NCBI GenBank assembly: GCA_029565915.1
Contig: JAKQNG010000042.1
Location: forward strand, 1 to 57,177
Direction of reading: 5' to 3'
DNA from: Deltaproteobacteria bacterium
Lineage (GTDB): Bacteria; Myxococcota_A; Polyangia; JAAYKL01
Length of the DNA stretch: 57,177 bases
Shown here: piece by piece, positions 1 through 57,177 of the stretch
Layout of the letters: every line of letters begins with the position of its first letter
Position numbering within the stretch: the first letter of the stretch is position 1
Made by a program: the position numbers and the translations under genes
Notes under the pieces: generated by a model
What the model was told of the DNA's origin: nothing
Seen by the model: only the letters and a program-made list of their open reading frames with translations
Databases searched by the model: none

Positions 1-121
1 TCCGCTGTTCGATGTCGTCGATGGATTTGAGGATGGGCGGGCCGAGGACCCGGCAGCCGTCTGCCGTAATGAGAATATCGTCTTCGATGCGGACGCCGCC
101 TTTGCCGAGGAATTTTTCTGC
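1..121. repeat. Left copy of 121-bp direct repeat (pepP 3' fragment)
   Basis: These bases are identical to 2899-3019, which lie inside the 3' part of pepP. The match breaks at base 122. It starts at the first base of the window, so the true length to the left cannot be seen. Read on the minus strand, this copy encodes only a C-terminal piece of aminopeptidase P, including the last metal-ligand motif GVRIEDD. It is therefore a gene remnant, the product of an insertion or duplication, or an assembly overlap. Confidence 0.95.
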
Positions 122-245
122 ACGGAAAATCGCTCAGTGTATCAATGGGCGAACTAGTAGGCCAGCGCACAAATCGCTGCCATTCACGACGCGGGGTGGA
201 CTTCCTTTCAGAAGTGCGGTAGCAAGCCAATTGGGAGGGACAATG
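122..245 (+). promoter_or_regulatory. Leader of the three-gene cassette with ribosome binding site
   Basis: This 124-bp non-coding stretch begins where the direct repeat ends. It contains a GGGAGGG ribosome binding site at 233-239, six bases before the chosen ATG at 246. No convincing -35/-10 pair stands out. Its composition is more AT-rich than the neighbouring host genes. The cassette promoter is expected here, or upstream of the window. Confidence 0.4.
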
Positions 246-896
246 ATGAAGGCCGAAATCGAAAACGCGTCGGTTGTCGTGCTTGGGAGCTTCAACCCGG
301 CGATCTTTCAGCCTGCTTGGTTTGGAGCGCAGGGGCTCATCACAGGCGAGGAAGTGACCGCCGCGAAGCTCGGGATGGTTCACCCAGAGATCGCGATTTT
401 CTCAACGGCTTGGTTCTCCCTTCAGGTCACCTCAGATCGTTTTCAGATCGAAACGGTCACACCTGATTCGTACCCTCTTCTTCGGGACCTAGTGACTGGA
501 ACCTTCACAATCCTGAGCCAGACCCCCGTGGCAAGAATGGGGCTGAACACAAGGCGGCATTATCGTTTCGATGCCGAGGAAAAGTGGCACGCGGTAGGCC
601 ACCTGTTGGCACCCAAAGAACCTTGGGCCGGGGTACTGAATGCGCCCGGAATGCGCGCTCTGGTCATGTGGGGCCAACGCGAAGGAACGGCCGCCAGTAA
701 AATTGAGGTCCGCGTAGAATCAGAAAGCCACGGGCGTCCCGACTACCGGATCTTCGTCGCAACGAATCATGACTATGTACTCAGGGGCGAAGGCGGCACG
801 CTACACATTTGCGAGCTTATCACAGCGGAGTGGGACGACATTTTGGCGTACGGTCGCACAACTGCGGAGTCACTTCTTCGAGTGGGCATGCCATGA
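246..896 (+). CDS. Unrecognised 216-aa protein, first gene of the inserted cassette
   Basis: I do not recognise this protein with confidence. It is soluble, about 216 residues, with no signal peptide or membrane segment, and mixes beta-strand-like blocks with aromatic motifs (FQPAWFG, FSTAWFSLQV, GLNTRRHY, WHAVGHLLAPKEPW). The middle section faintly recalls sporadically distributed TIGR04255-type proteins, but this is only an impression. ATG 246 is preferred over 243 because GGGAGGG at 233-239 is then correctly spaced. The reading frame continues upstream to base 12 only through the antisense of the pepP repeat, so the longer form is rejected. Its stop overlaps the next start as ATGA, which implies translational coupling. 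Its GC content is lower than that of the flanking genes, consistent with transfer. Confidence 0.75.
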   Translation: MKAEIENASVVVLGSFNPAIFQPAWFGAQGLITGEEVTAAKLGMVHPEIAIFSTAWFSLQVTSDRFQIETVTPDSYPLLRDLVTGTFTILSQTPVARMGLNTRRHYRFDAEEKWHAVGHLLAPKEPWAGVLNAPGMRALVMWGQREGTAASKIEVRVESESHGRPDYRIFVATNHDYVLRGEGGTLHICELITAEWDDILAYGRTTAESLLRVGMP

Positions 897-1549
897 ACAG
901 ACACGCAGCGGCTTCGGATCTCAACGCAAGGAAGGCACTTCGCGATGCCTCTGATGCTGTTCGGAAAGCTGGAGAGGGCTGGAACGCAGAAGGGGTCGTG
1001 TTGCCTTTCTCGAAAGTTTCCGAACAGAAGCAAAGCTCTATGGTATTGGGCCAACGCACAACAACCGAAACTGCCCCAACCGATATCGCGAGAGCCTGTG
1101 GCGACGGCGCCCTACAAGAAGAGCAGCAGAACGACACTGTAGCCGACACTCTAATCGATGCCGCCAAGATCGCGTCAAGTCAGCGTTCGGAGAACCTACC
1201 AACAATCCGAGCCTCTTTCGATCTTCTCCAACAGTGGGTTTGTACAGTTGTCTCCATCGGCGATGGCGAGTTCGTCGCCATCGCGAGAGACAAGATGAAC
1301 CCAGAGTGCCCCGACGAAGAGGTCGTTTTCGACTGCGCTGATGTTAACGACGCCGACAGTCAGCTTCTGGAAATCGGCGCCGTGTTCTATTGGAGTGTTG
1401 GCTATCGCATTTCAGAGTGGGGGCAGAAGACCAAGGGATCGGAGCTTCGTTTCCGTCGCCTCCCGGCGTGGAATAAACGAGAGCTTGCTGCCGCCGAGAA
1501 GAGGGCGGAGGAACTCGGTCTACTGTTTGTAGAAGATGGCAACGCCTAG
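893..1549 (+). CDS. Unrecognised 218-aa protein, second gene of the cassette
   Basis: This gene overlaps the previous one by four bases (ATGA) and the next by 14 bases, so the three genes form one translationally coupled unit. The first ~110 residues are charged and low in structure signals. The last ~100 look like a compact beta domain with motifs LLQQWVCTVV, GEFVAIARD, EIGAVFYWSVGY and ELRFRRLPAW, followed by a C-terminal helix rich in Ala and Glu. There is no signal peptide or membrane segment. I cannot name the family. The conserved-looking aromatic motifs and tight coupling suggest it works with the neighbouring hydrolase, possibly as an adaptor or recognition subunit, but that is inference. 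Confidence 0.75.
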   Translation: MNRHAAASDLNARKALRDASDAVRKAGEGWNAEGVVLPFSKVSEQKQSSMVLGQRTTTETAPTDIARACGDGALQEEQQNDTVADTLIDAAKIASSQRSENLPTIRASFDLLQQWVCTVVSIGDGEFVAIARDKMNPECPDEEVVFDCADVNDADSQLLEIGAVFYWSVGYRISEWGQKTKGSELRFRRLPAWNKRELAAAEKRAEELGLLFVEDGNA

Positions 1550-2660
1550 CCCTGTGCTTGAAGCGCCTCCAGAAGCAACCGAAATCGAGGTGTCGCTGTT
1601 CGGGCCGGGAGTCGGAGAGTGCGTCGTCCTGCACCTCGGCGGCGGGTTCTGGATAGTCGTAGATTCCTGTTTAGACAGGACCACAAGACACCCTGTGGCG
1701 CTTGAGTACCTTCGCAGCTTGGAGGTTCCAGTCCATACGGCACTCAAGAGACTCATCCTGACGCACTGGCATGACGACCATATCCGCGGTGCTGCCGAGT
1801 TGTTGCGAGAAGCGACTGAGGCACAGCTATGGATCTCTGGCGCTCTCAGCAGTATTCAATTCCGCTCTCTTGTAGGTCTCAAACACCCAAGCGGCGGACC
1901 CAGAGGCGTTCAAGAGATGGACGAACTCTTCCGCATCATGAAGAGCCGCAAAGCCGAGGGAGCCCACCGCGCCGGATACAATCTGAAACTGGCGAACGAG
2001 AACACCCCGCTTGTTCGCCTAGCTGCACCTCACGCGGTCGAAGTAACATCTCTCTCTCCGTCGTCGGAGTCTACCCTGCTTGCTGTGGCGGAGTTCGCCC
2101 GTTTGCTGCCGAAAGACGCGGCTCCTGTGAACGACATCCGGCTTGGTCCCAACGATGCTGCCGTCGTTCTTCATGTCAAAGTGGGCGAACGCTCGGTGCT
2201 CCTTGGATCGGATTTGGAAAACCGTGGCGATCCTCGCCTTGGATGGCGCGCTATTGTCGATTCTGCCGAACGTCCCCAGGACAGAGCAGAGGTCTTCAAG
2301 GTCGCCCATCACGGCTCGCAGACCGGGCACGAGCCGAACGTCTGGACAGATATGCTGGTGCCGGACCCTTGCGCCTTGCTCACACCGTACAGGTCGTTAA
2401 TCACCCCACTCCCCACAGAGAAGGACATCAGTCGGCTAGCCTCTCTGACATCGAAAGTGTTTCTCACAGCCTCGCCACGGACGAAAGAACCTCCCGCACG
2501 TTCCAGAACAGTAGAGAAGATTGTGAAAGATAGCGTTCTCGGACGGACTGTCCGCGAAAGTACTGTTGGTCACATTCGCCTACGAGCGCCGATCTACGGC
2601 CACGCAGACTGGCGGGTAGAATTGTTCAACGGAGCGTATCAGATCACCGACGTCGCCTAA
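1536..2660 (+). CDS. Metallo-beta-lactamase-fold hydrolase (ComEC C-terminal-like)
   Basis: This 374-residue protein carries the hallmark MBL metal site. The HxHxDH motif is in LTHWHDDHIRG near residues 76-86, an Asp ligand is in LLGSDLENR near 223-231, and a His pair is in VAHHGSQTGHE near 255-265. The VAHHGS form is typical of the ComEC/Rec2 C-terminal MBL branch, which includes nucleases and other phosphodiesterases. Here it stands alone, without ComEC membrane segments or a signal peptide, so it should act in the cytoplasm. It begins inside the end of the preceding gene and is the last gene of the cassette. Its substrate cannot be read from sequence; a nucleic acid or nucleotide is possible. 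Composition matches the rest of the cassette. Confidence 0.9.
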   Translation: MATPSPVLEAPPEATEIEVSLFGPGVGECVVLHLGGGFWIVVDSCLDRTTRHPVALEYLRSLEVPVHTALKRLILTHWHDDHIRGAAELLREATEAQLWISGALSSIQFRSLVGLKHPSGGPRGVQEMDELFRIMKSRKAEGAHRAGYNLKLANENTPLVRLAAPHAVEVTSLSPSSESTLLAVAEFARLLPKDAAPVNDIRLGPNDAAVVLHVKVGERSVLLGSDLENRGDPRLGWRAIVDSAERPQDRAEVFKVAHHGSQTGHEPNVWTDMLVPDPCALLTPYRSLITPLPTEKDISRLASLTSKVFLTASPRTKEPPARSRTVEKIVKDSVLGRTVRESTVGHIRLRAPIYGHADWRVELFNGAYQITDVA

Positions 2661-2821
2661 CCAATTCGCCCTCTCGATATTTCTCCGATGGCTGCTGGAA
2701 GTGGTTTTCTGTGTTACCTGTCGTGGCGACCCCAGATAATCGCTGGAAGCAATTCTCAGAAGCATCGTACCGCTGTTTACTCGAACCCGGTAGGACCTAT
2801 CGCAAAGCCGTGAAGCGGGAA
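2661..2821. other. Short non-coding right end of the cassette
   Basis: This 161-bp stretch separates the MBL gene from the convergent pepP stop. No gene, strong hairpin, transposon-like terminal inverted repeat or tRNA fragment was seen, so it gives no sign of how the cassette arrived. Confidence 0.4.
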
Positions 2822-4270
2822 TCAGGACGTCGGAACGCGCGATGGTCCGGGGATATCATGCCCCTGAAAACGGCTCCCACACCCCCGGACCTGCTTCATC
2901 CGCTGTTCGATGTCGTCGATGGATTTGAGGATGGGCGGGCCGAGGACCCGGCAGCCGTCTGCCGTAATGAGAATATCGTCTTCGATGCGGACGCCGCCTT
3001 TGCCGAGGAATTTTTCTGCTTCGTCGTAGTTGATGAAGCTGTCGTGGCGACGTTTCGCGCGCCACATCCCCACCAGCGCCGGAATGAAATACAATCCCGG
3101 TTCCACGGTGATGACAAACCCCGGCTGCAGGGCTTTGGCGAGGCGCAGATACGACAGGCCGAACTGGCCCGAGCGCCCCTCGTCCTCCGGATAGCCCACC
3201 GCGTCGCCCAGATCCTCCATGTCGTGCACGTCGATGCCGAGCATGTGCCCGATGCCGTGGGGAAAAAAGAGCGCATGGGCGCCCTGCTGTACCGCCTCGT
3301 CCGGGTCCCCTTTCATGAGCCCCATGGCCTGCAGCCCGTCCACCAGCGCCCGGCAGGCAATGCGGTGGACGTCCCGGTTGGACACCTCTGGCGATGCGGC
3401 AGCGATGGCCAGCTCCTGGGCCCGCAGCACCGCGGCATAGACCATTTTCTGCCGGGCATCAAAGGCGCCCCCCACGGGAAACGTCCGCGTGATATCGGAG
3501 CAGTAGGCAAAGGGCGGCATTTCCACCCCCGTGTCGATGAGCAGCAGGTCCCCCTGCGCCAGCGTGTTTTCGCAGCGTTCGTTGTGCAGGATTTCGCCGC
3601 GCACGGTGACAATGGGCGCAAACGCGCTGGACAGATTCCGCGCCAGGGCCACGGCCTCCATGGCCGAGCGCACCGCCGCCTCAGTGGCACCGGGGCCCAT
3701 CACCGCCAGCGCCGCGTCATACATATCCTTCGACACGGAGATGGCTGCTTCGATCTGCGCGACTTCCTCATCGGACTTCCGCGCGCGCTGTTCCACCACC
3801 GCCCGGGCCAGAGCGCGGTCCGCTTGTTCGCTCACCTGTGCCGGGGACATTCCCAGCAACCGGCAGAGCCACAGGGTACGCTCCGCCCGCACGGGGGGCA
3901 GCCAGCGGATGGGTTCTCCGGCGGCCTGCAGTCGCGCCAGCGCGCCTTCGAGGGCACTCGCCGGTTCCACGCGTTCGATGCCCGCGGCCCGGGCGAGATC
4001 CGCCGGTTCCGGACCGGGGCCGCTCCAGATGAGGGAATCCGCGGAAGGGGCGTCGCCGTACAGAACGGCCTCACCCCCTTGAAACACGATCAGGGCCACA
4101 TCGGCCGCATCGATTCCCGTGTAGTAGAGAAAGTGGGAATCCTGCCGGAACGGATAGGTGTTCCGCGGATAATTGCGGGGCGCCGGCCCGTTGGCAAAGA
4201 GGACAATCGCACCGCCTGCCACCTGCTGCCGGAGAAGGTGTCGCCGCTGCGCGAAAGTGAATGGATTCAT
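2822..4270 (-). CDS. pepP: Xaa-Pro aminopeptidase (aminopeptidase P, M24B)
   Basis: This enzyme removes N-terminal residues that precede proline. The 482-residue protein has the AMP_N-type N-terminal domain (residues ~1-130, with YPFRQDSHFLYYTG) followed by the pita-bread M24 catalytic domain. The five metal ligands are all visible: Asp in LLIDTG, Asp in YCSDITRTFP, His in HGIGHMLGIDVHD, Glu in ITVEPGLY and Glu in GVRIEDD. The end of the gene overlaps the 121-bp direct repeat. The last ~26 residues, encoded by 2822-2898, lie beyond the repeat and may be a chimeric tail rather than the native end. It follows a small lipoprotein gene by 25 bp on the same strand. Confidence 0.93.
   Translation of the reverse strand: MNPFTFAQRRHLLRQQVAGGAIVLFANGPAPRNYPRNTYPFRQDSHFLYYTGIDAADVALIVFQGGEAVLYGDAPSADSLIWSGPGPEPADLARAAGIERVEPASALEGALARLQAAGEPIRWLPPVRAERTLWLCRLLGMSPAQVSEQADRALARAVVEQRARKSDEEVAQIEAAISVSKDMYDAALAVMGPGATEAAVRSAMEAVALARNLSSAFAPIVTVRGEILHNERCENTLAQGDLLLIDTGVEMPPFAYCSDITRTFPVGGAFDARQKMVYAAVLRAQELAIAAASPEVSNRDVHRIACRALVDGLQAMGLMKGDPDEAVQQGAHALFFPHGIGHMLGIDVHDMEDLGDAVGYPEDEGRSGQFGLSYLRLAKALQPGFVITVEPGLYFIPALVGMWRAKRRHDSFINYDEAEKFLGKGGVRIEDDILITADGCRVLGPPILKSIDDIEQRMKQVRGCGSRFQGHDIPGPSRVPTS
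2899..3019. repeat. Right copy of 121-bp direct repeat, inside pepP
   Basis: This is the second copy of the sequence at 1-121 and is identical base for base. It lies in frame within the full-length pepP gene and encodes the region from the last Glu metal ligand to DDIEQR. If it marks a recombination junction, the cassette (122-2898) was introduced here and pepP was restored by the duplicated end. Confidence 0.95.
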
Positions 4271-4295
4271 CGGATGGACTCCGCGGACAACGCGG

Positions 4296-4703
4296 TCAGA
4301 AGGCCTGGCCGGACTGGTGGGACTCGGCCATCATCCACCAACGCCCGTCCCGATACTCCCAGTTCTGCACCGTGACGGTTTCATACACGACCATTTCCTT
4401 GTTGCGGTACCAGACCCACTGCACGTGCAGCACCGCCTTCTTGGCCTTTTCGTCATAGGTTGTCTGAATGATTTCGGCGCTGGAAATCCGGATGTCCTGC
4501 CCCCAGCCCTGGTGCATGTCCATGAAATGGGACATGGCCGCCGCATCCACCGCCGGGAGCACGTCGTTGTACCGTCCCCAGCGCAGTCCTTCGTTGAATT
4601 CGAACGAGCTGCGCGCCAGTTTTTCCCGCGGCCCTTCGGCAATCGCGCAGGCAGCGGCCACCAGCGCCAGCGCCAGCAGTCCCGTGACAGAAATGAATTT
4701 CAT
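4296..4703 (-). CDS. Small putative lipoprotein (135 aa)
   Basis: The N-terminus is a lipoprotein signal (hydrophobic LLALALVAAAC, lipobox Cys at about residue 19). The mature part of ~115 residues is rich in Trp and Tyr (VQWVWYRNKE, NWEYRDGRWW) and looks like a small alpha+beta fold of the kind found in NTF2-like lipoproteins; this is an impression only. It starts 7 bp after the PP2C phosphatase stop and is followed 25 bp later by pepP, so the three are probably co-transcribed. No specific role can be assigned. Confidence 0.75.
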   Translation of the reverse strand: MKFISVTGLLALALVAAACAIAEGPREKLARSSFEFNEGLRWGRYNDVLPAVDAAAMSHFMDMHQGWGQDIRISSAEIIQTTYDEKAKKAVLHVQWVWYRNKEMVVYETVTVQNWEYRDGRWWMMAESHQSGQAF

Positions 4704-4710
4704 GAGATGC

Positions 4711-5490
4711 TCAGTTTTCCTCGACGACTTCGACCAGCACGACGGTCACGTTGTCGTCTCCGCCGTTGGTGTTCGCCGCATCGATCAGCGCCCGGGCCGT
4801 CTGTTGCAGGTCACCCCGGTTGGCAATGACGATATCCCGGATTTCTGAATCGTCCAGCATGCCGTTCAGACCGTCGGAACACAGCAGCATGATATCGCCC
4901 ACCTCGGTTTCAAGGGTCTGGTGATCGACCAGCACCTTGTCCTGCATGCCCAGGGCCCGGGTGATGACGTTGGTCGGCAGTTCCGCCAGCTGCTCGGGCG
5001 TGAGGTCCGGCGCCGCCCGCAGATAGTCGTTGATGAGGGAGTGGTCGAGGGTGATGACCGCAATGTCGTTGCCCCTCACCCGGTAGCAGCGGGAATCCCC
5101 CACGTGCACCACGTGCATGGCGTTGTTGTTTTCCACCCCGAGAATGCCCACCACGGTGGTGCCCATGCCCTGCAGATCTTCTTCTTCGTTGGAACGCTTG
5201 AAAATCCGGGTGTTGCCCACCTGCACGGCGGTGATGAACCGGTTGACGGAAAACGGAGAATTCGGATCGAACTGAAACGGCCAGGTGATGTCGTCCTTTT
5301 CCGTCTCCCGGAAAAATTCTTCGATGGCTTCAACCGAAATCTTTGATGCCACATCGCCGGCCCGGTGCCCGCCCATGCCGTCCGCCACGACGAAGAGGTT
5401 GAATTCGGGAAACAACCCGTAACTGTCCTCGTTGTGGTCGCGCTCGCGGCCGACGTCCGTCAGCCCCACTGCTCTCAGCGCTTTTGCCAT
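4711..5490 (-). CDS. PP2C-family protein serine/threonine phosphatase
   Basis: This 259-residue protein is a bacterial PP2C (PPM/Stp type) that removes phosphate from Ser and Thr. The metal-binding motifs are present in order: DVGRERDHNEDS near residue 11, FVVADGMGGHRAGD near 33, HVGDSRCYR in the middle, LLCSDGLNGML and the closing GGDDNVTVV. It lacks a membrane segment. It lies 109 bp downstream of a Hanks-type kinase gene on the same strand, the usual kinase/phosphatase arrangement. The gap between them carries a 17-bp motif that recurs near position 10120. Confidence 0.93.
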   Translation of the reverse strand: MAKALRAVGLTDVGRERDHNEDSYGLFPEFNLFVVADGMGGHRAGDVASKISVEAIEEFFRETEKDDITWPFQFDPNSPFSVNRFITAVQVGNTRIFKRSNEEEDLQGMGTTVVGILGVENNNAMHVVHVGDSRCYRVRGNDIAVITLDHSLINDYLRAAPDLTPEQLAELPTNVITRALGMQDKVLVDHQTLETEVGDIMLLCSDGLNGMLDDSEIRDIVIANRGDLQQTARALIDAANTNGGDDNVTVVLVEVVEEN

Positions 5491-5555
5491 GCGATTTCCG
5501 GCTCCTTTGCTGTTCCACCGGTTGTCCGGACAGGCGACAGATGCCCGTCGATTGC

Positions 5556-5572
5556 AGATACACTACCATATG
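5556..5572 (-). promoter_or_regulatory. 17-bp motif shared with 10120-10136
   Basis: The plus-strand sequence AGATACACTACCATATG occurs here and again at 10120-10136, upstream of a minus-strand gene each time. Here it is 66 bp before the PP2C start. It may be part of a promoter or operator: it contains TACACT on the plus strand and TAGTGT on the minus strand as possible -10 elements. Which strand it serves is not clear. Confidence 0.4.
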
Positions 5573-5599
5573 AAGGAAAAAAAGCCAGAAAGCGGAAGG

Positions 5600-6898
5600 T
5601 CAGGGGATGATGCCGAGCACCCAGGCCAGGGCGACGCCCACGGTGACCACCGCCAGGGCCACCGCCAGTCCGGCGAAGAAGTTCATCCGCACCTCCCGCG
5701 CCTCATCCGCTTCGCTCACCTCTTCCTCTGGCCGGGTCCACGTGTCGTCGTGCCCGCCTTCGAGCATCTTTTCGAGGGAGGTGGGCTCGCTCTCGTCGCC
5801 CCGGGCGGACCAGGGCGTCAGGGAGGGCTGGTCCGCACCGCTGAACCCTTCGATGCGCAGGGGCGCGTTGCCGGTCTTCGCCGAGAGGGGTTTCGCTCCG
5901 GGACTGACGACGTCCAGGGATGCGAACACGCTGATCTCCTCCTGAATCATCTGATCGATGAGGGAATGGGACGGACGGTTGTCCTCGCCGCCGAGGACCG
6001 CCTCCAGGGTGCGGCGCAGATCGAAGCCGGTGACCTTCAGCCGTTCGTTGAACAGGCATCCGGCCAGGGCCTCGGCCAGGGCGTCGCAGGACTGGAAGCG
6101 CTGATCCGGATCCACCGCCAGGGCCTTGCGGATAATCGCGTCGAGGCTCGCGCTGACTGCCGGATTGATATGGGGCAGGTAGGGGACGTCGGCCTCGCGG
6201 ACCTTTTTGATGGTTTCGATGTCGTTGGCACCCAGAAACAACCGCCGGCCGGTGAGCATCTCCCACAGGACGATACCCGTGCAGAACACATCCATCCGGT
6301 GGTCGACGGGTCGTCCCGTGGCGGACTCCGGACACAGGTAGGCGTACTTGCCCTTGACCACGCCGGGGGACGTGTTTTCCAGCTGGCTGTTGGCCTTGGC
6401 GAGGCCGAAATCCACAATCTTCACCTCGCCTTCCCTGGACAGCAGGATGTTCGGCGGGCTGACGTCCCGGTGGACGATGCGCAGGGGACGGCCTTCCGGG
6501 TCGCGCAGCTGGTGGGCATAGGCGAGGCCCCGGCAGACTTCCATGGCGATGAAAATCGCCTGGGCCACGGGCAGGACCTGACCGCGCTCCTTCATCAGGC
6601 GCAGAAAATTCTTCAGGTTGGTGCCGTTCACGTACTCCATGACGATGAAGTACGTGCCGCCGGCCTGCCCGATATCGAACACCTGAACGACATTGGCGTG
6701 ACTGAGGTGCAGAGACAGCCGGGCCTCATCGAGGAACATGGCGATGAACCGGGCGTTCTCCACCAGATGGGGCAGCACCCGCTTGATGGCCACCTTCTTG
6801 CGGAATCCCCGGATGCCTTCGGCGACGCCTTCGTAGACCTCCGCCATGCCGCCCGCGTCCAGCTTGCGCGTGATCCGGTATTTTTCCTGAGCAACCAT
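5600..6898 (-). CDS. Hanks-type serine/threonine protein kinase, membrane anchored
   Basis: Residues ~7-270 form a full eukaryotic-like kinase domain: Gly loop LDAGGMAEVYEG, catalytic Lys in VAIKRV, HRDVSPPNILL catalytic loop and DFGLAK metal motif. The Pro-Pro-Asn version of the catalytic loop is common in myxobacterial kinases. An acidic, low-complexity linker of ~110 residues leads to one C-terminal transmembrane helix (FFAGLAVALAVVTVGVALAW), so the kinase domain faces the cytoplasm with almost nothing outside. It is followed by a PP2C phosphatase that probably opposes it. The divergent gene upstream starts 169 bp away. Confidence 0.93.
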   Translation of the reverse strand: MVAQEKYRITRKLDAGGMAEVYEGVAEGIRGFRKKVAIKRVLPHLVENARFIAMFLDEARLSLHLSHANVVQVFDIGQAGGTYFIVMEYVNGTNLKNFLRLMKERGQVLPVAQAIFIAMEVCRGLAYAHQLRDPEGRPLRIVHRDVSPPNILLSREGEVKIVDFGLAKANSQLENTSPGVVKGKYAYLCPESATGRPVDHRMDVFCTGIVLWEMLTGRRLFLGANDIETIKKVREADVPYLPHINPAVSASLDAIIRKALAVDPDQRFQSCDALAEALAGCLFNERLKVTGFDLRRTLEAVLGGEDNRPSHSLIDQMIQEEISVFASLDVVSPGAKPLSAKTGNAPLRIEGFSGADQPSLTPWSARGDESEPTSLEKMLEGGHDDTWTRPEEEVSEADEAREVRMNFFAGLAVALAVVTVGVALAWVLGIIP

Positions 6899-7067
6899 CT
6901 GCGCCCTACCTTACATCAACGCCCGTGCCGTTTGAAAGAATTGTCCGTTTCCGCAGGTGCCGGCGGCAAGGGCAACGGAATGGAAGATTTTTCCCGGGCG
7001 CTGGGGTATGACTGAGTCCGCGGGCGGTCGGACGACCCGGCCAGCGCCGTACCGGAGAGTGGATGGG

Positions 7068-8054
7068 ATGAGCCGATACGAAACAGAACGACAGGTGGCC
7101 CTGCAGGCGGTGGTGGAAGCGGCGGCTCTGTGCCGGGACGTGCAGACGCAGATGGGAGAGGGCGTGCTCGAAAAGGCGGATCGCAGCCCGGTGACCGTGG
7201 CGGACTTCGGCAGCCAGGCACTGGTGTGCCGCCGACTCGCCAATGCGTTTCCCGGTGATCCCATCGTCGCCGAGGAAGACGCGGCCGAACTGCGCCGCAG
7301 CACCAACGACGCCCTGCGCCATCAGATGCTGGCCCACGTGCGCCGTGCGGTGGCGGACGCCGCGAGCGACGACGTGCTCGACTGGATTGATCGCGGGAGC
7401 CACGACGGGTCCGCGTCCCGTTTCTGGACCCTCGATCCCATCGACGGCACAAAGGGGTTTCTGCGCAGGGAGCAGTACGCGATTTCCCTTGCCCTGATTG
7501 TGGACGGCCGCATCGCCGTGGGTGCCCTGTGCTGTCCGAGCTATCCCCTTCAGGACGGCCGCCGGCGGGGCATTGTCTGCATCGCCGAACAGGACGAAGG
7601 GGCGTGGGAGACCTCCCTCGACAGGGACGGAGAATGCGCGTCCCTCCGCGTGCGTCCAGCGGCGGACCAGCGGGCGATCCGGGTGTGCGAATCCGTGGAA
7701 GCCGCCCACTCCTCCCACGGAGACAGTGCGCGCATCGCGCAGGCACTCGACATTGGCGCGCCGCCGGTCCGGATGGACAGCCAGGCCAAATACGCGGCCG
7801 TGGCGCGGGGCGACGCGGATGCCTACCTGCGACTGCCGAAGGGCCCTGACTACCGGGAAAAGATCTGGGACCACGCGGGAGGTGTCATCGCAGTGACCGA
7901 GGCCGGTGGCCGCGTGACGGATATCCATGGTCGCCCCCTCGATTTTTCGGTGGGTCGCAGCCTGCAGAAAAACCGCGGCGTGGTGGTAACCAGCGGCGCC
8001 TTCCACGAAGCCTTCATCGATGCGATTGCCGCGCTGGGCATCGGGCGGTTCTGA
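7068..8054 (+). CDS. 3'(2'),5'-bisphosphate nucleotidase / inositol monophosphatase family (CysQ/HAL2-like)
   Basis: This 328-residue protein belongs to the lithium-sensitive phosphatase superfamily. Visible metal-site motifs are EEDA near residue 66, the signature LDPIDGTKGFLR near 124-135 and WDHAGGVIAVTEAGG near 266-280. The length and the KGFLR extension fit the HAL2/CysQ branch, which removes phosphate from 3'-phosphoadenosine 5'-phosphate during sulfate assimilation. ATG 7068 is chosen because GGAGAG lies eight bases upstream and the family N-terminus starts there; the frame is open further upstream. It is transcribed with the deacetylase gene 36 bp downstream. Confidence 0.85.
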   Translation: MSRYETERQVALQAVVEAAALCRDVQTQMGEGVLEKADRSPVTVADFGSQALVCRRLANAFPGDPIVAEEDAAELRRSTNDALRHQMLAHVRRAVADAASDDVLDWIDRGSHDGSASRFWTLDPIDGTKGFLRREQYAISLALIVDGRIAVGALCCPSYPLQDGRRRGIVCIAEQDEGAWETSLDRDGECASLRVRPAADQRAIRVCESVEAAHSSHGDSARIAQALDIGAPPVRMDSQAKYAAVARGDADAYLRLPKGPDYREKIWDHAGGVIAVTEAGGRVTDIHGRPLDFSVGRSLQKNRGVVVTSGAFHEAFIDAIAALGIGRF

Positions 8055-8090
8055 GCCGTCCGGCCCCGCGGACAGGAAAAGGAGAAGCCA

Positions 8091-9245
8091 ATGACTTCAA
8101 TCTGCGGAGAACCCCTGCGCCTTCCGCCGTCGCCTTGTCCCCCGGGCGGCCTGGCGCCGGAACAGGTGCCCCAGTTCGTCATCTTCGGCAACGACGACAA
8201 TGGCTATGCGGGTCTCGACGACAGCGGCGCCCGTCTCCCCGGTGCCGGCGGCACGGCGTGGTTCGTGGACCTGTTCGACCGGGGCACCAATCCGCGAGGA
8301 AGGGGCAATCCCGACACGTTCGACGGCAGAAGACCCCATTTTTCCCTGATGGGACTCGGCCGCTACATTGCCGGAGATCGGGCGGCGGCCTGTCGACGGG
8401 CCTGGCGGATGGCGTTTGAAAAGGGACACGACATCGGCAACCACACCCACAACCATCCCCACGGCACCACGGCGGACGCCGCGATCTGGGAGGCGGAGAT
8501 CCGCACCAGCCTGGCACAGGTATGCGCCCCCTGGGATCCCGCGGCCCTCCACCGGCCCGACACGGGCATCGGCGTTCCACGCGAGTCCATCTGCGGTTTC
8601 CGGGCGCCCTACCTCCAGTACAACGATCACCTCTTCTGCGTGCTGGAGAAGCTGGGATTCGCGTACGACGCGTCCATCGAAGAAGGCTTTGAACCCGGGC
8701 AGGACGGCACCCGCCACTTCTGGCCCTACACCCTCCACGGCGGATCGCCCGCGAATCCCGCCATCGGGGCCCATCCGGGCATCCTGGAAATTCCGGTCTA
8801 TCCGTTCCTCGTGCCCTCCGACGACCTCTGCGCCCGTTACGGGGTGTCGGCGGGCCTGCGGAAATCCCTGGCCGCCCGGGAATCCAATCCGGACTTTTCG
8901 AAGGATCACGATCACGACTACGTGCACATGGACGACGGCCGCATCCGCGGGATGGACTACGACCTGTGGAAGGAATACCGGGTGACCGCCCCCGAAATGC
9001 TGGCGCTGCTGAAATACACCCTCGACGTGCGGCTGCGGTCCAACCGGGCACCCATGAGTGTGTGCATGCACTCGGATTTCTACACGGAGAATCCATGGGG
9101 CGACACGCACTACGGGGTGGAGACCCACGCGGCGCGCCAGTGGGCGCTGGAGTCGTTCTTCGATTACGCCCTGTCCCTGCCGGCGGTGCGCATTGTCAGC
9201 AACGCGGAGCTGGTGCGCTGGCTGCGCCATCCCGTTCCGCTGTGA
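8091..9245 (+). CDS. Polysaccharide deacetylase-like (NodB homology) protein
   Basis: This 384-residue cytoplasmic-type protein shows the main NodB motifs in modified form: FGNDDN near residue 32 in place of TFDDG, GHDIGNHTHNHPHG near 116 (the two metal His residues) and CGFRAPYLQYN near 170. Long insertions separate the motifs. It has no signal peptide, unusual for an enzyme acting on wall or secreted glycans. AAAGGAGAAG precedes the start. The substrate is not predictable. Its stop is only 7 bp from the convergent rpe stop. Confidence 0.8.
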   Translation: MTSICGEPLRLPPSPCPPGGLAPEQVPQFVIFGNDDNGYAGLDDSGARLPGAGGTAWFVDLFDRGTNPRGRGNPDTFDGRRPHFSLMGLGRYIAGDRAAACRRAWRMAFEKGHDIGNHTHNHPHGTTADAAIWEAEIRTSLAQVCAPWDPAALHRPDTGIGVPRESICGFRAPYLQYNDHLFCVLEKLGFAYDASIEEGFEPGQDGTRHFWPYTLHGGSPANPAIGAHPGILEIPVYPFLVPSDDLCARYGVSAGLRKSLAARESNPDFSKDHDHDYVHMDDGRIRGMDYDLWKEYRVTAPEMLALLKYTLDVRLRSNRAPMSVCMHSDFYTENPWGDTHYGVETHAARQWALESFFDYALSLPAVRIVSNAELVRWLRHPVPL

Positions 9246-9252
9246 AAATGGA

Positions 9253-9903
9253 TCAGGCCCCGCGGATGGCCTTGATGGCCGCGGCGTAGTCCGTTGTGCC
9301 GTAGACCGCGTTGCCCGCCACCAGCAGGTCCGCGCCGGCGTCCTTGACGGCTGCCGCCGTGGCCGGTCCCACACCGCCGTCCACTTCCAGGTGGATGGGA
9401 CGGCCCGCGCCGTCGATGATCGAGCGGGCGGCACGGATGCGCGGCAGCGCCGACGGAATGAATTGCTGTCCGCCGAACCCGGGATTCACGGACATGATGA
9501 GGATGAGGTCCACGAGATCGATGACCGGTTCCAGGCAGTCGATGGGCGTGGCCGGATTGAACGCCACTCCCGCCTGCTTGCCCAGATCCCGGATGGACTG
9601 CAGCGTGCGGTGCAGGTGGATGCAGGCCTCCGCGTGCACGGTGAGGATGTCGGCGCCGGCCCGGGCGAAGGCGTCGATGTGCCGCTCGGGGGAGACGATC
9701 ATGAGGTGTACGTCGAGGGGCAGTCGGGTGGCCCGACGGGCGGCTGCCACCACCAGGGGACCGATGGTGATGTTGGGCACAAACACGCCGTCCATCACGT
9801 CCACGTGGATCATGTCGGCGCCGGCCTGTTCCACGGCGGCGATCTGCTGCGCCAGGATGCCGAAATCCGCTGAGAGAATGGAAGGAGCAATCCGGATGGT
9901 CAT
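9253..9903 (-). CDS. rpe: Ribulose-phosphate 3-epimerase
   Basis: This enzyme interconverts ribulose 5-phosphate and xylulose 5-phosphate in the pentose phosphate pathway. The 216-residue TIM-barrel protein begins IAPSILSADFG and contains the family motifs HVDVMDGVFVPNITIG, HLMIVSPERHI, MSVNPGFGGQQFI and VDGGVG, including the catalytic Asp residues and metal His residues. Length is normal. It lies 10 bp downstream of a small RHH gene on the same strand and is probably co-transcribed with it. Confidence 0.96.
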   Translation of the reverse strand: MTIRIAPSILSADFGILAQQIAAVEQAGADMIHVDVMDGVFVPNITIGPLVVAAARRATRLPLDVHLMIVSPERHIDAFARAGADILTVHAEACIHLHRTLQSIRDLGKQAGVAFNPATPIDCLEPVIDLVDLILIMSVNPGFGGQQFIPSALPRIRAARSIIDGAGRPIHLEVDGGVGPATAAAVKDAGADLLVAGNAVYGTTDYAAAIKAIRGA

Positions 9904-9913
9904 GTCGTGGTCC

Positions 9914-10105
9914 TTACTGCCGGTGATCTCTGCGCAGCAGGGGCAGCTGTCCGGGAAGCTGGTCGCCGTACTGCCGCAACACCGCGTCGATTCCCTCGCG
10001 GATGTACACGGAAACGGGCACCTTGGTCCGGCGGCTCAGCTCCTTCAGCTGCTCGTCCTGTTCTTCGGTGATATAGACCGTTGTGGAAATTTTCTTGCGG
10101 CTCAT
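9914..10105 (-). CDS. Ribbon-helix-helix (CopG-type) DNA-binding protein
   Basis: This protein is about 63 residues, starting MSRKKISTTVYITEEQ. The pattern of a short beta strand (STTVYI) then two helices (EEQDEQLKELSRRT and SVYIREGIDAVLRQYG) is the classic RHH fold, which binds DNA as a dimer. ATG 10105 is favoured because GAGG lies six bases upstream; ATG 10108 and TTG 10111 are also in frame. A repeated 17-bp motif sits just upstream. It precedes rpe by 10 bp. No toxin gene is adjacent, so it is more likely a small regulator than an antitoxin. Confidence 0.85.
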   Translation of the reverse strand: MSRKKISTTVYITEEQDEQLKELSRRTKVPVSVYIREGIDAVLRQYGDQLPGQLPLLRRDHRQ

Positions 10106-10119
10106 CATCAACCTCGGAA

Positions 10120-10136
10120 AGATACACTACCATATG
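10120..10136 (-). promoter_or_regulatory. Second copy of the 17-bp motif, between divergent genes
   Basis: This copy is identical to 5556-5572. It lies in the short divergent region between the RHH gene (minus) and a lipoprotein gene (plus, start 10176). It could act as promoter or operator for either side. Its nearness to the RHH gene raises the possibility of autoregulation, which is untested. Confidence 0.4.
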
Positions 10137-10175
10137 TTGCCATACATGCCAATCCATCGTTCGACTGATTCCGCC

Positions 10176-11768
10176 ATGTCCACCGGCCGTGCGACGGCCG
10201 TCCTGGTGCTGATGTCCCTCCTGCTCGCCTGCAGCGGAGAAACCCCGCCATCAGCGGCAAAGAAGAACCGGCCTCCGGGAACAGCCGCGACCCGGGCAAC
10301 CCGTGTTGCCCCTGAGGCACCGGTGCCCACGGAAAGCTGCGAACCCGTGCTGCGGGAGCTGCGCCCCATGGACCCGACCGACGCAGCCGCCCTGTCCCTT
10401 TATGAGCGCAACCTGCCCCACATCCAGCTTTTCGCGCGGACCGAACCCTTTTTATTCCTGTCGCGGCCGGCGCCGGATCCGTCCCCGGATACGACGGCCG
10501 CCCGGGCGCGCATTCCCGATTCCCATCTGGCCCGCCGGGCCGTGGCGGCGCTGGTCCGATCCCTCAGAACCGATCGGCCCCGCCTGCGCCGCATCCTTCT
10601 GTCCGACGGATATCTGTTTGAAGACCGCTTCGAGGTGGCCCGGATCATTGCAAAGGAAGTCTCCCTGTCCGATTTCTTCGACGAGCCGACCATTTACCGC
10701 GAAACAGACGGCGCCATCGAAGCACTGACCCGCAGTGGGGACGACTATCTGGACAGCGCGGGAGCGCGGGCGAAACTGCTGCTGAACACCCGGGTGGCCA
10801 TCGACCCCGCCGGGCTGGCGGCCCCACGGCACCTGGATGCGGGGTTCATCGCGCGCACGGCGGGCGCACGGCGGGTGGTTCCCGTTGCGCGGTATGCGGA
10901 CAGTGCGCTGGTGGAGCTGGTGTATGCGGACGACACGCGCATCCGGGCCGTCATCGGGCGCGAAGGTCCCCAAACGGTGATCCGCTGTGCGGAGGGCGGG
11001 GTGGATGCGGTTCCGGAGGCGGCCCTGCGGAACGCCCTCTTCCATCAGTGGATTGATCGCCTGTCGGATGCGGCACAGCAGATGGTGGACGAGCGGCTCG
11101 ATTTTGACGAACCGGAAAACGAGCCGGACACGGAACAGGAAGACGGAAAACTGCGCATCGAGTGGGAAAAGGCCTATCTGCGACGACAGAAGACCTTCTT
11201 CTACCGGGAGCTGGAGTACGACGTGTACGACCGGTCGGGCAATCCCACACCCCCGCAGGTCTGCATCGATTTCATCGTGGACACCTGGGAGCGGGCGTCG
11301 GGCAACTGGTACCGCCGGAGGGGTGGGCCTCCGGGTCGGACAGAAGGGTCGCTGGATTTCAATTCCATCACCGGGCTGAACACGCGCCATACGCCGTCCA
11401 TGCTGGATTTTGCCGCCGGGGGAAACGCGTTTCTGGAGCGATTCGACGTGCCGCAGAGCTGCCGGGTGCCCTTCCGGCAACATGCCCGGTTCGCCGACGC
11501 CGTGGCGCAGACCGCGGCGCAGATCCGCGAAGGCGATGTGCTGGTCATCCACGGCCTGCGCGAGGAGGATCAGGAAGAACACTACCATACGGCCCTCGTG
11601 CTGGCGGTCTGCCCCATCACGGGCATGCCGCTCATACTCGCGGACAATGCGGGACGATCGCAGATCCGCACCCTGGCCTCCACCATGCGCTCCGCTCCCC
11701 GCCGGATGATCAAGCACCTTCTGCGGCTTCATCCGGATCGGCTGTCGCCGGAAAAATCCGTTCCCTGA
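10176..11768 (+). CDS. Lipoprotein with possible papain-like peptidase or amidase domain (530 aa)
   Basis: Translation starts best at MSTGRATAVLVLMSLLLAC, a clear lipoprotein signal with its Cys near residue 17. The C-terminal ~200 residues contain a Cys in PQVCIDFIVDTWE and a later His in EEHYHTALVLAV followed by LILADNAG. This order and spacing recall Cys-His(-Asp/Asn) hydrolases of the NlpC/P60 and YiiX-like type, acting on cell-wall peptides or amides. The first half is a variable Ala-rich and acidic region. The assignment is inferred from motif order only. It is followed 38 bp later by a coiled-coil gene. Confidence 0.65.
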   Translation: MSTGRATAVLVLMSLLLACSGETPPSAAKKNRPPGTAATRATRVAPEAPVPTESCEPVLRELRPMDPTDAAALSLYERNLPHIQLFARTEPFLFLSRPAPDPSPDTTAARARIPDSHLARRAVAALVRSLRTDRPRLRRILLSDGYLFEDRFEVARIIAKEVSLSDFFDEPTIYRETDGAIEALTRSGDDYLDSAGARAKLLLNTRVAIDPAGLAAPRHLDAGFIARTAGARRVVPVARYADSALVELVYADDTRIRAVIGREGPQTVIRCAEGGVDAVPEAALRNALFHQWIDRLSDAAQQMVDERLDFDEPENEPDTEQEDGKLRIEWEKAYLRRQKTFFYRELEYDVYDRSGNPTPPQVCIDFIVDTWERASGNWYRRRGGPPGRTEGSLDFNSITGLNTRHTPSMLDFAAGGNAFLERFDVPQSCRVPFRQHARFADAVAQTAAQIREGDVLVIHGLREEDQEEHYHTALVLAVCPITGMPLILADNAGRSQIRTLASTMRSAPRRMIKHLLRLHPDRLSPEKSVP

Positions 11769-11769
11769 C

Positions 11770-11806
11770 TTGCCCCCACCCGGACCCGGTCTACACTTTA
11801 CGTGCA
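11770..11806 (+). promoter_or_regulatory. Putative promoter abutting the start at 11807
   Basis: TTGCCC at 11770-11775 and TACACT at 11792-11797 are spaced 16 bp. The -10 box ends nine bases before the ATG, and no Shine-Dalgarno sequence is seen. The transcript would start almost at the start codon (leaderless or nearly so). Confidence 0.4.
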
Positions 11807-12286
11807 ATGAATGACGACTCACAGTATCGAATGCAGAACGCGATTCAGGAATTGAAGGACCAGCTGGCCCATCAGAGCACGGCCATTGCCGAGCTGGTGG
11901 AGGACTATACGCAGAATGCGGTGGCCCACGAGCGGCTGGAAGAATTGACCGGCACCCTGCAGGCGGGCCAGCGCTACCTGGAAAACCTGGTGGACGAAGT
12001 GTCGGGGGAAATCGACAAGCTGAAGCGCGACATGCACACGCTGCGCAACGAGTTCCTGCAAATCAAGGAGGCCCTCAAAACCCGCATCCAGGCCCAGCCC
12101 AAATTCGCCGTCGGCCTGGACAACCGGATCGAAACCTCCACCCGCCATTCCTCCATTCCACCGGCCCAGCGACGGCTGCTGTCCTCCATTCCGCCGCGGC
12201 GACTGACGGACGACGAGGCCATGGAGCTGCTGCAGGCCGTGGACCGGATTGTCAGCGGTCGCGAAAGCACGCCGCCGTCCCTGTAA
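11807..12286 (+). CDS. Coiled-coil protein of unknown function (159 aa)
   Basis: Residues ~1-100 form a continuous heptad-like coiled coil (IQELKDQLAHQSTAIAELVE, VDEVSGEIDKLKRDMHTL), followed by a basic and proline-containing tail with two similar SIPP repeats (HSSIPPAQRRLLSS, SSIPPRRLTDDEA). There is no signal peptide or membrane helix. The repeated Ser-Ile-Pro-Pro segments could be docking motifs. I do not recognise the family. It ends 6 bp before the convergent hemY stop. Confidence 0.75.
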   Translation: MNDDSQYRMQNAIQELKDQLAHQSTAIAELVEDYTQNAVAHERLEELTGTLQAGQRYLENLVDEVSGEIDKLKRDMHTLRNEFLQIKEALKTRIQAQPKFAVGLDNRIETSTRHSSIPPAQRRLLSSIPPRRLTDDEAMELLQAVDRIVSGRESTPPSL

Positions 12287-12292
12287 CCGGTT

Positions 12293-13654
12293 TCACAAAA
12301 CCAGCGATGCCATGACCTGTGCTGCCACGCGGGGTGCTTCTTCCACACAGTGGTTCACGCTGATGCCGTCATAAGCGCTGCCGGCAAGGAAGAGGCCGGG
12401 ATATCGGCCGAGGCGCTGGCGGAGCCGTTGCATCCGGGCGCGATGTCCCGGACGGTACTGCGCAATGGCTTTGTCGTAGCGGAAAATCCATACCCCGGTC
12501 GGATCGCTGGTGATGCCCATGGCGGCGTTCAGGTCCCGCAGCACCAGCTGGAGAATGGCCGGATCGTCCAGTTCAGCACTGCGCGGATCGTGGGCGCCTC
12601 CCACCATGGTCCGCAGCAGCGTCGTGCCCTCCGGCGTCCGGTGCTGCCAGATGGAAGACGTCCACAGGCTTCCCAGAATCTGCAATCCCTGACACCGGGG
12701 CACAAGGAAGCCGAACCCGTCCGGTTTTTCCCGCAGGTCGTCAAAGGCCGTCGCCACGACAGTTACCGGCGGATAGGCGATGTCTCCGAGTTCGCTGTGC
12801 ATCGACGGGTCGAGGTCGGACAAAATCTGCGATGCGGCATATGCCGGACAGGCCAGGACGACGGCTTCGGTTTCGATTTCCGGACGATTTCCGGCGAAGA
12901 CCCTCCAGCCGCCGGGTCTGTGCTGCACGGATTGTACGGGACAACCAGTGATCAACCGATCTTTCAATAGCGCCGTCAGGGCATCCGGCAGGGTCTGCAT
13001 GCCGTCGACAAACGAGGTCAGCACGCCTCCGGGACCCGCCGGACCGCCACCTCCGGCGCCCATCCGTTTTCTGGCGATCATCGCTTTGACCAGACTGCCG
13101 TACTGACTTTCCATGGCCGCCATTTTTGGAAACGCACTCGCCAGCTCCAGTTCCCTCGAATTGCCGGCAAACACACCCGATACCATGGCATCCACCAGAA
13201 CGTCCGCCGCGCCGCGGCCGATGCGTCGAACGGCAAAGTCATGCACGGACTCGGTCGGGTTTCCGCCCTTTTTCATCATCGGCTCCAGCGCCACGCGGAA
13301 GGCGGACGACAATGGCAGAACGCCTTCTTTGAGGAATTTCAGGGGGCGGGTTTCGATGCACCGCAGTCTTCCGCTGCGATAAATAAACCGGCGGGCCGCG
13401 CTGCGGTTGGACTTCAGCAGTGCACCGTGAAGGCCGATGCGCTCCACCAGGTGCAACGTGGAAGGGGCGTTGTCCAGAAATCCATTGGGACCGTGTTCGA
13501 TGGTCAGGCCGTCCTCCCGGGTGGTGGCGATGTTGCCGCCGGCCCGGGGTGCCGCCTCCAGCAGCAGCAGATCGTCCCGGCGCAGACCCGCTTCGAGCAG
13601 TTCAAATGCGATGGACAGGCCGCTGATGCCGGCGCCGACGATGACCACCCGCAT
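12293..13654 (-). CDS. hemY: Protoporphyrinogen oxidase, FAD dependent
   Basis: This protein oxidises protoporphyrinogen IX to protoporphyrin IX, the last step before iron insertion. The 453-residue protein opens with the Rossmann FAD motif VVIVGAGISGLSIAFELL, continues with the family block EHGPNGFLDN and has the C-terminal FAD-contact segment LFLAGSAYDGISVNHCVEE. It is the oxygen-dependent PPOX type (called hemG in some Myxococcota). Its start codon overlaps the hemN stop by one base (TAATG), and it is the last gene of the hem operon. Confidence 0.93.
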   Translation of the reverse strand: MRVVIVGAGISGLSIAFELLEAGLRRDDLLLLEAAPRAGGNIATTREDGLTIEHGPNGFLDNAPSTLHLVERIGLHGALLKSNRSAARRFIYRSGRLRCIETRPLKFLKEGVLPLSSAFRVALEPMMKKGGNPTESVHDFAVRRIGRGAADVLVDAMVSGVFAGNSRELELASAFPKMAAMESQYGSLVKAMIARKRMGAGGGGPAGPGGVLTSFVDGMQTLPDALTALLKDRLITGCPVQSVQHRPGGWRVFAGNRPEIETEAVVLACPAYAASQILSDLDPSMHSELGDIAYPPVTVVATAFDDLREKPDGFGFLVPRCQGLQILGSLWTSSIWQHRTPEGTTLLRTMVGGAHDPRSAELDDPAILQLVLRDLNAAMGITSDPTGVWIFRYDKAIAQYRPGHRARMQRLRQRLGRYPGLFLAGSAYDGISVNHCVEEAPRVAAQVMASLVL

Positions 13655-15054
13655 TACACCGTCCTCGAAAATGCCGGTCGATCGGCGTGCTTTTTCAGAT
13701 GGCGATCAAACACCATGGCGATATTGCGGACGAACAGGCGGCCCATGGGGGTGACGGTCAGACCCGATTCATCTTCTTCCGTAAAGGGCACCTCGCCGCT
13801 TCGCTGCGTGGCGAGTTGTGCCCGCTCTGCTGCAAAGTAGTGCCGGCCGTCGATATCCCAGCGCGCGGACAGCTCCGAATAGGAAATGCGGAACCGGCAC
13901 ATCAATTCCTCAATGACATCCTGTCGAATCCGGTCGTCACGGGTCAACGACAGCCCCTTTTCCACCGGCAACTGATCGGCGGCCAGTCGGGAGATGTAGG
14001 CATCGGTACTTCGCAGGTTCTGGTTGAACGAATCGCCGGTGCTGCCGATGGCCGAGGCGCCGAACCCCAGCAGCACGGGATATCGACCCACCGTGTAGCC
14101 CATGAAATTGCGATGCAGCGTGCCCGCGGCAAGGGCCTGACCCATGGCGTCGTCGGACAGGGCAAAATGATCCATGCCGATGGGCAGATATCCCTCCATT
14201 ATCAAGCGCTGCAGCGCCGCGATGAACAGGGAAAACTTGACGTCGCGGGAGGGCAGCTTCGCTTCATCCAGCTCCTTCTGGTTGTCCTTCAGCCAGGGCA
14301 TGTAGGCAAAGGAATACAACGCGATGCGTTCCGGGCGCAGCAGGGCAACGCGGTCGAGGGAATGACAGAATCTGTCCGGCGTCTGGCCGGGCAGTCCGTA
14401 CATCAGGTCGATGTTGAGGGAGGAGAACCCGCTTGCGCGGGCTTCGCGCACCAGCATGTCCGTGTCCTTCGGGGACTGCATGCGACCACTGGCCCGCAGT
14501 ACCTCCGGATCGAAATCCTGCACGCCGGCGCTCAACCGGTTGAAGCCCAATTCCCTCAGCTGCCGGATCTGTGTGGCACTGGTCACGGCCGGATTGACCT
14601 CAATCGACACTTCCGCTTCGGGGATCAGCGAGAAGTGGCTGCGGAGGTGGGAAATCAGCGCCTCCAGCTGCGGTGCGGACAGGATGGTCGGGGTTCCCCC
14701 GCCCAGATGGAGCTGGGCGACCTGCGGACAAAAAGGAAGGGCGGAGGCGACGAGGTCGATTTCCCGGTGCAGGGCCTGCAGATATCGATCGATGTCCCCG
14801 TCGTTCCGGCACAGGGCGGTGTTGCAGCCGCAGAAGGCGCAGCGACGCCTGCAGAATGGAATGTGCACATAGATGGATACGGGATGATCCGTGGCCGCTC
14901 GCAGAGCCGATAATCGCTTCAGGTAGTGGTCGGCGGTCCACGCGTCCGAAAACTCCAACGCCGTTGGATAGGACGTGTAACGTGGCCCGGGTCGATCGCA
15001 GGCGGCCAGCAGAACCGGCGTAATGAGTTCGACAGGGGGCAGTTCGTAGACCAT
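13654..15054 (-). CDS. hemN: Oxygen-independent coproporphyrinogen III oxidase (radical SAM)
   Basis: This enzyme converts coproporphyrinogen III to protoporphyrinogen IX without oxygen. The 466-residue protein has the HemN-specific N-terminus GPRYTSYPTA and the radical SAM cluster motif IPFCRRRCAFCGCN near residue 72, with the extra Cys seen in true HemN, then LGGGTPTIL. Full length and these motifs argue for HemN rather than the HemW chaperone. It sits 7 bp after hemE and is translationally coupled to hemY. Confidence 0.94.
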   Translation of the reverse strand: MVYELPPVELITPVLLAACDRPGPRYTSYPTALEFSDAWTADHYLKRLSALRAATDHPVSIYVHIPFCRRRCAFCGCNTALCRNDGDIDRYLQALHREIDLVASALPFCPQVAQLHLGGGTPTILSAPQLEALISHLRSHFSLIPEAEVSIEVNPAVTSATQIRQLRELGFNRLSAGVQDFDPEVLRASGRMQSPKDTDMLVREARASGFSSLNIDLMYGLPGQTPDRFCHSLDRVALLRPERIALYSFAYMPWLKDNQKELDEAKLPSRDVKFSLFIAALQRLIMEGYLPIGMDHFALSDDAMGQALAAGTLHRNFMGYTVGRYPVLLGFGASAIGSTGDSFNQNLRSTDAYISRLAADQLPVEKGLSLTRDDRIRQDVIEELMCRFRISYSELSARWDIDGRHYFAAERAQLATQRSGEVPFTEEDESGLTVTPMGRLFVRNIAMVFDRHLKKHADRPAFSRTV

Positions 15055-15061
15055 GGTCTGC

Positions 15062-16084
15062 CTACCGGGCGCTCCTTCGCTTCACCTGCGCGATCAGCCA
15101 GGCGACGTTCTCCACCGGTGTGGACGGCAGCACACCGTGGCCCAGATTGAAGATGTGGCCTCTGCCGGGCGGCACTGTGGCCAGCAGGGCATCCAGTCGC
15201 TGCGAAATGGTTTCCCTGTCGGCCAGCAGCACTGCCGGATCGAAATTCCCCTGCAGGGCCACGTGGCCACCGATGCGGGCCGCGGCGATATCCAGCGGTG
15301 TCTTTTCGTCGAGGGACAGCACATCGGCACCGGTCTGCGCCAGCAGATCGAGCACGTGGGCGGCGTCCTTCATGAAGTAGATCACCGGAACGCCACTTTT
15401 TTTAACCCGGGCCACCAGGGACGCCACCTTGGGGATGACGAATTCCGCGATAATATCTCTCGGCATGCTGCCGGCCCAGGTGTCGAAAATCTGGATGGCC
15501 TGCGCACCCGCGTCAATCTGGGCACAGAGAAAATCCGCCTGCACGTCCACGAGGAAATCGAGCAGCCCGTGGGCGGCTTCCGGACGCGCGTAGAACAGGG
15601 ACTTCAGCGCTTCAAAATTCTTTGTTTTTCCCCCTTCCACCATGTAGGCCGCCAGGGTAAGGGGCGCGCCGCCAAAGCCGATGAGGGCCACCTCCGGGGC
15701 CAGCGAACGACGGACCATCCGCAATGCGTCAAATACAAATCCGAGTTCCCTGTGCACATCGAAGGTGGTGAGCTGATGGATATCGTCCGTGGTCCGCACG
15801 GGACGGGCAATGACGGGGCCCGGCGAAAAATCCACGGACAGGCCCATGGGCGGCAGCACCACAAGAATATCCGAAAACAGAATGGCCGCGTCGGGCGCCA
15901 GGGCGGCGATGGGCTGCAGTGTCACCTCCGCCGCCAGTTCCGGGGTGCGGCACACCGTCCAGAAATCGTAGCGCTCGCGAATCGCGCGGTACTCCGCCAT
16001 GTATCGGCCCGCCTGACGCATGAGCCACACGGGCGTACGGGATACCGGCCGATTGGCACAGGCATCGAGAAACAGATTGGCCAT
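15062..16084 (-). CDS. hemE: Uroporphyrinogen decarboxylase
   Basis: This enzyme removes the four acetate carboxyl groups of uroporphyrinogen III. The 340-residue protein has the conserved PVWLMRQAGRYMAEYRAIRE at its start, the catalytic-site Asp segment AILFSDILV, GGAPLTLAAYMVEG and the C-terminal FNLGHGVLPSTPVENV. ATG 16084 overlaps the hemL stop (TGATG); a GTG one codon upstream is possible. It is a middle gene of the hem operon. Confidence 0.95.
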   Translation of the reverse strand: MANLFLDACANRPVSRTPVWLMRQAGRYMAEYRAIRERYDFWTVCRTPELAAEVTLQPIAALAPDAAILFSDILVVLPPMGLSVDFSPGPVIARPVRTTDDIHQLTTFDVHRELGFVFDALRMVRRSLAPEVALIGFGGAPLTLAAYMVEGGKTKNFEALKSLFYARPEAAHGLLDFLVDVQADFLCAQIDAGAQAIQIFDTWAGSMPRDIIAEFVIPKVASLVARVKKSGVPVIYFMKDAAHVLDLLAQTGADVLSLDEKTPLDIAAARIGGHVALQGNFDPAVLLADRETISQRLDALLATVPPGRGHIFNLGHGVLPSTPVENVAWLIAQVKRRSAR

Positions 16085-17384
16085 CACCCTTCCTCCACTT
16101 CACAGAAGGCTTTCTTGAACGCCGTTGCCGCTCGCTCCAGCACCGCGTCATCGTGAGCCGTGCTGACAAACATTGCCTCGAAGGCCGAGGGCGCAATGGA
16201 CACTCCTCTGGTGAGCAGTGCCGCGAACAGTCGGTTGAACCGGACAGAATCTGACCTCTGGACATCCGCGTAGTTGCGGACGGGCCCTTCCTGAAAAAAG
16301 AAGCTCATCATCGACGCCACCCGGTTGACCGCAATGGTGGCACCGGCGGCAGCGGCACTGTCGCGCAGAATGGCCTCCATTGCAGCGCCGGTGGCTTCGA
16401 GCTGGTCGTAGACGGTGGCGTCTCCGAGAAGGGAGAGGGCGGCAATCCCGCAGGCGACGGCCACCGGATTTCCCGACAGGGTGCCCGCCTGGTACACCGG
16501 TCCCGAGGGCGCGATGCAGGCCATGATGTCCCGGCGCCCGCCGAAGGCGCCCAGAGGCATGCCTCCGCCCAGAATTTTTCCGAGCACGGTCAGATCCGGT
16601 GTGACTCTGTAGCGCTCTGCGGCGCCTCCTCTGGCCACCCGGAACCCGGTGATCACCTCGTCGAAGATGAGCAGCGCGCCGTGGGCGTCACACAGCCGTC
16701 GCAGACCCGGCAGAAATGCGGGCAGCGGCGGGACACAGCCGATATTGCCGGCCACGGGCTCCACAATGACCGCGGCTACCTCGCCCTTGTTCGCGCAGAG
16801 CAGCGCATCCACGGAGTCGAGGTCGTTGTAAATGGCCGACAGCGTATCCCGGGCGCTTCCCGGCGGCACACCGGGGGAACCGGGCACGCCAAGGGTGGCG
16901 ACGCCGGAGCCCGCGTCAATTAAAAAGGCATCCGCGTGGCCGTGATAGCATCCGGCGAACTTGATGATCCGATGGCGACCGGTGAACCCGCGGGCCAGCC
17001 GCACGGCGCTCATGGCCGCTTCCGTGCCCGAGGACACGAGGCGCACCATTTCCACGCCGGGCATCCGCCGTTGAATCAGCGACGCCAGTTCGGCTTCCCC
17101 TGCATGGGAGGCCCCGAAGGACGTGCCTTTGTGAGCGGCCCCGATCAGCGCCGCAATGATGTCCGGCTGGGCATGTCCGGTGATGAGCGGTCCCCAGGAA
17201 CCCACGAAGTCAATGTACTCGTTGCCGTCCACGTCGTACACGAACGGGCCCTTGGCGCGCTCCACGAAGAAGGGCTGCAGTCCCACGCTGCGAAAGGCCC
17301 TGACCGGCGAGTTGACACCGCCGGGAATCATTGCGGAAGCCGCCTCGAACAGGGCTGCGCTCTTTTTCCCGGGCGCCCACCGGG

Positions 17385-17388
<4 letters not shown>
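16084..17388 (-). CDS. hemL: Glutamate-1-semialdehyde 2,1-aminomutase
   Basis: This enzyme converts glutamate-1-semialdehyde to 5-aminolevulinate, completing the C5 route started by HemA. The ~434-residue protein begins near SAALFEAASAMIPGGVNSPV and carries the PLP-enzyme motifs LIFDEVITGFRVARGG and the Schiff-base Lys in VLGKILGGGMPLGAFGG. ATG 17388 forms an ATGA overlap with the hemB stop; ATG 17397, three residues earlier, is an alternative. The frame is open much further upstream inside hemB, but that extension has no family support. Confidence 0.95.
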
Positions 17389-18367
<979 letters not shown>

Positions 18368-18371
<4 letters not shown>

Positions 18372-19132
18372 GGATTGTGCTCCTTTTCCAGGGTGGCGCA
18401 GGCGGCGATGGCCGCCATCACATCATCGATCCCGGTGGAAATCGCCGTCACGACGGACCGGGCGCCCCGTTCGAGCAGCGCACGCCGTGTGGTGCTGCCG
18501 ATAGCGACGGTGCGCAGTGTATCGGGAAGATCAGCGCGCCGCAACACGCCGCAGTAATGGTCCACTGCCGACGGGCTGTAGAACACCGCCATGCCGCAGC
18601 CCGCCACTGAAAAACGATCCACCTCCGCCGGCGGGCGGTTGTCGTAGACGGGCATCTGCTGCACCCGGGCACCCACCCGTTCTGCCGCTTCGATCAGCTC
18701 CTCACCACTCCTTGCAGAGCAGGGGTGGAGAATGCGGCGGCCGCGCAGATCAAACGATCCGTGGAGCGCTTCAATCAACGCCGCGGCACCCCGTCCATCC
18801 CCGCAGAAATGAACCGGCCAGCCCGCGGCAGCAATGGCATCAGCGGTGGACGAGCCAACAGCGGCGGTCCGCCATCCCGGTGCGCAGGAAACGCGTCGGC
18901 AGAAGAACGCCACCGCGCGGGAACTCGTCACAACGACCCAGTCGTGGGCGGACGGATCGATTGCGAATTCCTTGTCGTCGACATGGATTGGAACGATTTC
19001 GATGAGGGGCACCACCACGGGTTCTGCACCGGCCTCCCGCAGTCGCCCGGCCAGGGCGGCATTGTCCCCTTCTGCGCGGCAAAGGAGAATCCGCAGTCCC
19101 GTCAGGGCAGACAGATTATCGGCGGAGTTCAT
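18368..19132 (-). CDS. hemD: Uroporphyrinogen-III synthase
   Basis: This enzyme closes and inverts ring D of hydroxymethylbilane to give uroporphyrinogen III. The family is poorly conserved. The 254-residue length, the two-lobed pattern (WVVVTSSRAVAFF in the first lobe, AVFYSPSAVDHY and VAIGSTTRRAL in the second) and the position between hemC and hemB make the call secure. It overlaps hemC by 17 bp and hemB by 4 bp. Confidence 0.93.
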
Positions 19133-20069
19133 TTTTCACCCGGGCGAGAATGGCATCGCCGCCGGCGGCCAGGAGCCTGTGGGCCAGCGCCTCTCCCACC
19201 GATTGCGGTATGGTGCCCCGTTCATCGCCTTCGACATGTTCCGCGCCGTCCAGGGTCAGCACCATGGCAAAGAGGTGAATGCCTCCGTCGTCCTCCACCT
19301 GTGCCAGCGCACCCAGTGGCAACTGGCAGCCGCCTTCCATTACCTGCAGAAACGCGCGCTCCGCGGTGACCGATCGCCGGGTGGCGTCGTGGTCGAGAAA
19401 TGCCACCAGGTCCATCAGCGACGCATCGTCCTCCCGGAGTTGCACCGCGATGGCCCCCTGGGCCGGGGCCGGCAGAAACAGCGACGGATCGAGCACCTGG
19501 GTCGCATGGCCGTCGAGGCCCAGCCGCCGCAGGCCCGCCAGCGCCAGAAACGTTCCGTCCAGCTTCCGGGACGGCAGGCGACCACCATCGATGTCGATGC
19601 CCGCGGCCCGCAGCCGGGAATGCACGTTGCCACGCAGGTTCACCACTTCCAGATCGGGCCGCAGCCGACCGAGCATGGCCCGCCGCCGCAGGCTGGACGT
19701 GCCCACAACAGCCCCCCGGGGCAGAGCGGACAAGGTCCCGAAGGGCGAAATGAACGCGTCCCGGGGATCTTCCCGCTGCAATACGGCCCCCAGGACAAGG
19801 CCATCGGGCATGGCGGTGGCGAGGTCCTTCATGCTGTGCACCGCCAGGTCGCAGACGCAGCCCTGCAGGGCCGCCTCGATTTCCCGCGTGAAGACGCCGG
19901 TCCCGCCCAGGCTGGACAGGGCCGCATCCGTATTCCGATCACCGCCGGTTTCGATGGGCACCACCTGCAGGGTCAACCCGGGATATCGCTGCTGCAGCGC
20001 TGCTGCCACGGCTTGCGTCTGCTGCAGGGCCAGAGGGCTGCGCCGCGTGCCGATGCGGATTCCGGTCAT
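19116..20069 (-). CDS. hemC: Hydroxymethylbilane synthase (porphobilinogen deaminase)
   Basis: This enzyme joins four porphobilinogen units into hydroxymethylbilane using a covalently bound dipyrromethane cofactor. The 317-residue protein begins IRIGTRRSPLALQQTQAV, contains HSMKDLATAMPDGL and RRRAMLGRLRPDLEV, and has the cofactor-attachment Cys in MEGGCQLPLGALA. It overlaps hemA by 4 bp (ATGA) and hemD by 17 bp. Confidence 0.96.
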   Translation of the reverse strand: MTGIRIGTRRSPLALQQTQAVAAALQQRYPGLTLQVVPIETGGDRNTDAALSSLGGTGVFTREIEAALQGCVCDLAVHSMKDLATAMPDGLVLGAVLQREDPRDAFISPFGTLSALPRGAVVGTSSLRRRAMLGRLRPDLEVVNLRGNVHSRLRAAGIDIDGGRLPSRKLDGTFLALAGLRRLGLDGHATQVLDPSLFLPAPAQGAIAVQLREDDASLMDLVAFLDHDATRRSVTAERAFLQVMEGGCQLPLGALAQVEDDGGIHLFAMVLTLDGAEHVEGDERGTIPQSVGEALAHRLLAAGGDAILARVKNELRR

Positions 20070-21352
20070 TTCCGCTCCCGTCGCTGCGATATGTTTTTGT
20101 CGAGCCCGAACAGTTGCTCCAGCCAGCGGGCCTTCTCCACGGCATCCCTTTCTTGTGCCAGCTCCCGGATGGCCAGCGTGGGGAAATGAAGCAGTTTATT
20201 GGTCAGGCTCCGCGTCAGGTCTTCGGCGGCCTGCGGATCGCCCTGCGCAATGCGATGGGCAAACCGGGCCAGCTCCTCCTTCCGCAGTTCCTCGAAGGAA
20301 TCCCGCAGACGCAGGATGAGAGGGCCCACATCGAGGGTGCGCCGGGCCCGTTGGAACCGGTCCGTCTCCTGCGCGATGATGGCGGCCACCAGCGGTTTCT
20401 GTGCTTCCCGCTTTGCCAGGTTTCTTTTGACCACTTCTTCAATGTCGCTCATGGTGCTGCAAAAGACGTTGCTCACATCCGCCGCACCGGGCTCCACATT
20501 GCGGGGCACGCCGATGTCCACCATGCACAGAATCCGTCCATGGCGGCGTTTCTGCACGCGCTCGACCATCTCGTTTGACACGAGGGGACGAGGGGACGAC
20601 GTGCACGCGATGACCACGTCTGCCCCGGCGAGTTCTTCTTCGAGCCCGTCAAGGGCTGCCGCCCGGCCGCCCATGCAGGCCGCGAGTCCCCGGGCCCTTT
20701 CCATCGTGCGGTTGACCACGCAGACCCGCGCGCCCTGATCCTTCAGATACTTTGTCACCAGCGTGCCGGTATCGCCGGCGCCGATGACCAGTGCGGGAAC
20801 GTCGGACAGCTCCCCGGCCACGCGACGGGCCATGTGCACCGCCGCCGATGCCACCGATGTGGTGCCCCGATCAATCTCCGTTTCCGCGCGCGCCCGATGG
20901 CCGGTGCGAAAGGCCGCGTTGAAGAGCGAAATGAAACCGCTCTGTGCGCAACCCGCGTCGACGGCGTCATTCAGTGCCTGCTGCACCTGTCCGACAATTT
21001 CCGTTTCTCCCAGAATCATGGAGTCGAGCCCGCAGACCACGGCAAACAGGTGGCGAATGGCGTCCTGGTCCATGTGGTGGTACACGTGGCGCTCTTCCAG
21101 ACCGCCCGCTGCGCCCCGATCCAGCAGCCATCGCCGGATGGCAAACGGCGCGAAGGAGTCCCGCTCGGCGCGACAGTATATCTCCGTGCGATTGCAGGTG
21201 GACAGCAGCACCACCTCCTGCACCCGGGGAATCTGCTTCAGTTCCGACAGGATCGGGACAACGGCGTCCCGTCCAAAGGCCACGGTCTCCAGCACCCGCA
21301 GAGGCGCGCTGGTGTAATTGACTCCGATGACATCAATGGAAGAATCGCTCAT
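20066..21352 (-). CDS. hemA: Glutamyl-tRNA reductase
   Basis: This enzyme reduces glutamyl-tRNA to glutamate-1-semialdehyde, the committed step of the C5 tetrapyrrole route. The 428-residue protein has the catalytic Cys in LLSTCNRTEIY near residue 53, the tRNA/substrate block GLDSMILGETEIVGQV and an NADPH-binding region (ALVIGAGDTGTLV), and ends in a helical dimerisation domain. It starts 3 bp after a CcsA/HemX-like membrane gene and overlaps hemC by 4 bp. Confidence 0.96.
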   Translation of the reverse strand: MSDSSIDVIGVNYTSAPLRVLETVAFGRDAVVPILSELKQIPRVQEVVLLSTCNRTEIYCRAERDSFAPFAIRRWLLDRGAAGGLEERHVYHHMDQDAIRHLFAVVCGLDSMILGETEIVGQVQQALNDAVDAGCAQSGFISLFNAAFRTGHRARAETEIDRGTTSVASAAVHMARRVAGELSDVPALVIGAGDTGTLVTKYLKDQGARVCVVNRTMERARGLAACMGGRAAALDGLEEELAGADVVIACTSSPRPLVSNEMVERVQKRRHGRILCMVDIGVPRNVEPGAADVSNVFCSTMSDIEEVVKRNLAKREAQKPLVAAIIAQETDRFQRARRTLDVGPLILRLRDSFEELRKEELARFAHRIAQGDPQAAEDLTRSLTNKLLHFPTLAIRELAQERDAVEKARWLEQLFGLDKNISQRRERK

Positions 21353-21355
21353 CGG

Positions 21356-22165
21356 TCACCACCTGTGCCAGCTGTCGCAGAAGGCATGGCCCACCGCCAC
21401 CAGGATCAGCGAGACAAATGCGATGGTGTTGAAGATGGCGGTCCGCCGCTCGGTCCACTCCGGCAGCAGATGGGACAGCAGAAGGAATCCGTATATCAGC
21501 CAGCCGAGGCCCGCGGACATCAGTCGCACGTCGAGCGTGATGCCCCGGACGGAGGCCATCTCCACGAGGCCCGCTCCGATGCCGATGCCCAGAAGGATGA
21601 ACCCGACAAAGGCGGTGCGGTTCATCATCCGGCACAGCACGGCCAGGGGTGGCAGCTGCTCGAAGATGCGACCGAACTGCCGTCTGCGAAGGGCCCGGTG
21701 AAACAGGATCAGCATCACCGCGTAGATGAACGACAGGACAAATGACGCCCAGGCGCCGCAGAGCACCCCGGTGTGCAGCCCGAACCGGCTCTGCTCCAGT
21801 CCGGGCCGGAGGGATGGATCACTGCCGGCCGACAGGACGGCGATGAGCTGCAGGAGGGTCACCGCCGGAATGGCGAACACGCCTCCGTGGCGATTGCGGT
21901 GAATGATTTCGCTCGCCAGATAGATGCCCGCCAGGCACAGGGCGGTAAACGAGGCGAACTCCGGAACGGTGGCCACCGGATGACGGCCCAGGGAAACGCC
22001 CGCATGAACTGTCCATCCCAGGTGCAGCAGTACCGTTGCCCCCAGAAAGATGGATCGCCCGGCGCCTCCGTTGTCCCGTCGCAGAAACCAGTGCAGATAC
22101 ATCACCGCCGCGGTCGCGTACAGCAACACCAGCACCAGCGGAGGAAGGAATCCTGCATACGTCAT
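21356..22165 (-). CDS. CcsA/HemX-like cytochrome c assembly membrane protein
   Basis: This 269-residue protein has about eight hydrophobic helices. It carries the pattern of the CcsA/HemX branch of haem-handling proteins, including HLGWTVHAGVSLGRHPV and a C-terminal LLPEWTERRTAIFN region. The placement directly before hemA is the usual one for hemX. Candidate haem-ligand His residues occur, but the WWD loop of full CcsA is not obvious. It probably helps haem delivery or HemA stability; these alternatives cannot be separated here. It overlaps the ppx gene by 4 bp. Confidence 0.8.
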   Translation of the reverse strand: MTYAGFLPPLVLVLLYATAAVMYLHWFLRRDNGGAGRSIFLGATVLLHLGWTVHAGVSLGRHPVATVPEFASFTALCLAGIYLASEIIHRNRHGGVFAIPAVTLLQLIAVLSAGSDPSLRPGLEQSRFGLHTGVLCGAWASFVLSFIYAVMLILFHRALRRRQFGRIFEQLPPLAVLCRMMNRTAFVGFILLGIGIGAGLVEMASVRGITLDVRLMSAGLGWLIYGFLLLSHLLPEWTERRTAIFNTIAFVSLILVAVGHAFCDSWHRW

Positions 22166-23100
22166 GGAATCGCCCGGTCTTCCCCTTCGATGACGGACAG
22201 GGCGAGCCCCACCCGCAGTCCGTTGGCAGATACCATGAAGGATGAAACGCCCGTGTGGCGCATGACTTCAATGAGAATCAACAGTCCGGCGGGAAATACG
22301 TCTGCCCGCAGGGGCCGCATGCCGAAGCGGGAGACGCGTTCTTCTGGTGGAACAGCACTGAGGATGCGCAGCCATTCCTCTGCGGCTTCCCTGGAAATGA
22401 CGGCGCCGTGCACCGATTCCCGCTGCCATGTGCGCAGGCCGCGGTTCAGAACGCACAGGGTGGTGGGAGTGCCGCCGACGCAGACCAGTGCGCCTCTGCC
22501 GCCATCGGGCACATGGGCCTTCAGGATGTCGCGCACGGCGGAAGCGGCGTCGTTCCGCTGACCGTCCGAAATGATCAGATCCGTAAAAAAACGCTCTGTC
22601 AGCGCCACTACGCCCAGCGGCATGCTGACGGCATCAAAGCACCCGTTGTCGCCGGTCCTCGACGACAGCTCCGTGGACTGACCGCCGATATCGAGAATCC
22701 GCTGGGCTGGGTCAGGGGGCAGATCGAGCACGGCCCCCCGACAGGTGAGCCGGGCCTCCTCCTCCCCCGATATTACATCCACTGCTCCCCCGAGAATCCG
22801 TTCTGCCGGGTCGAGGAAGTCCCGCGGTGCAGCGGTCATCCGCAGGACGGCCGTGGCGGCGGCCCGGACGGGTACCTCATCCATGCAGAACTCGGCATGC
22901 AGGCGTTCGAGGGCGTCAAGTGCACGCGCCACCGCTTCCGTCTTCAGCCGGCCGCCCGGTTGCAGTCCCTCGGAGAGGCGCACGGCCAGGGAGGCATCCT
23001 GTTCGACGACCGGACGTCCATCCGGATGGCGGGACAGGCGGCAGCAGCTGATTGTGTTGCTTCCGATATCGAGGCCGACAGCCGTGGAAGGAGCGGTCAC
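22162..23100 (-). CDS. Ppx/GppA-family exopolyphosphatase
   Basis: This 312-residue protein has the ASKHA fold signature of the Ppx/GppA family: VGLDIGSNTISCCRL at the N-terminus, VISGEEEARLTCRGAV near 120 and LDIGGQSTELSS near 140. It contains only the two ASKHA domains and lacks the long C-terminal part of E. coli Ppx, as in short actinobacterial and deltaproteobacterial forms. It hydrolyses polyphosphate or pppGpp. The start codon is GTG. It lies between an ompA-like gene and the haem genes in one run. Confidence 0.88.
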   Translation of the reverse strand: MTAPSTAVGLDIGSNTISCCRLSRHPDGRPVVEQDASLAVRLSEGLQPGGRLKTEAVARALDALERLHAEFCMDEVPVRAAATAVLRMTAAPRDFLDPAERILGGAVDVISGEEEARLTCRGAVLDLPPDPAQRILDIGGQSTELSSRTGDNGCFDAVSMPLGVVALTERFFTDLIISDGQRNDAASAVRDILKAHVPDGGRGALVCVGGTPTTLCVLNRGLRTWQRESVHGAVISREAAEEWLRILSAVPPEERVSRFGMRPLRADVFPAGLLILIEVMRHTGVSSFMVSANGLRVGLALSVIEGEDRAIP

Positions 23101-23108
23101 GGAAGAAA

Positions 23109-23927
23109 TCAGCGGGCGATATCCCGCTCCAGGTCCGACAGGTCGGGCAGCTCGTCCAGATTGGGCAGCAGCGTGATTTCGATGCGACGATTGGCGGCCC
23201 GCCCCGATTCCGAATTGTTGGAATCCGACGGCTGGAATTCCGCATATCCGGCTGCGGAGAAATTGGAGGGGTTCACACCCGCCTCCTGCAGGAATTTGAC
23301 CACCGTGACCGCCCGGGCCGTGGAGAGTTCCCAGTTGGAAGGGAACTTCGCCGAGCGGATGGGCACGTTGTCCGTATGGCCCGCCACCTGGAACTTGCGA
23401 TCCGTAATCGATGCCAGCACGGCCGCCAGATCCGCCAGGGCCATCTGCCCTTCATCGCTGAGGTCCGCCTTGCCGGTTTCAAACAGAATATTGGAGTCCA
23501 TCTGGACAACCATCTGACCGTTCACGATGCGGATCTTCAGTTTTCCCGAATTGACGAGGGCCTTGAATTTCTCGATGACCTCCCGGTATTTCGCCATGCG
23601 CTGTCGCTGGGCTTCCTGTTCCGCCCGCAGGGCCGCTTCCCTGGCCCGGGTCGCTTCCAGGTCCGAGGCCAGCAGACTGCGCTCGCCGAGCAGGGCGTTC
23701 ACATTCTGTCCCAGCTCCTGCAGCTTCGACGCCATCTTCTGGTTCTCCGAACGCATCTGCGTCAGCTGATTCTGCATCTGCGCGTTGGTGAAGTTGGCCG
23801 AATCCAGTTCCTTTTTCAGCCGGTTCAGCTCGTTGACCTTTGCCTGATACTGCTCCTCGGGAATGCCACACGCCGTGAGTGCACCGGCAAGAACAATCAG
23901 CACGGCCATCGAAATCAGGTTCTTCAT
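23109..23927 (-). CDS. OmpA-domain lipoprotein with coiled coil
   Basis: The lipoprotein signal ends LAGALTAC (Cys near residue 20). Residues ~30-125 form a long coiled coil, and residues ~140-260 are an OmpA-like peptidoglycan-binding domain with VAGHTDNVPI and GRAANRRIEI. It would be anchored in the outer or inner membrane and grip the cell wall. AAGGAG precedes the ATG. It sits between mglA and ppx, a placement that may link wall anchoring with the polarity system. Confidence 0.9.
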   Translation of the reverse strand: MKNLISMAVLIVLAGALTACGIPEEQYQAKVNELNRLKKELDSANFTNAQMQNQLTQMRSENQKMASKLQELGQNVNALLGERSLLASDLEATRAREAALRAEQEAQRQRMAKYREVIEKFKALVNSGKLKIRIVNGQMVVQMDSNILFETGKADLSDEGQMALADLAAVLASITDRKFQVAGHTDNVPIRSAKFPSNWELSTARAVTVVKFLQEAGVNPSNFSAAGYAEFQPSDSNNSESGRAANRRIEITLLPNLDELPDLSDLERDIAR

Positions 23928-23980
23928 GGTTTTCTCCTTCTACGTGAAGATTAATGGAAGAATGCGGTCGGCAGGCTGCA

Positions 23981-24568
23981 TCAGCTGCCCTTCTTGAGCT
24001 CCGTCAGGACGAGCTTGGCCACGGCCTTCAGGGTATCAAAGACGCCGGTCCCGTTGGTGGCCACCGCTTCGAAATCGGGCACATGGGTGGTGTTCAGCAC
24101 TTCGCGCATCTCGGTCAGGTCGGCCACCGTGGGCAGGTCGCGCTTGTTGTACTGGACCACGTAGGGCAGTTTGTCCAGGTCGTACCCCTGCTCCTGCAGG
24201 TTATCCCGCAGGTTTTCGAGGGATTCGATGTTTGCCTCCATGCGGGATATCTGCGAATCAGCTACAAACACGACGCCGTCCACCCCTTTCAGGATCAGCT
24301 TGCGGGACGCGTCGTAGAACACCTGGCCCGGCACCGTGTACAGGTGAAAGCGGGTCTTGAATCCGCGGATCTCTCCAAGGGACAGTGGCAGAAAGTCGAA
24401 GAACAGGGTGCGCTCGGTCTCCGTCGCCAGGGAGATCATCTTGCCCTTGGCATCGGGATTGGTGCGGTTGTACACATACTGCAGGTTCGTCGTCTTGCCG
24501 CACAGACCGGGACCGTAGTAAACGATTTTGCAGTTGATTTCCCGTGACGAGTAATTGATGAACGACAT
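23981..24568 (-). CDS. mglA: MglA small Ras-like GTPase
   Basis: This 195-residue GTPase matches MglA, the polarity switch of Myxococcus gliding and pilus motility. The P-loop [10 protein letters not shown] lies near residues 19-28. The switch region includes [34 protein letters not shown] (typical MglA PGQ) and the base-recognition motif [10 protein letters not shown]. It follows its partner mglB by 12 bp, the standard mglBA order. In other bacteria such pairs control cell polarity or secretion-related processes, so gliding itself is not proven. Confidence 0.95.
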
Positions 24569-24580
24569 CTCAGGGCACCC

Positions 24581-25063
24581 CTAATCGTTGAACAGGTTGT
24601 CTATGTCATCGTCCGTGATTTCTTCCAGCGGAGCGGCCATGTTCGGATCCTGCATCTTTTCAACGAGTCGTTCGAAGATTTCCGTCAGGGACTGGCTGGC
24701 CTTGCGCACCCGGAGCCGCACGAGTCCCAGAGAGGAGCGTTCGTCGAAAATGACCACCAGGATCACCCGCTGACCGACGATCTGAATGTGGATATTCTGG
24801 TGTTCCCCTTCGTGAAACTGGGTGGCGAACTCGTTTTCCTTCAGAACCTTTGCCATGCCGCCCGTGGCGGCGATGTTGCCCGCCGTCAGGGATGCCAGCG
24901 AGGTGGTGTCCAGGTTTTCATATTCTCCGGCCGTGGCGATGAGCTGACCGTTCTTGTCGATGATAAAAACGACGATCGCATTGGCGTCTTTGACGAGTTT
25001 TTCACAGACCTCCTGGATCTGATTAAACTCCTCTTCGTACATCACAATCTGAGGACCTGCCAT
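24581..25063 (-). CDS. mglB: MglB-like Roadblock/LC7 protein (GTPase regulator)
   Basis: This 160-residue protein has a Roadblock/LC7 fold (DANAIVVFIIDKNGQLIATA near residues 26-45, then VILVVIFDERSSLGLVRLRV). It carries a C-terminal acidic extension ending DDDIDNLFND, typical of MglB. MglB is the GTPase-activating partner of MglA. AGGAG precedes the start. It is the first gene of the long run ending with hemY. Confidence 0.94.
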   Translation of the reverse strand: MAGPQIVMYEEEFNQIQEVCEKLVKDANAIVVFIIDKNGQLIATAGEYENLDTTSLASLTAGNIAATGGMAKVLKENEFATQFHEGEHQNIHIQIVGQRVILVVIFDERSSLGLVRLRVRKASQSLTEIFERLVEKMQDPNMAAPLEEITDDDIDNLFND

Positions 25064-25116
25064 TTCGTTACTCCTGAAGGACAGCTATCAGCTTCGTAGC
25101 GGTTGATCACCCGTGT

Positions 25117-25176
25117 CCTGCAAATTCAAATTTGTAGCAAACCTGTATTGCAGGTTCAACCTACTACTACTACTAT
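25117..25176 (+). promoter_or_regulatory. Promoter and overlapping inverted repeats upstream of the HD-domain gene
   Basis: TTGCAG at 25148-25153 and TACTAT at 25171-25176 are separated by exactly 17 bp and should form a sigma-70-type promoter. Two symmetric elements are nearby: CAAATTCAAATTTG at 25121-25134, and arms CCTGCAA 25117-25123 / TTGCAGG 25148-25154, the right arm of which overlaps the -35 box. This geometry suits repressor control. The -10 is embedded in a short run of CTA repeats. Confidence 0.55.
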
Positions 25177-25243
25177 TCTTTGTCCATGCCGTTTGCGCGG
25201 GCCGATGCGTTTGCGACGGGCGCAAAACGGAACAGAACATGCC

Positions 25244-26155
25244 ATGAACACTGCCGATTCGGAAGACGGACGCCGCGCGCTGTCATCGCTTGCCGCCCAC
25301 GAAGAATTCACCGCTGCGCTGGAGGCATCCACCGGCACGGCCCGACCGATATCCTTCGGGAATCCCATGTCCCCTTCCGACGTGCTCGAAGGCTACCATC
25401 GCCTGCTGCTGTCCCCGCGTCCGGATCGGGGCCTCGCGGTGCTGGCGCGCACAGGCGTGCTCGCGTCGACGCTGCCGGAGGTGGCGGCGCTGATCGGTTT
25501 CGGGGACGCCGTGCGCCACAAGGACGTATGGGCCCACACCCTGCAGGTGGTCCGGCAGACACCGGCCCGCTCCGGATGCCGCTTCGGCGCGCTGTTTCAC
25601 GATATCGGAAAAGTGCCGACGCGTCGGTTCGCCGACAACGGTGAGGTCACCTTTCTGGGTCATCCGGAGGTGGGCGCCCGCATGTTCGATCGGATTGCCC
25701 GGCGACTGCCGTTTCCCGAGCCGGCAAAGGAGCGCATCCGATTCCTGATTGCGGCCCATCTGCGGGCCTCTGCCTGGCAGCCGGACTGGACCGACGCGGC
25801 GGTCCGCCGGTTCATCAGGGATGCGGGGCCCCACCTGCGGGACCTGCTGGATCTGGCCCGGGCCGATATCACCAGCAAATACGACGACCGGGTCCGGCGG
25901 GGCCTGCGCCAGATCAACGGACTGGCGGTGCGCATCCGCGAGGTGCGGGCGATGGACGGAAAGCCCCGGGCCCTTCCACCGGGTCTCGGCGACACCCTGA
26001 TGCGGGAATTTCACATTCCACCGGGTCCCCGCCTCGGACGGCTGATGCGCACCCTGTGTGCCGAAGTGGAAGCGGGAACCCTGGTGCCCGGAGCGGACCA
26101 CCGGGTGTACACGGATCACCTGACCCGGCATCCGTCGCTGCTGGCGGACGCCTGA
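25244..26155 (+). CDS. HD-domain protein resembling the C-terminal part of CCA-adding enzymes
   Basis: This 303-residue protein carries an HD phosphohydrolase domain. RHKDVWAHTLQVV and GALFHDIGKVPTRRF supply the His and His-Asp metal ligands, GHPEVGARMFD the next His, and LLDLARADITSKYDDR the last Asp. This arrangement and the helical tail resemble the HD region of tRNA nucleotidyltransferases of the bacterial Cca type, but the N-terminal polymerase domain is absent. It might hydrolyse 2',3'-cyclic or other phosphates. The start at 25244 is chosen to fit the protein's extent; its ribosome binding site is weak. Confidence 0.82.
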   Translation: MNTADSEDGRRALSSLAAHEEFTAALEASTGTARPISFGNPMSPSDVLEGYHRLLLSPRPDRGLAVLARTGVLASTLPEVAALIGFGDAVRHKDVWAHTLQVVRQTPARSGCRFGALFHDIGKVPTRRFADNGEVTFLGHPEVGARMFDRIARRLPFPEPAKERIRFLIAAHLRASAWQPDWTDAAVRRFIRDAGPHLRDLLDLARADITSKYDDRVRRGLRQINGLAVRIREVRAMDGKPRALPPGLGDTLMREFHIPPGPRLGRLMRTLCAEVEAGTLVPGADHRVYTDHLTRHPSLLADA

Positions 26156-26164
26156 ATCTGTCGG

Positions 26165-28438
26165 TCACAGCATGGATACGGGATCGATGTCGAGACGGAT
26201 GCGCACGCCCGACGGCGGCGACTCGATATCCCCGAGCACGCCTTCCAGCACCGCCCGCAAGGGCCCGTGGCCCGGGGACTTGAGAAGGATCTGCCATCGC
26301 CAGCGGCCCTGCAGCCGCGACAGGGGTGACGGCGCGGGACCGAGCAGCGATACGGACGGTTGACCCGCATTGTCCCTCGCATCCCGCAGGCGTCCCATCA
26401 GGGTGCGCGCGGCCGACTCCACCTTTGCCGCATCCGGGCCGGATATGCGCACCATGGCCAGTCGACCGAAAGGGGGATAACCCAGTTCCCGCCGGGCTTC
26501 CAGTTCCGTTTGGGCAAAGGCGGCATAGTCGTGGTGCTGTGCGGCGGCCACCGCCGGATGATGGGGACTGAACGTCTGCACCACGGCGCTGCCCTTCCGC
26601 TCCGCGCGCCCCGCCCGCCCGGCCACCTGGGTCAGCAGCTGGAACGTACGCTCCGCCGCCCGGAAGTCGGGCATGTGGAGGCCCACGTCGCTGCGCAGCA
26701 CGCCCACCAGGGTCACTTCTGGAAAGTCGTGTCCCTTGGTGACCATCTGCGTGCCGATGAGGATATCGATGTCCCGGGATCGCAGCCGATCGAGGATCGC
26801 CTCGGCGTTGCGGGCATTGGCCACGTCCCGATCGAGCCGCGCCACCCGGGCGTCGGGATAAAGCGAAGAGACGATCTCTTCGGCTTTCTGGGTGCCGAAG
26901 CCGATGTCCGCCAGATCCGCCGCACCGCAGTGGGGACAGTGTTCGGGTGGTACACGACGGGCGCCACAGTAGTGGCAGGTGATGGACGGCGGCTTGTGGT
27001 GAAGTGTCATGGACACCGCACACGATTCGCAGCGGACCGCCTCTCCGCAGCTGCGGCAGAGCAGGTTGGGCGCAAATCCCCGACGGTTGAGAAACAGGAT
27101 GATCTGCTCCTTCCTGTCCAGAGCCGCGCGGATCTGATCGTGGAGAGGGGCCGAGATGATGGACTGGAATCCGGGACCGCCCCGATGCACGGCGAGGTTG
27201 ACGAGTTCCACGTCGGGCAGTCGGCCGCTGGTGGCCCGCTCCGTCAGGGACAGCAGGCGCAGTCGTCCCCGCACGGCATTGAAATGGCTCTCCAGAGAAG
27301 GGGTGGCCGAACCGAGCACCGCCACGGCGGCGGACATGGAGGCCCGCAGCAGGGCCATGTCCCGCGCGTGATAAGGGAATCCCTTTTCCTGCTTGAACGA
27401 GCCGTCGTGTTCTTCATCGACGACGATCAGCCCGGGCGACGCCACCGGCGCAAATACCGCTGAGCGCACGCCGATGGCCACATGCACGCGGCCGCCGTGG
27501 AGCATGCGCCACTGGTCATGGCGTTCCTTTTCGCTCATGCCCGAATGGAGCACCGCCAGGTCGTCGCCAAAACGGGCCCGGTATCGTCCGACGAGCTGCG
27601 GCGTGAGGGTGATTTCCGGCACCAGCACCAGGGCGCCCCTTCCCGCCTGCCTCGCCCGCTCCACCGCGTGCAGGTACACCTCCGTCTTCCCGGACCCGGT
27701 AATTCCGTGCAGCAGGAATCCGGCCCAGATTCCCGCGTCGATGGCACCGCCGATGGCGTCCACCGCCTGCTGCTGCTGCGCGTTGAGCGTGGGTGGGGTA
27801 TCCCTTCGCACGCCGGACACAAAGGGATCCACCCGCGCCTCGCAGATATCCACGGCCACCAGACCGTCCGCCTGCAGTCGCCGCAGGTGGCCCGCCGCAT
27901 CCTTGAACCGGTGGCGCAGGGCTACGGCGGACACCGGTGCGTCCGCGATGACAGCCTCCAGCACGGCCCCCCGGGAGGGCGCGCGACGGGATATCTCATC
28001 GAGCCGTTCCACACCCGCGGGCGTGGGGCGGAACACCTTTTCCACCGTGTTGCGCACCCTCGGTCCCCGCAGGGCGCCGGCGCGCTCCACCGGATCGATG
28101 CCCGGCGGCAGGGCCGTGCGAAGCACTTCGCCGACGGGGTGGAGGTAGTATCCGGCGGCACGGCACAGGAAGGACAACAGCTCCGGCGGCACGGACGGTC
28201 GATCATCGAGGAGTTCGATGATCGATTTCAGTGGTCGGGATCCCGTGTGTGCCGGTTCCGCGGGGGACAGCAGGATACCTGTCAGTCGCCGCTTCCCGAA
28301 AGGGACCAGCACCCGCATGCCGGCCTGCGGATCCATGTCCGGCCCGACGGCGTAGGTGTACGCTTGCCGCAGGGGGGCAAATACCGCCACGTTCCACGGG
28401 GTGCTCTGTTCATCCCTGGCGGTTTCCGGGGCCTTCAT
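26165..28438 (-). CDS. priA: Primosomal replication restart helicase
   Basis: PriA reloads the replication machinery at stalled forks. The 757-residue protein has an N-terminal DNA-binding domain, a Walker A site in GITGSGKTEVYL near residue 246, DEEH Walker B (IVVDEEHDGSFKQE) and the GSATPS motif. Paired zinc-binding Cys clusters follow (CRSCGEAVRCESC and CHYCGARRVPPEHCPHC), then helicase motifs V-VI (GTQMVTKGHDFPEV, QVAGRAGRAE). Length is normal. It overlaps the upstream FlhB-like gene by 29 bp and ends 9 bp from the convergent HD gene. Confidence 0.97.
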   Translation of the reverse strand: MKAPETARDEQSTPWNVAVFAPLRQAYTYAVGPDMDPQAGMRVLVPFGKRRLTGILLSPAEPAHTGSRPLKSIIELLDDRPSVPPELLSFLCRAAGYYLHPVGEVLRTALPPGIDPVERAGALRGPRVRNTVEKVFRPTPAGVERLDEISRRAPSRGAVLEAVIADAPVSAVALRHRFKDAAGHLRRLQADGLVAVDICEARVDPFVSGVRRDTPPTLNAQQQQAVDAIGGAIDAGIWAGFLLHGITGSGKTEVYLHAVERARQAGRGALVLVPEITLTPQLVGRYRARFGDDLAVLHSGMSEKERHDQWRMLHGGRVHVAIGVRSAVFAPVASPGLIVVDEEHDGSFKQEKGFPYHARDMALLRASMSAAVAVLGSATPSLESHFNAVRGRLRLLSLTERATSGRLPDVELVNLAVHRGGPGFQSIISAPLHDQIRAALDRKEQIILFLNRRGFAPNLLCRSCGEAVRCESCAVSMTLHHKPPSITCHYCGARRVPPEHCPHCGAADLADIGFGTQKAEEIVSSLYPDARVARLDRDVANARNAEAILDRLRSRDIDILIGTQMVTKGHDFPEVTLVGVLRSDVGLHMPDFRAAERTFQLLTQVAGRAGRAERKGSAVVQTFSPHHPAVAAAQHHDYAAFAQTELEARRELGYPPFGRLAMVRISGPDAAKVESAARTLMGRLRDARDNAGQPSVSLLGPAPSPLSRLQGRWRWQILLKSPGHGPLRAVLEGVLGDIESPPSGVRIRLDIDPVSML

Positions 28439-29111
28439 GAAGTCGTTGCTCTCTTTTCAGGTCAGATCGATCGAGAGAAAGTTCCCGCAGCAGTCGCACT
28501 CTGTAAAGGGAAAGTTGCAGGATCCCTCCGGCTGCGGCCGAGGTACCGAAGACGGCGAGCAGCGTGGCCACAAACCCGATGAACCGCCGGGTCGCCGCGA
28601 CCGGATCCAACTGGATTTCTTCGAAGTGGAACCCGGCGGAGCGCACCGCCAGAATGGTCATCGGCACTGCCGCCAGCAGGCACAGCAGGCCAACGAGCAC
28701 GCCGTCGCGACGAACGGGGATCTGCCGGGGCAGCGGGACGGCGGTGGCCCCGCGGCGCCGGGCGATGAGGGCCGGCAGCAGGGATACGGCACCGCCGATG
28801 ATCAGGACGACGAAGAGGAGCGGCGCGACGAAGGTCGCCAGCGATGACAGCAGGGCAGAGGCAGCCGCTTCCGGCGTGAACCCGTTCTCCATTGCGGATG
28901 CGAAGGCAGTGCTCATCGCCGCCGCACATCCGGGGGCGGACAGGTGGAGGAACAGGGCGATCACCAGCAGAACGGCACCGGAGACGAGCAGGGGCGATGT
29001 GGGAAAGAAACCCGCGCGACCGGCGGCAGCCAGTCGGGATGCGGATGGCGCAAAGGGTTTGTCGGAAGAACCGGTCAGCTGCGTTACTCGGTAATGGCTT
29101 CCGCCGGGCAC
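28410..29111 (-). CDS. FlhB/YscU-like export-gate membrane protein without the autocleavage domain
   Basis: This protein of about 233 residues has four hydrophobic helices. The N-terminal segment DKPFAPSASRLAAAGRAGFF resembles the FlhB/YscU opening (EK.T.PT..RL.EAR..G). After the last helix comes LLRELSLDRSDLKREQRLHE, which resembles the conserved FlhB linker (MS..EVKDE.R..EG.P). The protein then stops; the NPTH self-cleavage domain is missing. The stop falls inside priA. The frame starts at GTG 29111, overlapping the ferredoxin gene, and a later non-ATG start is possible. No other type III or flagellar gene is in the window. The assignment is from motif resemblance only. Confidence 0.6.
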   Translation of the reverse strand: MPGGSHYRVTQLTGSSDKPFAPSASRLAAAGRAGFFPTSPLLVSGAVLLVIALFLHLSAPGCAAAMSTAFASAMENGFTPEAAASALLSSLATFVAPLLFVVLIIGGAVSLLPALIARRRGATAVPLPRQIPVRRDGVLVGLLCLLAAVPMTILAVRSAGFHFEEIQLDPVAATRRFIGFVATLLAVFGTSAAAGGILQLSLYRVRLLRELSLDRSDLKREQRLHEGPGNRQG

Positions 29112-29257
29112 TCATCCACGCAGGCGCTGCATTCGGTGCATTCGTCCGCGTTGATGACGGCGATGTTGTTCTGCATGGTGATGGCTTCGGCCGGACACGC
29201 TTCCACACATTCTTCACAACCGGTGCATGCGTCCGCGTTCACTTTGGGTACTGCCAT
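29084..29257 (-). CDS. Small 2[4Fe-4S] ferredoxin (57 aa)
   Basis: This short gene encodes 57 residues with two classic cluster motifs, CTGCEECVEACP near residues 11-22 and CTECSACVDECP near 40-51. The halves are clear internal repeats, each ending PAEAIT. It is a clostridial-type low-potential electron carrier, with no signal peptide. GGAGG lies just upstream of ATG 29257. It would supply electrons to redox enzymes; the divergent radical SAM gene is an attractive but unproven partner. The next gene's frame starts inside its end. Confidence 0.93.
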   Translation of the reverse strand: MAVPKVNADACTGCEECVEACPAEAITMQNNIAVINADECTECSACVDECPAEAITE

Positions 29258-29409
29258 GATATCCTCCAGATGATGAATCGATTGTTTTCGCCAGCGTCCT
29301 GCCGGCCGTTATCCGGGGGAGCCTTAGCACGACGGCGCACCGGCGACAACAGGAAATGACCCGTGCTTCGGGCTTGCGCGCCCGGGGCCGCCCGTACTAG
29401 CGTAGCCCC
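29258..29409. promoter_or_regulatory. Divergent region between ferredoxin and radical SAM genes
   Basis: This 152-bp region drives genes on both sides. On the plus strand TACTAG at 29395-29400 is a possible -10 box ending nine bases before the ATG, with TTGCGC about 15 bp upstream of it. No ribosome binding site precedes the plus-strand ATG, which suggests a leaderless transcript. On the minus strand GGAGG supports the ferredoxin start. Confidence 0.35.
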
Positions 29410-30834
29410 ATGCCGCCTGTTCCACCCACGCCGGGGGACATTCTGGACCGGGAATCGGGAACCATCCGCCGGCAGGGCGATCGGATGATTGCCCTCGGTT
29501 ATCCCGATGCCTACCGGGCCGGGGCCTCTTCCCTGGGCCTGCAGACCGTGTACCGGCAGTGGAACCGCCATCCGCGGCTGTCCTGTGAACGCTTTTTTGT
29601 CGACCCGTCGGTGCGCCGGGGCGGTCCTCGTACTCTGGAGGGCCACCGTCCCCTGCGGGATGCGGACGCGGTGGCCTTTTCCGTGTCCTGCGAAGCCGAA
29701 CTGGCCCCTCTGGCGGGGCTGATGGAGGCTGCGGGACTGGCCCCCCTGCGCGAAGAGCGGAACGCCAACGGTCCGCCGGTCATCATCGGCGGGCCCCTTA
29801 CGCTGGTGGACCCGGCCCTTGTGGCGCCTTTTGCCGATGCGGTCGTCTGCGGCGAAGGAGAGGACGCCCTGCCCCTCATCGCCGACGCGGTGGTGGGAGG
29901 ACCCAGGGGTCGATCCATGGTCGAAGCGCTGCACGGCACAGGCGCCGGGATCTGGATTCCCTCCCTGGACATGGACCCGCCGACGCTGCACCGGGTGTCC
30001 GCCGGGCGGCTTCCCGCGGTGGGCGCCACCTGGTCGCCCCTGTCGGAGCTGTCCAATCTCTTCCTCATCGAAATCGCCCGCGGGTGTCCCCACCGGTGCG
30101 CGTTCTGCGTGCTCGCGCAAAAAGTGCGCTACCGGACCGCCGCCGTCGAAGACATTCTCGCCGCCATTCCCGACGGCGCGCCGGGGGTTGGACTGGTGGG
30201 TGCCGCGGTGACCGACCATCCGCGCCTCGAAGAGCTGGTCCACCGCATCGTATCCACCGGCCGGCGGGTGTCCCTGTCGAGCATGCGGGCGGATCGCATT
30301 ACGCCGGAGCTGCTGGCGGAACTGGTGAAGGGCGGGCTGCGGACCCTCACCGTGGCTGCGGACGGCTCCTCTGCGCGACTGCGCCGGCAGGTGAAAAAAA
30401 ACATCGAGGCAACGGATCTGCTGCGCTGTGCATCCCTGGCGAAGGACGCGGGACTGCGGGGCATGAAGCTCTATTCCATGGTGGGCCTGCCCGGCGAAAC
30501 CGACGGGGACGTGGAGGAGTTCGCGGCCCTCGCGGCCGAAATGGCCGCCCTGGTGCCGTTGACCGTGGCCGTGCAGGCCTTTGTACCCAAGCCCGGCACG
30601 CCTCTGGCGGACGAGCCCATGGCGCCGGTCCGGGAGCTGAAATCGCGCCTCGATCTCCTTGCCCGCCGGCTGGGTCGCCGGGCCGTCGTGCAGCCCTCTT
30701 CTCCCCGCTGGTCGTGGATCGATTGGAAGATTGCCCACGGAGGACGCCGATCCGCCCTGGCCGCCCTGGCCGCTCATCGCGCCGGCGGCGACTACCACGC
30801 GTGGAAAACGGCCGTGAAAGAATTTCTGGAATAG
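29410..30834 (+). CDS. B12-binding-type radical SAM protein
   Basis: The 474-residue protein has an N-terminal region resembling the cobalamin-binding domain of B12-dependent radical SAM proteins (residues ~20-180, with ALGYPDAYRAGASSLGLQTV and PPVIIGGPLTL). The radical SAM core has its cluster motif CPHRCAFC near residue 227. A VGLPGETDGDVEEF motif follows near 358. The usual DxHxxG cobalamin ligand is not obvious, so B12 use is uncertain. Such proteins methylate or thiomethylate biomolecules; the substrate is unknown. The N-terminal half and the divergent ferredoxin fit a redox-dependent enzyme. Confidence 0.85.
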   Translation: MPPVPPTPGDILDRESGTIRRQGDRMIALGYPDAYRAGASSLGLQTVYRQWNRHPRLSCERFFVDPSVRRGGPRTLEGHRPLRDADAVAFSVSCEAELAPLAGLMEAAGLAPLREERNANGPPVIIGGPLTLVDPALVAPFADAVVCGEGEDALPLIADAVVGGPRGRSMVEALHGTGAGIWIPSLDMDPPTLHRVSAGRLPAVGATWSPLSELSNLFLIEIARGCPHRCAFCVLAQKVRYRTAAVEDILAAIPDGAPGVGLVGAAVTDHPRLEELVHRIVSTGRRVSLSSMRADRITPELLAELVKGGLRTLTVAADGSSARLRRQVKKNIEATDLLRCASLAKDAGLRGMKLYSMVGLPGETDGDVEEFAALAAEMAALVPLTVAVQAFVPKPGTPLADEPMAPVRELKSRLDLLARRLGRRAVVQPSSPRWSWIDWKIAHGGRRSALAALAAHRAGGDYHAWKTAVKEFLE

Positions 30835-30859
30835 CCCCCGAAACGACAGCCGCAGCCGG

Positions 30860-31306
30860 CTACTCTTCCGCGTAAAGCATGCAGGTGGACATGTCGTTGT
30901 CGCAGACGTAGAAACCCGCTTCGCTGCGGCCGTCGTGATCCGCCGGTGCGGCGGTGCCGGGCGGGCAGGCGGCCGCCATGCAGTCCAGGTAGTCGTCGTA
31001 GCATTCGAGCCTTGCGTTGCAGGCGGGATCCCCGGCACTGCAGGACGCCGATTCCGAGACGTGGAATTCCCGGTTCTGGCACAGCCAGTACTCGCAGTTT
31101 TCATCGTCCAGTCCGCGTCCATCGCAATCGAAGTCGTCGTAAGGGGTGGGCGCATCCGCGGAATCCGAAGACGAATCGCTGTCTGCGTCGCTGTCGCTGT
31201 CCGCGTCCGCCTCACCGCCCTCTCCGCTGCCGCCGTCGTCGCAGGCAAAGAGGAGCAGCAGAAGGATGCAGGAAGCCGCAGTTTGCAAAGTGGTTGAAAG
31301 GTTCAT
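30860..31306 (-). CDS. Small Cys-rich lipoprotein with Asp/Ser stalk (148 aa)
   Basis: A lipoprotein signal (CILLLLLFAC) is followed by an acidic stalk of Asp, Ser and Ala repeats (residues ~30-52). A ~95-residue Cys-rich domain follows with about ten Cys residues (for example FDCDGRGLDDENCEYWLC and CNARLECYDDYLDCMAAAC). It is exported and probably disulphide-bonded at the cell surface. It follows the GH8 gene by 30 bp and is the last gene of the minus-strand lipoprotein run. Confidence 0.8.
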   Translation of the reverse strand: MNLSTTLQTAASCILLLLLFACDDGGSGEGGEADADSDSDADSDSSSDSADAPTPYDDFDCDGRGLDDENCEYWLCQNREFHVSESASCSAGDPACNARLECYDDYLDCMAAACPPGTAAPADHDGRSEAGFYVCDNDMSTCMLYAEE

Positions 31307-31336
31307 GGCAGGTTCTCCGGTGATGCGGACCGCGGT

Positions 31337-34300
31337 CTATTCGATGACCACGGTGGTGTCCATGCGCGCATAGGGCCGCGGGAAGTTGCCGGTCAGGAAC
31401 AGGAGCTGGTACACACCCAGGGTCTCCTGGTAGTACCGGTCGTCCTGAATGGCCACGGAGACGGCCTCTTCAAGGGCTTCGCGCCGCATCTCCGGCGTGG
31501 TCTGGCCGTCGTTGTCGAAGAACGTCACAAACGAGCTCATGCCCGTGGTCACGAAATACGAATTGTGGTCGTAGGCCGGATCGCAGTCGGTGGGCACGCC
31601 ACCGGGGCTGATGTCCCGGCAGATTCGCGAAAAGCGGTTGGCAAAGTCCACCGGTGGATTCGCGGCCGGGAATTCGACGCTGTAGAAGTTCTGGATGAGG
31701 TCCATCTTGGCCTGCATCTCGCTCTTGTCGTCGTAATGCCGCGAAGATCCCGGTGTGGCGCTGAAGAACGTGTCATCGTGGCCGTACCAGGCCGCGTCGA
31801 TGGCGAGCCGCCACAGGCCTCTGGACCAGTTGTAGTTGTCGCTCTCGGCGCTGCAGGGCGCATCGTAGCTGCCCCAGTCATTGAGCAGGGCCGGATGGAT
31901 GGCGTCGTCGTAGCAGCGCTCCACCATTTCCCACGTCGTCTCGGCCGTGTGATACCAGAAATCCAGGTGGTTCAGCCGCTCGGCCACCGTGTATTCGGAG
32001 GCGGGCAGGTGGGCGGCCAGGAATTCGCCGAACACCCGGAAATATCCCGGCGGATAGTAGGACATGTTCACCCGGCCCGATACGCCCGGCGAGTAGGCGC
32101 AGGGGGCATTGGGATAATCCATGCAGTTCTTGGGCTCGAAGGTGTCGCCGGGGGTGGGGTAGTACCACAGGCCGTCGTAGGCCGTGTTCACTTCGCACTC
32201 CATCTTCAGCAGCCAGTCCACCGCATCCTGCGTGTATTCGGGCCACTGCCAGGCCGCGTACACGAGGCCGATGGCGATATCCACGTCGCCGTCAAAGGCG
32301 CTGTCCCGATCGCCGCCGCTGGTGGCGTTGGACCCGTAGGGCTGGCAGTCGTCGGGACCTTTCCACGCCCATCCCATGAGGCCGCCGCAGTACTTGTCGC
32401 CCTGGGAGAGGAAGTGGTTCACAAAGCGCCAGAGCTTGTCGAAGGTGTCCTTGTCGCCGATGGCCGCGCTGATGGCCATGCCGTAGCCCTGTCCTTCGCT
32501 GACGGTGGGCGACACGGAGTCGGAGGAGTCCACCCGCGCCGTCCCTTCTCCGCAGGCCTCGTCCCCTTCCTTCAGGTAGAGTTCCTTCCAGATGAGGTAG
32601 CGTTCCCAGACAAAGTAGTTCATCAGGTTCTGCACGGCCGCCGGGTTGTCGTACCACTTGGCAATGGACTGGCCGTTGCCGTATTCGTATCGCGTTTCGT
32701 CCCAGGGGAAAAAGCCGTCCGACTCGATCATCGGCCGATCGGGCTGATCTTCGGTGAAGCAGAAGTCGTCTCCCCAGGCCCCCGTCTCCGCCCACTCGAC
32801 GCCATCGGGATAGTACGTGGTGATGTCGTACTGAACCGTGGCGGGAATGTCGGGTTTGCCATAGTACCAGCGGATCCAGTAGGTGCCGGGATTGGCGGGG
32901 AAGGTGGGCAGCTGCTCCACCGTGTTCCACTCCACCTCGTGATTTTTATCCACGGCCCGCCACATGGCGCCTTCGTAGAATTCCTCGTTGGGAATCGGGC
33001 ACCGGAACCAGGGGCTCTTGCCCTCCTGCACACAGAAGTATTCGCTGCCATTTACATGCAGGATCATGGACGCGGGCATGAATGCGTCATCGGGGAAATA
33101 CGTGAAGGTCTTCTGGCCGGCCCAGAGGTAGCGGAAGTGGACGATGGAGTAGCCGACGGGTTTGACTTCGGTGCAGTCCACGGGCGCCGCCGGGCCGCCG
33201 CAGCCCGGATATCCGGGCCCCAGGTTGGCCGTGTAGAAATGGTACACGCCGTTGCGGTAGCTGAAGTTCATGCAGGGGGTTCCCTGGTTGTTTTCGTCGT
33301 CCTCGGCGCCCTCGTAGACGAGCCACAGCTCGTTGGTGTCGAAGTCCGCGGTGGAGGGCAGGTCGATGGGATTCGTGCGCAGCTCCGCGCTGCGGTCCGG
33401 GTGCTCGAACTGGATGGTGTTGCCGTCCCACTCACTGCGGGGCACCAGCAGCCGGTACCAGGGACAGAAGCCGTCGTTGCGTTCCAGAATGGCCACGGTC
33501 TCCGCGCAGACCGTGCCCCGGTTCACCCGCAGGGTGGCCGGATAGGGTGGCGTGCTGCTGCCCGTCAGGTCGTCTTCGCAGCCGGTCCCCGCAAATCCCG
33601 ATACGTCCGGTTCGCTCCAGGGCCAGCGGATGTGCAGCACGATGTAGTCGTCGTAGTTCGTGCACTCTTCCTTGTAGACCAGCGGATCCGTGTCGCCCAG
33701 CACCTCGGGCGCGCCGTCGATGATGGTGAACCCGTTGGCCCAGCCCACGTACTGCCCGTTGAAGTAGTCCGACGTGAGCTCCTCGTTGGTGCCCTCGTAG
33801 GTCATTGTCACCTTTGTTTTGCCGGCGACGTCCGGAATATCGATCAGGCAGGAGCGCAGCATGCCGTCCACGCACTCGTCCGCCGGATTGTTGGGCTGCA
33901 GGTAGATGGACGTCCAGCTCGATGGCAGGCAGGTGCGATAGAAGTCGCAGTTGTCCGTGTGGAGTTTGGCGCCGTAGATTTCGGCTCCTTCGTTGGAGTT
34001 GGTGATGCGGATGGTGTTGGCCGGCGTGGCAAACGGCAGGGGACCGTCCGCCGCGCCGCCGTTGTTGTTCAGCCGGGGAGTCGCCGTTGCGCTCCAGATG
34101 TCGCGGATGTTGAGCTCGTAGGTGCCGTCCGGACATGCCTCCGCGGGCGGTATGAAAATGACCTCCGTGTCCGTGGCCGAATCCGTGTCCAGGGCCGTGT
34201 CCACGGTGACATCCATGGCCTCGCAAGGGCCCCAGGTGCAGTCGTTGTCGCAGACCTCCACGGCGGGTAGTCCGCCCGCGTCGCACTCCCGTACTTCGCC

Positions 34301-34438
34301 GGGGGAGCAGTCGTGGACGTCACAGCCCTCGTCCACGCCCACGGGTTCGCCGTCCCGGGTCTGAGGGTCCCGGCTGCAGGCGAGCAGCAGGATACCGGTG
34401 ATCGCAATAAGCCACCTATTTCTGTAATCAATCGACAT
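31337..34438 (-). CDS. Secreted lipoprotein glycoside hydrolase family 8 with starch-binding-like modules
   Basis: The lipoprotein signal ends TGILLLAC. The first ~530 mature residues contain several beta-sandwich-like blocks with repeating motifs (VNGSEYFCVQEGKSPWFRC, TLRVNRGTVCAETVAIL, IVLHIRWPWSEPD) similar to CBM25/26-type starch-binding modules. Residues ~565-1000 match GH8: VSEGQGYGMAISAAIGD holds the predicted acid Glu near 648, and FDGDVDIAIGLVYAAW the acidic cluster near 716-720. GH8 enzymes cleave beta-1,4 glucans, xylan or chitosan by inversion. ATG 34438 is chosen because AAGGAG is correctly spaced. At 1033 residues it is long for GH8 because of the binding modules. The mix of starch-like modules and a beta-glucanase fold is unusual. 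Confidence 0.82.
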   Translation of the reverse strand: MSIDYRNRWLIAITGILLLACSRDPQTRDGEPVGVDEGCDVHDCSPGEVRECDAGGLPAVEVCDNDCTWGPCEAMDVTVDTALDTDSATDTEVIFIPPAEACPDGTYELNIRDIWSATATPRLNNNGGAADGPLPFATPANTIRITNSNEGAEIYGAKLHTDNCDFYRTCLPSSWTSIYLQPNNPADECVDGMLRSCLIDIPDVAGKTKVTMTYEGTNEELTSDYFNGQYVGWANGFTIIDGAPEVLGDTDPLVYKEECTNYDDYIVLHIRWPWSEPDVSGFAGTGCEDDLTGSSTPPYPATLRVNRGTVCAETVAILERNDGFCPWYRLLVPRSEWDGNTIQFEHPDRSAELRTNPIDLPSTADFDTNELWLVYEGAEDDENNQGTPCMNFSYRNGVYHFYTANLGPGYPGCGGPAAPVDCTEVKPVGYSIVHFRYLWAGQKTFTYFPDDAFMPASMILHVNGSEYFCVQEGKSPWFRCPIPNEEFYEGAMWRAVDKNHEVEWNTVEQLPTFPANPGTYWIRWYYGKPDIPATVQYDITTYYPDGVEWAETGAWGDDFCFTEDQPDRPMIESDGFFPWDETRYEYGNGQSIAKWYDNPAAVQNLMNYFVWERYLIWKELYLKEGDEACGEGTARVDSSDSVSPTVSEGQGYGMAISAAIGDKDTFDKLWRFVNHFLSQGDKYCGGLMGWAWKGPDDCQPYGSNATSGGDRDSAFDGDVDIAIGLVYAAWQWPEYTQDAVDWLLKMECEVNTAYDGLWYYPTPGDTFEPKNCMDYPNAPCAYSPGVSGRVNMSYYPPGYFRVFGEFLAAHLPASEYTVAERLNHLDFWYHTAETTWEMVERCYDDAIHPALLNDWGSYDAPCSAESDNYNWSRGLWRLAIDAAWYGHDDTFFSATPGSSRHYDDKSEMQAKMDLIQNFYSVEFPAANPPVDFANRFSRICRDISPGGVPTDCDPAYDHNSYFVTTGMSSFVTFFDNDGQTTPEMRREALEEAVSVAIQDDRYYQETLGVYQLLFLTGNFPRPYARMDTTVVIE

Positions 34439-34457
34439 CGTCATCTCCTTGATGCGT

Positions 34458-35219
34458 TCATTTCACAAACTTGATGCACACGCGGCCGTCGCCGCATTCC
34501 TCGTCCGAGTTGCAGCCCGTGTAGAAGCAGGTCTGCACCACGCACTGATAATTGTCGTCGTCGTAGGACGGGTCATCGTGGTCCACGACGCACTCCTCAA
34601 CCAGCCCCTCGCCGGCGCATTTCTCTGAACAGGCCTTCACGCCCGTGTGATACACGTCCGTGCAGTAAAAGGAATTGCCGAAGGCCACGCCGCACTCCGC
34701 CGTGGACAGGCAGCCCTGGTACCGGCACATCCCGCCCTGACAGAGGTAATTGTTTTCATCCATGTCGTCGTCGCCGGCAAACAGGTCGAGGCGCACGCAG
34801 TCGGCCGGAGCGGAGCAGGCCAGAAGGCACTCGCCCTCCGCGCTGCACTTGTAGTTCTGGGCGGGATACGCTTCGCGGCAGTTGGCGTCGCTGGTGCAGC
34901 CGAGGTGAATGCAGACGTGGTCCTGGCAGGCCCAGTTGGCCACCTGTTCCAGGGGAGTGGCGTCGAATGCGACGCAATCCATGACGGTTTCGCACGACGT
35001 CATGCAGACGGGCACGTCGGGCACGTCGGGAACGACCGGGTCGTCATCGTCATCGTCATCGTTGTCGGTCGGGGTTGCGGTGGTCTCCGTGTCCGTGGTG
35101 TCCGTTTCGTCCGGATCGTCGACGCCGGTGGCGGTGGCCGGATCAGTTTCGCATCCGCCCGGAAACAGGCACAGAAGCATGGACAACAGGACAATGTTGC
35201 GGAAAGGAGCGTCAGTCAT
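34458..35219 (-). CDS. Cys-rich lipoprotein with acidic linker (253 aa)
   Basis: The signal peptide ends LCLFPGGC. An acidic linker with Thr/Asp repeats and a run of seven Asp residues (residues ~28-68) leads to a Cys-rich region of four similar units, each with a Cys pair then a GC or YTGC motif (HLGCTSDANC, YQGCLSTAEC, YTGCNSDEEC). The units resemble Dickkopf/EB-type small disulphide modules common in myxobacterial surface proteins. The role is probably binding or structural. It lies 13 bp upstream of the GH8 gene on the same strand. Confidence 0.8.
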   Translation of the reverse strand: MTDAPFRNIVLLSMLLCLFPGGCETDPATATGVDDPDETDTTDTETTATPTDNDDDDDDDPVVPDVPDVPVCMTSCETVMDCVAFDATPLEQVANWACQDHVCIHLGCTSDANCREAYPAQNYKCSAEGECLLACSAPADCVRLDLFAGDDDMDENNYLCQGGMCRYQGCLSTAECGVAFGNSFYCTDVYHTGVKACSEKCAGEGLVEECVVDHDDPSYDDDNYQCVVQTCFYTGCNSDEECGDGRVCIKFVK

Positions 35220-35392
35220 GGAATGCCTCGCTGGTTAAAAGAGAAAAGTAAGTACAGTGGCATTGTATTACCCCGGACGGGTCGTTCCGCAGTGGAAAAC
35301 CAGAAAAAGCCATGGGAACGAGCGGAAACTGTCAAGGCATGTGCCGCAGTCAACCGGCCGGGAAACGGGATACGACGGCCTGGCGCGGCTCA
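35220..35392. promoter_or_regulatory. Promoter region of the Cys-rich lipoprotein gene
   Basis: This 173-bp stretch lies between two minus-strand genes and contains no gene. On the minus strand a TACAAT -10-like box occurs near 35263-35268, inside GGTAATACAATGCC, about 45 bp before the start at 35219. A clear -35 was not seen. Confidence 0.35.
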
Positions 35393-36559
35393 CTACTGCA
35401 GGATGATCACGTCGTCGGCGCTGCAGGCCACCTGGACCTTGATTTCATCGACGGATTCGCTCTCGAGCTGGCTGCAGGCGGCATCGCAGAACTGGATGAC
35501 TGTGCGGGAGTCGTCGGTCCAGCTCCAGCCCGTGGCGCCGGCGCAATCGTCGTCCCGGGGAACGGGTGCGCCGTCGAACAGCACGTTGACAAGGGACAGG
35601 TCGACGGTTTCCTCGTCAAAGGTGCCGAGCTGGAACTGGCAGGACACCACCACCGTCTCCGCGATGTCGAGGAGTGCGGTTTCCAGTGCGTCCCCGTCGT
35701 CTGCGGGAATGAAATCGGTGTAGGAAGATCCACCCTCGGCGGCGATGGCATTGAGCTGATCCTCGTCCGCGCCGTCGCCGAAACCGATGACGATGGTCCG
35801 GATACCGCGCTCCGAGAGCAGCTGTGCCGTCAGCTCCCCGAGCTGGGTGGCGGATGCCCCGTCGTTCATGTTGAACTCACCGTCGGTGTCGCAGGTGTCC
35901 ATCCCGTCCGAAATGATGACGAGGTAACTCTGGCCGGCGCCGTCCAGAAACACGGGCGCGTAGGCCGGATCCAGGAAATTGGCCATCCCCAGATAGAGGG
36001 GCGTCGCGCCGTCGGGACCGGTGCCGTCCAGCTCCGTGAGGATATCCACGGCGGCGCCGAGGTTCACGTCCAGAACCACGTTGTCGCCGACGGAACACAG
36101 GTCAGCTCCGTTGCTGAACAGGTCGAGTCCGAAAGCGATATCGTTATCAAAACCGTTCACCATCGCCTCGATGGCGTCCGTGGCGAGGGTCCATTTATTG
36201 TCGTCTTCCATGGAAAGCGATTTGTCTTCAAGCAGCATCACCCGGGTGGCGATCCGGGTCAGATCGCTCGTCACCTCGCCGCAGACGTCAAAATCCGTGT
36301 CGCTGTCCGTGTCGCTGTCTGTGTCGCTGTCTGTGTCGCTGTCCGTGTCGCTGTCTGTGTCGCTGTCCGTGTCGCTGTCTGTGTCGCTGTCCGTGTCGCT
36401 GTCCGTGTCCGCGTCCGAATCCGTGTCGGTGTCCGTGTCCGCGTCCGAATCCGTGTCCGCGTCCGTGTCGCCATCCGCACCGTTTCCCGACTGATCGTCG
36501 CTGCAGCCCGGCCACAACAGCAACGCCATCGTCAGCAGAAAGAACCATTTTCCTGTCAT
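35393..36559 (-). CDS. von Willebrand factor A lipoprotein on an Asp/Ser/Thr stalk
   Basis: The lipoprotein signal ends LLLWPGC. Residues ~25-90 are an almost uninterrupted stalk of DTDSD repeats. Residues ~100-290 are a vWA domain with a metal-ion site: DKSLS near 112 (the DxSxS motif), Thr in GATPLYLGM and Asp in IISDGMDTCD. A C-terminal Cys-rich part follows (VQVACSADD at the end). ATG 36559 is preferred over 36589 because AGGAGG lies seven bases upstream. vWA domains bind proteins or polysaccharides through the bound metal. It would display an adhesive domain at a distance from the membrane. Confidence 0.88.
   Translation of the reverse strand: MTGKWFFLLTMALLLWPGCSDDQSGNGADGDTDADTDSDADTDTDTDSDADTDSDTDSDTDSDTDSDTDSDTDSDTDSDTDSDTDSDTDFDVCGEVTSDLTRIATRVMLLEDKSLSMEDDNKWTLATDAIEAMVNGFDNDIAFGLDLFSNGADLCSVGDNVVLDVNLGAAVDILTELDGTGPDGATPLYLGMANFLDPAYAPVFLDGAGQSYLVIISDGMDTCDTDGEFNMNDGASATQLGELTAQLLSERGIRTIVIGFGDGADEDQLNAIAAEGGSSYTDFIPADDGDALETALLDIAETVVVSCQFQLGTFDEETVDLSLVNVLFDGAPVPRDDDCAGATGWSWTDDSRTVIQFCDAACSQLESESVDEIKVQVACSADDVIILQ
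36290..36475 (-). repeat. Tandem 6/12-bp repeats encoding the Asp/Ser/Thr stalk
   Basis: The DNA consists of near-perfect copies of GTGTCGCTGTCC and GTGTCGCTGTCT-like units (plus strand), encoding Thr-Asp-Ser-Asp on the minus strand. Similar repeats recur at 40812-41034, 43736-43938 and 52395-52670 in other lipoproteins. The perfect short units can slip or recombine, so stalk length may vary between cells or strains. Confidence 0.9.
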
Positions 36560-36608
36560 CTCGGACCTCCTGATCTGTTTCGTTATCATTTCGTTCTATT
36601 ATTGCACA

Positions 36609-37235
36609 TCAGTCGGGAACCAGCTCCAGAAATATGTCGCCGGTCCGGATGATGCCGGATCCGGATGATTCGTCTGCGTCAAACGACACGGATCCAACGC
36701 AGTCCCTGCCCGGAAACGGCGGTGTTCCCGGCGAGCCGCCACCTTCGGTGAAGAGCACCGCGTTCACGTGGACCGGATCGCGCAGGTCACCCTGGGGATA
36801 GAATGGAATGGTCATTTCGAAGGCCTCGCCGGGACCCAGACGCGGATCCGGATAACACGCACCCGGTGCAAAGATGCTGTTTTCGTAGTAGGGCGACGGG
36901 GATACGGCGCCGCACAGCTCCCGCGGCATGCCATCGCAGTCCGGTGTGATCCGCACCCGCGTGAGCAGCAGCACCAGCCCTTCCTGCCAGTCGGAATCCG
37001 GCGGAAACTGCCAGTGATGATCGTCCGTTTCCGGTGGTGGATCGCAATCGCTGCCGTTCGCGGTGGTGTTGGTGTCGTCGGTTTCCGCGGGCAGGGTATC
37101 GGTGTCGCTTCCGGTGGTGGAATCGGAGCCCCGGTATTCCTCGATGGCAATGGTGCCGTTCCAGTCGCAGGCGGACAGGACAACCGCCAGTGCGAGGGCC
37201 GGAAGCTCCCGGAGGTCAATCAACGCGGGCTCCAC
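36609..37235 (-). CDS. Lipoprotein of unknown function downstream of the FecR gene (208 aa)
   Basis: A short signal with lipobox (ALALAVVLSAC) is followed by a Thr/Asp-rich linker and a ~145-residue domain with scattered Cys residues and beta-like segments (LVLLLTRVRITPDC, GEAFEMTIPFYPQGD, VHVNAVLFTEGG). The start is a GTG overlapping the FecR gene by 20 bp; a later start is possible because no ribosome binding site is evident. I do not recognise the family. Its position as the last gene of the sigma/FecR run suggests co-expression. Confidence 0.7.
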   Translation of the reverse strand: MEPALIDLRELPALALAVVLSACDWNGTIAIEEYRGSDSTTGSDTDTLPAETDDTNTTANGSDCDPPPETDDHHWQFPPDSDWQEGLVLLLTRVRITPDCDGMPRELCGAVSPSPYYENSIFAPGACYPDPRLGPGEAFEMTIPFYPQGDLRDPVHVNAVLFTEGGGSPGTPPFPGRDCVGSVSFDADESSGSGIIRTGDIFLELVPD

Positions 37236-38658
37236 AGGCCGCCAGTCCGTTGGCCGCGGCCCCGGCTTCCCGGGAGAGTGTCCAGCGATCGATGACGGTG
37301 CGGTAGTATTCCACGGCGGCCGCGCAATTGCCCGCTGCGGAAAGGGCGTCGCCCCGGCGGCGGATCATCTCCGGCGCGAAGGTGCCTTCCTTCTGGCGGC
37401 GCAGATACGTGCGGGTGGTTTCCTCCACCCGGCCGTGCTGTCCGTTTTCTGCATAGATGCGAACCAGACCGATCCACGCCTCGTCGGCGAGCCAGCCATC
37501 CGGATCCGCCTGCAGGTACGCGTTGAAATGGCGCTCCGCCGCCGTCGGATCCCGGAGGGTCGAAAATTCCAGCTGGGCCAGGGCCACCAGGGCGTTGCGG
37601 CCCGCGGTCGTACTGCCGAATTGCGCGATGAGTGCCTCATACGCCGCTTTTGCCTCCCCATACCGCTTCTGTCCCCGCAATTCCCTCGCCGCGCGGGCCA
37701 TCCGATCCGCCGGGGAAACAGACCCATCGGCCGCCTCCGCTGCCTCCGGAAATCGGGGCTGCACCTGTTCCCCGGGCGTCATCGCCGGCAGCAACCCCGC
37801 CAATCGGGCATCCGTCCGCAGATCCGCCTTCTGCGCCATCACCGGGGAGGACGCGGCAAAGGTGAATTCCTGCCGATCGTGCAGCATCCAGCCCGCCGGG
37901 TTCAGGTCGCGGTCAACGACTTTGACCACGCCTTCCAGCACACGCACCCGATCCGGCGTGTCCGGCGTGGATTCCACCGAGAACACGGTGCCGTGAACCT
38001 CCGCGGTGAGGTGTCTGCCCATGACCGTGAACGTCCGGGACCGATCAGTGCCGTCCACCCGGGCCACGATTTTTCCATGCAGCAGTCGCAGCACCACCCG
38101 GGACGGGGTGAGGACATCGATGTGCATCCGCGTGCCCGGAATGCCGACGATGCGATCCCCCGCGGGCAGCGTGAGGGGCACGCCCTTTTCGTCGAAGACG
38201 ATTTCCGCAGCGGTGGACACTTCCGGAATCGACGCGCTCTTCACAGTGGGAGTGGAGGCATCGTCACGGCCGTCTCTTTCTGCTGCGACAGCCGGGACCG
38301 GGCGCGGCCGTGCCATTTGCGAATCACTGGGCCACATCGCGAACAGAGCGGCGCCCACCAGCAGCGCCGCCGCCGCAGCAACCACCCACCGGATGGAAAA
38401 TTCCCGCTTCAGGGATCGTCCGGGCAGTCGGCCTTCCATGGCCGCATGAATGATCCGTCGATCTTCCAGGGCCGAAGCGGGTGCCGGTTCCAGCCGCAAC
38501 GCCACCGCCGTCATCCGGGAGACGACTTCTTCGAACGCCCGGCATTCGCCGCAGGATTCCAGGTGAAGGTGCACCTCCTCCTTTTCGTGTTCGAGCAGGT
38601 ATTTCGCGCCGGGATCCGAGAGCCGGTCCCTCACCCATCCGCAGCGTCCCGATGTCAT
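37216..38658 (-). CDS. zf-HC2 anti-sigma / FecR / tetratricopeptide fusion protein
   Basis: This 480-residue protein starts with a zinc anti-sigma motif (HLHLESCGECRAFEE near residues 27-41). A transmembrane helix near 85-105 (VVAAAAALLVGAALFAM) follows, then a FecR-like periplasmic domain (residues ~150-290, with GDRIVGIPGTRMHIDV and GRHLTAEVHGTVFSV) and C-terminal tetratricopeptide-like repeats. It overlaps the sigma gene stop as ATGA. The likely role is to hold the neighbouring sigma factor until an outside signal reaches the periplasmic part. Confidence 0.88.
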   Translation of the reverse strand: MTSGRCGWVRDRLSDPGAKYLLEHEKEEVHLHLESCGECRAFEEVVSRMTAVALRLEPAPASALEDRRIIHAAMEGRLPGRSLKREFSIRWVVAAAAALLVGAALFAMWPSDSQMARPRPVPAVAAERDGRDDASTPTVKSASIPEVSTAAEIVFDEKGVPLTLPAGDRIVGIPGTRMHIDVLTPSRVVLRLLHGKIVARVDGTDRSRTFTVMGRHLTAEVHGTVFSVESTPDTPDRVRVLEGVVKVVDRDLNPAGWMLHDRQEFTFAASSPVMAQKADLRTDARLAGLLPAMTPGEQVQPRFPEAAEAADGSVSPADRMARAARELRGQKRYGEAKAAYEALIAQFGSTTAGRNALVALAQLEFSTLRDPTAAERHFNAYLQADPDGWLADEAWIGLVRIYAENGQHGRVEETTRTYLRRQKEGTFAPEMIRRRGDALSAAGNCAAAVEYYRTVIDRWTLSREAGAAANGLAACGARVD

Positions 38659-39290
38659 GGCATCACCTCCGCCAGCAGGTCGACGTAGGCGGGATCCCTG
38701 CGCAGGCGCTCGAACAACTCCCGGCGGCCGTGCTGGGTGCGCTTCTTGGCGGCCTCCACGCTGCAACCCATCAGGTCCGCGATCTCCGAATCCACATAGC
38801 CGAAGCAGAGGGACAGCACCGCGGCCATCCGCTTCTTTTCACCGATGCCCGACAGGTGCCGGTGCAGGCGGAAAAACAGCTCCCGGTGGATGATGGCCCC
38901 TTCCTCCATCGGCCGGGTGTGGGCTTCCACGATTTCCTGTTCCGCGGGGATGAACAGGGATGCGAAACGGCTGCGTCGCCGACCGTGGGAGCGGATGACG
39001 TTCCAGACCACCGTGTCCATCCAGGCGCGGAATCCGGCAGCGCTGCGGAGCTGGGACAGGTCCCGGAACACCGTCACCATGGCGATCTGGACCACATCGT
39101 CCATGTCGTCCTTCGGGCCGTAGCCGATGCCCACGATGCGGCGCACCCGGGGCAGGCAGGCAGCGGCCAGTTGCTCCCGGGCCGCGCGATCCCCTTCTGC
39201 GGCCCGCTCGATGAGGGGCGTGTCGAACAGGCTTTTCTGAGAGCCCGACGGCTCGCGGGCGGTCCGACTCTGGTGGATGGTTGCAGTCAT
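38655..39290 (-). CDS. ECF-type RNA polymerase sigma factor
   Basis: This protein of ~211 residues has region 2 (ACLPRVRRIVGIGYGPKDDMDDVVQIAMVTVF, with the DD.VQ signature) and region 4 (GYVDSEIADLMGCSVEAAKK, helix-turn-helix). Together these mark a sigma-70 extracytoplasmic-function factor that reprogrammes transcription. ATG 39290 directly follows AAGAGGA; a TTG at 39302 is also possible. Its neighbour is a membrane anti-sigma with a FecR domain, transcribed together by overlap. Confidence 0.9.
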   Translation of the reverse strand: MTATIHQSRTAREPSGSQKSLFDTPLIERAAEGDRAAREQLAAACLPRVRRIVGIGYGPKDDMDDVVQIAMVTVFRDLSQLRSAAGFRAWMDTVVWNVIRSHGRRRSRFASLFIPAEQEIVEAHTRPMEEGAIIHRELFFRLHRHLSGIGEKKRMAAVLSLCFGYVDSEIADLMGCSVEAAKKRTQHGRRELFERLRRDPAYVDLLAEVMP

Positions 39291-39320
39291 TCCTCTTTTC
39301 AAAGGGCAGCCTGCCGCCCT

Positions 39321-40358
39321 TCAACGGGAAAAGGTTTTTTCCGACATCCAGACTATCACACCCAGGAAAAACCGTCCCTGAACAGGCGGATAGTCAAATA
39401 CCGTGCGCCCGGCTCCGTCCAGGTAGCGGTTGGAGGCCTGGTACAGGTCCACGCCGGCCCGGGCCACCAGCTCCAGCCGGGGGATCAGCACCAGTCCCAC
39501 CGCGGCCGCCAGACCCGCCGCCGCGTAAACCCGGCGGGTTTCGTGGGACCTTTCCGCATCGGGCACGCCGGTCACATCCAGGGTGCCCGAGAGCTCCAGG
39601 CCGGGTCGCCAGCGTCCGGCGGAAAGCTGGCCGGTCACGCCGACGGAAACGGGCAGGCGCCGCAGGCGGAAGCCGTCCGTGCGGGCGGTCTGCAGCAGGG
39701 CGACACCGGCATTGAACCGCAGGAACCGCCCCACCTCCAGATCGAACTCCAGACGACCGCCGGAGAGGAAGGGATGGCGGGTGGACATGGCCATCGGCGC
39801 GTAGCCCGCACCGGCACCGAACCGGATACGGCTCGTCCGGCGGTCCGCGGTCACGGGTACCGGTCCGGGGGCTGCCGGAGCAGACGGGCCGGGCGCCGCC
39901 GTGGCGGTTCCGACGGCGGTGGCATCCGGGGAAGGGTCCTCCGGGGGAAACACCATGGTGCGGATCATGGAGGCCACTGCGTCGCAGGTGAGCTCCCAGC
40001 TCTTTTCGCCGGTCGGCAGGGCCCGGGAAAAAAAATTTCGCGACTGTTCGTCGCCCGCATAGACAAACACCGTATCGCCAGCCATCCACACCAGCGCGTC
40101 GGCGCCGGTTCTTCTGGCGACCACCGCGCCGAAGGCCGCCGGGTTGTCCGCCGCCGTCGCGTCGCTTTCGTCGACGGGTGCCAGCCGAACCGTGGCCCCC
40201 ATGTCGCTCACCTGGGCAGACAGGGCGTTCTGCAGCACCCGGGTCCTTTCGAACTCCGCCGCCGTTGTGGCGATGACCAGGTCGGTCGGGCCTGCGAACA
40301 CCGCGGGTGAAACCAGCGCGAGCACCAGCAGGAGGATCGGTGGGGCACGGTGGGTCAT
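39321..40358 (-). CDS. Secreted protein with putative outer-membrane beta-barrel (345 aa)
   Basis: A Sec signal peptide (LLLVLALVSPAVFAG) is followed by an alpha/beta region (residues ~22-125) and a Pro/Ala-rich linker. The C-terminal ~180 residues have alternating strands ending in aromatic residues (RIRFGAGAGYAPMAM, RLEFDLEVGRFLRFNAGVAL, VQGRFFLGVIVWM), as in small outer-membrane barrels. It lies 30 bp upstream of the sigma gene in the same run, so it could sense or deliver the outer signal. The family is not recognised. Confidence 0.72.
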   Translation of the reverse strand: MTHRAPPILLLVLALVSPAVFAGPTDLVIATTAAEFERTRVLQNALSAQVSDMGATVRLAPVDESDATAADNPAAFGAVVARRTGADALVWMAGDTVFVYAGDEQSRNFFSRALPTGEKSWELTCDAVASMIRTMVFPPEDPSPDATAVGTATAAPGPSAPAAPGPVPVTADRRTSRIRFGAGAGYAPMAMSTRHPFLSGGRLEFDLEVGRFLRFNAGVALLQTARTDGFRLRRLPVSVGVTGQLSAGRWRPGLELSGTLDVTGVPDAERSHETRRVYAAAGLAAAVGLVLIPRLELVARAGVDLYQASNRYLDGAGRTVFDYPPVQGRFFLGVIVWMSEKTFSR

Positions 40359-40403
40359 GGGGCGAAGTGTAGGCCGAAGGAAAAAACGGGGAAGACAGAT
40401 TTT

Positions 40404-41111
40404 CTACTTCGCCGCCTGATCGCAGCAGACCTGGCCGCCGGTCTCGCAGGTCTGCTCGTTGTGGCGGACATCGCCATCGCCCTCGTCGCAGTCGCCCCAG
40501 GGCACGCAATCGTATTCGCAGGCAACCGGTTCTTCCGTGTCACCGTCGGTCTCACAGCAGAGCTGGTTCTGCTCCTCACAGTCCTGCTCCATGTGGACAA
40601 CGTCGCCGTCCATGGGGCTGCACTGGTTCCAGCCCACGCAGTCATATTCGCAGGGCACGTCGTCCGTGGTGTCCGTATCCTCCCACGGATTGTAGACATC
40701 GCAGCAGATGTCGCCTTCCTGTTCGCAGGTCATGTTCGGGTATTCGACACTGCCGCCGCCGCACCACGGAATGCACTCGAATTCGCAGGGACCTTCCGCG
40801 GCCGTGTCCAGGGGCTCCGTGTCGGTGTCGGAATCCGTGTCGGTGTCGGAATCCGCGTCGCTGTCGGAATCCGTGTCGCTGTCGGAATCCGTGTCGGTGT
40901 CGGAATCCGCGTCGCTGTCGGAATCCGCGTCACTGTCGGAATCCGCGTCGCTGTCCGCGTCGCTGTCCGCGTCACTGTCCCCATCGGTGTCGGAATCCGT
41001 GTCGCTGTCGGAATCCGCGTCGCTGTCCGCGTCGTCGCCGCAGCTCACCAGGGTTACGGGGGCTGCGCTCAGCAGCAGGGCCAGAAAGGAAAGCCAGATT
41101 GATTTTTTCAT
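40404..41111 (-). CDS. Lipoprotein with Asp/Ser stalk and three Cys-rich repeats (235 aa)
   Basis: The signal peptide has a lipobox near residue 24 (VTLVSC). A stalk of Asp/Ser/Thr repeats (residues ~26-98) is followed by three ~40-residue units. Each has the pattern C-x3-C-x2-W...C...C-x5-8-CC ([10 protein letters not shown] ... [16 protein letters not shown] ... [16 protein letters not shown] ... QVCCD). The units are clear tandem repeats, probably disulphide-stabilised binding modules. I know no named family for them. It is the first gene of the minus-strand lipoprotein run. Confidence 0.82.
40812..41034 (-). repeat. Tandem repeats encoding an Asp/Ser/Thr stalk
   Basis: The stretch is built from units like GTGTCGCTGTCGGAATCC and GCGTCGCTGTCGGAATCC on the plus strand. 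It is related to, but longer in period than, the repeat at 36290-36475. It lies wholly inside the lipoprotein gene and is not a CRISPR array. Confidence 0.9.
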
Positions 41112-41259
41112 GTGTTACCTCTTTTTTTGACAGGCCGTCAGGCCGGTTAATCAGGTGATCGAAACGGGGTCTCCGCGTTTCGAAGGGCGATGCCGGGGAC
41201 AGGGGAGGGAAAAATATTTTTTCATTCCCCTTACCCGTTCAACCGACGCCGTGGGGGCC
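41112..41259. promoter_or_regulatory. Divergent intergenic region with a hairpin
   Basis: This 148-bp region separates the Cys-repeat lipoprotein (minus) from the FGE-like gene (plus). An imperfect AT-rich hairpin spans 41202-41230 (GGGGAGGGAAAAA against TTTTTCATTCCCC). It could be a leader structure of the plus-strand transcript. Promoter boxes are not clear. Confidence 0.35.
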
Positions 41260-42111
41260 ATGCGCAAGAAATTCACACAATTGTTACCACTGGTGCTGTT
41301 CCCGTTTCTCTGGGGATGCCCGGAACCCGCAGCCGATACAAACGACACGGCGTCCGATCCGACCGATTCGATGGAACCGTCTGACACGGATGACACTTCT
41401 TTCGCAGCATCCGACTGCCCCGGCAGCGTTGCCTGGTTCCGTGACAACGCGGAAGGCATCTCAAAGGAAACGGGACTGCTGCTTCCCAATGCATTCGGCC
41501 TGTACGATATGCTCGGCAATACCATCGAGTGGACCGCCGACTGCTGGCACGACACTTACAACGGCGCGCCTGTCGACGGTTCCGTATGGACGGACGGCGA
41601 TGTCTGCGACTACTACGTCATCCGCGGCGGATGCTTCGGCGGACCCGCTTCCATGTTGCGGGTCTCCCGTCGGGAGGCGGCTACCCCGACCCAGTACGGG
41701 AGCTGCGCCACAGGCGTGCGCTGTGCCAGGGACGCAGATGCGCCCGAAGATACGGATGCGGCCGCACAGCTCACAAACCTTATCTGGGTGGCCATTCCGC
41801 CCGGAACCTTTGACATGGGCTGTACGCAGGAAGATTCGGACGCCTGCATGGATAACGAATTTCCCGTTCGCGAGGTTTCCGTTGCGGCATTCTTCATGAC
41901 GGCAACAGAAGTCACCGCCATCGACTACTTCACCATCACGGGCAACACGCCCAACACGGAGCAGTCGTGCCCCTCCTGCGCGGCCAATCACATCACCATG
42001 ACCGATGCCATGGCCTTCTGCGAGGCCGTCGGCGGACGGCTGCCGACGGAAGCCGAATGGGAATACGCGGCCCGGGCCGGAACCACCGGCGCCTTCTACT
42101 GCGAAGAATAG
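41260..42111 (+). CDS. Lipoprotein with a circularly permuted formylglycine-generating-enzyme-like domain (283 aa)
   Basis: A lipoprotein signal (LLPLVLFPFLWGC) and short acidic linker precede the domain. Residues ~50-156 match the C-terminal half of an FGE-sulfatase domain (AWFRDNAEG, LPNAFGLYDMLGN, VIRGGCFGGP, GVRCARD). Residues ~173-283 match the N-terminal half (WVAIPPGTFDMGC, FFMTATEVTAIDYF, GRLPTEAEWEYAARAG). The normal order is the reverse, so the domain appears permuted, with new ends in the loop after EWEYAARAG. The paired active-site Cys of true FGE is not seen, so it may bind rather than catalyse. It ends 7 bp before CotH. Confidence 0.75.
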   Translation: MRKKFTQLLPLVLFPFLWGCPEPAADTNDTASDPTDSMEPSDTDDTSFAASDCPGSVAWFRDNAEGISKETGLLLPNAFGLYDMLGNTIEWTADCWHDTYNGAPVDGSVWTDGDVCDYYVIRGGCFGGPASMLRVSRREAATPTQYGSCATGVRCARDADAPEDTDAAAQLTNLIWVAIPPGTFDMGCTQEDSDACMDNEFPVREVSVAAFFMTATEVTAIDYFTITGNTPNTEQSCPSCAANHITMTDAMAFCEAVGGRLPTEAEWEYAARAGTTGAFYCEE

Positions 42112-42118
42112 ACAGCCC

Positions 42119-43594
42119 ATGAACCGGATTTGTCTTATGGCGGCCATCGTCCTTCTCTGCGCGGCGTGCGAACAGGCAGTGTCCTTTTCCTGCGAAGACG
42201 ACGATGCCGATCAGCGCAGACCCTCCTTCTGGACCCGTCCGTCCCACTGTCCCGGAGAACCGGCCGACTACACGCGCGTCTTCGACGATACAACGGTGCG
42301 GCAAGTCGACATCACCATTGCCACCGCGGACTACGACGCGATGATTGCCGATCTGGACGAACTGGTTTTCGGCGACAGTCGACCGGCCGATGCGGATGCC
42401 CTCGCAGATCCCATCACCGTTCCTGTCACCGTATCGTCGGAGGGCTTCACGTGGACACAGGTGGGCATGCGCTGGAAAGGCCACTCGTCCCTCCTCGGTG
42501 CCTGGCAGATACCCATCCGGAAACTCTCCTTCCGCCTGACGTTCGACGAATACGAAGACGCCGTTTCCGAAACTGCAGACCAGCGGTTCTTCGGCTTCCG
42601 CCACCTCAACTTTTCAAACAACTACAACGATCCGTCGTTTATCCGCGAAGCAGTTGCCGGGGAGATCTTCCGCGCCGCCGGCGTTCCCGCGGCCCGCGCC
42701 GCGTTTGCCGCCGTATTCATCGATACGGGGGATGGCCCGGTATATCACGGCCTGTACACGATGGTGGAAGACCCTTCCGACGAACTCATCGAAACGCAGT
42801 TCGTCGACATGGACACGGATGGCAACCTGTACAAGCCATGGAGCGATGCGGCCCGCTGGCAGAATCCCGGAGAAGAAGAATCGGAGGACACGGACGGGTG
42901 GGGTGCTGACATCGAACAGTATTTTGAAAAGAAAACCAACGAGACCATCGGTGACTGGGACGACGTGAAGGAAGCCGTCGCCCGCCTTCATGAGGACACC
43001 GGTGACGCCGCTGCCTGGCGCGCCAGGCTCGAAGAGGTGTTCGACGTTCAGTCGTTCATCGACACCCTCGCGGTCAGCCGGGCCATCATGAACTGGGACA
43101 GCTACGGCTGCATGCACCACAATTACTACCTGTACGCGGACCCGGCGGACGGCGGGCGGCTGGTGTGGTTTCCCTGGGATCTGGGAGAAACCATGCTCGA
43201 TCGGCAGGACGGAACCTGTGTCGATCTGCACGACATTCTGTTTGACGGCATCCTGATGGACCAGGAGGACGGCATCGACACACACTGGCCCCTCATTTCG
43301 AAGATCCTTGGCGACGACGTGTATATGGCCGACTACCGGACCGCCCTGCGGCGGGTGCTGGATGGGGCCTTCACAACCAGCGCCGTGCACGATCGGATGG
43401 AGCGGTATCACGATCTGGTTGCACCCTGGATTGTCGGGCCCGACGCACAGGAAACCTACCCGTACACCACCTGTCCTTCGCCCTACGACTGCGAATCGTT
43501 CCGCACCTCCCTCGATACCGGAGAGAACGCGCTCAAACCCCATGTCACCGCGCAGATCGCCGCGGTGAATGAGGCGCTGGAAGATGATGAATAG
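42119..43594 (+). CDS. CotH-type surface protein kinase, lipoprotein
   Basis: The 491-residue protein begins with a lipoprotein signal (MAAIVLLCAAC). It carries the CotH kinase fold: VGMRWKGHSS near residue 117, RHLNFSNNYNDPSFIREAV near 161, GLYTMVEDPSDE near 210, HNYYLYADP near 337 and the metal-binding FPWDLGETM near 351. CotH proteins are secreted atypical kinases that phosphorylate coat or surface proteins. The upstream FGE-like gene is 7 bp away, so they are very likely one operon. Two Cys-containing loops near the C-terminus are lineage-specific. The target is unknown. Confidence 0.9.
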   Translation: MNRICLMAAIVLLCAACEQAVSFSCEDDDADQRRPSFWTRPSHCPGEPADYTRVFDDTTVRQVDITIATADYDAMIADLDELVFGDSRPADADALADPITVPVTVSSEGFTWTQVGMRWKGHSSLLGAWQIPIRKLSFRLTFDEYEDAVSETADQRFFGFRHLNFSNNYNDPSFIREAVAGEIFRAAGVPAARAAFAAVFIDTGDGPVYHGLYTMVEDPSDELIETQFVDMDTDGNLYKPWSDAARWQNPGEEESEDTDGWGADIEQYFEKKTNETIGDWDDVKEAVARLHEDTGDAAAWRARLEEVFDVQSFIDTLAVSRAIMNWDSYGCMHHNYYLYADPADGGRLVWFPWDLGETMLDRQDGTCVDLHDILFDGILMDQEDGIDTHWPLISKILGDDVYMADYRTALRRVLDGAFTTSAVHDRMERYHDLVAPWIVGPDAQETYPYTTCPSPYDCESFRTSLDTGENALKPHVTAQIAAVNEALEDDE

Positions 43595-43637
43595 AAATGA
43601 CGAGAACAGATAACCTTTTGAAAGGAACGGAGGCTCG

Positions 43638-44684
43638 ATGACCATGAAAACAGATTATCCACTAATAACCCTGCTGACCGCACTGCTCGCTGTCACCGGC
43701 ATTCACTGTAACGGCGACGATGGCGACACTGCCGACGCGGATGCGGACAGCGACTCCGACGCGGACAGCGACTCCGACGCGGACAGTGATTCCGATGCGG
43801 ACAGCGACTCCGACGCGGACAGCGACTCCGATGCGGACAGTGACAGTGACACGGACACGGACAGCGACTCCGACGCGGACAGTGACAGTGACACGGACAC
43901 TGACACGGACAGCGACTCCGACACGGACAGCGACTCCGATTGTGATGCGTCTCTGAATCACTTCAGCTTCTTTGTCATGAGCCTCGAAGCCATCCAGCAG
44001 CTTTCCATGAGCGAAGAGGGTTTCGGCGGCGATCTGGGAGGCATTTCAGGCGCGGACGAAAAGTGCCAGCAGGTGGCCGGGAGTGTCGGCTCGTGCCGTC
44101 AGTGGCATGCGTTCCTCAGTGCCACCGACGACGGCGAGGGCAATCCGATCAACGCCATCGAGCGCATCGGGGACGGCCCGTGGTACGACGTGAACGGATA
44201 TCTGATGTCCGAGGACATCGACGGTCTGCAGAACCGCCGTCCTCAGGGCGCCACCGACGTGGTACTCACCTACGATTGGGTGGACTGGATTTTTTCCAAC
44301 TGCCTGACGACCGAACTGGGCAACTGCAACCACTCCTACGGCGACAGTCACGACACCCTGACCGGTTCCGACAAGGAGGGCAACCTGTACAGCACGGACA
44401 TGAAATACACCTGCAACGACTGGACGAGTGCCGATGTGAACGTGCAGTTGCCCATCGGACACTCCTGGCCGCGCAACAACAGCACCTCCAGTGACGACTT
44501 CGCTCATTGGATTCAAGCCCACACAAACTGTACTGGCGGCGGCGGACCCTGGGGCGGCGGTGACTCCGAGTGCAACGGCTGCGGTGCCAACATCAACCTC
44601 ACCGATACCATGGAAGACGGCGTGGGTGGCGACGGCGGTTACGGCGCCTGGTACTGCTTCGCCTACGATAATGTAGACGAATAG
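43638..44684 (+). CDS. Asp/Ser-stalk lipoprotein with a DUF1554-like domain (348 aa)
   Basis: The N-terminal signal ends VTGIHC, the likely lipobox. Residues ~25-100 are a stalk of DSDAD repeats. Residues ~105-348 resemble DUF1554/endostatin-like surface domains: [40 protein letters not shown] and a Trp- and Cys-rich end ([13 protein letters not shown]). Such domains appear in leptospiral and myxobacterial surface proteins and may bind glycans. GGAGG precedes the start. It follows cotH by 43 bp. Confidence 0.78.
43736..43938 (+). repeat. Tandem repeats encoding an Asp/Ser stalk
   Basis: The units are GCGGACAGCGACTCCGAC-like (18 bp) with ACGGACAC variants, encoding Ala-Asp-Ser-Asp-Ser-Asp. 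They are on the plus strand, opposite to the other stalk repeats nearby. Similar units in opposite orientation could support inversions between 36.3 kb and 44 kb. Confidence 0.88.
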
Positions 44685-44702
44685 CTCACCAGCGGTGTGT
44701 CA

Positions 44703-44747
44703 ACCGGGGACGTTGGTAACACTTAGACCGGGGACGTTGGTAACACT
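44703..44747. mobile_element. Two tandem 24-bp-period repeats resembling transposon-end sequences
   Basis: ACCGGGGACGTTGGTAACAC is repeated exactly at 44703 and 44727. This sequence type resembles end repeats of IS481-like insertion elements (recalled, not checked). No transposase is present, so it would be a remnant or a solo end. It lies at the end of the beta-propeller gene, which reads into it. Confidence 0.45.
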
Positions 44748-45775
44748 CTGTTCGTGGCCAATTGGATTCTCCGGTAGGGGACAATCTCTCTGTGCGAGTC
44801 GTTCAACAATGCGATCTCCACAGGACCGAGGTGGATGACCCACAGGGTGGTTCCCGCGCTGTCGTCCGGATCGCCGGGGAAGGACTCGAAGGCGATTTTC
44901 GTTCCGTCCGGCGAAAAAGACGGGGCACCGTCGTACCCGGCATAGCGGGTCACCCGGACGGGCTCACCGCCGTCGGAGGGGATGACGTAGATGTTGGCGA
45001 ATTCCAGCTCGCCCCTGTCGGCAGAGTAGACAATCCACTCGCCGTCCGGCGAAAACGAGGCGTCGGTGCTGTCCCCGGGACCCTCAGTGACCTGCTGCGG
45101 ATCCGAGCCGTCTTCATTTATTGTCCAGATGTTCCATTCGCCGTCCGCATATCGCTGATAGAGAATCTTTCCACCCGCAGGGGACCAGTTGGGCTGGCGG
45201 CAGTCATCGTCCGGATCGGTCAGCGCCTCGTAGTCGCCGCTTCCGTCCACCCGGAATCGCATGATGACTCCGTTGTCCTCCTCGTCGAGCACGTGGGACT
45301 CAAAAACCACCCACTCCCCGTCGGGCGACAGAGAGGGCTCGTAGGCGACGAGGTCGTCCCGATCAGTGATCGGTTCCTCATCCCCCGGATCGCCGCCGTC
45401 GTCGATGACAAAAATTTCGTCGTGGGGCTCCCGGGATGACGAAAAAACGATCTGCTCGGTCTCCCCGTTCCAGACGGCGCCGGGGAGGTTGACATTGCCG
45501 CTGCCGTCGCGCACCAGCTCCCGGCTGCTGCCGTCCCCCACTTCGACGATAAAGATATCAGCGGGTTCTTCGTTGTATCCATTGCGGAACCGCGTCATCA
45601 CAATCGCATCGCCGTCCGGAGACCAGGCCGGATTCTGAAGGCTGCCGTCCAGACTGACGGGAATCTGCTCCGCGTCATCCTGCCGTTCGCCGCTCACCAC
45701 CTCTTGTTCCTCCCCGCCGCAGGACAGAAGGAACAGCACACCGGAAACCAGAAGCATTCGGACTTGATCGCCCAT
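44723..45775 (-). CDS. Beta-propeller (TolB/PD40-like) lipoprotein with altered 3' end
   Basis: This 350-residue protein has a lipobox (LLVSGVLFLLSC) and five PD40-type blade motifs (WSPDGDAIVMTRF, LSPDGEWVVFESH, WSPAGGKILYQRY, FSPDGEWIVYSAD, FSPDGTKIAFESF), like TolB. The last residues NRVLPTSPV are encoded by the transposon-end-like repeat, and the stop also lies in it, so the natural C-terminus seems to have been replaced. Start 45775 follows GGGAGG. The role is presumably periplasmic binding. The neighbour on the other strand is a lytic transglycosylase. Confidence 0.85.
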   Translation of the reverse strand: MGDQVRMLLVSGVLFLLSCGGEEQEVVSGERQDDAEQIPVSLDGSLQNPAWSPDGDAIVMTRFRNGYNEEPADIFIVEVGDGSSRELVRDGSGNVNLPGAVWNGETEQIVFSSSREPHDEIFVIDDGGDPGDEEPITDRDDLVAYEPSLSPDGEWVVFESHVLDEEDNGVIMRFRVDGSGDYEALTDPDDDCRQPNWSPAGGKILYQRYADGEWNIWTINEDGSDPQQVTEGPGDSTDASFSPDGEWIVYSADRGELEFANIYVIPSDGGEPVRVTRYAGYDGAPSFSPDGTKIAFESFPGDPDDSAGTTLWVIHLGPVEIALLNDSHREIVPYRRIQLATNRVLPTSPV

Positions 45776-45847
45776 GACAACCTCCCGTTTGTAAAAGAAT
45801 GTCCGGATGATAGGCCGGTGGATGAAATGGTCAATCCGCAGGAAAAT

Positions 45848-45884
45848 TTGACCTGAAGTGGGCAATTGTCCTACATTGTAATAC
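45848..45884 (+). promoter_or_regulatory. Promoter for the lytic transglycosylase, nearly leaderless
   Basis: TTGACC at 45848-45853 and TACATT at 45872-45877 are 18 bp apart. The predicted start site falls at about 45884, one base before the ATG, and no ribosome binding site is present. A leaderless message is therefore likely. Confidence 0.55.
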
Positions 45885-46757
45885 ATGAATTTCCGGTTCC
45901 TTCATTCCTCCTTCTTCCGGACCGCCATCCTCCTGCGGGTCGCCTCCCTGCTGCTGGGCTGTTCCACCCTGTCCCCCGGTAATTCCCCTTCAACGACGCC
46001 GCGGCCGACGCCCACCACCACCGCCGATGATCGCGACAGAACCCGTTCGCCCCGCAGGGAAGCCGCCGATGCGGATCGGAAGGGAACAGGATCCGCCACA
46101 CAAGCCAGCTCCCGGCGCAGTACCCGTAAAAAGATGGACGCCTGGGACGTGACCGCCTCGTCCGTACAGGCCGTGGCGCCCCTGGTGGAGCAGGCGGCAA
46201 AGGACAACCAGCTCCCTCCATCCCTCATCTACGGTGTCATCTGGGTGGAATCCCGGTTCAATCCGCAGGCCACTTCTCCCGTCGGCGCCATGGGGCTCAT
46301 GCAGCTCATGCCGAAAACCGCGCGATACCTGGCGGAGTGCATCAAATGGGAAGGGGATGCGGACGCGTATGATCCCGCGTTCAACATCGCCGCCGGCAGC
46401 TACTACGTGGCGCGCCTCATCCGCCAGTTCAACGGCGACGTGGATCTGGCCCTGGCCGCCTACAACGCGGGTCCCGGCAACATCGAAAAATGGATGGACA
46501 ACACGGGCCTGCCGGACGTGTCCGTCGAGTACTACACGATGGTGCAGACCGCCATGCAGTACTTCGGCCCGTCGTCCCCGCTGCCGGCGGACCCTTCCGC
46601 GGTGCCCGACGACGGCGCCCTGCCCGACGACGACGCCCTCGACAAGCTGGGCCTCGCCATCCTCATCGCCGGCCTGTCGGATCGGGATTTCGGCCTCCAG
46701 CGCACGGATGCCGCGAATCCCTTCGCCGCCCTCGCCCACCCTTCGCCGCCGCAATAA
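45885..46757 (+). CDS. Lytic transglycosylase (SLT family) lipoprotein
   Basis: The 290-residue protein starts with a lipoprotein signal (RVASLLLGC) and a Pro/Thr/Arg-rich linker. The SLT domain (residues ~105-220) shows IYGVIWVESRFNPQATSPV with the catalytic Glu, then GAMGLMQLMPKTARY and LALAAYNAGPGNIEKW. It cleaves the glycan strand of peptidoglycan with a 1,6-anhydro product. The acidic C-terminal tail is not typical. The signal anchors it in the membrane facing the wall. Confidence 0.93.
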   Translation: MNFRFLHSSFFRTAILLRVASLLLGCSTLSPGNSPSTTPRPTPTTTADDRDRTRSPRREAADADRKGTGSATQASSRRSTRKKMDAWDVTASSVQAVAPLVEQAAKDNQLPPSLIYGVIWVESRFNPQATSPVGAMGLMQLMPKTARYLAECIKWEGDADAYDPAFNIAAGSYYVARLIRQFNGDVDLALAAYNAGPGNIEKWMDNTGLPDVSVEYYTMVQTAMQYFGPSSPLPADPSAVPDDGALPDDDALDKLGLAILIAGLSDRDFGLQRTDAANPFAALAHPSPPQ

Positions 46758-46835
46758 AACACTGGCAAAGGCGGATTGATGTGATTAGATATCGATGACG
46801 ATCTGATTCATTCAACGCTGTCGACAGGAGACATC

Positions 46836-49469
46836 ATGCCATCTGCAATCACCCTTTTTCGCGCCGCATTCATCGCCGGCCTGCTGGCCGTGCTGTCCGG
46901 GACGGCTCTTGCCCAGAAGGACTACGTCCGCCCCACCGAGGGAATCGCGCTGCCCTCTCCGTCCGCAACGGAGGTGGACGACGCCTCGGCCCTGTCCGTG
47001 AACCCCGCCAATCTGGGCTTCCTCCAGTCCTGGAGCCTCGTGTACGGGGGCGCCTTTGTAAACGACCAGACGCACCTCTCCGGCCAGGGACACGGCTTTT
47101 TCTTTGCGTTTCCGGCGGGCCCCTTCGGGCTGGGCATCGGCACGGAGTTCCTGCTGCCGCCCCTGGGGGTGCGGGACTGGCAGGGTCTCGATCGCCGCGC
47201 GAGGTTTTCTTTGGGACTCTCCGTCAATCCCATCCGCGCGGTGGGACTCGGCATGGCCTGGCGCACCTTTCCCGCCTACGATCTGGGCGAAGCGATCCAC
47301 ACCCTCGATCTGGCCCTCACCATCCGGCCCATCAATCACCTGAATTTCGTCTTCGCCTTTCAGGACGTGAACCGGCCCGAAATCTCCTACGCCGCCATCG
47401 AATCGTCGCCCTGGATGCCCCCCGAGTGGGGCTTTGCCACGCTGCCCCGACGCACGGAACAGGCGCCCCGGCGGTTTCTGGCCGCCCTCACGGTCCGGCC
47501 CTTCGGCACGGATCGCTTCTCCATCGGCGCCGAGCTCCGCTACCTCTACGGCGAAGGCCTGCGCTTCAACCAGATGGACTGGAGTTACGAAAACCGGACG
47601 GTCCACCGCACGGACGTGACGGGCATGTTCACCTGGATGATCATCGACGGCCTGTCCCTGCGCACCCGCTTTACGGCGGAAGGCCTGCGCAGTCCCGCCG
47701 AAAACGCCTTTTATCTGGATACATCCCTGTGCGTGGATTCCCTGCGCTTTCCCTTCGGCATCACCGCGTCCCCCTATTTCAAGCTGGCTCCTGACCATCA
47801 CGACGGCTTCGAAGGCATGAGCTGGGCCCTGCGCATTTCCGGCGATCAGCCCGCGTCCATTCCTCTGCTGGCCAATCCCCACTACGTGGTGCCCATCACC
47901 CTGTCCGACGCCATGGACAGCCACGGATTCGCCGCTCTCCTCGCCCTGGTGGAGCGCATCGAAAACGACGCCAGCGTGGACCGGCTGCTCCTCGAAGTGT
48001 CCTCCGGCGCCCTCACGCTCTCCCAGGCATTTGAACTCAACCGCCGCATCGGCGACCTGGAGGAACGGGGCATTCCCACCCTGTGCTACGTCAAGGACAC
48101 GGACACGGCGGGACTGCTCACCTGCGCCGCCGCGGAGCGCATCTGGATCAATCCGGCGGGAGGTATCCGCACGGCCGGCATCTCCACCCGGGCCTTCTAT
48201 TTCAAGGATCTCCTCGCCCGCATCGGCGTTAAAGCGGACATCGTCCGGGTGGGCGAATTCAAGAGCGCGCCCGAGACCTTTACCGAAAACGGCCCCACGG
48301 ATCCCTCGGCCCTCGCCATGGATCGCTTCCTCGATTCCGTTTACGATCGCCTCACCGCCGCCGTCGCTGACGGCCGGAAATTCAAGTCCCTGGAAAAGGC
48401 CCGGAGCACCATCGAATCGGGCCCGTTCATTGCCAAAGAAGCCCTCTCCGCCGGGCTTGCGGACAAGGTGGTGGCCACCGACGAACTGGAGAAGGAACTC
48501 GAAAAACTGAGCGGAAAGCCGGTCTACATCGAGCGCAGATACGGCACGCGCCCCCTGCGCAGCCGCACCTACCTGGATTCACCGAAGGTGGCAGTGCTCC
48601 ACATCGAAGGCGACATCGTGGACGGCGAGAGCCTGCACCTGCCCATGTTCAACATCCACACCACGGGCGCGAAAACCGTGGTCGAGCAGATCCGCGAAAT
48701 CAAGGAAGACACGGGCATCCGGGCCGTCGTGCTGCGGGTGGACAGTCCCGGCGGTTCGGCCCTGGCCTCCGATATCATCTGGCGGGAGCTGATGGCCCTG
48801 CGGGCGGAAAAACCCGTCATCGCCTCCATGGGCACCGTGGCGGCATCCGGCGCTTACTACGTGGCCTCTGCCGCCGATCTGATCTTCGCGGAGCCGACGA
48901 CGCTGACGGGTTCCATCGGCATCTACTACGGCAAGGCGGATCTCTCGGGCCTGCTGGACAAGGTGGGCATTTCCACCGCGGTGTTCAAGCGGGGCGAACA
49001 CAGCGACATCGACTCGTGGCTGCGGGAATACACGGATGAAGAGCGGGCGAAGCTGACGAAACAGCTCACGGTGTATTACCAGCTGTTCCTCGATCGCATC
49101 ATCGAGGGCCGTGGCCACGGCCTCACGCGGGACCTCCTCGACAAGCGGGCCAGGGGCCGCATCTGGTCCGGCGCGGACGCCAAGCACCAGCTGCTCGTCG
49201 ATCGCATCGGCGGATACCAGGCCGCCCTTGACCACGCCCGGGGCCTCGCCTTTGTCAGCGACGGCACAAAGGTGGCCCACTATCCGGAGCAGAAGCCCAC
49301 GATCATGGACCGGATGGCCCGCCGCATGGGCGTTGCGGGAGAAACCCCGGACCTGCTGACCCTGTCCCGGGAAGTCAGGGAAACCATGAAGGCCGCCCTG
49401 CCGTTTACCATGGCCGACCACGGTGTGCCCCAGGCCCGCCTGCCGTTTGCCATCGTCGAAGCGCCCTGA
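46836..49469 (+). CDS. sppA: Signal peptide peptidase A fused to an N-terminal beta-barrel-like domain
   Basis: This 877-residue protein has a Sec signal peptide (LLAVLSGTALAQ). Residues ~22-335 have the alternating pattern of an outer-membrane barrel, opening ALSVNPANLGFLQSWSLVYG as in PorV/FadL-like proteins. Residues ~345-830 are double-length SppA, with the catalytic Lys near 476 (RVGEFKSAPETFTENG) and nucleophile Ser near 671 (MGTVAASGAYYVASA). E. coli SppA is anchored in the inner membrane; here a barrel takes the place of the anchor, so it may act at the outer membrane. GGAG precedes the start. Confidence 0.85.
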   Translation: MPSAITLFRAAFIAGLLAVLSGTALAQKDYVRPTEGIALPSPSATEVDDASALSVNPANLGFLQSWSLVYGGAFVNDQTHLSGQGHGFFFAFPAGPFGLGIGTEFLLPPLGVRDWQGLDRRARFSLGLSVNPIRAVGLGMAWRTFPAYDLGEAIHTLDLALTIRPINHLNFVFAFQDVNRPEISYAAIESSPWMPPEWGFATLPRRTEQAPRRFLAALTVRPFGTDRFSIGAELRYLYGEGLRFNQMDWSYENRTVHRTDVTGMFTWMIIDGLSLRTRFTAEGLRSPAENAFYLDTSLCVDSLRFPFGITASPYFKLAPDHHDGFEGMSWALRISGDQPASIPLLANPHYVVPITLSDAMDSHGFAALLALVERIENDASVDRLLLEVSSGALTLSQAFELNRRIGDLEERGIPTLCYVKDTDTAGLLTCAAAERIWINPAGGIRTAGISTRAFYFKDLLARIGVKADIVRVGEFKSAPETFTENGPTDPSALAMDRFLDSVYDRLTAAVADGRKFKSLEKARSTIESGPFIAKEALSAGLADKVVATDELEKELEKLSGKPVYIERRYGTRPLRSRTYLDSPKVAVLHIEGDIVDGESLHLPMFNIHTTGAKTVVEQIREIKEDTGIRAVVLRVDSPGGSALASDIIWRELMALRAEKPVIASMGTVAASGAYYVASAADLIFAEPTTLTGSIGIYYGKADLSGLLDKVGISTAVFKRGEHSDIDSWLREYTDEERAKLTKQLTVYYQLFLDRIIEGRGHGLTRDLLDKRARGRIWSGADAKHQLLVDRIGGYQAALDHARGLAFVSDGTKVAHYPEQKPTIMDRMARRMGVAGETPDLLTLSREVRETMKAALPFTMADHGVPQARLPFAIVEAP

Positions 49470-49470
49470 T

Positions 49471-50376
49471 TCAACTGCGCCGACCGCCCATCCCGGATTT
49501 CACAAATGTTCCGTTGCGCAGCTCCTTCCAGGCGGTCTCAATTTCTTCTTGCGTGTTCATGACAAAAGGGCCGCCGGACACCACCGGCTCACCGATGGGC
49601 GCGCCCGCCACGAGAATGAAGCGCAGTCCATCGCTGCCCGCCTGCGCAACCACCTCGTCCCCGCCGTCGAATACGAGCAGTTCACATCGTCCCGCGGCGG
49701 TGTCGTCGGCAAACACACCGTGTCCATCGAGCACAAACGCGAAGGCCGTGTCGTCGGTCAGGATGTGGGTGAACCGGGCATCCGGTGAAACGGTCACGTC
49801 GAGATAGAGGGACGCCTCCCCGATGGTGTCGCAGGCGCCCTGCACGCCGCCGAAAGCGCCGGCGATGACCCGGGCGGTCACGCTGCCGTCGGTCACGAAG
49901 GGCATCCGGGCCGCGCTCAGTTCCTGATATCGGGGCGGCATCATCTTGCGCACCGCGGGAAGGTTCACCCACAGCTGCAGGCCCCAGAGGCGGCCGTTTT
50001 CCACAGCGGGCATTTCCGAGTGGATGATTCCCGAGCCCGCGGTCATCCACTGAGCGTCGCCGGGTCCGATGACGCCGCTGTTGCCGAGGCTGTCCCGGTG
50101 GGCCATCCGCCCTTCGATCATGTACGTCACGGTTTCCATGCCCCGGTGGGGATGGTCCGGGAATCCCGCCGCGTAATCGTCCCGCTTCTCCGAGCGGAAC
50201 TCGTCGAACAACAGAAACGGATCAAGCATGCGGAGGCCGCCGTGGCCGATGAGTCGCGTGAGGCGCACGCCGGCGCCTTCCGAAACGGGAACTCCCTTCA
50301 CCACCGCCTTCACGGAACGCCTCTGTCGGGTTGATCGCCGCTGCTCACTCAATACGCCGGTTTCCATGCGGTCCAT
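49471..50376 (-). CDS. Pirin-family protein
   Basis: This 301-residue protein has the pirin bicupin fold. The metal ligands are visible in FPDHPHRGMETVTYMIEG and AGSGIIHSEMP, the usual three His and one Glu. Bacterial pirins oxidise flavonoids or regulate central metabolism, and the role varies, so no specific reaction is proposed. The gene stops 1 bp after the convergent sppA stop. Its promoter region carries an inverted repeat. Confidence 0.92.
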   Translation of the reverse strand: MDRMETGVLSEQRRSTRQRRSVKAVVKGVPVSEGAGVRLTRLIGHGGLRMLDPFLLFDEFRSEKRDDYAAGFPDHPHRGMETVTYMIEGRMAHRDSLGNSGVIGPGDAQWMTAGSGIIHSEMPAVENGRLWGLQLWVNLPAVRKMMPPRYQELSAARMPFVTDGSVTARVIAGAFGGVQGACDTIGEASLYLDVTVSPDARFTHILTDDTAFAFVLDGHGVFADDTAAGRCELLVFDGGDEVVAQAGSDGLRFILVAGAPIGEPVVSGGPFVMNTQEEIETAWKELRNGTFVKSGMGGRRS

Positions 50377-50624
50377 GTGCGTCCTTTCTGCTGCTGTTCA
50401 CTAAACAGGCATTTCAATTCCTGTTTAATCACCGGGCAGCGAAGTGCAACCGGGTGGCACAACCTGTGCCCCGAAACCGCCGCGGAAACCGACCGATTCG
50501 ACGGCCCGCCCGGTATCCTGGCGGGTGTCCCGGAATGGACCAGTGCCGGGACGACATGGCACGGTAGTTGCTCATTCCTCCGTCGTCGGGCGGATAACCC
50601 GCCCCTGCACAAGGAGAACCGCAG
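50377..50624. promoter_or_regulatory. Divergent region with an inverted repeat (pirin and Cys-rich protein)
   Basis: The region carries the inverted repeat TAAACAGG / CCTGTTTA at 50402-50409 and 50420-50427 with a 10-bp centre. It lies 26 bp upstream of the pirin start and is a likely operator for that gene. The rest (about 50430-50610) shows nothing recognisable. AAGGAG at 50611-50616 serves the plus-strand gene. Confidence 0.45.
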
Positions 50625-51365
50625 ATGAAACGAAGCATGGCTCCATCCATCATCGTCACCGTGCTCGGTGCCCTGCTGCTGCCCCTCGAGGTCGCGGCCA
50701 ATGACGGCATGTCACCAACCATTCACCAGCTCATCCAGGAGGGGCAGGACGTGCGCATTTCCGTCCGCATCTCCGACGCGGGCGAGCCCGACCTGACCCC
50801 TGACTACCGGATCGTCCGGACGGACGGCGACGCGGTGCAGACGGTGCTGTCGGATAAAACATTTACTGCCGCGGAGGCGGTCTCATCTTCCGGCCCGGAG
50901 TGCCGCTGGTGGGAACCGCTGGATATCTACTGCTACGACTACCCGGAGTACTGCGAGGACTGCAACAACGACGGGTACGACGACTGCTTCGGCACCTGTT
51001 CCGAGAATCCCGAAACCATGGAGATGGAATGCGTGCAGGACTACTGCGACCACATGTCGTGCGGGCAGGACTGCGACGGCGACGGCGAAGGCGACTGCGA
51101 CGGCTGGTGCCAGACCATCTACACCTTTGAAGTACTCGACGAATGCGTGTCGCCGGGCACCTGGGACTATGAGCTCTTTTATCTGGACTCCTATTCGGAC
51201 GACTGGAGTTCACTCAGCTGGGAACAGACCGTCCTTGAAGTAACGGACTCCGGTGAGGTGTGTACACCGCCGGAGGATGGAACCGGGGATTCGGAACCTC
51301 AATGCAGCGTGTCATCGCCCGGTGCCGCCGGTGCAGGACTGCTGGACCTTCTTCTTCGCCCCTGA
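50625..51365 (+). CDS. Secreted Cys-rich protein with MYXO-CTERM-like tail (246 aa)
   Basis: A Sec signal (LGALLLPLEVAAN) is followed by a beta-like region. The Cys-rich section carries calcium-site-like Asp motifs (DCNNDGYDDCFGTC and DCDGDGEGDCDGWC), similar to thrombospondin type 3 repeats. The final residues CSVSSPGAAGAGLLDLLLRP have the order Cys, short spacer, hydrophobic run, Arg of MYXO-CTERM sorting tails, but the hydrophobic run holds an Asp and the basic end is short. Surface attachment is possible. It has its own ribosome binding site. The function is unknown. Confidence 0.75.
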   Translation: MKRSMAPSIIVTVLGALLLPLEVAANDGMSPTIHQLIQEGQDVRISVRISDAGEPDLTPDYRIVRTDGDAVQTVLSDKTFTAAEAVSSSGPECRWWEPLDIYCYDYPEYCEDCNNDGYDDCFGTCSENPETMEMECVQDYCDHMSCGQDCDGDGEGDCDGWCQTIYTFEVLDECVSPGTWDYELFYLDSYSDDWSSLSWEQTVLEVTDSGEVCTPPEDGTGDSEPQCSVSSPGAAGAGLLDLLLRP

Positions 51366-51377
51366 AGCGGAGCAGGC

Positions 51378-51743
51378 ATGAGCGACGAAGTCTTTCTGAC
51401 GGTCTTTCCCCTCTGGCTGCGGGCCTTCGCCTTCACCCTGGCCGTGGAGGTGCCGATCTTCGCCTGGATTGGAAAGCGGGAGTTCCCGGCCACGTCACTG
51501 CCGCGGCTTTCTGCCGCCGGCGCCGCGGGCACCTGCATTACCCATCCCCTGTTCTGGTTCGCCTGGTCCCTCGTGGTGCCGGACTACACCTGGTACATGA
51601 TATCGGGGGAGCTGCTCGTGGCCCTTTTCGAAACCGGAACGTTCGCCCTCCTCGCCCGGGTTCCCTTCCCCACCGCCTTCATCGCCTCGTTTGCCGCCAA
51701 TGCCGCCAGCTGGGCCGCCGGAGCGCTCCTGTCGGCCATATGA
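51378..51743 (+). CDS. Small membrane protein (121 aa)
   Basis: The 121-residue protein has about four hydrophobic helices (for example WLRAFAFTLAVEVPIFAWIG, FWFAWSLVVPDYTWYMI, FIASFAANAASWAAGALL). No catalytic motif is visible. It lies 12 bp downstream of the Cys-rich secreted gene and is probably co-expressed; a role in its export or sorting is conceivable but not supported by a motif. The family is unknown. Confidence 0.72.
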   Translation: MSDEVFLTVFPLWLRAFAFTLAVEVPIFAWIGKREFPATSLPRLSAAGAAGTCITHPLFWFAWSLVVPDYTWYMISGELLVALFETGTFALLARVPFPTAFIASFAANAASWAAGALLSAI

Positions 51744-51744
51744 T

Positions 51745-51756
51745 CCCCGTACGGGG
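51745..51756. repeat. 12-bp perfect palindrome between convergent genes
   Basis: CCCCGTACGGGG lies 2 bp after the membrane-protein stop and just before the X25 lipoprotein stop. It has no T-tail, so a role as an intrinsic terminator is doubtful. Confidence 0.4.
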
Positions 51757-51761
51757 CTTCC

Positions 51762-52748
51762 CTACGGCGGGGTGACAGTGATGGTGGGCACGTGAGTGGC
51801 AGAAGCAAATGAAAAGATCACAGTGGAACCGGCAGTGACAATCTCAAACGGAATGTTGTCGCTTCCTCCGCCGATACCGTAATTCTCACTCCATCCCTCA
51901 TCCATTGCGACCTTGCCCTCGTAGGTGCCGGAGGGGAGCGCCGTGGTGGAAAACTCGAAGATGCCGTCGCCATCCACGTCCTCGAGCCAGGAGCGGAGGC
52001 AATCCGGCTGCCAGTCTCCGGCGCAGCCCAGCTCGCTCTGAAAGTTACCGGCCATAACGGCGATGGGGCTGTTCAAGCTGTCCGTCACCCAGTGCGTCTT
52101 GTGGTCGTAATAAAACTTCACCAGGGTGTCGGCGCCCGGTTGAAGGGTGATGGTACTCCCGCCCGGAACTGCGTTGGCGCCGTAGTTACGGCTCCACCCG
52201 TCGTCCAGGGCCACCTTGTATTCCCAGCTGCCGGCCGGAACAAACCAGGTTGCCTGCCACACGTCGTCGGACACATCATATGTCAGATGGGTGTCGGCGC
52301 ATGCCGGGTCCCAGTCTGCGGCGCATCCGATCTCGCTCTGCAGGCTCCCGACCATGGTCACGGTCACGGCCGGTTCGTCAATACCGGTGTCCGTGCCGCT
52401 ATCGCTGTCGGAACCGGAATCCGTGTCGGGTTCGGTGTCCGTGCCGGTGTCCGTGCCGCTATCGCTGTCGGAACCGGAATCCGTGTCGAATTCGGTATCT
52501 GTTCCCGTATCCGTTTCTGTATCGGTGTCCGAGTCGGGTTCGGTATCTGTTCCCGTATCCGTTTCTGTGTCTGTGTCCGAGTCGGTGTCTGTGTCGGTGT
52601 CCGTGTCCGTGTCGACGTCCGTGTCGACGTCCGTGTCCGTGTCGACATCGGAGCTGTCACTGTCTGTGGAATCCCCGTCGCTGCTCGAACAGGCGCTCAC
52701 ACCAAGAAACAGAAACACCGCAACTGTCGCAATCGTGGTTGACCTCAT
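51762..52748 (-). CDS. Asp/Ser/Thr-stalk lipoprotein with two pullulanase X25-type modules
   Basis: After a lipoprotein signal (TVAVFLFLGVSAC) comes a ~110-residue acidic stalk. Two tandem modules follow, each with the X25 pattern: GSLQSEIGCAADWDPAC ... SWEYKVALDDGWSRNYGA, then GNFQSELGCAGDWQPDC ... TYEGKVAMDEGWSENYGI. X25 modules accompany pullulanases and amylases and are thought to bind alpha-glucan. Here there is no catalytic domain, so it is a binding-only surface protein. ATG 52748 follows GGAGG; the frame is open further upstream. Confidence 0.88.
   Translation of the reverse strand: MRSTTIATVAVFLFLGVSACSSSDGDSTDSDSSDVDTDTDVDTDVDTDTDTDTDTDSDTDTETDTGTDTEPDSDTDTETDTGTDTEFDTDSGSDSDSGTDTGTDTEPDTDSGSDSDSGTDTGIDEPAVTVTMVGSLQSEIGCAADWDPACADTHLTYDVSDDVWQATWFVPAGSWEYKVALDDGWSRNYGANAVPGGSTITLQPGADTLVKFYYDHKTHWVTDSLNSPIAVMAGNFQSELGCAGDWQPDCLRSWLEDVDGDGIFEFSTTALPSGTYEGKVAMDEGWSENYGIGGGSDNIPFEIVTAGSTVIFSFASATHVPTITVTPP
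52395..52670 (-). repeat. Degenerate repeats encoding an Asp/Thr/Ser stalk
   Basis: The stalk DNA contains a near-identical ~63-bp duplication (52388-52435 region and 52448-52495 region) plus many GTGTC/GTATC units. It is less perfect than the repeats at 36.3 and 40.9 kb. It is coding and in frame. Confidence 0.82.
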
Positions 52749-52889
52749 TTTGAACCTCCCTTCAACGCGCAACGCGCCGACCTGCTGGTCGCGCTGAAAA
52801 ACGCGACTTTCGTCAATATCAACCTGATCTTCCATTTCCACCGACCTGTAATGAAGAAGCTGGAAAGGAAATGTCCCGGCCATGATACG

Positions 52890-53336
52890 ATGCCGGCCAT
52901 GTGGACCGAAATGAAATACTGGATGGTCGTCGCGTGCCTGGTTGCCTGGGGTGCTGTCGGATGCCGGGCCGCGCCATCGCAGGACCCCGGACCCGATGCC
53001 GACGGCGCACCTTCAAGGCCCGCCGGACTGCCCGACGCCGCGTTCTGGCTGGGAGGTCCGGATGGCGGCGTGTTTGTACGGCTGAAACCTCGTGCACCGG
53101 GTCATCCACAGGCCCCGTTTCAAGGAACGGTGTTTTACGAAAACGGCGACACCTGGATGACCGGCAACTTTATTCCTGAACCTCCGGGAGCAGCCATCGA
53201 TGTCACCAACACCGCCGACTTCATCGGTTGGGATGGCGAGCGCCTCCTCCTCAATGGCGGCCGATCCCTCCGCGCCATGGCAGACCCACCCCCGACAGAT
53301 CGTGGGGACAAGCCTTTACAGCCACCCGTCAGATAA
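52890..53336 (+). CDS. Small lipoprotein of unknown function (148 aa)
   Basis: The start MPAMWTEMKYWMVV gives a lipoprotein signal (VAWGAVGC). The mature ~120 residues contain beta-like segments (VFVRLKPRAPGH, TVFYENGDTWMTGNFI) and a Pro-rich end. I do not recognise the family. ATG 52890 is chosen for the signal; ATG 52899 is an alternative. Its stop overlaps the convergent ATPase stop by 8 bp. Confidence 0.65.
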   Translation: MPAMWTEMKYWMVVACLVAWGAVGCRAAPSQDPGPDADGAPSRPAGLPDAAFWLGGPDGGVFVRLKPRAPGHPQAPFQGTVFYENGDTWMTGNFIPEPPGAAIDVTNTADFIGWDGERLLLNGGRSLRAMADPPPTDRGDKPLQPPVR

Positions 53337-54531
53337 ACTGCGACAGGAGGGTCCGGGCGGGGACCTGCACGGGATCGGTTTCCAGAAAGCAGTCCCGATC
53401 CACATACGGTTCGTCAATCTGCACCTGAAACGCATGGGTCGTTTTCAGCAGTCGATGGTAGTACGCCAGGCTCTTTGAAATGCGTCCGCCGCCGGAGGTT
53501 TTCACTTCGGCGAGAAACCAGGGAACGCCGCCCCTTGTCACCAGAAAGTCCACTTCCCGGCCCGCGGTGTCCCGTAGATAGAACAGGTCAAAATCTCCCA
53601 GTCCTGCATCGGTCCAGAAATGCACCGCCTTCAACAAATGGGAGGCCACCATGTTTTCGTGTCGGGCGCCGGGATCGGACAGCAGACTCCAATCCCACAG
53701 AAATACCTTGGGCTGCCTTCGCAGCGACTTGGGTACGTTGCGGTGGTAGGGACGGACCACAAAACAGAAACAGACGGATTCCAGCACCTGCAACCAGCGA
53801 CGGATGGTGTCTACGCTGACACCGGTGCTTCCGGCGAGGGTGCTGTAGTTGACCTGCTGTCCCACCTGGTGCTGCAGCAGCGCAGCCAGGACTTCCAGCT
53901 GGGACAGTTCGTGGATGTTCGTCATGTCGCGGATGTCTTCCTTGAAGAGCTGCTCGTTGCGGAGCCGGCGCCATCGATTGTAGAAACGGGTGTCGCTGCG
54001 CACAAAGGGTTCGGGGAATCCGCCGAACTGCAGGAGGGACAAGAACGCTTCGTGCGGAAGGGCCACCGGCGGCCGGACCGGCGATTTGTCGGGCAGGCTG
54101 GTACGGGCCAGTTCCGACAGGCTCAGCGGGTGCATCCGGTACAGGAAATAGCGACCCATCAGGCTGTCACCTCCCCGGCGGTAGACATTCAGTCGCGCGC
54201 TGCCGGTGACGGTGATTTCGAGGCGATCCTCCGTGGCGTCAAAGAACCCTTTCAGGAAGGCTTTCCACCGGGCGTATTTATGCATTTCATCAAAGACAAC
54301 CCGTCGACGCGACGCCTGCAGCACATCCATCTGCAGACGCGCGCGAAGCGCCTCTTCGTTTCCGGTAATCAGCAGCCGATCCGGCGCGCGGTCCCAGTTC
54401 AGATACAGAAACGACGGAAGACCTTCGCAGGCTGTGGTTGTCTTGCCCACCTGCCGCGGGCCGCTGACAAAGGCCATCTGCCGGTTCTCCCGAAAATGGT
54501 CCAGCAGCAGGGAATGATAGATGCGGTCCAT
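53329..54531 (-). CDS. AAA-type ATPase with DUF4143 domain
   Basis: This 400-residue protein has a P-loop near the start (FVSGPRQVGKTTTACEG), a Walker B-like RRVVFDEMHKYARWK and an arginine-rich segment in VTGSARLNVYRRGGDS, typical of AAA_14. The C-terminal half has the nuclease-like DUF4143 pattern ending REVDFLVTRGGVPWFLAEVK. Such proteins are abundant orphan ATPases, sometimes on mobile elements, with unclear function. ATG 54531 is preferred because GGAG lies five bases upstream; GTG 54537 is possible. Two palindromic operators sit just upstream. Confidence 0.9.
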   Translation of the reverse strand: MDRIYHSLLLDHFRENRQMAFVSGPRQVGKTTTACEGLPSFLYLNWDRAPDRLLITGNEEALRARLQMDVLQASRRRVVFDEMHKYARWKAFLKGFFDATEDRLEITVTGSARLNVYRRGGDSLMGRYFLYRMHPLSLSELARTSLPDKSPVRPPVALPHEAFLSLLQFGGFPEPFVRSDTRFYNRWRRLRNEQLFKEDIRDMTNIHELSQLEVLAALLQHQVGQQVNYSTLAGSTGVSVDTIRRWLQVLESVCFCFVVRPYHRNVPKSLRRQPKVFLWDWSLLSDPGARHENMVASHLLKAVHFWTDAGLGDFDLFYLRDTAGREVDFLVTRGGVPWFLAEVKTSGGGRISKSLAYYHRLLKTTHAFQVQIDEPYVDRDCFLETDPVQVPARTLLSQFI

Positions 54532-54562
54532 GATCACTCCGTTCCGGTCCGTTGTCCGGACA

Positions 54563-54619
54563 GGACTAATTTACGAAACATCGTAAATTAGTCCAGATTT
54601 TTTTACGACGGGTCGTAAA
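54563..54619. promoter_or_regulatory. Two identical palindromic operators upstream of the AAA/DUF4143 gene
   Basis: TTTACGA-N4-TCGTAAA occurs twice, at 54570-54587 and 54602-54619, with centres 32 bp apart (three helical turns). The first is extended to a longer perfect hairpin with arms GGACTAATTTACGA / TCGTAAATTAGTCC (54563-54594). They lie 26-88 bp upstream of the ATPase and some 150 bp upstream of the divergent aminotransferase. This is a strong candidate for cooperative binding by a dimeric regulator, possibly the ATPase itself. Confidence 0.7.
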
Positions 54620-54766
54620 TTGATCCGGCCTTCATCCGGCGGATGGACCCGTGGGGTTCCCTGGCTGTCCCGATGAAACGAGTCTTGAAAAGGGGCGCCA
54701 AAGCCATTACAGAACAGTCCGGCTGATAACGGCGATCCCGCCCGCAGCCAGAAGGACACCATCGAC
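54620..54766. other. Leader region of the aminotransferase gene
   Basis: This 147-bp stretch has no gene or recognisable riboswitch. AAGGA at about 54752 is the ribosome binding site of the gene starting at 54767. The promoter may overlap the upstream operators. Confidence 0.4.
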
Positions 54767-56005
54767 ATGACCGACAGTTACCTGCAGGAGAATTTCGCCG
54801 CGCGCATCGGCGGCAACATGTTCGGCAAGGACACGACCATCTACAAGTTCGAGAAGATCAAGCGGGCCCGCCGGGCGGCCATGGCCGAAAATCCGTCCCT
54901 GCCCATCATCGACATGGGCGTGGGAGAACCCGACGAGGGCGCCTTTGACATCGTGGTGAACGCCCTGAAAGAAGAAGCCGGCAAGTGGGAGAACCGCACC
55001 TACGCGGATAACGGCATCGACGACTTCAGGCAGGCGGTGGTGCGCTACATGAAAGCCCTTTACGGAGTCGAGCTGGATGCGGCAACAGAGGTCGTCCACG
55101 CCATCGGCAGCAAGTCGGCCCTCTCGCTCCTGCCCGCCGCCTTCGTGAACCCCGGGGACATCGCCATCATGACGGTGCCCGGATATCCGGTCCTGGGCAC
55201 CTGGACAAAGTACCTGGGCGGCGAAGTGGTGAACCTGCCCCTCACCCGGGACAACGGCTTTTTTCCGGATCTCGATTCCCTCACCGCCGACCAGAAGAAG
55301 CGCGCGAAGCTGCTCTACCTCAACTATCCCAACAACCCCACGGGCGCCTCCGCGTCGCCGGCGCAGTTTGAAGCGGCCATCGCGTTTGCAAAGGCCAACC
55401 ACGTGCTCATCGTCTCGGATGCGGCCTATGCGCCCCTCAATTTCTCGGGAAAGCCCCTGTCGATTCTCTCGCTGCCCGGGGGAAAGGACGTGGCCGTGGA
55501 GCTCCACTCCATGTCGAAGGGTTTCAACATGACGGGCTGGCGCCTGTCGTGGGTGTGCGGCAACGCCCTGGCGGTGAAGGCCTTTGCCAGCGTCAAGGAC
55601 AACGCGGACAGCGGCCAGTTCGCGGCCATCCAGAAAGCGGCCATCGCGGCCCTCGATGCCCAGGGGGAAATCACCCCCGCCATCTGCGAAAAGTACCAGC
55701 GACGCCTGACCCGCATGGTGTCCACCCTGCACAGGCTGGGATTCGACGCAAAGGTGCCGGAGGGATCGTTCTACCTGTACGTGGGCGCGCCGAAGGCCAC
55801 GGCGGACGGTGAGGCATTCAACACCGGCGAAGATTTTTCCCAGTGGCTCATCCGGGAAAAGCACATCAGCAGCGTGCCCTGGGACGACGCGGGCCGGTGC
55901 GTCCGGTTTTCGGCCACCTTCGTGGCAAGGAGCGGCATGGAGGAAGAACAGCAGGTGCTCGCCGAATTTGAACGCCGGCTCTCCGGATCGAAGTTCGTCT
56001 TCTGA
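54767..56005 (+). CDS. PLP-dependent class I/II aminotransferase, LL-diaminopimelate aminotransferase-like
   Basis: This 412-residue fold-type I aminotransferase begins with the distinctive MFGKDTTIYKFEKIKRARR. It has GVGEPDEGAFDIVV near residue 52, LNYPNNPTGA near 186, DAAYAPL near 220 and the PLP Lys in HSMSKGFNMTGWRLSW near 246. The N-terminal pattern matches the DapL-like group that makes LL-diaminopimelate for lysine and peptidoglycan, but substrate specificity is not proven by sequence. It lies next to a lipoprotein esterase, 5 bp downstream. Confidence 0.82.
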   Translation: MTDSYLQENFAARIGGNMFGKDTTIYKFEKIKRARRAAMAENPSLPIIDMGVGEPDEGAFDIVVNALKEEAGKWENRTYADNGIDDFRQAVVRYMKALYGVELDAATEVVHAIGSKSALSLLPAAFVNPGDIAIMTVPGYPVLGTWTKYLGGEVVNLPLTRDNGFFPDLDSLTADQKKRAKLLYLNYPNNPTGASASPAQFEAAIAFAKANHVLIVSDAAYAPLNFSGKPLSILSLPGGKDVAVELHSMSKGFNMTGWRLSWVCGNALAVKAFASVKDNADSGQFAAIQKAAIAALDAQGEITPAICEKYQRRLTRMVSTLHRLGFDAKVPEGSFYLYVGAPKATADGEAFNTGEDFSQWLIREKHISSVPWDDAGRCVRFSATFVARSGMEEEQQVLAEFERRLSGSKFVF

Positions 56006-56010
56006 CATCC

Positions 56011-57054
56011 ATGAAGAACCATTCCAGCTTTTATCGAAGGGGCGCCTTCCGGGCGATGGTTCCTTCCCTGCTGTGTGTCTTCGTCGCCGTTTCCTGCCAT
56101 CCCTGGCAGAAGCGCTTCCGCTTCTGCGACGGACCTTACTACGACGGCCATCGCCATACCCGCGGCGACGTGCTCGATGTGACCGTCGCCGGCCCCGTGG
56201 ATCCCCAGTGGCCCACGCCGGGCATCGAAGAGCTGGAGCGGGAGTTCCAGGCCGCCGCCACCCTGGATGACCTGCTGCGCGACAAAGAGGAAGACCCGTC
56301 CCTGCCGCTGCCGGATCTGCGCGAACCGCTCATCGAGGGCGATGTTCCCGGCGTGTACGTCACCGAGGGCCACATCGGCGGCTTCGACTATCTCGAAGTC
56401 GTGAAAGGCGTTGTGGACGATCCGGACCAGCCGCTGCCACTGGTGGTCATGCTCCACGGCCGGGGCGGTCGCCCCACGGTGCCCGACGGCTACGACGGCG
56501 TGGAGGACGCTCTGCGCATCTTCATTCCCCGGGCGCCGGACCGACTGGAGGACGGTTACACCTGGCTCGCCACCTACTCCCGCTCTCCCGAACAGGAGCT
56601 GTTCAACGAATCGCTTCTGGCGCGGACGGACCAGCTCGCGCAGGCGATTGCGGAATTTGCGCAGACGCGGCCCACCGTGGGCAAGCCGATCCTCATGGGA
56701 TTCTCCCAGGGCGGCATCCTGTGCTGGACCTTGGCCGTGCGGTTTCCCGAACGCTATTTTGCCGTATTTCCGACCTCCGCCTGGGTGCCGCCGGGGCTCA
56801 TTCCGGACGCGATTCCCGCGGATGTGGCCCTGCCCCGCATCCACGCCCTCCACGGCGCCGTGGACAAGGTCGTTCCCACCGACTACGGACGGCGGACCGT
56901 GGAGCAGATGCGGGCCCTGGGCTGGGAGGTGGAGTGGACCGAATTCGGAGACGTGGCCCACATGGTGACCACGGACATGGAACACACCATGGAAACCCTC
57001 CTCGCCGACACCCTGCGCGCCAATCCCCTGTTCATCCCCGTGTACGAGATGTGA
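56011..57054 (+). CDS. Alpha/beta-hydrolase esterase lipoprotein (phospholipase/carboxylesterase type)
   Basis: This 347-residue protein starts with a lipoprotein signal (LLCVFVAVSC). The hydrolase domain (residues ~140-340) shows the oxyanion motif VVMLHGRGGRP, nucleophile Ser in LMGFSQGGIL, Asp in HGAVDKVVP and His in FGDVAHMVTT. This is the carboxylesterase/phospholipase family (Abhydrolase_2-like). The ~120-residue N-terminal extension is of unknown function. The signal predicts a periplasmic or surface location. It probably shares the aminotransferase transcript. Confidence 0.87.
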   Translation: MKNHSSFYRRGAFRAMVPSLLCVFVAVSCHPWQKRFRFCDGPYYDGHRHTRGDVLDVTVAGPVDPQWPTPGIEELEREFQAAATLDDLLRDKEEDPSLPLPDLREPLIEGDVPGVYVTEGHIGGFDYLEVVKGVVDDPDQPLPLVVMLHGRGGRPTVPDGYDGVEDALRIFIPRAPDRLEDGYTWLATYSRSPEQELFNESLLARTDQLAQAIAEFAQTRPTVGKPILMGFSQGGILCWTLAVRFPERYFAVFPTSAWVPPGLIPDAIPADVALPRIHALHGAVDKVVPTDYGRRTVEQMRALGWEVEWTEFGDVAHMVTTDMEHTMETLLADTLRANPLFIPVYEM

Positions 57055-57085
57055 CGGTGGGTGCATCGGGCTTTGCGACCGGCGA

Positions 57086-57114
57086 TTGACACCATCGATG
57101 GATCCGCATATAAC
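57086..57114 (+). promoter_or_regulatory. Consensus sigma-70 promoter at the right edge
   Basis: TTGACA at 57086-57091 and TATAAC at 57109-57114 are separated by exactly 17 bp. This is the best housekeeping promoter seen in the window. It lies in AT-rich sequence and points out of the window, so the gene it drives is not visible. Confidence 0.75.
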
Positions 57115-57177
57115 CATGTAAATCACGAAAAGGTATTTTAGATTTGCAAGGTTATATTCGAAGATTTGCCGAAACCA
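57115..57177. other. AT-rich window edge
   Basis: This AT-rich tail follows the promoter and contains no complete gene. It probably forms the leader of a gene beyond the window. Confidence 0.4.

Follow-up and report, generated by a model that had tools for sequence, protein, structure and literature searches.

A widespread P1-P2-MBL gene trio, a candidate mobile anti-phage system with a stand-alone ComEC-like MBL protein

The window, that is, the whole stretch of 57,177 nucleotides of DNA analysed here, begins with a cassette, some 2.9 kb long, that carries three genes on the forward strand, which we call P1, P2 and MBL. The P1 gene (positions 243/246-896) encodes a product of 216-217 aa and, in our reading of the frame, starts at ATGATG, preceded by GGGAGGGA. 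It is followed by the P2 gene (893-1549; 218 aa) and the MBL gene (1536-2660; 374 aa, Pfam Lactamase_B 1.3e-7). The initial annotation had described an ATGA overlap between P1 and P2 and a 14-bp overlap between P2 and MBL, and the open reading frames agree with both. Scanning the cassette for promoters and terminators yielded no signal beyond chance level. The trio is single-copy within its host genome.

Foreign composition and a likely insertion site had also been claimed for the cassette. The GC content is indeed lower there, at 0.57-0.58 in bases 1-3000 against mostly 0.60-0.69 elsewhere in the window, and the insertion site is real: the 3' part of pepP flanks the cassette on both sides as a perfect direct repeat of 121 bp. 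The left copy (1-121) is 100% identical to the right copy (2899-3019), which lies inside an intact pepP on the reverse strand (2822-4270), the host gene at the insertion site, encoding an M24 Xaa-Pro aminopeptidase (Pfam AMP_N 1.6e-21, Peptidase_M24 1.4e-44). The contig of the window (C56) starts within the left repeat. Three further pepP 3' fragments, 91-97% identical, were found at the end of another contig of the same genome (C162, at 81819, 82874 and 92221), where they stand between other cargo segments; this suggests that insertions occurred serially at the 3' end of pepP. As 115 identical bases are common to the end of C162 and the start of C56, the two contigs may be neighbours. The array of cargo segments punctuated by pepP 3' fragments extends over C162 81819-92351 (L086 6819-17351), and the cargo between two of the fragments (L086 10023-16338) encodes four radical-SAM-type proteins with CxxxCxxC motifs, one of them with a B12-binding-like front, together with a protein of 184 aa whose repeats are rich in Tyr and Ser (YSDYSDSTTYSEYSE...); this segment is possibly a cluster for peptide modification. 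No integrase-like gene was seen when the ORFs of the trio cassette and of C162 were read by eye. Two copies of the trio are carried by plasmids, one of which is conjugative; recombinase or tyrosine-integrase genes were noticed near the plasmid copies (L118 4109-4678, L119 5223-12138).

The MBL protein indeed has the complete metal site that had been ascribed to it, since HWHDDH (residues 77-82), GSDLEN (with D226) and AHHGS (258-261) are all present and conserved. Residues D43, H77, H79, D81, H82, E127, N206, D226, H259 and P293 are invariant in 76/76 MBL homologues, and H258 is conserved in 75 of the 76. The ComEC membrane parts are absent, as had been stated: the protein has 374 aa with Lactamase_B as its sole Pfam match, and its TIGR00361 score is 28 bits, where the cut-off is 190. 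By profile, its nearest solved structures are the ComEC nuclease domains 9ic4 and 30bt, and it bears the ComEC/Rec2-type N-x-x-S, LLxxD and HHGS motifs. Its metal motif, however, reads HxHxDH, against HxDxDH in the ComEC and LmuA-like proteins examined, and the stretch leading from this motif to the N206 strand is longer than in ComEC by about 45 residues (114-132 vs about 75). Judged by their spacing, D226 and HHGS are not separated by a second insertion, and there is no 'HP' after HHGS. The MBL superfamily includes phosphodiesterases and NTP hydrolases; given its many chemistries, and since HxHxDH differs from the HxDxDH of ComEC and the gated nucleases, DNase activity is not assured for this protein. 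In a midpoint-rooted tree of 46 MBLs, which has some low supports and leaves out authentic HamM and CanC sequences, the MBLs of the trio group with those of L134 and L136, apart from the LmuA-like and 6A proteins. Membership of Avs1a, 6A-MBL or LmuA was rejected on scores far below the family cut-offs or on separate branching. The L134 and L136 MBLs, the nearest to the trio clade, have no P1 or P2 in the stretch fetched for them, and may represent ancestors or different systems.

The two partner proteins belong to no recognised family, in line with the initial annotation. Neither P1 nor P2 has a match in Pfam, NCBIfam or PADLOC, their matches in PHROG are weak and of unknown function there, and profile searches of the PDB with both found nothing. 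Alignments of 69 P1 and 70 P2 sequences contain no conserved Ser/Cys-His-Asp set. The AlphaFold2 model of P1 (pLDDT 95.4, pTM 0.90) predicts a duplicated alpha/beta fold with the element order S1-H1-S2-S3-S4-S5-H2; the same order then recurs in a slightly reduced form, where S2 is very short. This duplicated order is that of the TATA-binding protein (TBP). Fold comparison of the model gave one relative at TM 0.60 in a viral library, where giant-virus TBP/VETF-like proteins scored about 0.2-0.35, and RepDE and AdoMetDC at about 0.3-0.4 in the PDB, with no TBP among the best 50 matches. We therefore treat the TBP-likeness of the modelled P1, which combines this strand order with weak structure matches, as a lead. 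Assignment of P1 to TIGR04255 (sporadic family) was tried and rejected (hhalign probability 0.4%, E=0.13). TBP-like domains are reported to be fused to nucleases, RNase LS and RNase HIII, in bacterial conflict systems (PMC3710099). The P2 model comprises a helix (9-31), a disordered linker and a barrel (about 105-190) of the order strand-strand-strand-helix-strand-strand, with high pLDDT at 105-216. Its Foldseek matches in the PDB are mostly OB folds (LysRS, exosome S1, AspRS OB, SSB, RPA), all of them weak (E>0.02), so that an OB-like nature of the modelled C-terminal domain is a weak lead. P1 is a candidate sensor or adaptor and P2 a candidate nucleic-acid-binding adaptor.

We scanned 84,980 species genomes for relatives of the MBL protein and found 114, of which 80 were kept (30-43% identity); going by the record titles, they come from Acidobacteria, Planctomycetes, Nitrospirae, Chloroflexi, Bacteroidetes, Spirochaetes, Gemmatimonadota, Proteobacteria and others, and a scan of IMG/VR added 25 more. 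Loci with at least 1.3 kb ahead of the MBL frame were taken as testable (n=94) and searched with P1, P2 and MBL profiles. Both P1 and P2 were present in 92/94 of them, invariably in the order P1-P2-MBL, and the two exceptions (L019 and L068) had kept P2 and MBL and lost P1. As this order recurs in 92 of 94 unrelated loci, chance is ruled out as its explanation. Where all three genes were called (69 loci), the median gaps were -4 bp for P1/P2 and -8 bp for P2/MBL, and P2 and MBL overlapped in 60. The search was also performed from the P1 side in 379 genomes of the phylum: all six strong matches carried the whole trio, and three weak P1-like half matches stood without it. Hence the idea that the three genes recur as a unit in unrelated genomes held from both ends (92/94 from the MBL side, 6/6 from the P1 side), and the opposite possibility, that the partners never co-occur with MBL, did not; the trio is obligate in its composition. 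Its loci span more than 15 phyla as well as prophages, and its occurrence is patchy (6 of the 379 phylum genomes). Neither the MBL nor P1 of the trio was found among INPHARED phage records. Several copies have decayed, with P1 frameshifted in L047 and interrupted by a stop in L004, and MBL carrying stops in L012 and L030, which is what one expects if the system is accessory and subject to gain and loss. Distant P1-like N-terminal halves occur at L117, L128, L129 and L130 with no P2 or MBL nearby, and perhaps hint at a wider P1 superfamily with other partners.

The settings of these copies are of several kinds. In three prophages of the phage P2 type (L100, L104 and L106), the trio lies between the portal gene Q (phrog_68, E about 1e-170) and the replication nickase gene gpA (phrog_91, E about 1e-267 or better). 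This gpA-gpQ interval of P2 phages, the home of old and tin, is an anti-phage hotspot (Rousset et al. 2022, PMC9122126; Vassallo et al. 2022, PMC9519451). In Escherichia coli, 17 of 5,426 complete genomes carry the trio, in three diverged sequence variants (P1 42% and MBL 45-48% identity in the variants compared). Each E. coli copy inspected lies in a prophage, in the interval between the holin and antiterminator Q genes and antisense to the lysis genes, a slot that appears to be an exchange site for trio variants. The three variants are seen in this one slot at L171, L120 and L172. At five further loci (L027, L035, L037, L060 and L075) the trio is in or beside an Hma-like operon, and at L037 the order is HmaC(DUF499)-159aa-P1-P2-MBL-HmaB(DUF1156)-helicase with gaps of 0-9 bp. 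The interval between HmaC and P1 holds a 159-178 aa protein with no PADLOC match at L037 (6191-6667) and L075 (6133-6666). Since these metagenome-assembled genomes may share ancestry, the five loci are not counted as five independent events, and the embedding is an anatomical argument, not a statistical one. The defence-island setting that the initial annotation had singled out for checking stands in part: the trio occupies defence locations in the P2 Q-A slot, the prophage Q-holin slot and the Hma-like operons, but most of its chromosomal neighbours are ordinary housekeeping genes, with the Hma-like and type IIG genes as exceptions.

The P1 homologue of E. coli strains E8 and MEI148-20EC, WP_000143147.1 (at L173 3001-3717 and L174 2001-2717), is named 'anti-phage protein' in RefSeq. 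A variant differing in one residue, WP_249925928.1, is named 'hypothetical', so the name seems tied to one specific record. With this name a defence role becomes more likely, and it becomes less likely that the system is unseen by others. We found no published source for the name, no literature on the trio or on its accessions, and no phage-resistance datum traceable to a publication; no MBL system is named in the main text of Vassallo 2022, which covers 21 systems, or in that of DefensePredictor 2026. The earlier description of the system as undescribed is made uncertain by the RefSeq name, which suggests that its activity has already been seen or predicted; the trio is probably not yet described mechanistically.

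Taken together, the 92/94 co-occurrence, the prophage hotspots, the Hma-like operons and the RefSeq name support the earlier proposal of a mobile defence or conflict module. We argue that the trio is, on balance, probably a mobile and self-contained system against phages or other mobile elements, made of a P1/P2 recognition module and an MBL nuclease effector; in the genome of the window, too, its role is presumably defensive. P1, with its predicted duplicated alpha/beta fold, and P2, with its predicted OB-like barrel and flexible linker, would form the recognition module, and their putative binding and sensing of nucleic acid would allow them to detect nucleic-acid structures that are foreign or in replication, or a phage protein attached to these. 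They would then position or activate the ComEC-like, metal-dependent MBL nuclease, which in turn would cut phage DNA or kill the infected cell. For HamM, DNase activity of the MBL effector is proven, and AVAST and Canu require their MBL effectors; by the HamM precedent an MBL of this type can be a latent DNase (PMC12799240). DNA is the presumed substrate of the presumed DNase here, and we infer that its activation proceeds without proteolysis. A more far-reaching version, which we hold to be possible yet doubtful, is that of a hitherto uncharacterised immune system spread across phyla. In it, a saddle protein of the TBP-like kind would act jointly with an OB-fold protein to recognise a foreign structure of nucleic acid, and the two would activate a nuclease derived from ComEC with no protease, ATPase or second messenger; the system would act alone in prophages and would also plug into the methylation-based defence of the Hma type as a nuclease module.

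Other explanations were weighed against the same evidence. The tight translational coupling with the enzyme gene last, the patchy distribution on prophages and plasmids, and the existence of degraded copies (L047, L004, L012 and L030) would all fit abortive infection of the toxin-antitoxin kind, in which an MBL toxin (DNase or RNase) is restrained by P1 and/or P2 and freed once transcription or translation in the host is upset by a phage. We consider this unlikely, as there are two conserved partners, larger than typical antitoxins, with no HTH-type regulator, and the two loci devoid of P1 still retain MBL and P2. It is rather improbable, too, that the MBL acts under P1-P2 control on a nucleotide signal or pool, as a phosphodiesterase or NTP hydrolase, and not on nucleic acid. 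Such enzymes do occur in the superfamily, and the classical binuclear motif is HxHxDH, where ComEC and the LmuA-like proteins examined have HxDxDH; against this, ComEC nuclease domains are the closest to the MBL profile among solved structures, and the modelled P2 resembles a nucleic-acid-binding OB fold.

A set serving the maintenance or competition of prophages and mobile elements and not aimed at phages, such as one that keeps plasmids out or blocks DNA uptake, or a cargo for lysogenic conversion, would suit the antisense Q-holin position of the E. coli copies, which is a general cargo slot, and the many chromosomal copies far from defence genes. The embedding in Hma-like operons, the old/tin slot of phage P2 and the 'anti-phage protein' name make it very unlikely. 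Least of all do we expect a gated pro-nuclease branch that relies on an unlinked host protease to activate the MBL; the about 45 extra residues could accommodate gating insertions of the HamM type, but the cassette has no protease partner, the trio MBLs branch apart from the LmuA-like and 6A MBLs, and the second insertion, between D226 and HHGS, is missing.

If the preferred reading of a P1/P2 recognition module with an MBL nuclease effector is true, the trio is a compact and very widespread antiviral system which uses a nuclease of the HamM/Canu type under a new, protease-free control, and it adds two protein families without a curated name to MBL-effector immunity. Since E. coli prophages carry it, including one in the reference strain ECOR29, the trigger, the chemistry of the effector and the role of the trio as an add-on to Hma-type systems are directly testable in laboratory E. 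coli.

Among known systems, a three-gene system from the phage P2 hotspot, with no recognised domains and active against phage P1, was reported by Rousset et al. 2022 (PMC9122126). Compared by its description only, it shares the gene number and the P2 locus with L100, L104 and L106, but it has no clear domain whereas the MBL of the trio is readily recognised. The Hma systems (HmaA helicase, HmaB DUF1156 methylase and HmaC DUF499 ATPase) adjoin or enclose the trio in the five loci described above; no Hma gene is present in the window cassette or with the trio at most loci. The 6A-MBL anti-phage system protein (NF058524) is likewise a ComEC-like MBL enzyme of an anti-phage system, but the window MBL matches it at E=0.0022, far under the cut-off, and lies on a separate tree branch. 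ComEC also carries an OB domain, which P2 may possibly supply in trans in the trio. With the MBL domain of ComEC/Rec2 (9ic4, 30bt) the trio MBL has in common the N..S(V) strand, LLG(A/S)DLE and K(V)xHHGS; it differs in lacking a membrane channel, in the third histidine of HxHxDH and in its C-terminal tail, which is distinct and closes with a conserved W-x-VELF. The protease-gated MBL nucleases (Hachiman HamM, AVAST type 1, Lamassu and Canu; Tuck et al. 2025, PMC12799240) are likewise stand-alone ComEC-type MBLs in compact antiviral operons. Of the two disordered gating insertions with cleavage residues that mark them, one may have a counterpart in the about 45 extra residues that follow the HxxxDH motif in the trio MBL. 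They have a trypsin or caspase partner and HxDxDH, whereas the trio has HxHxDH and no protease: P1 and P2 match no protease family, and no protease is frequent among the neighbours of the trio. Thus, in view of the missing protease and of the lack of clade membership, the trio is not filed under the protease-gated nucleases, from which it is set apart by two partners of unnamed family and by an MBL branch separate from the LmuA-like proteins.
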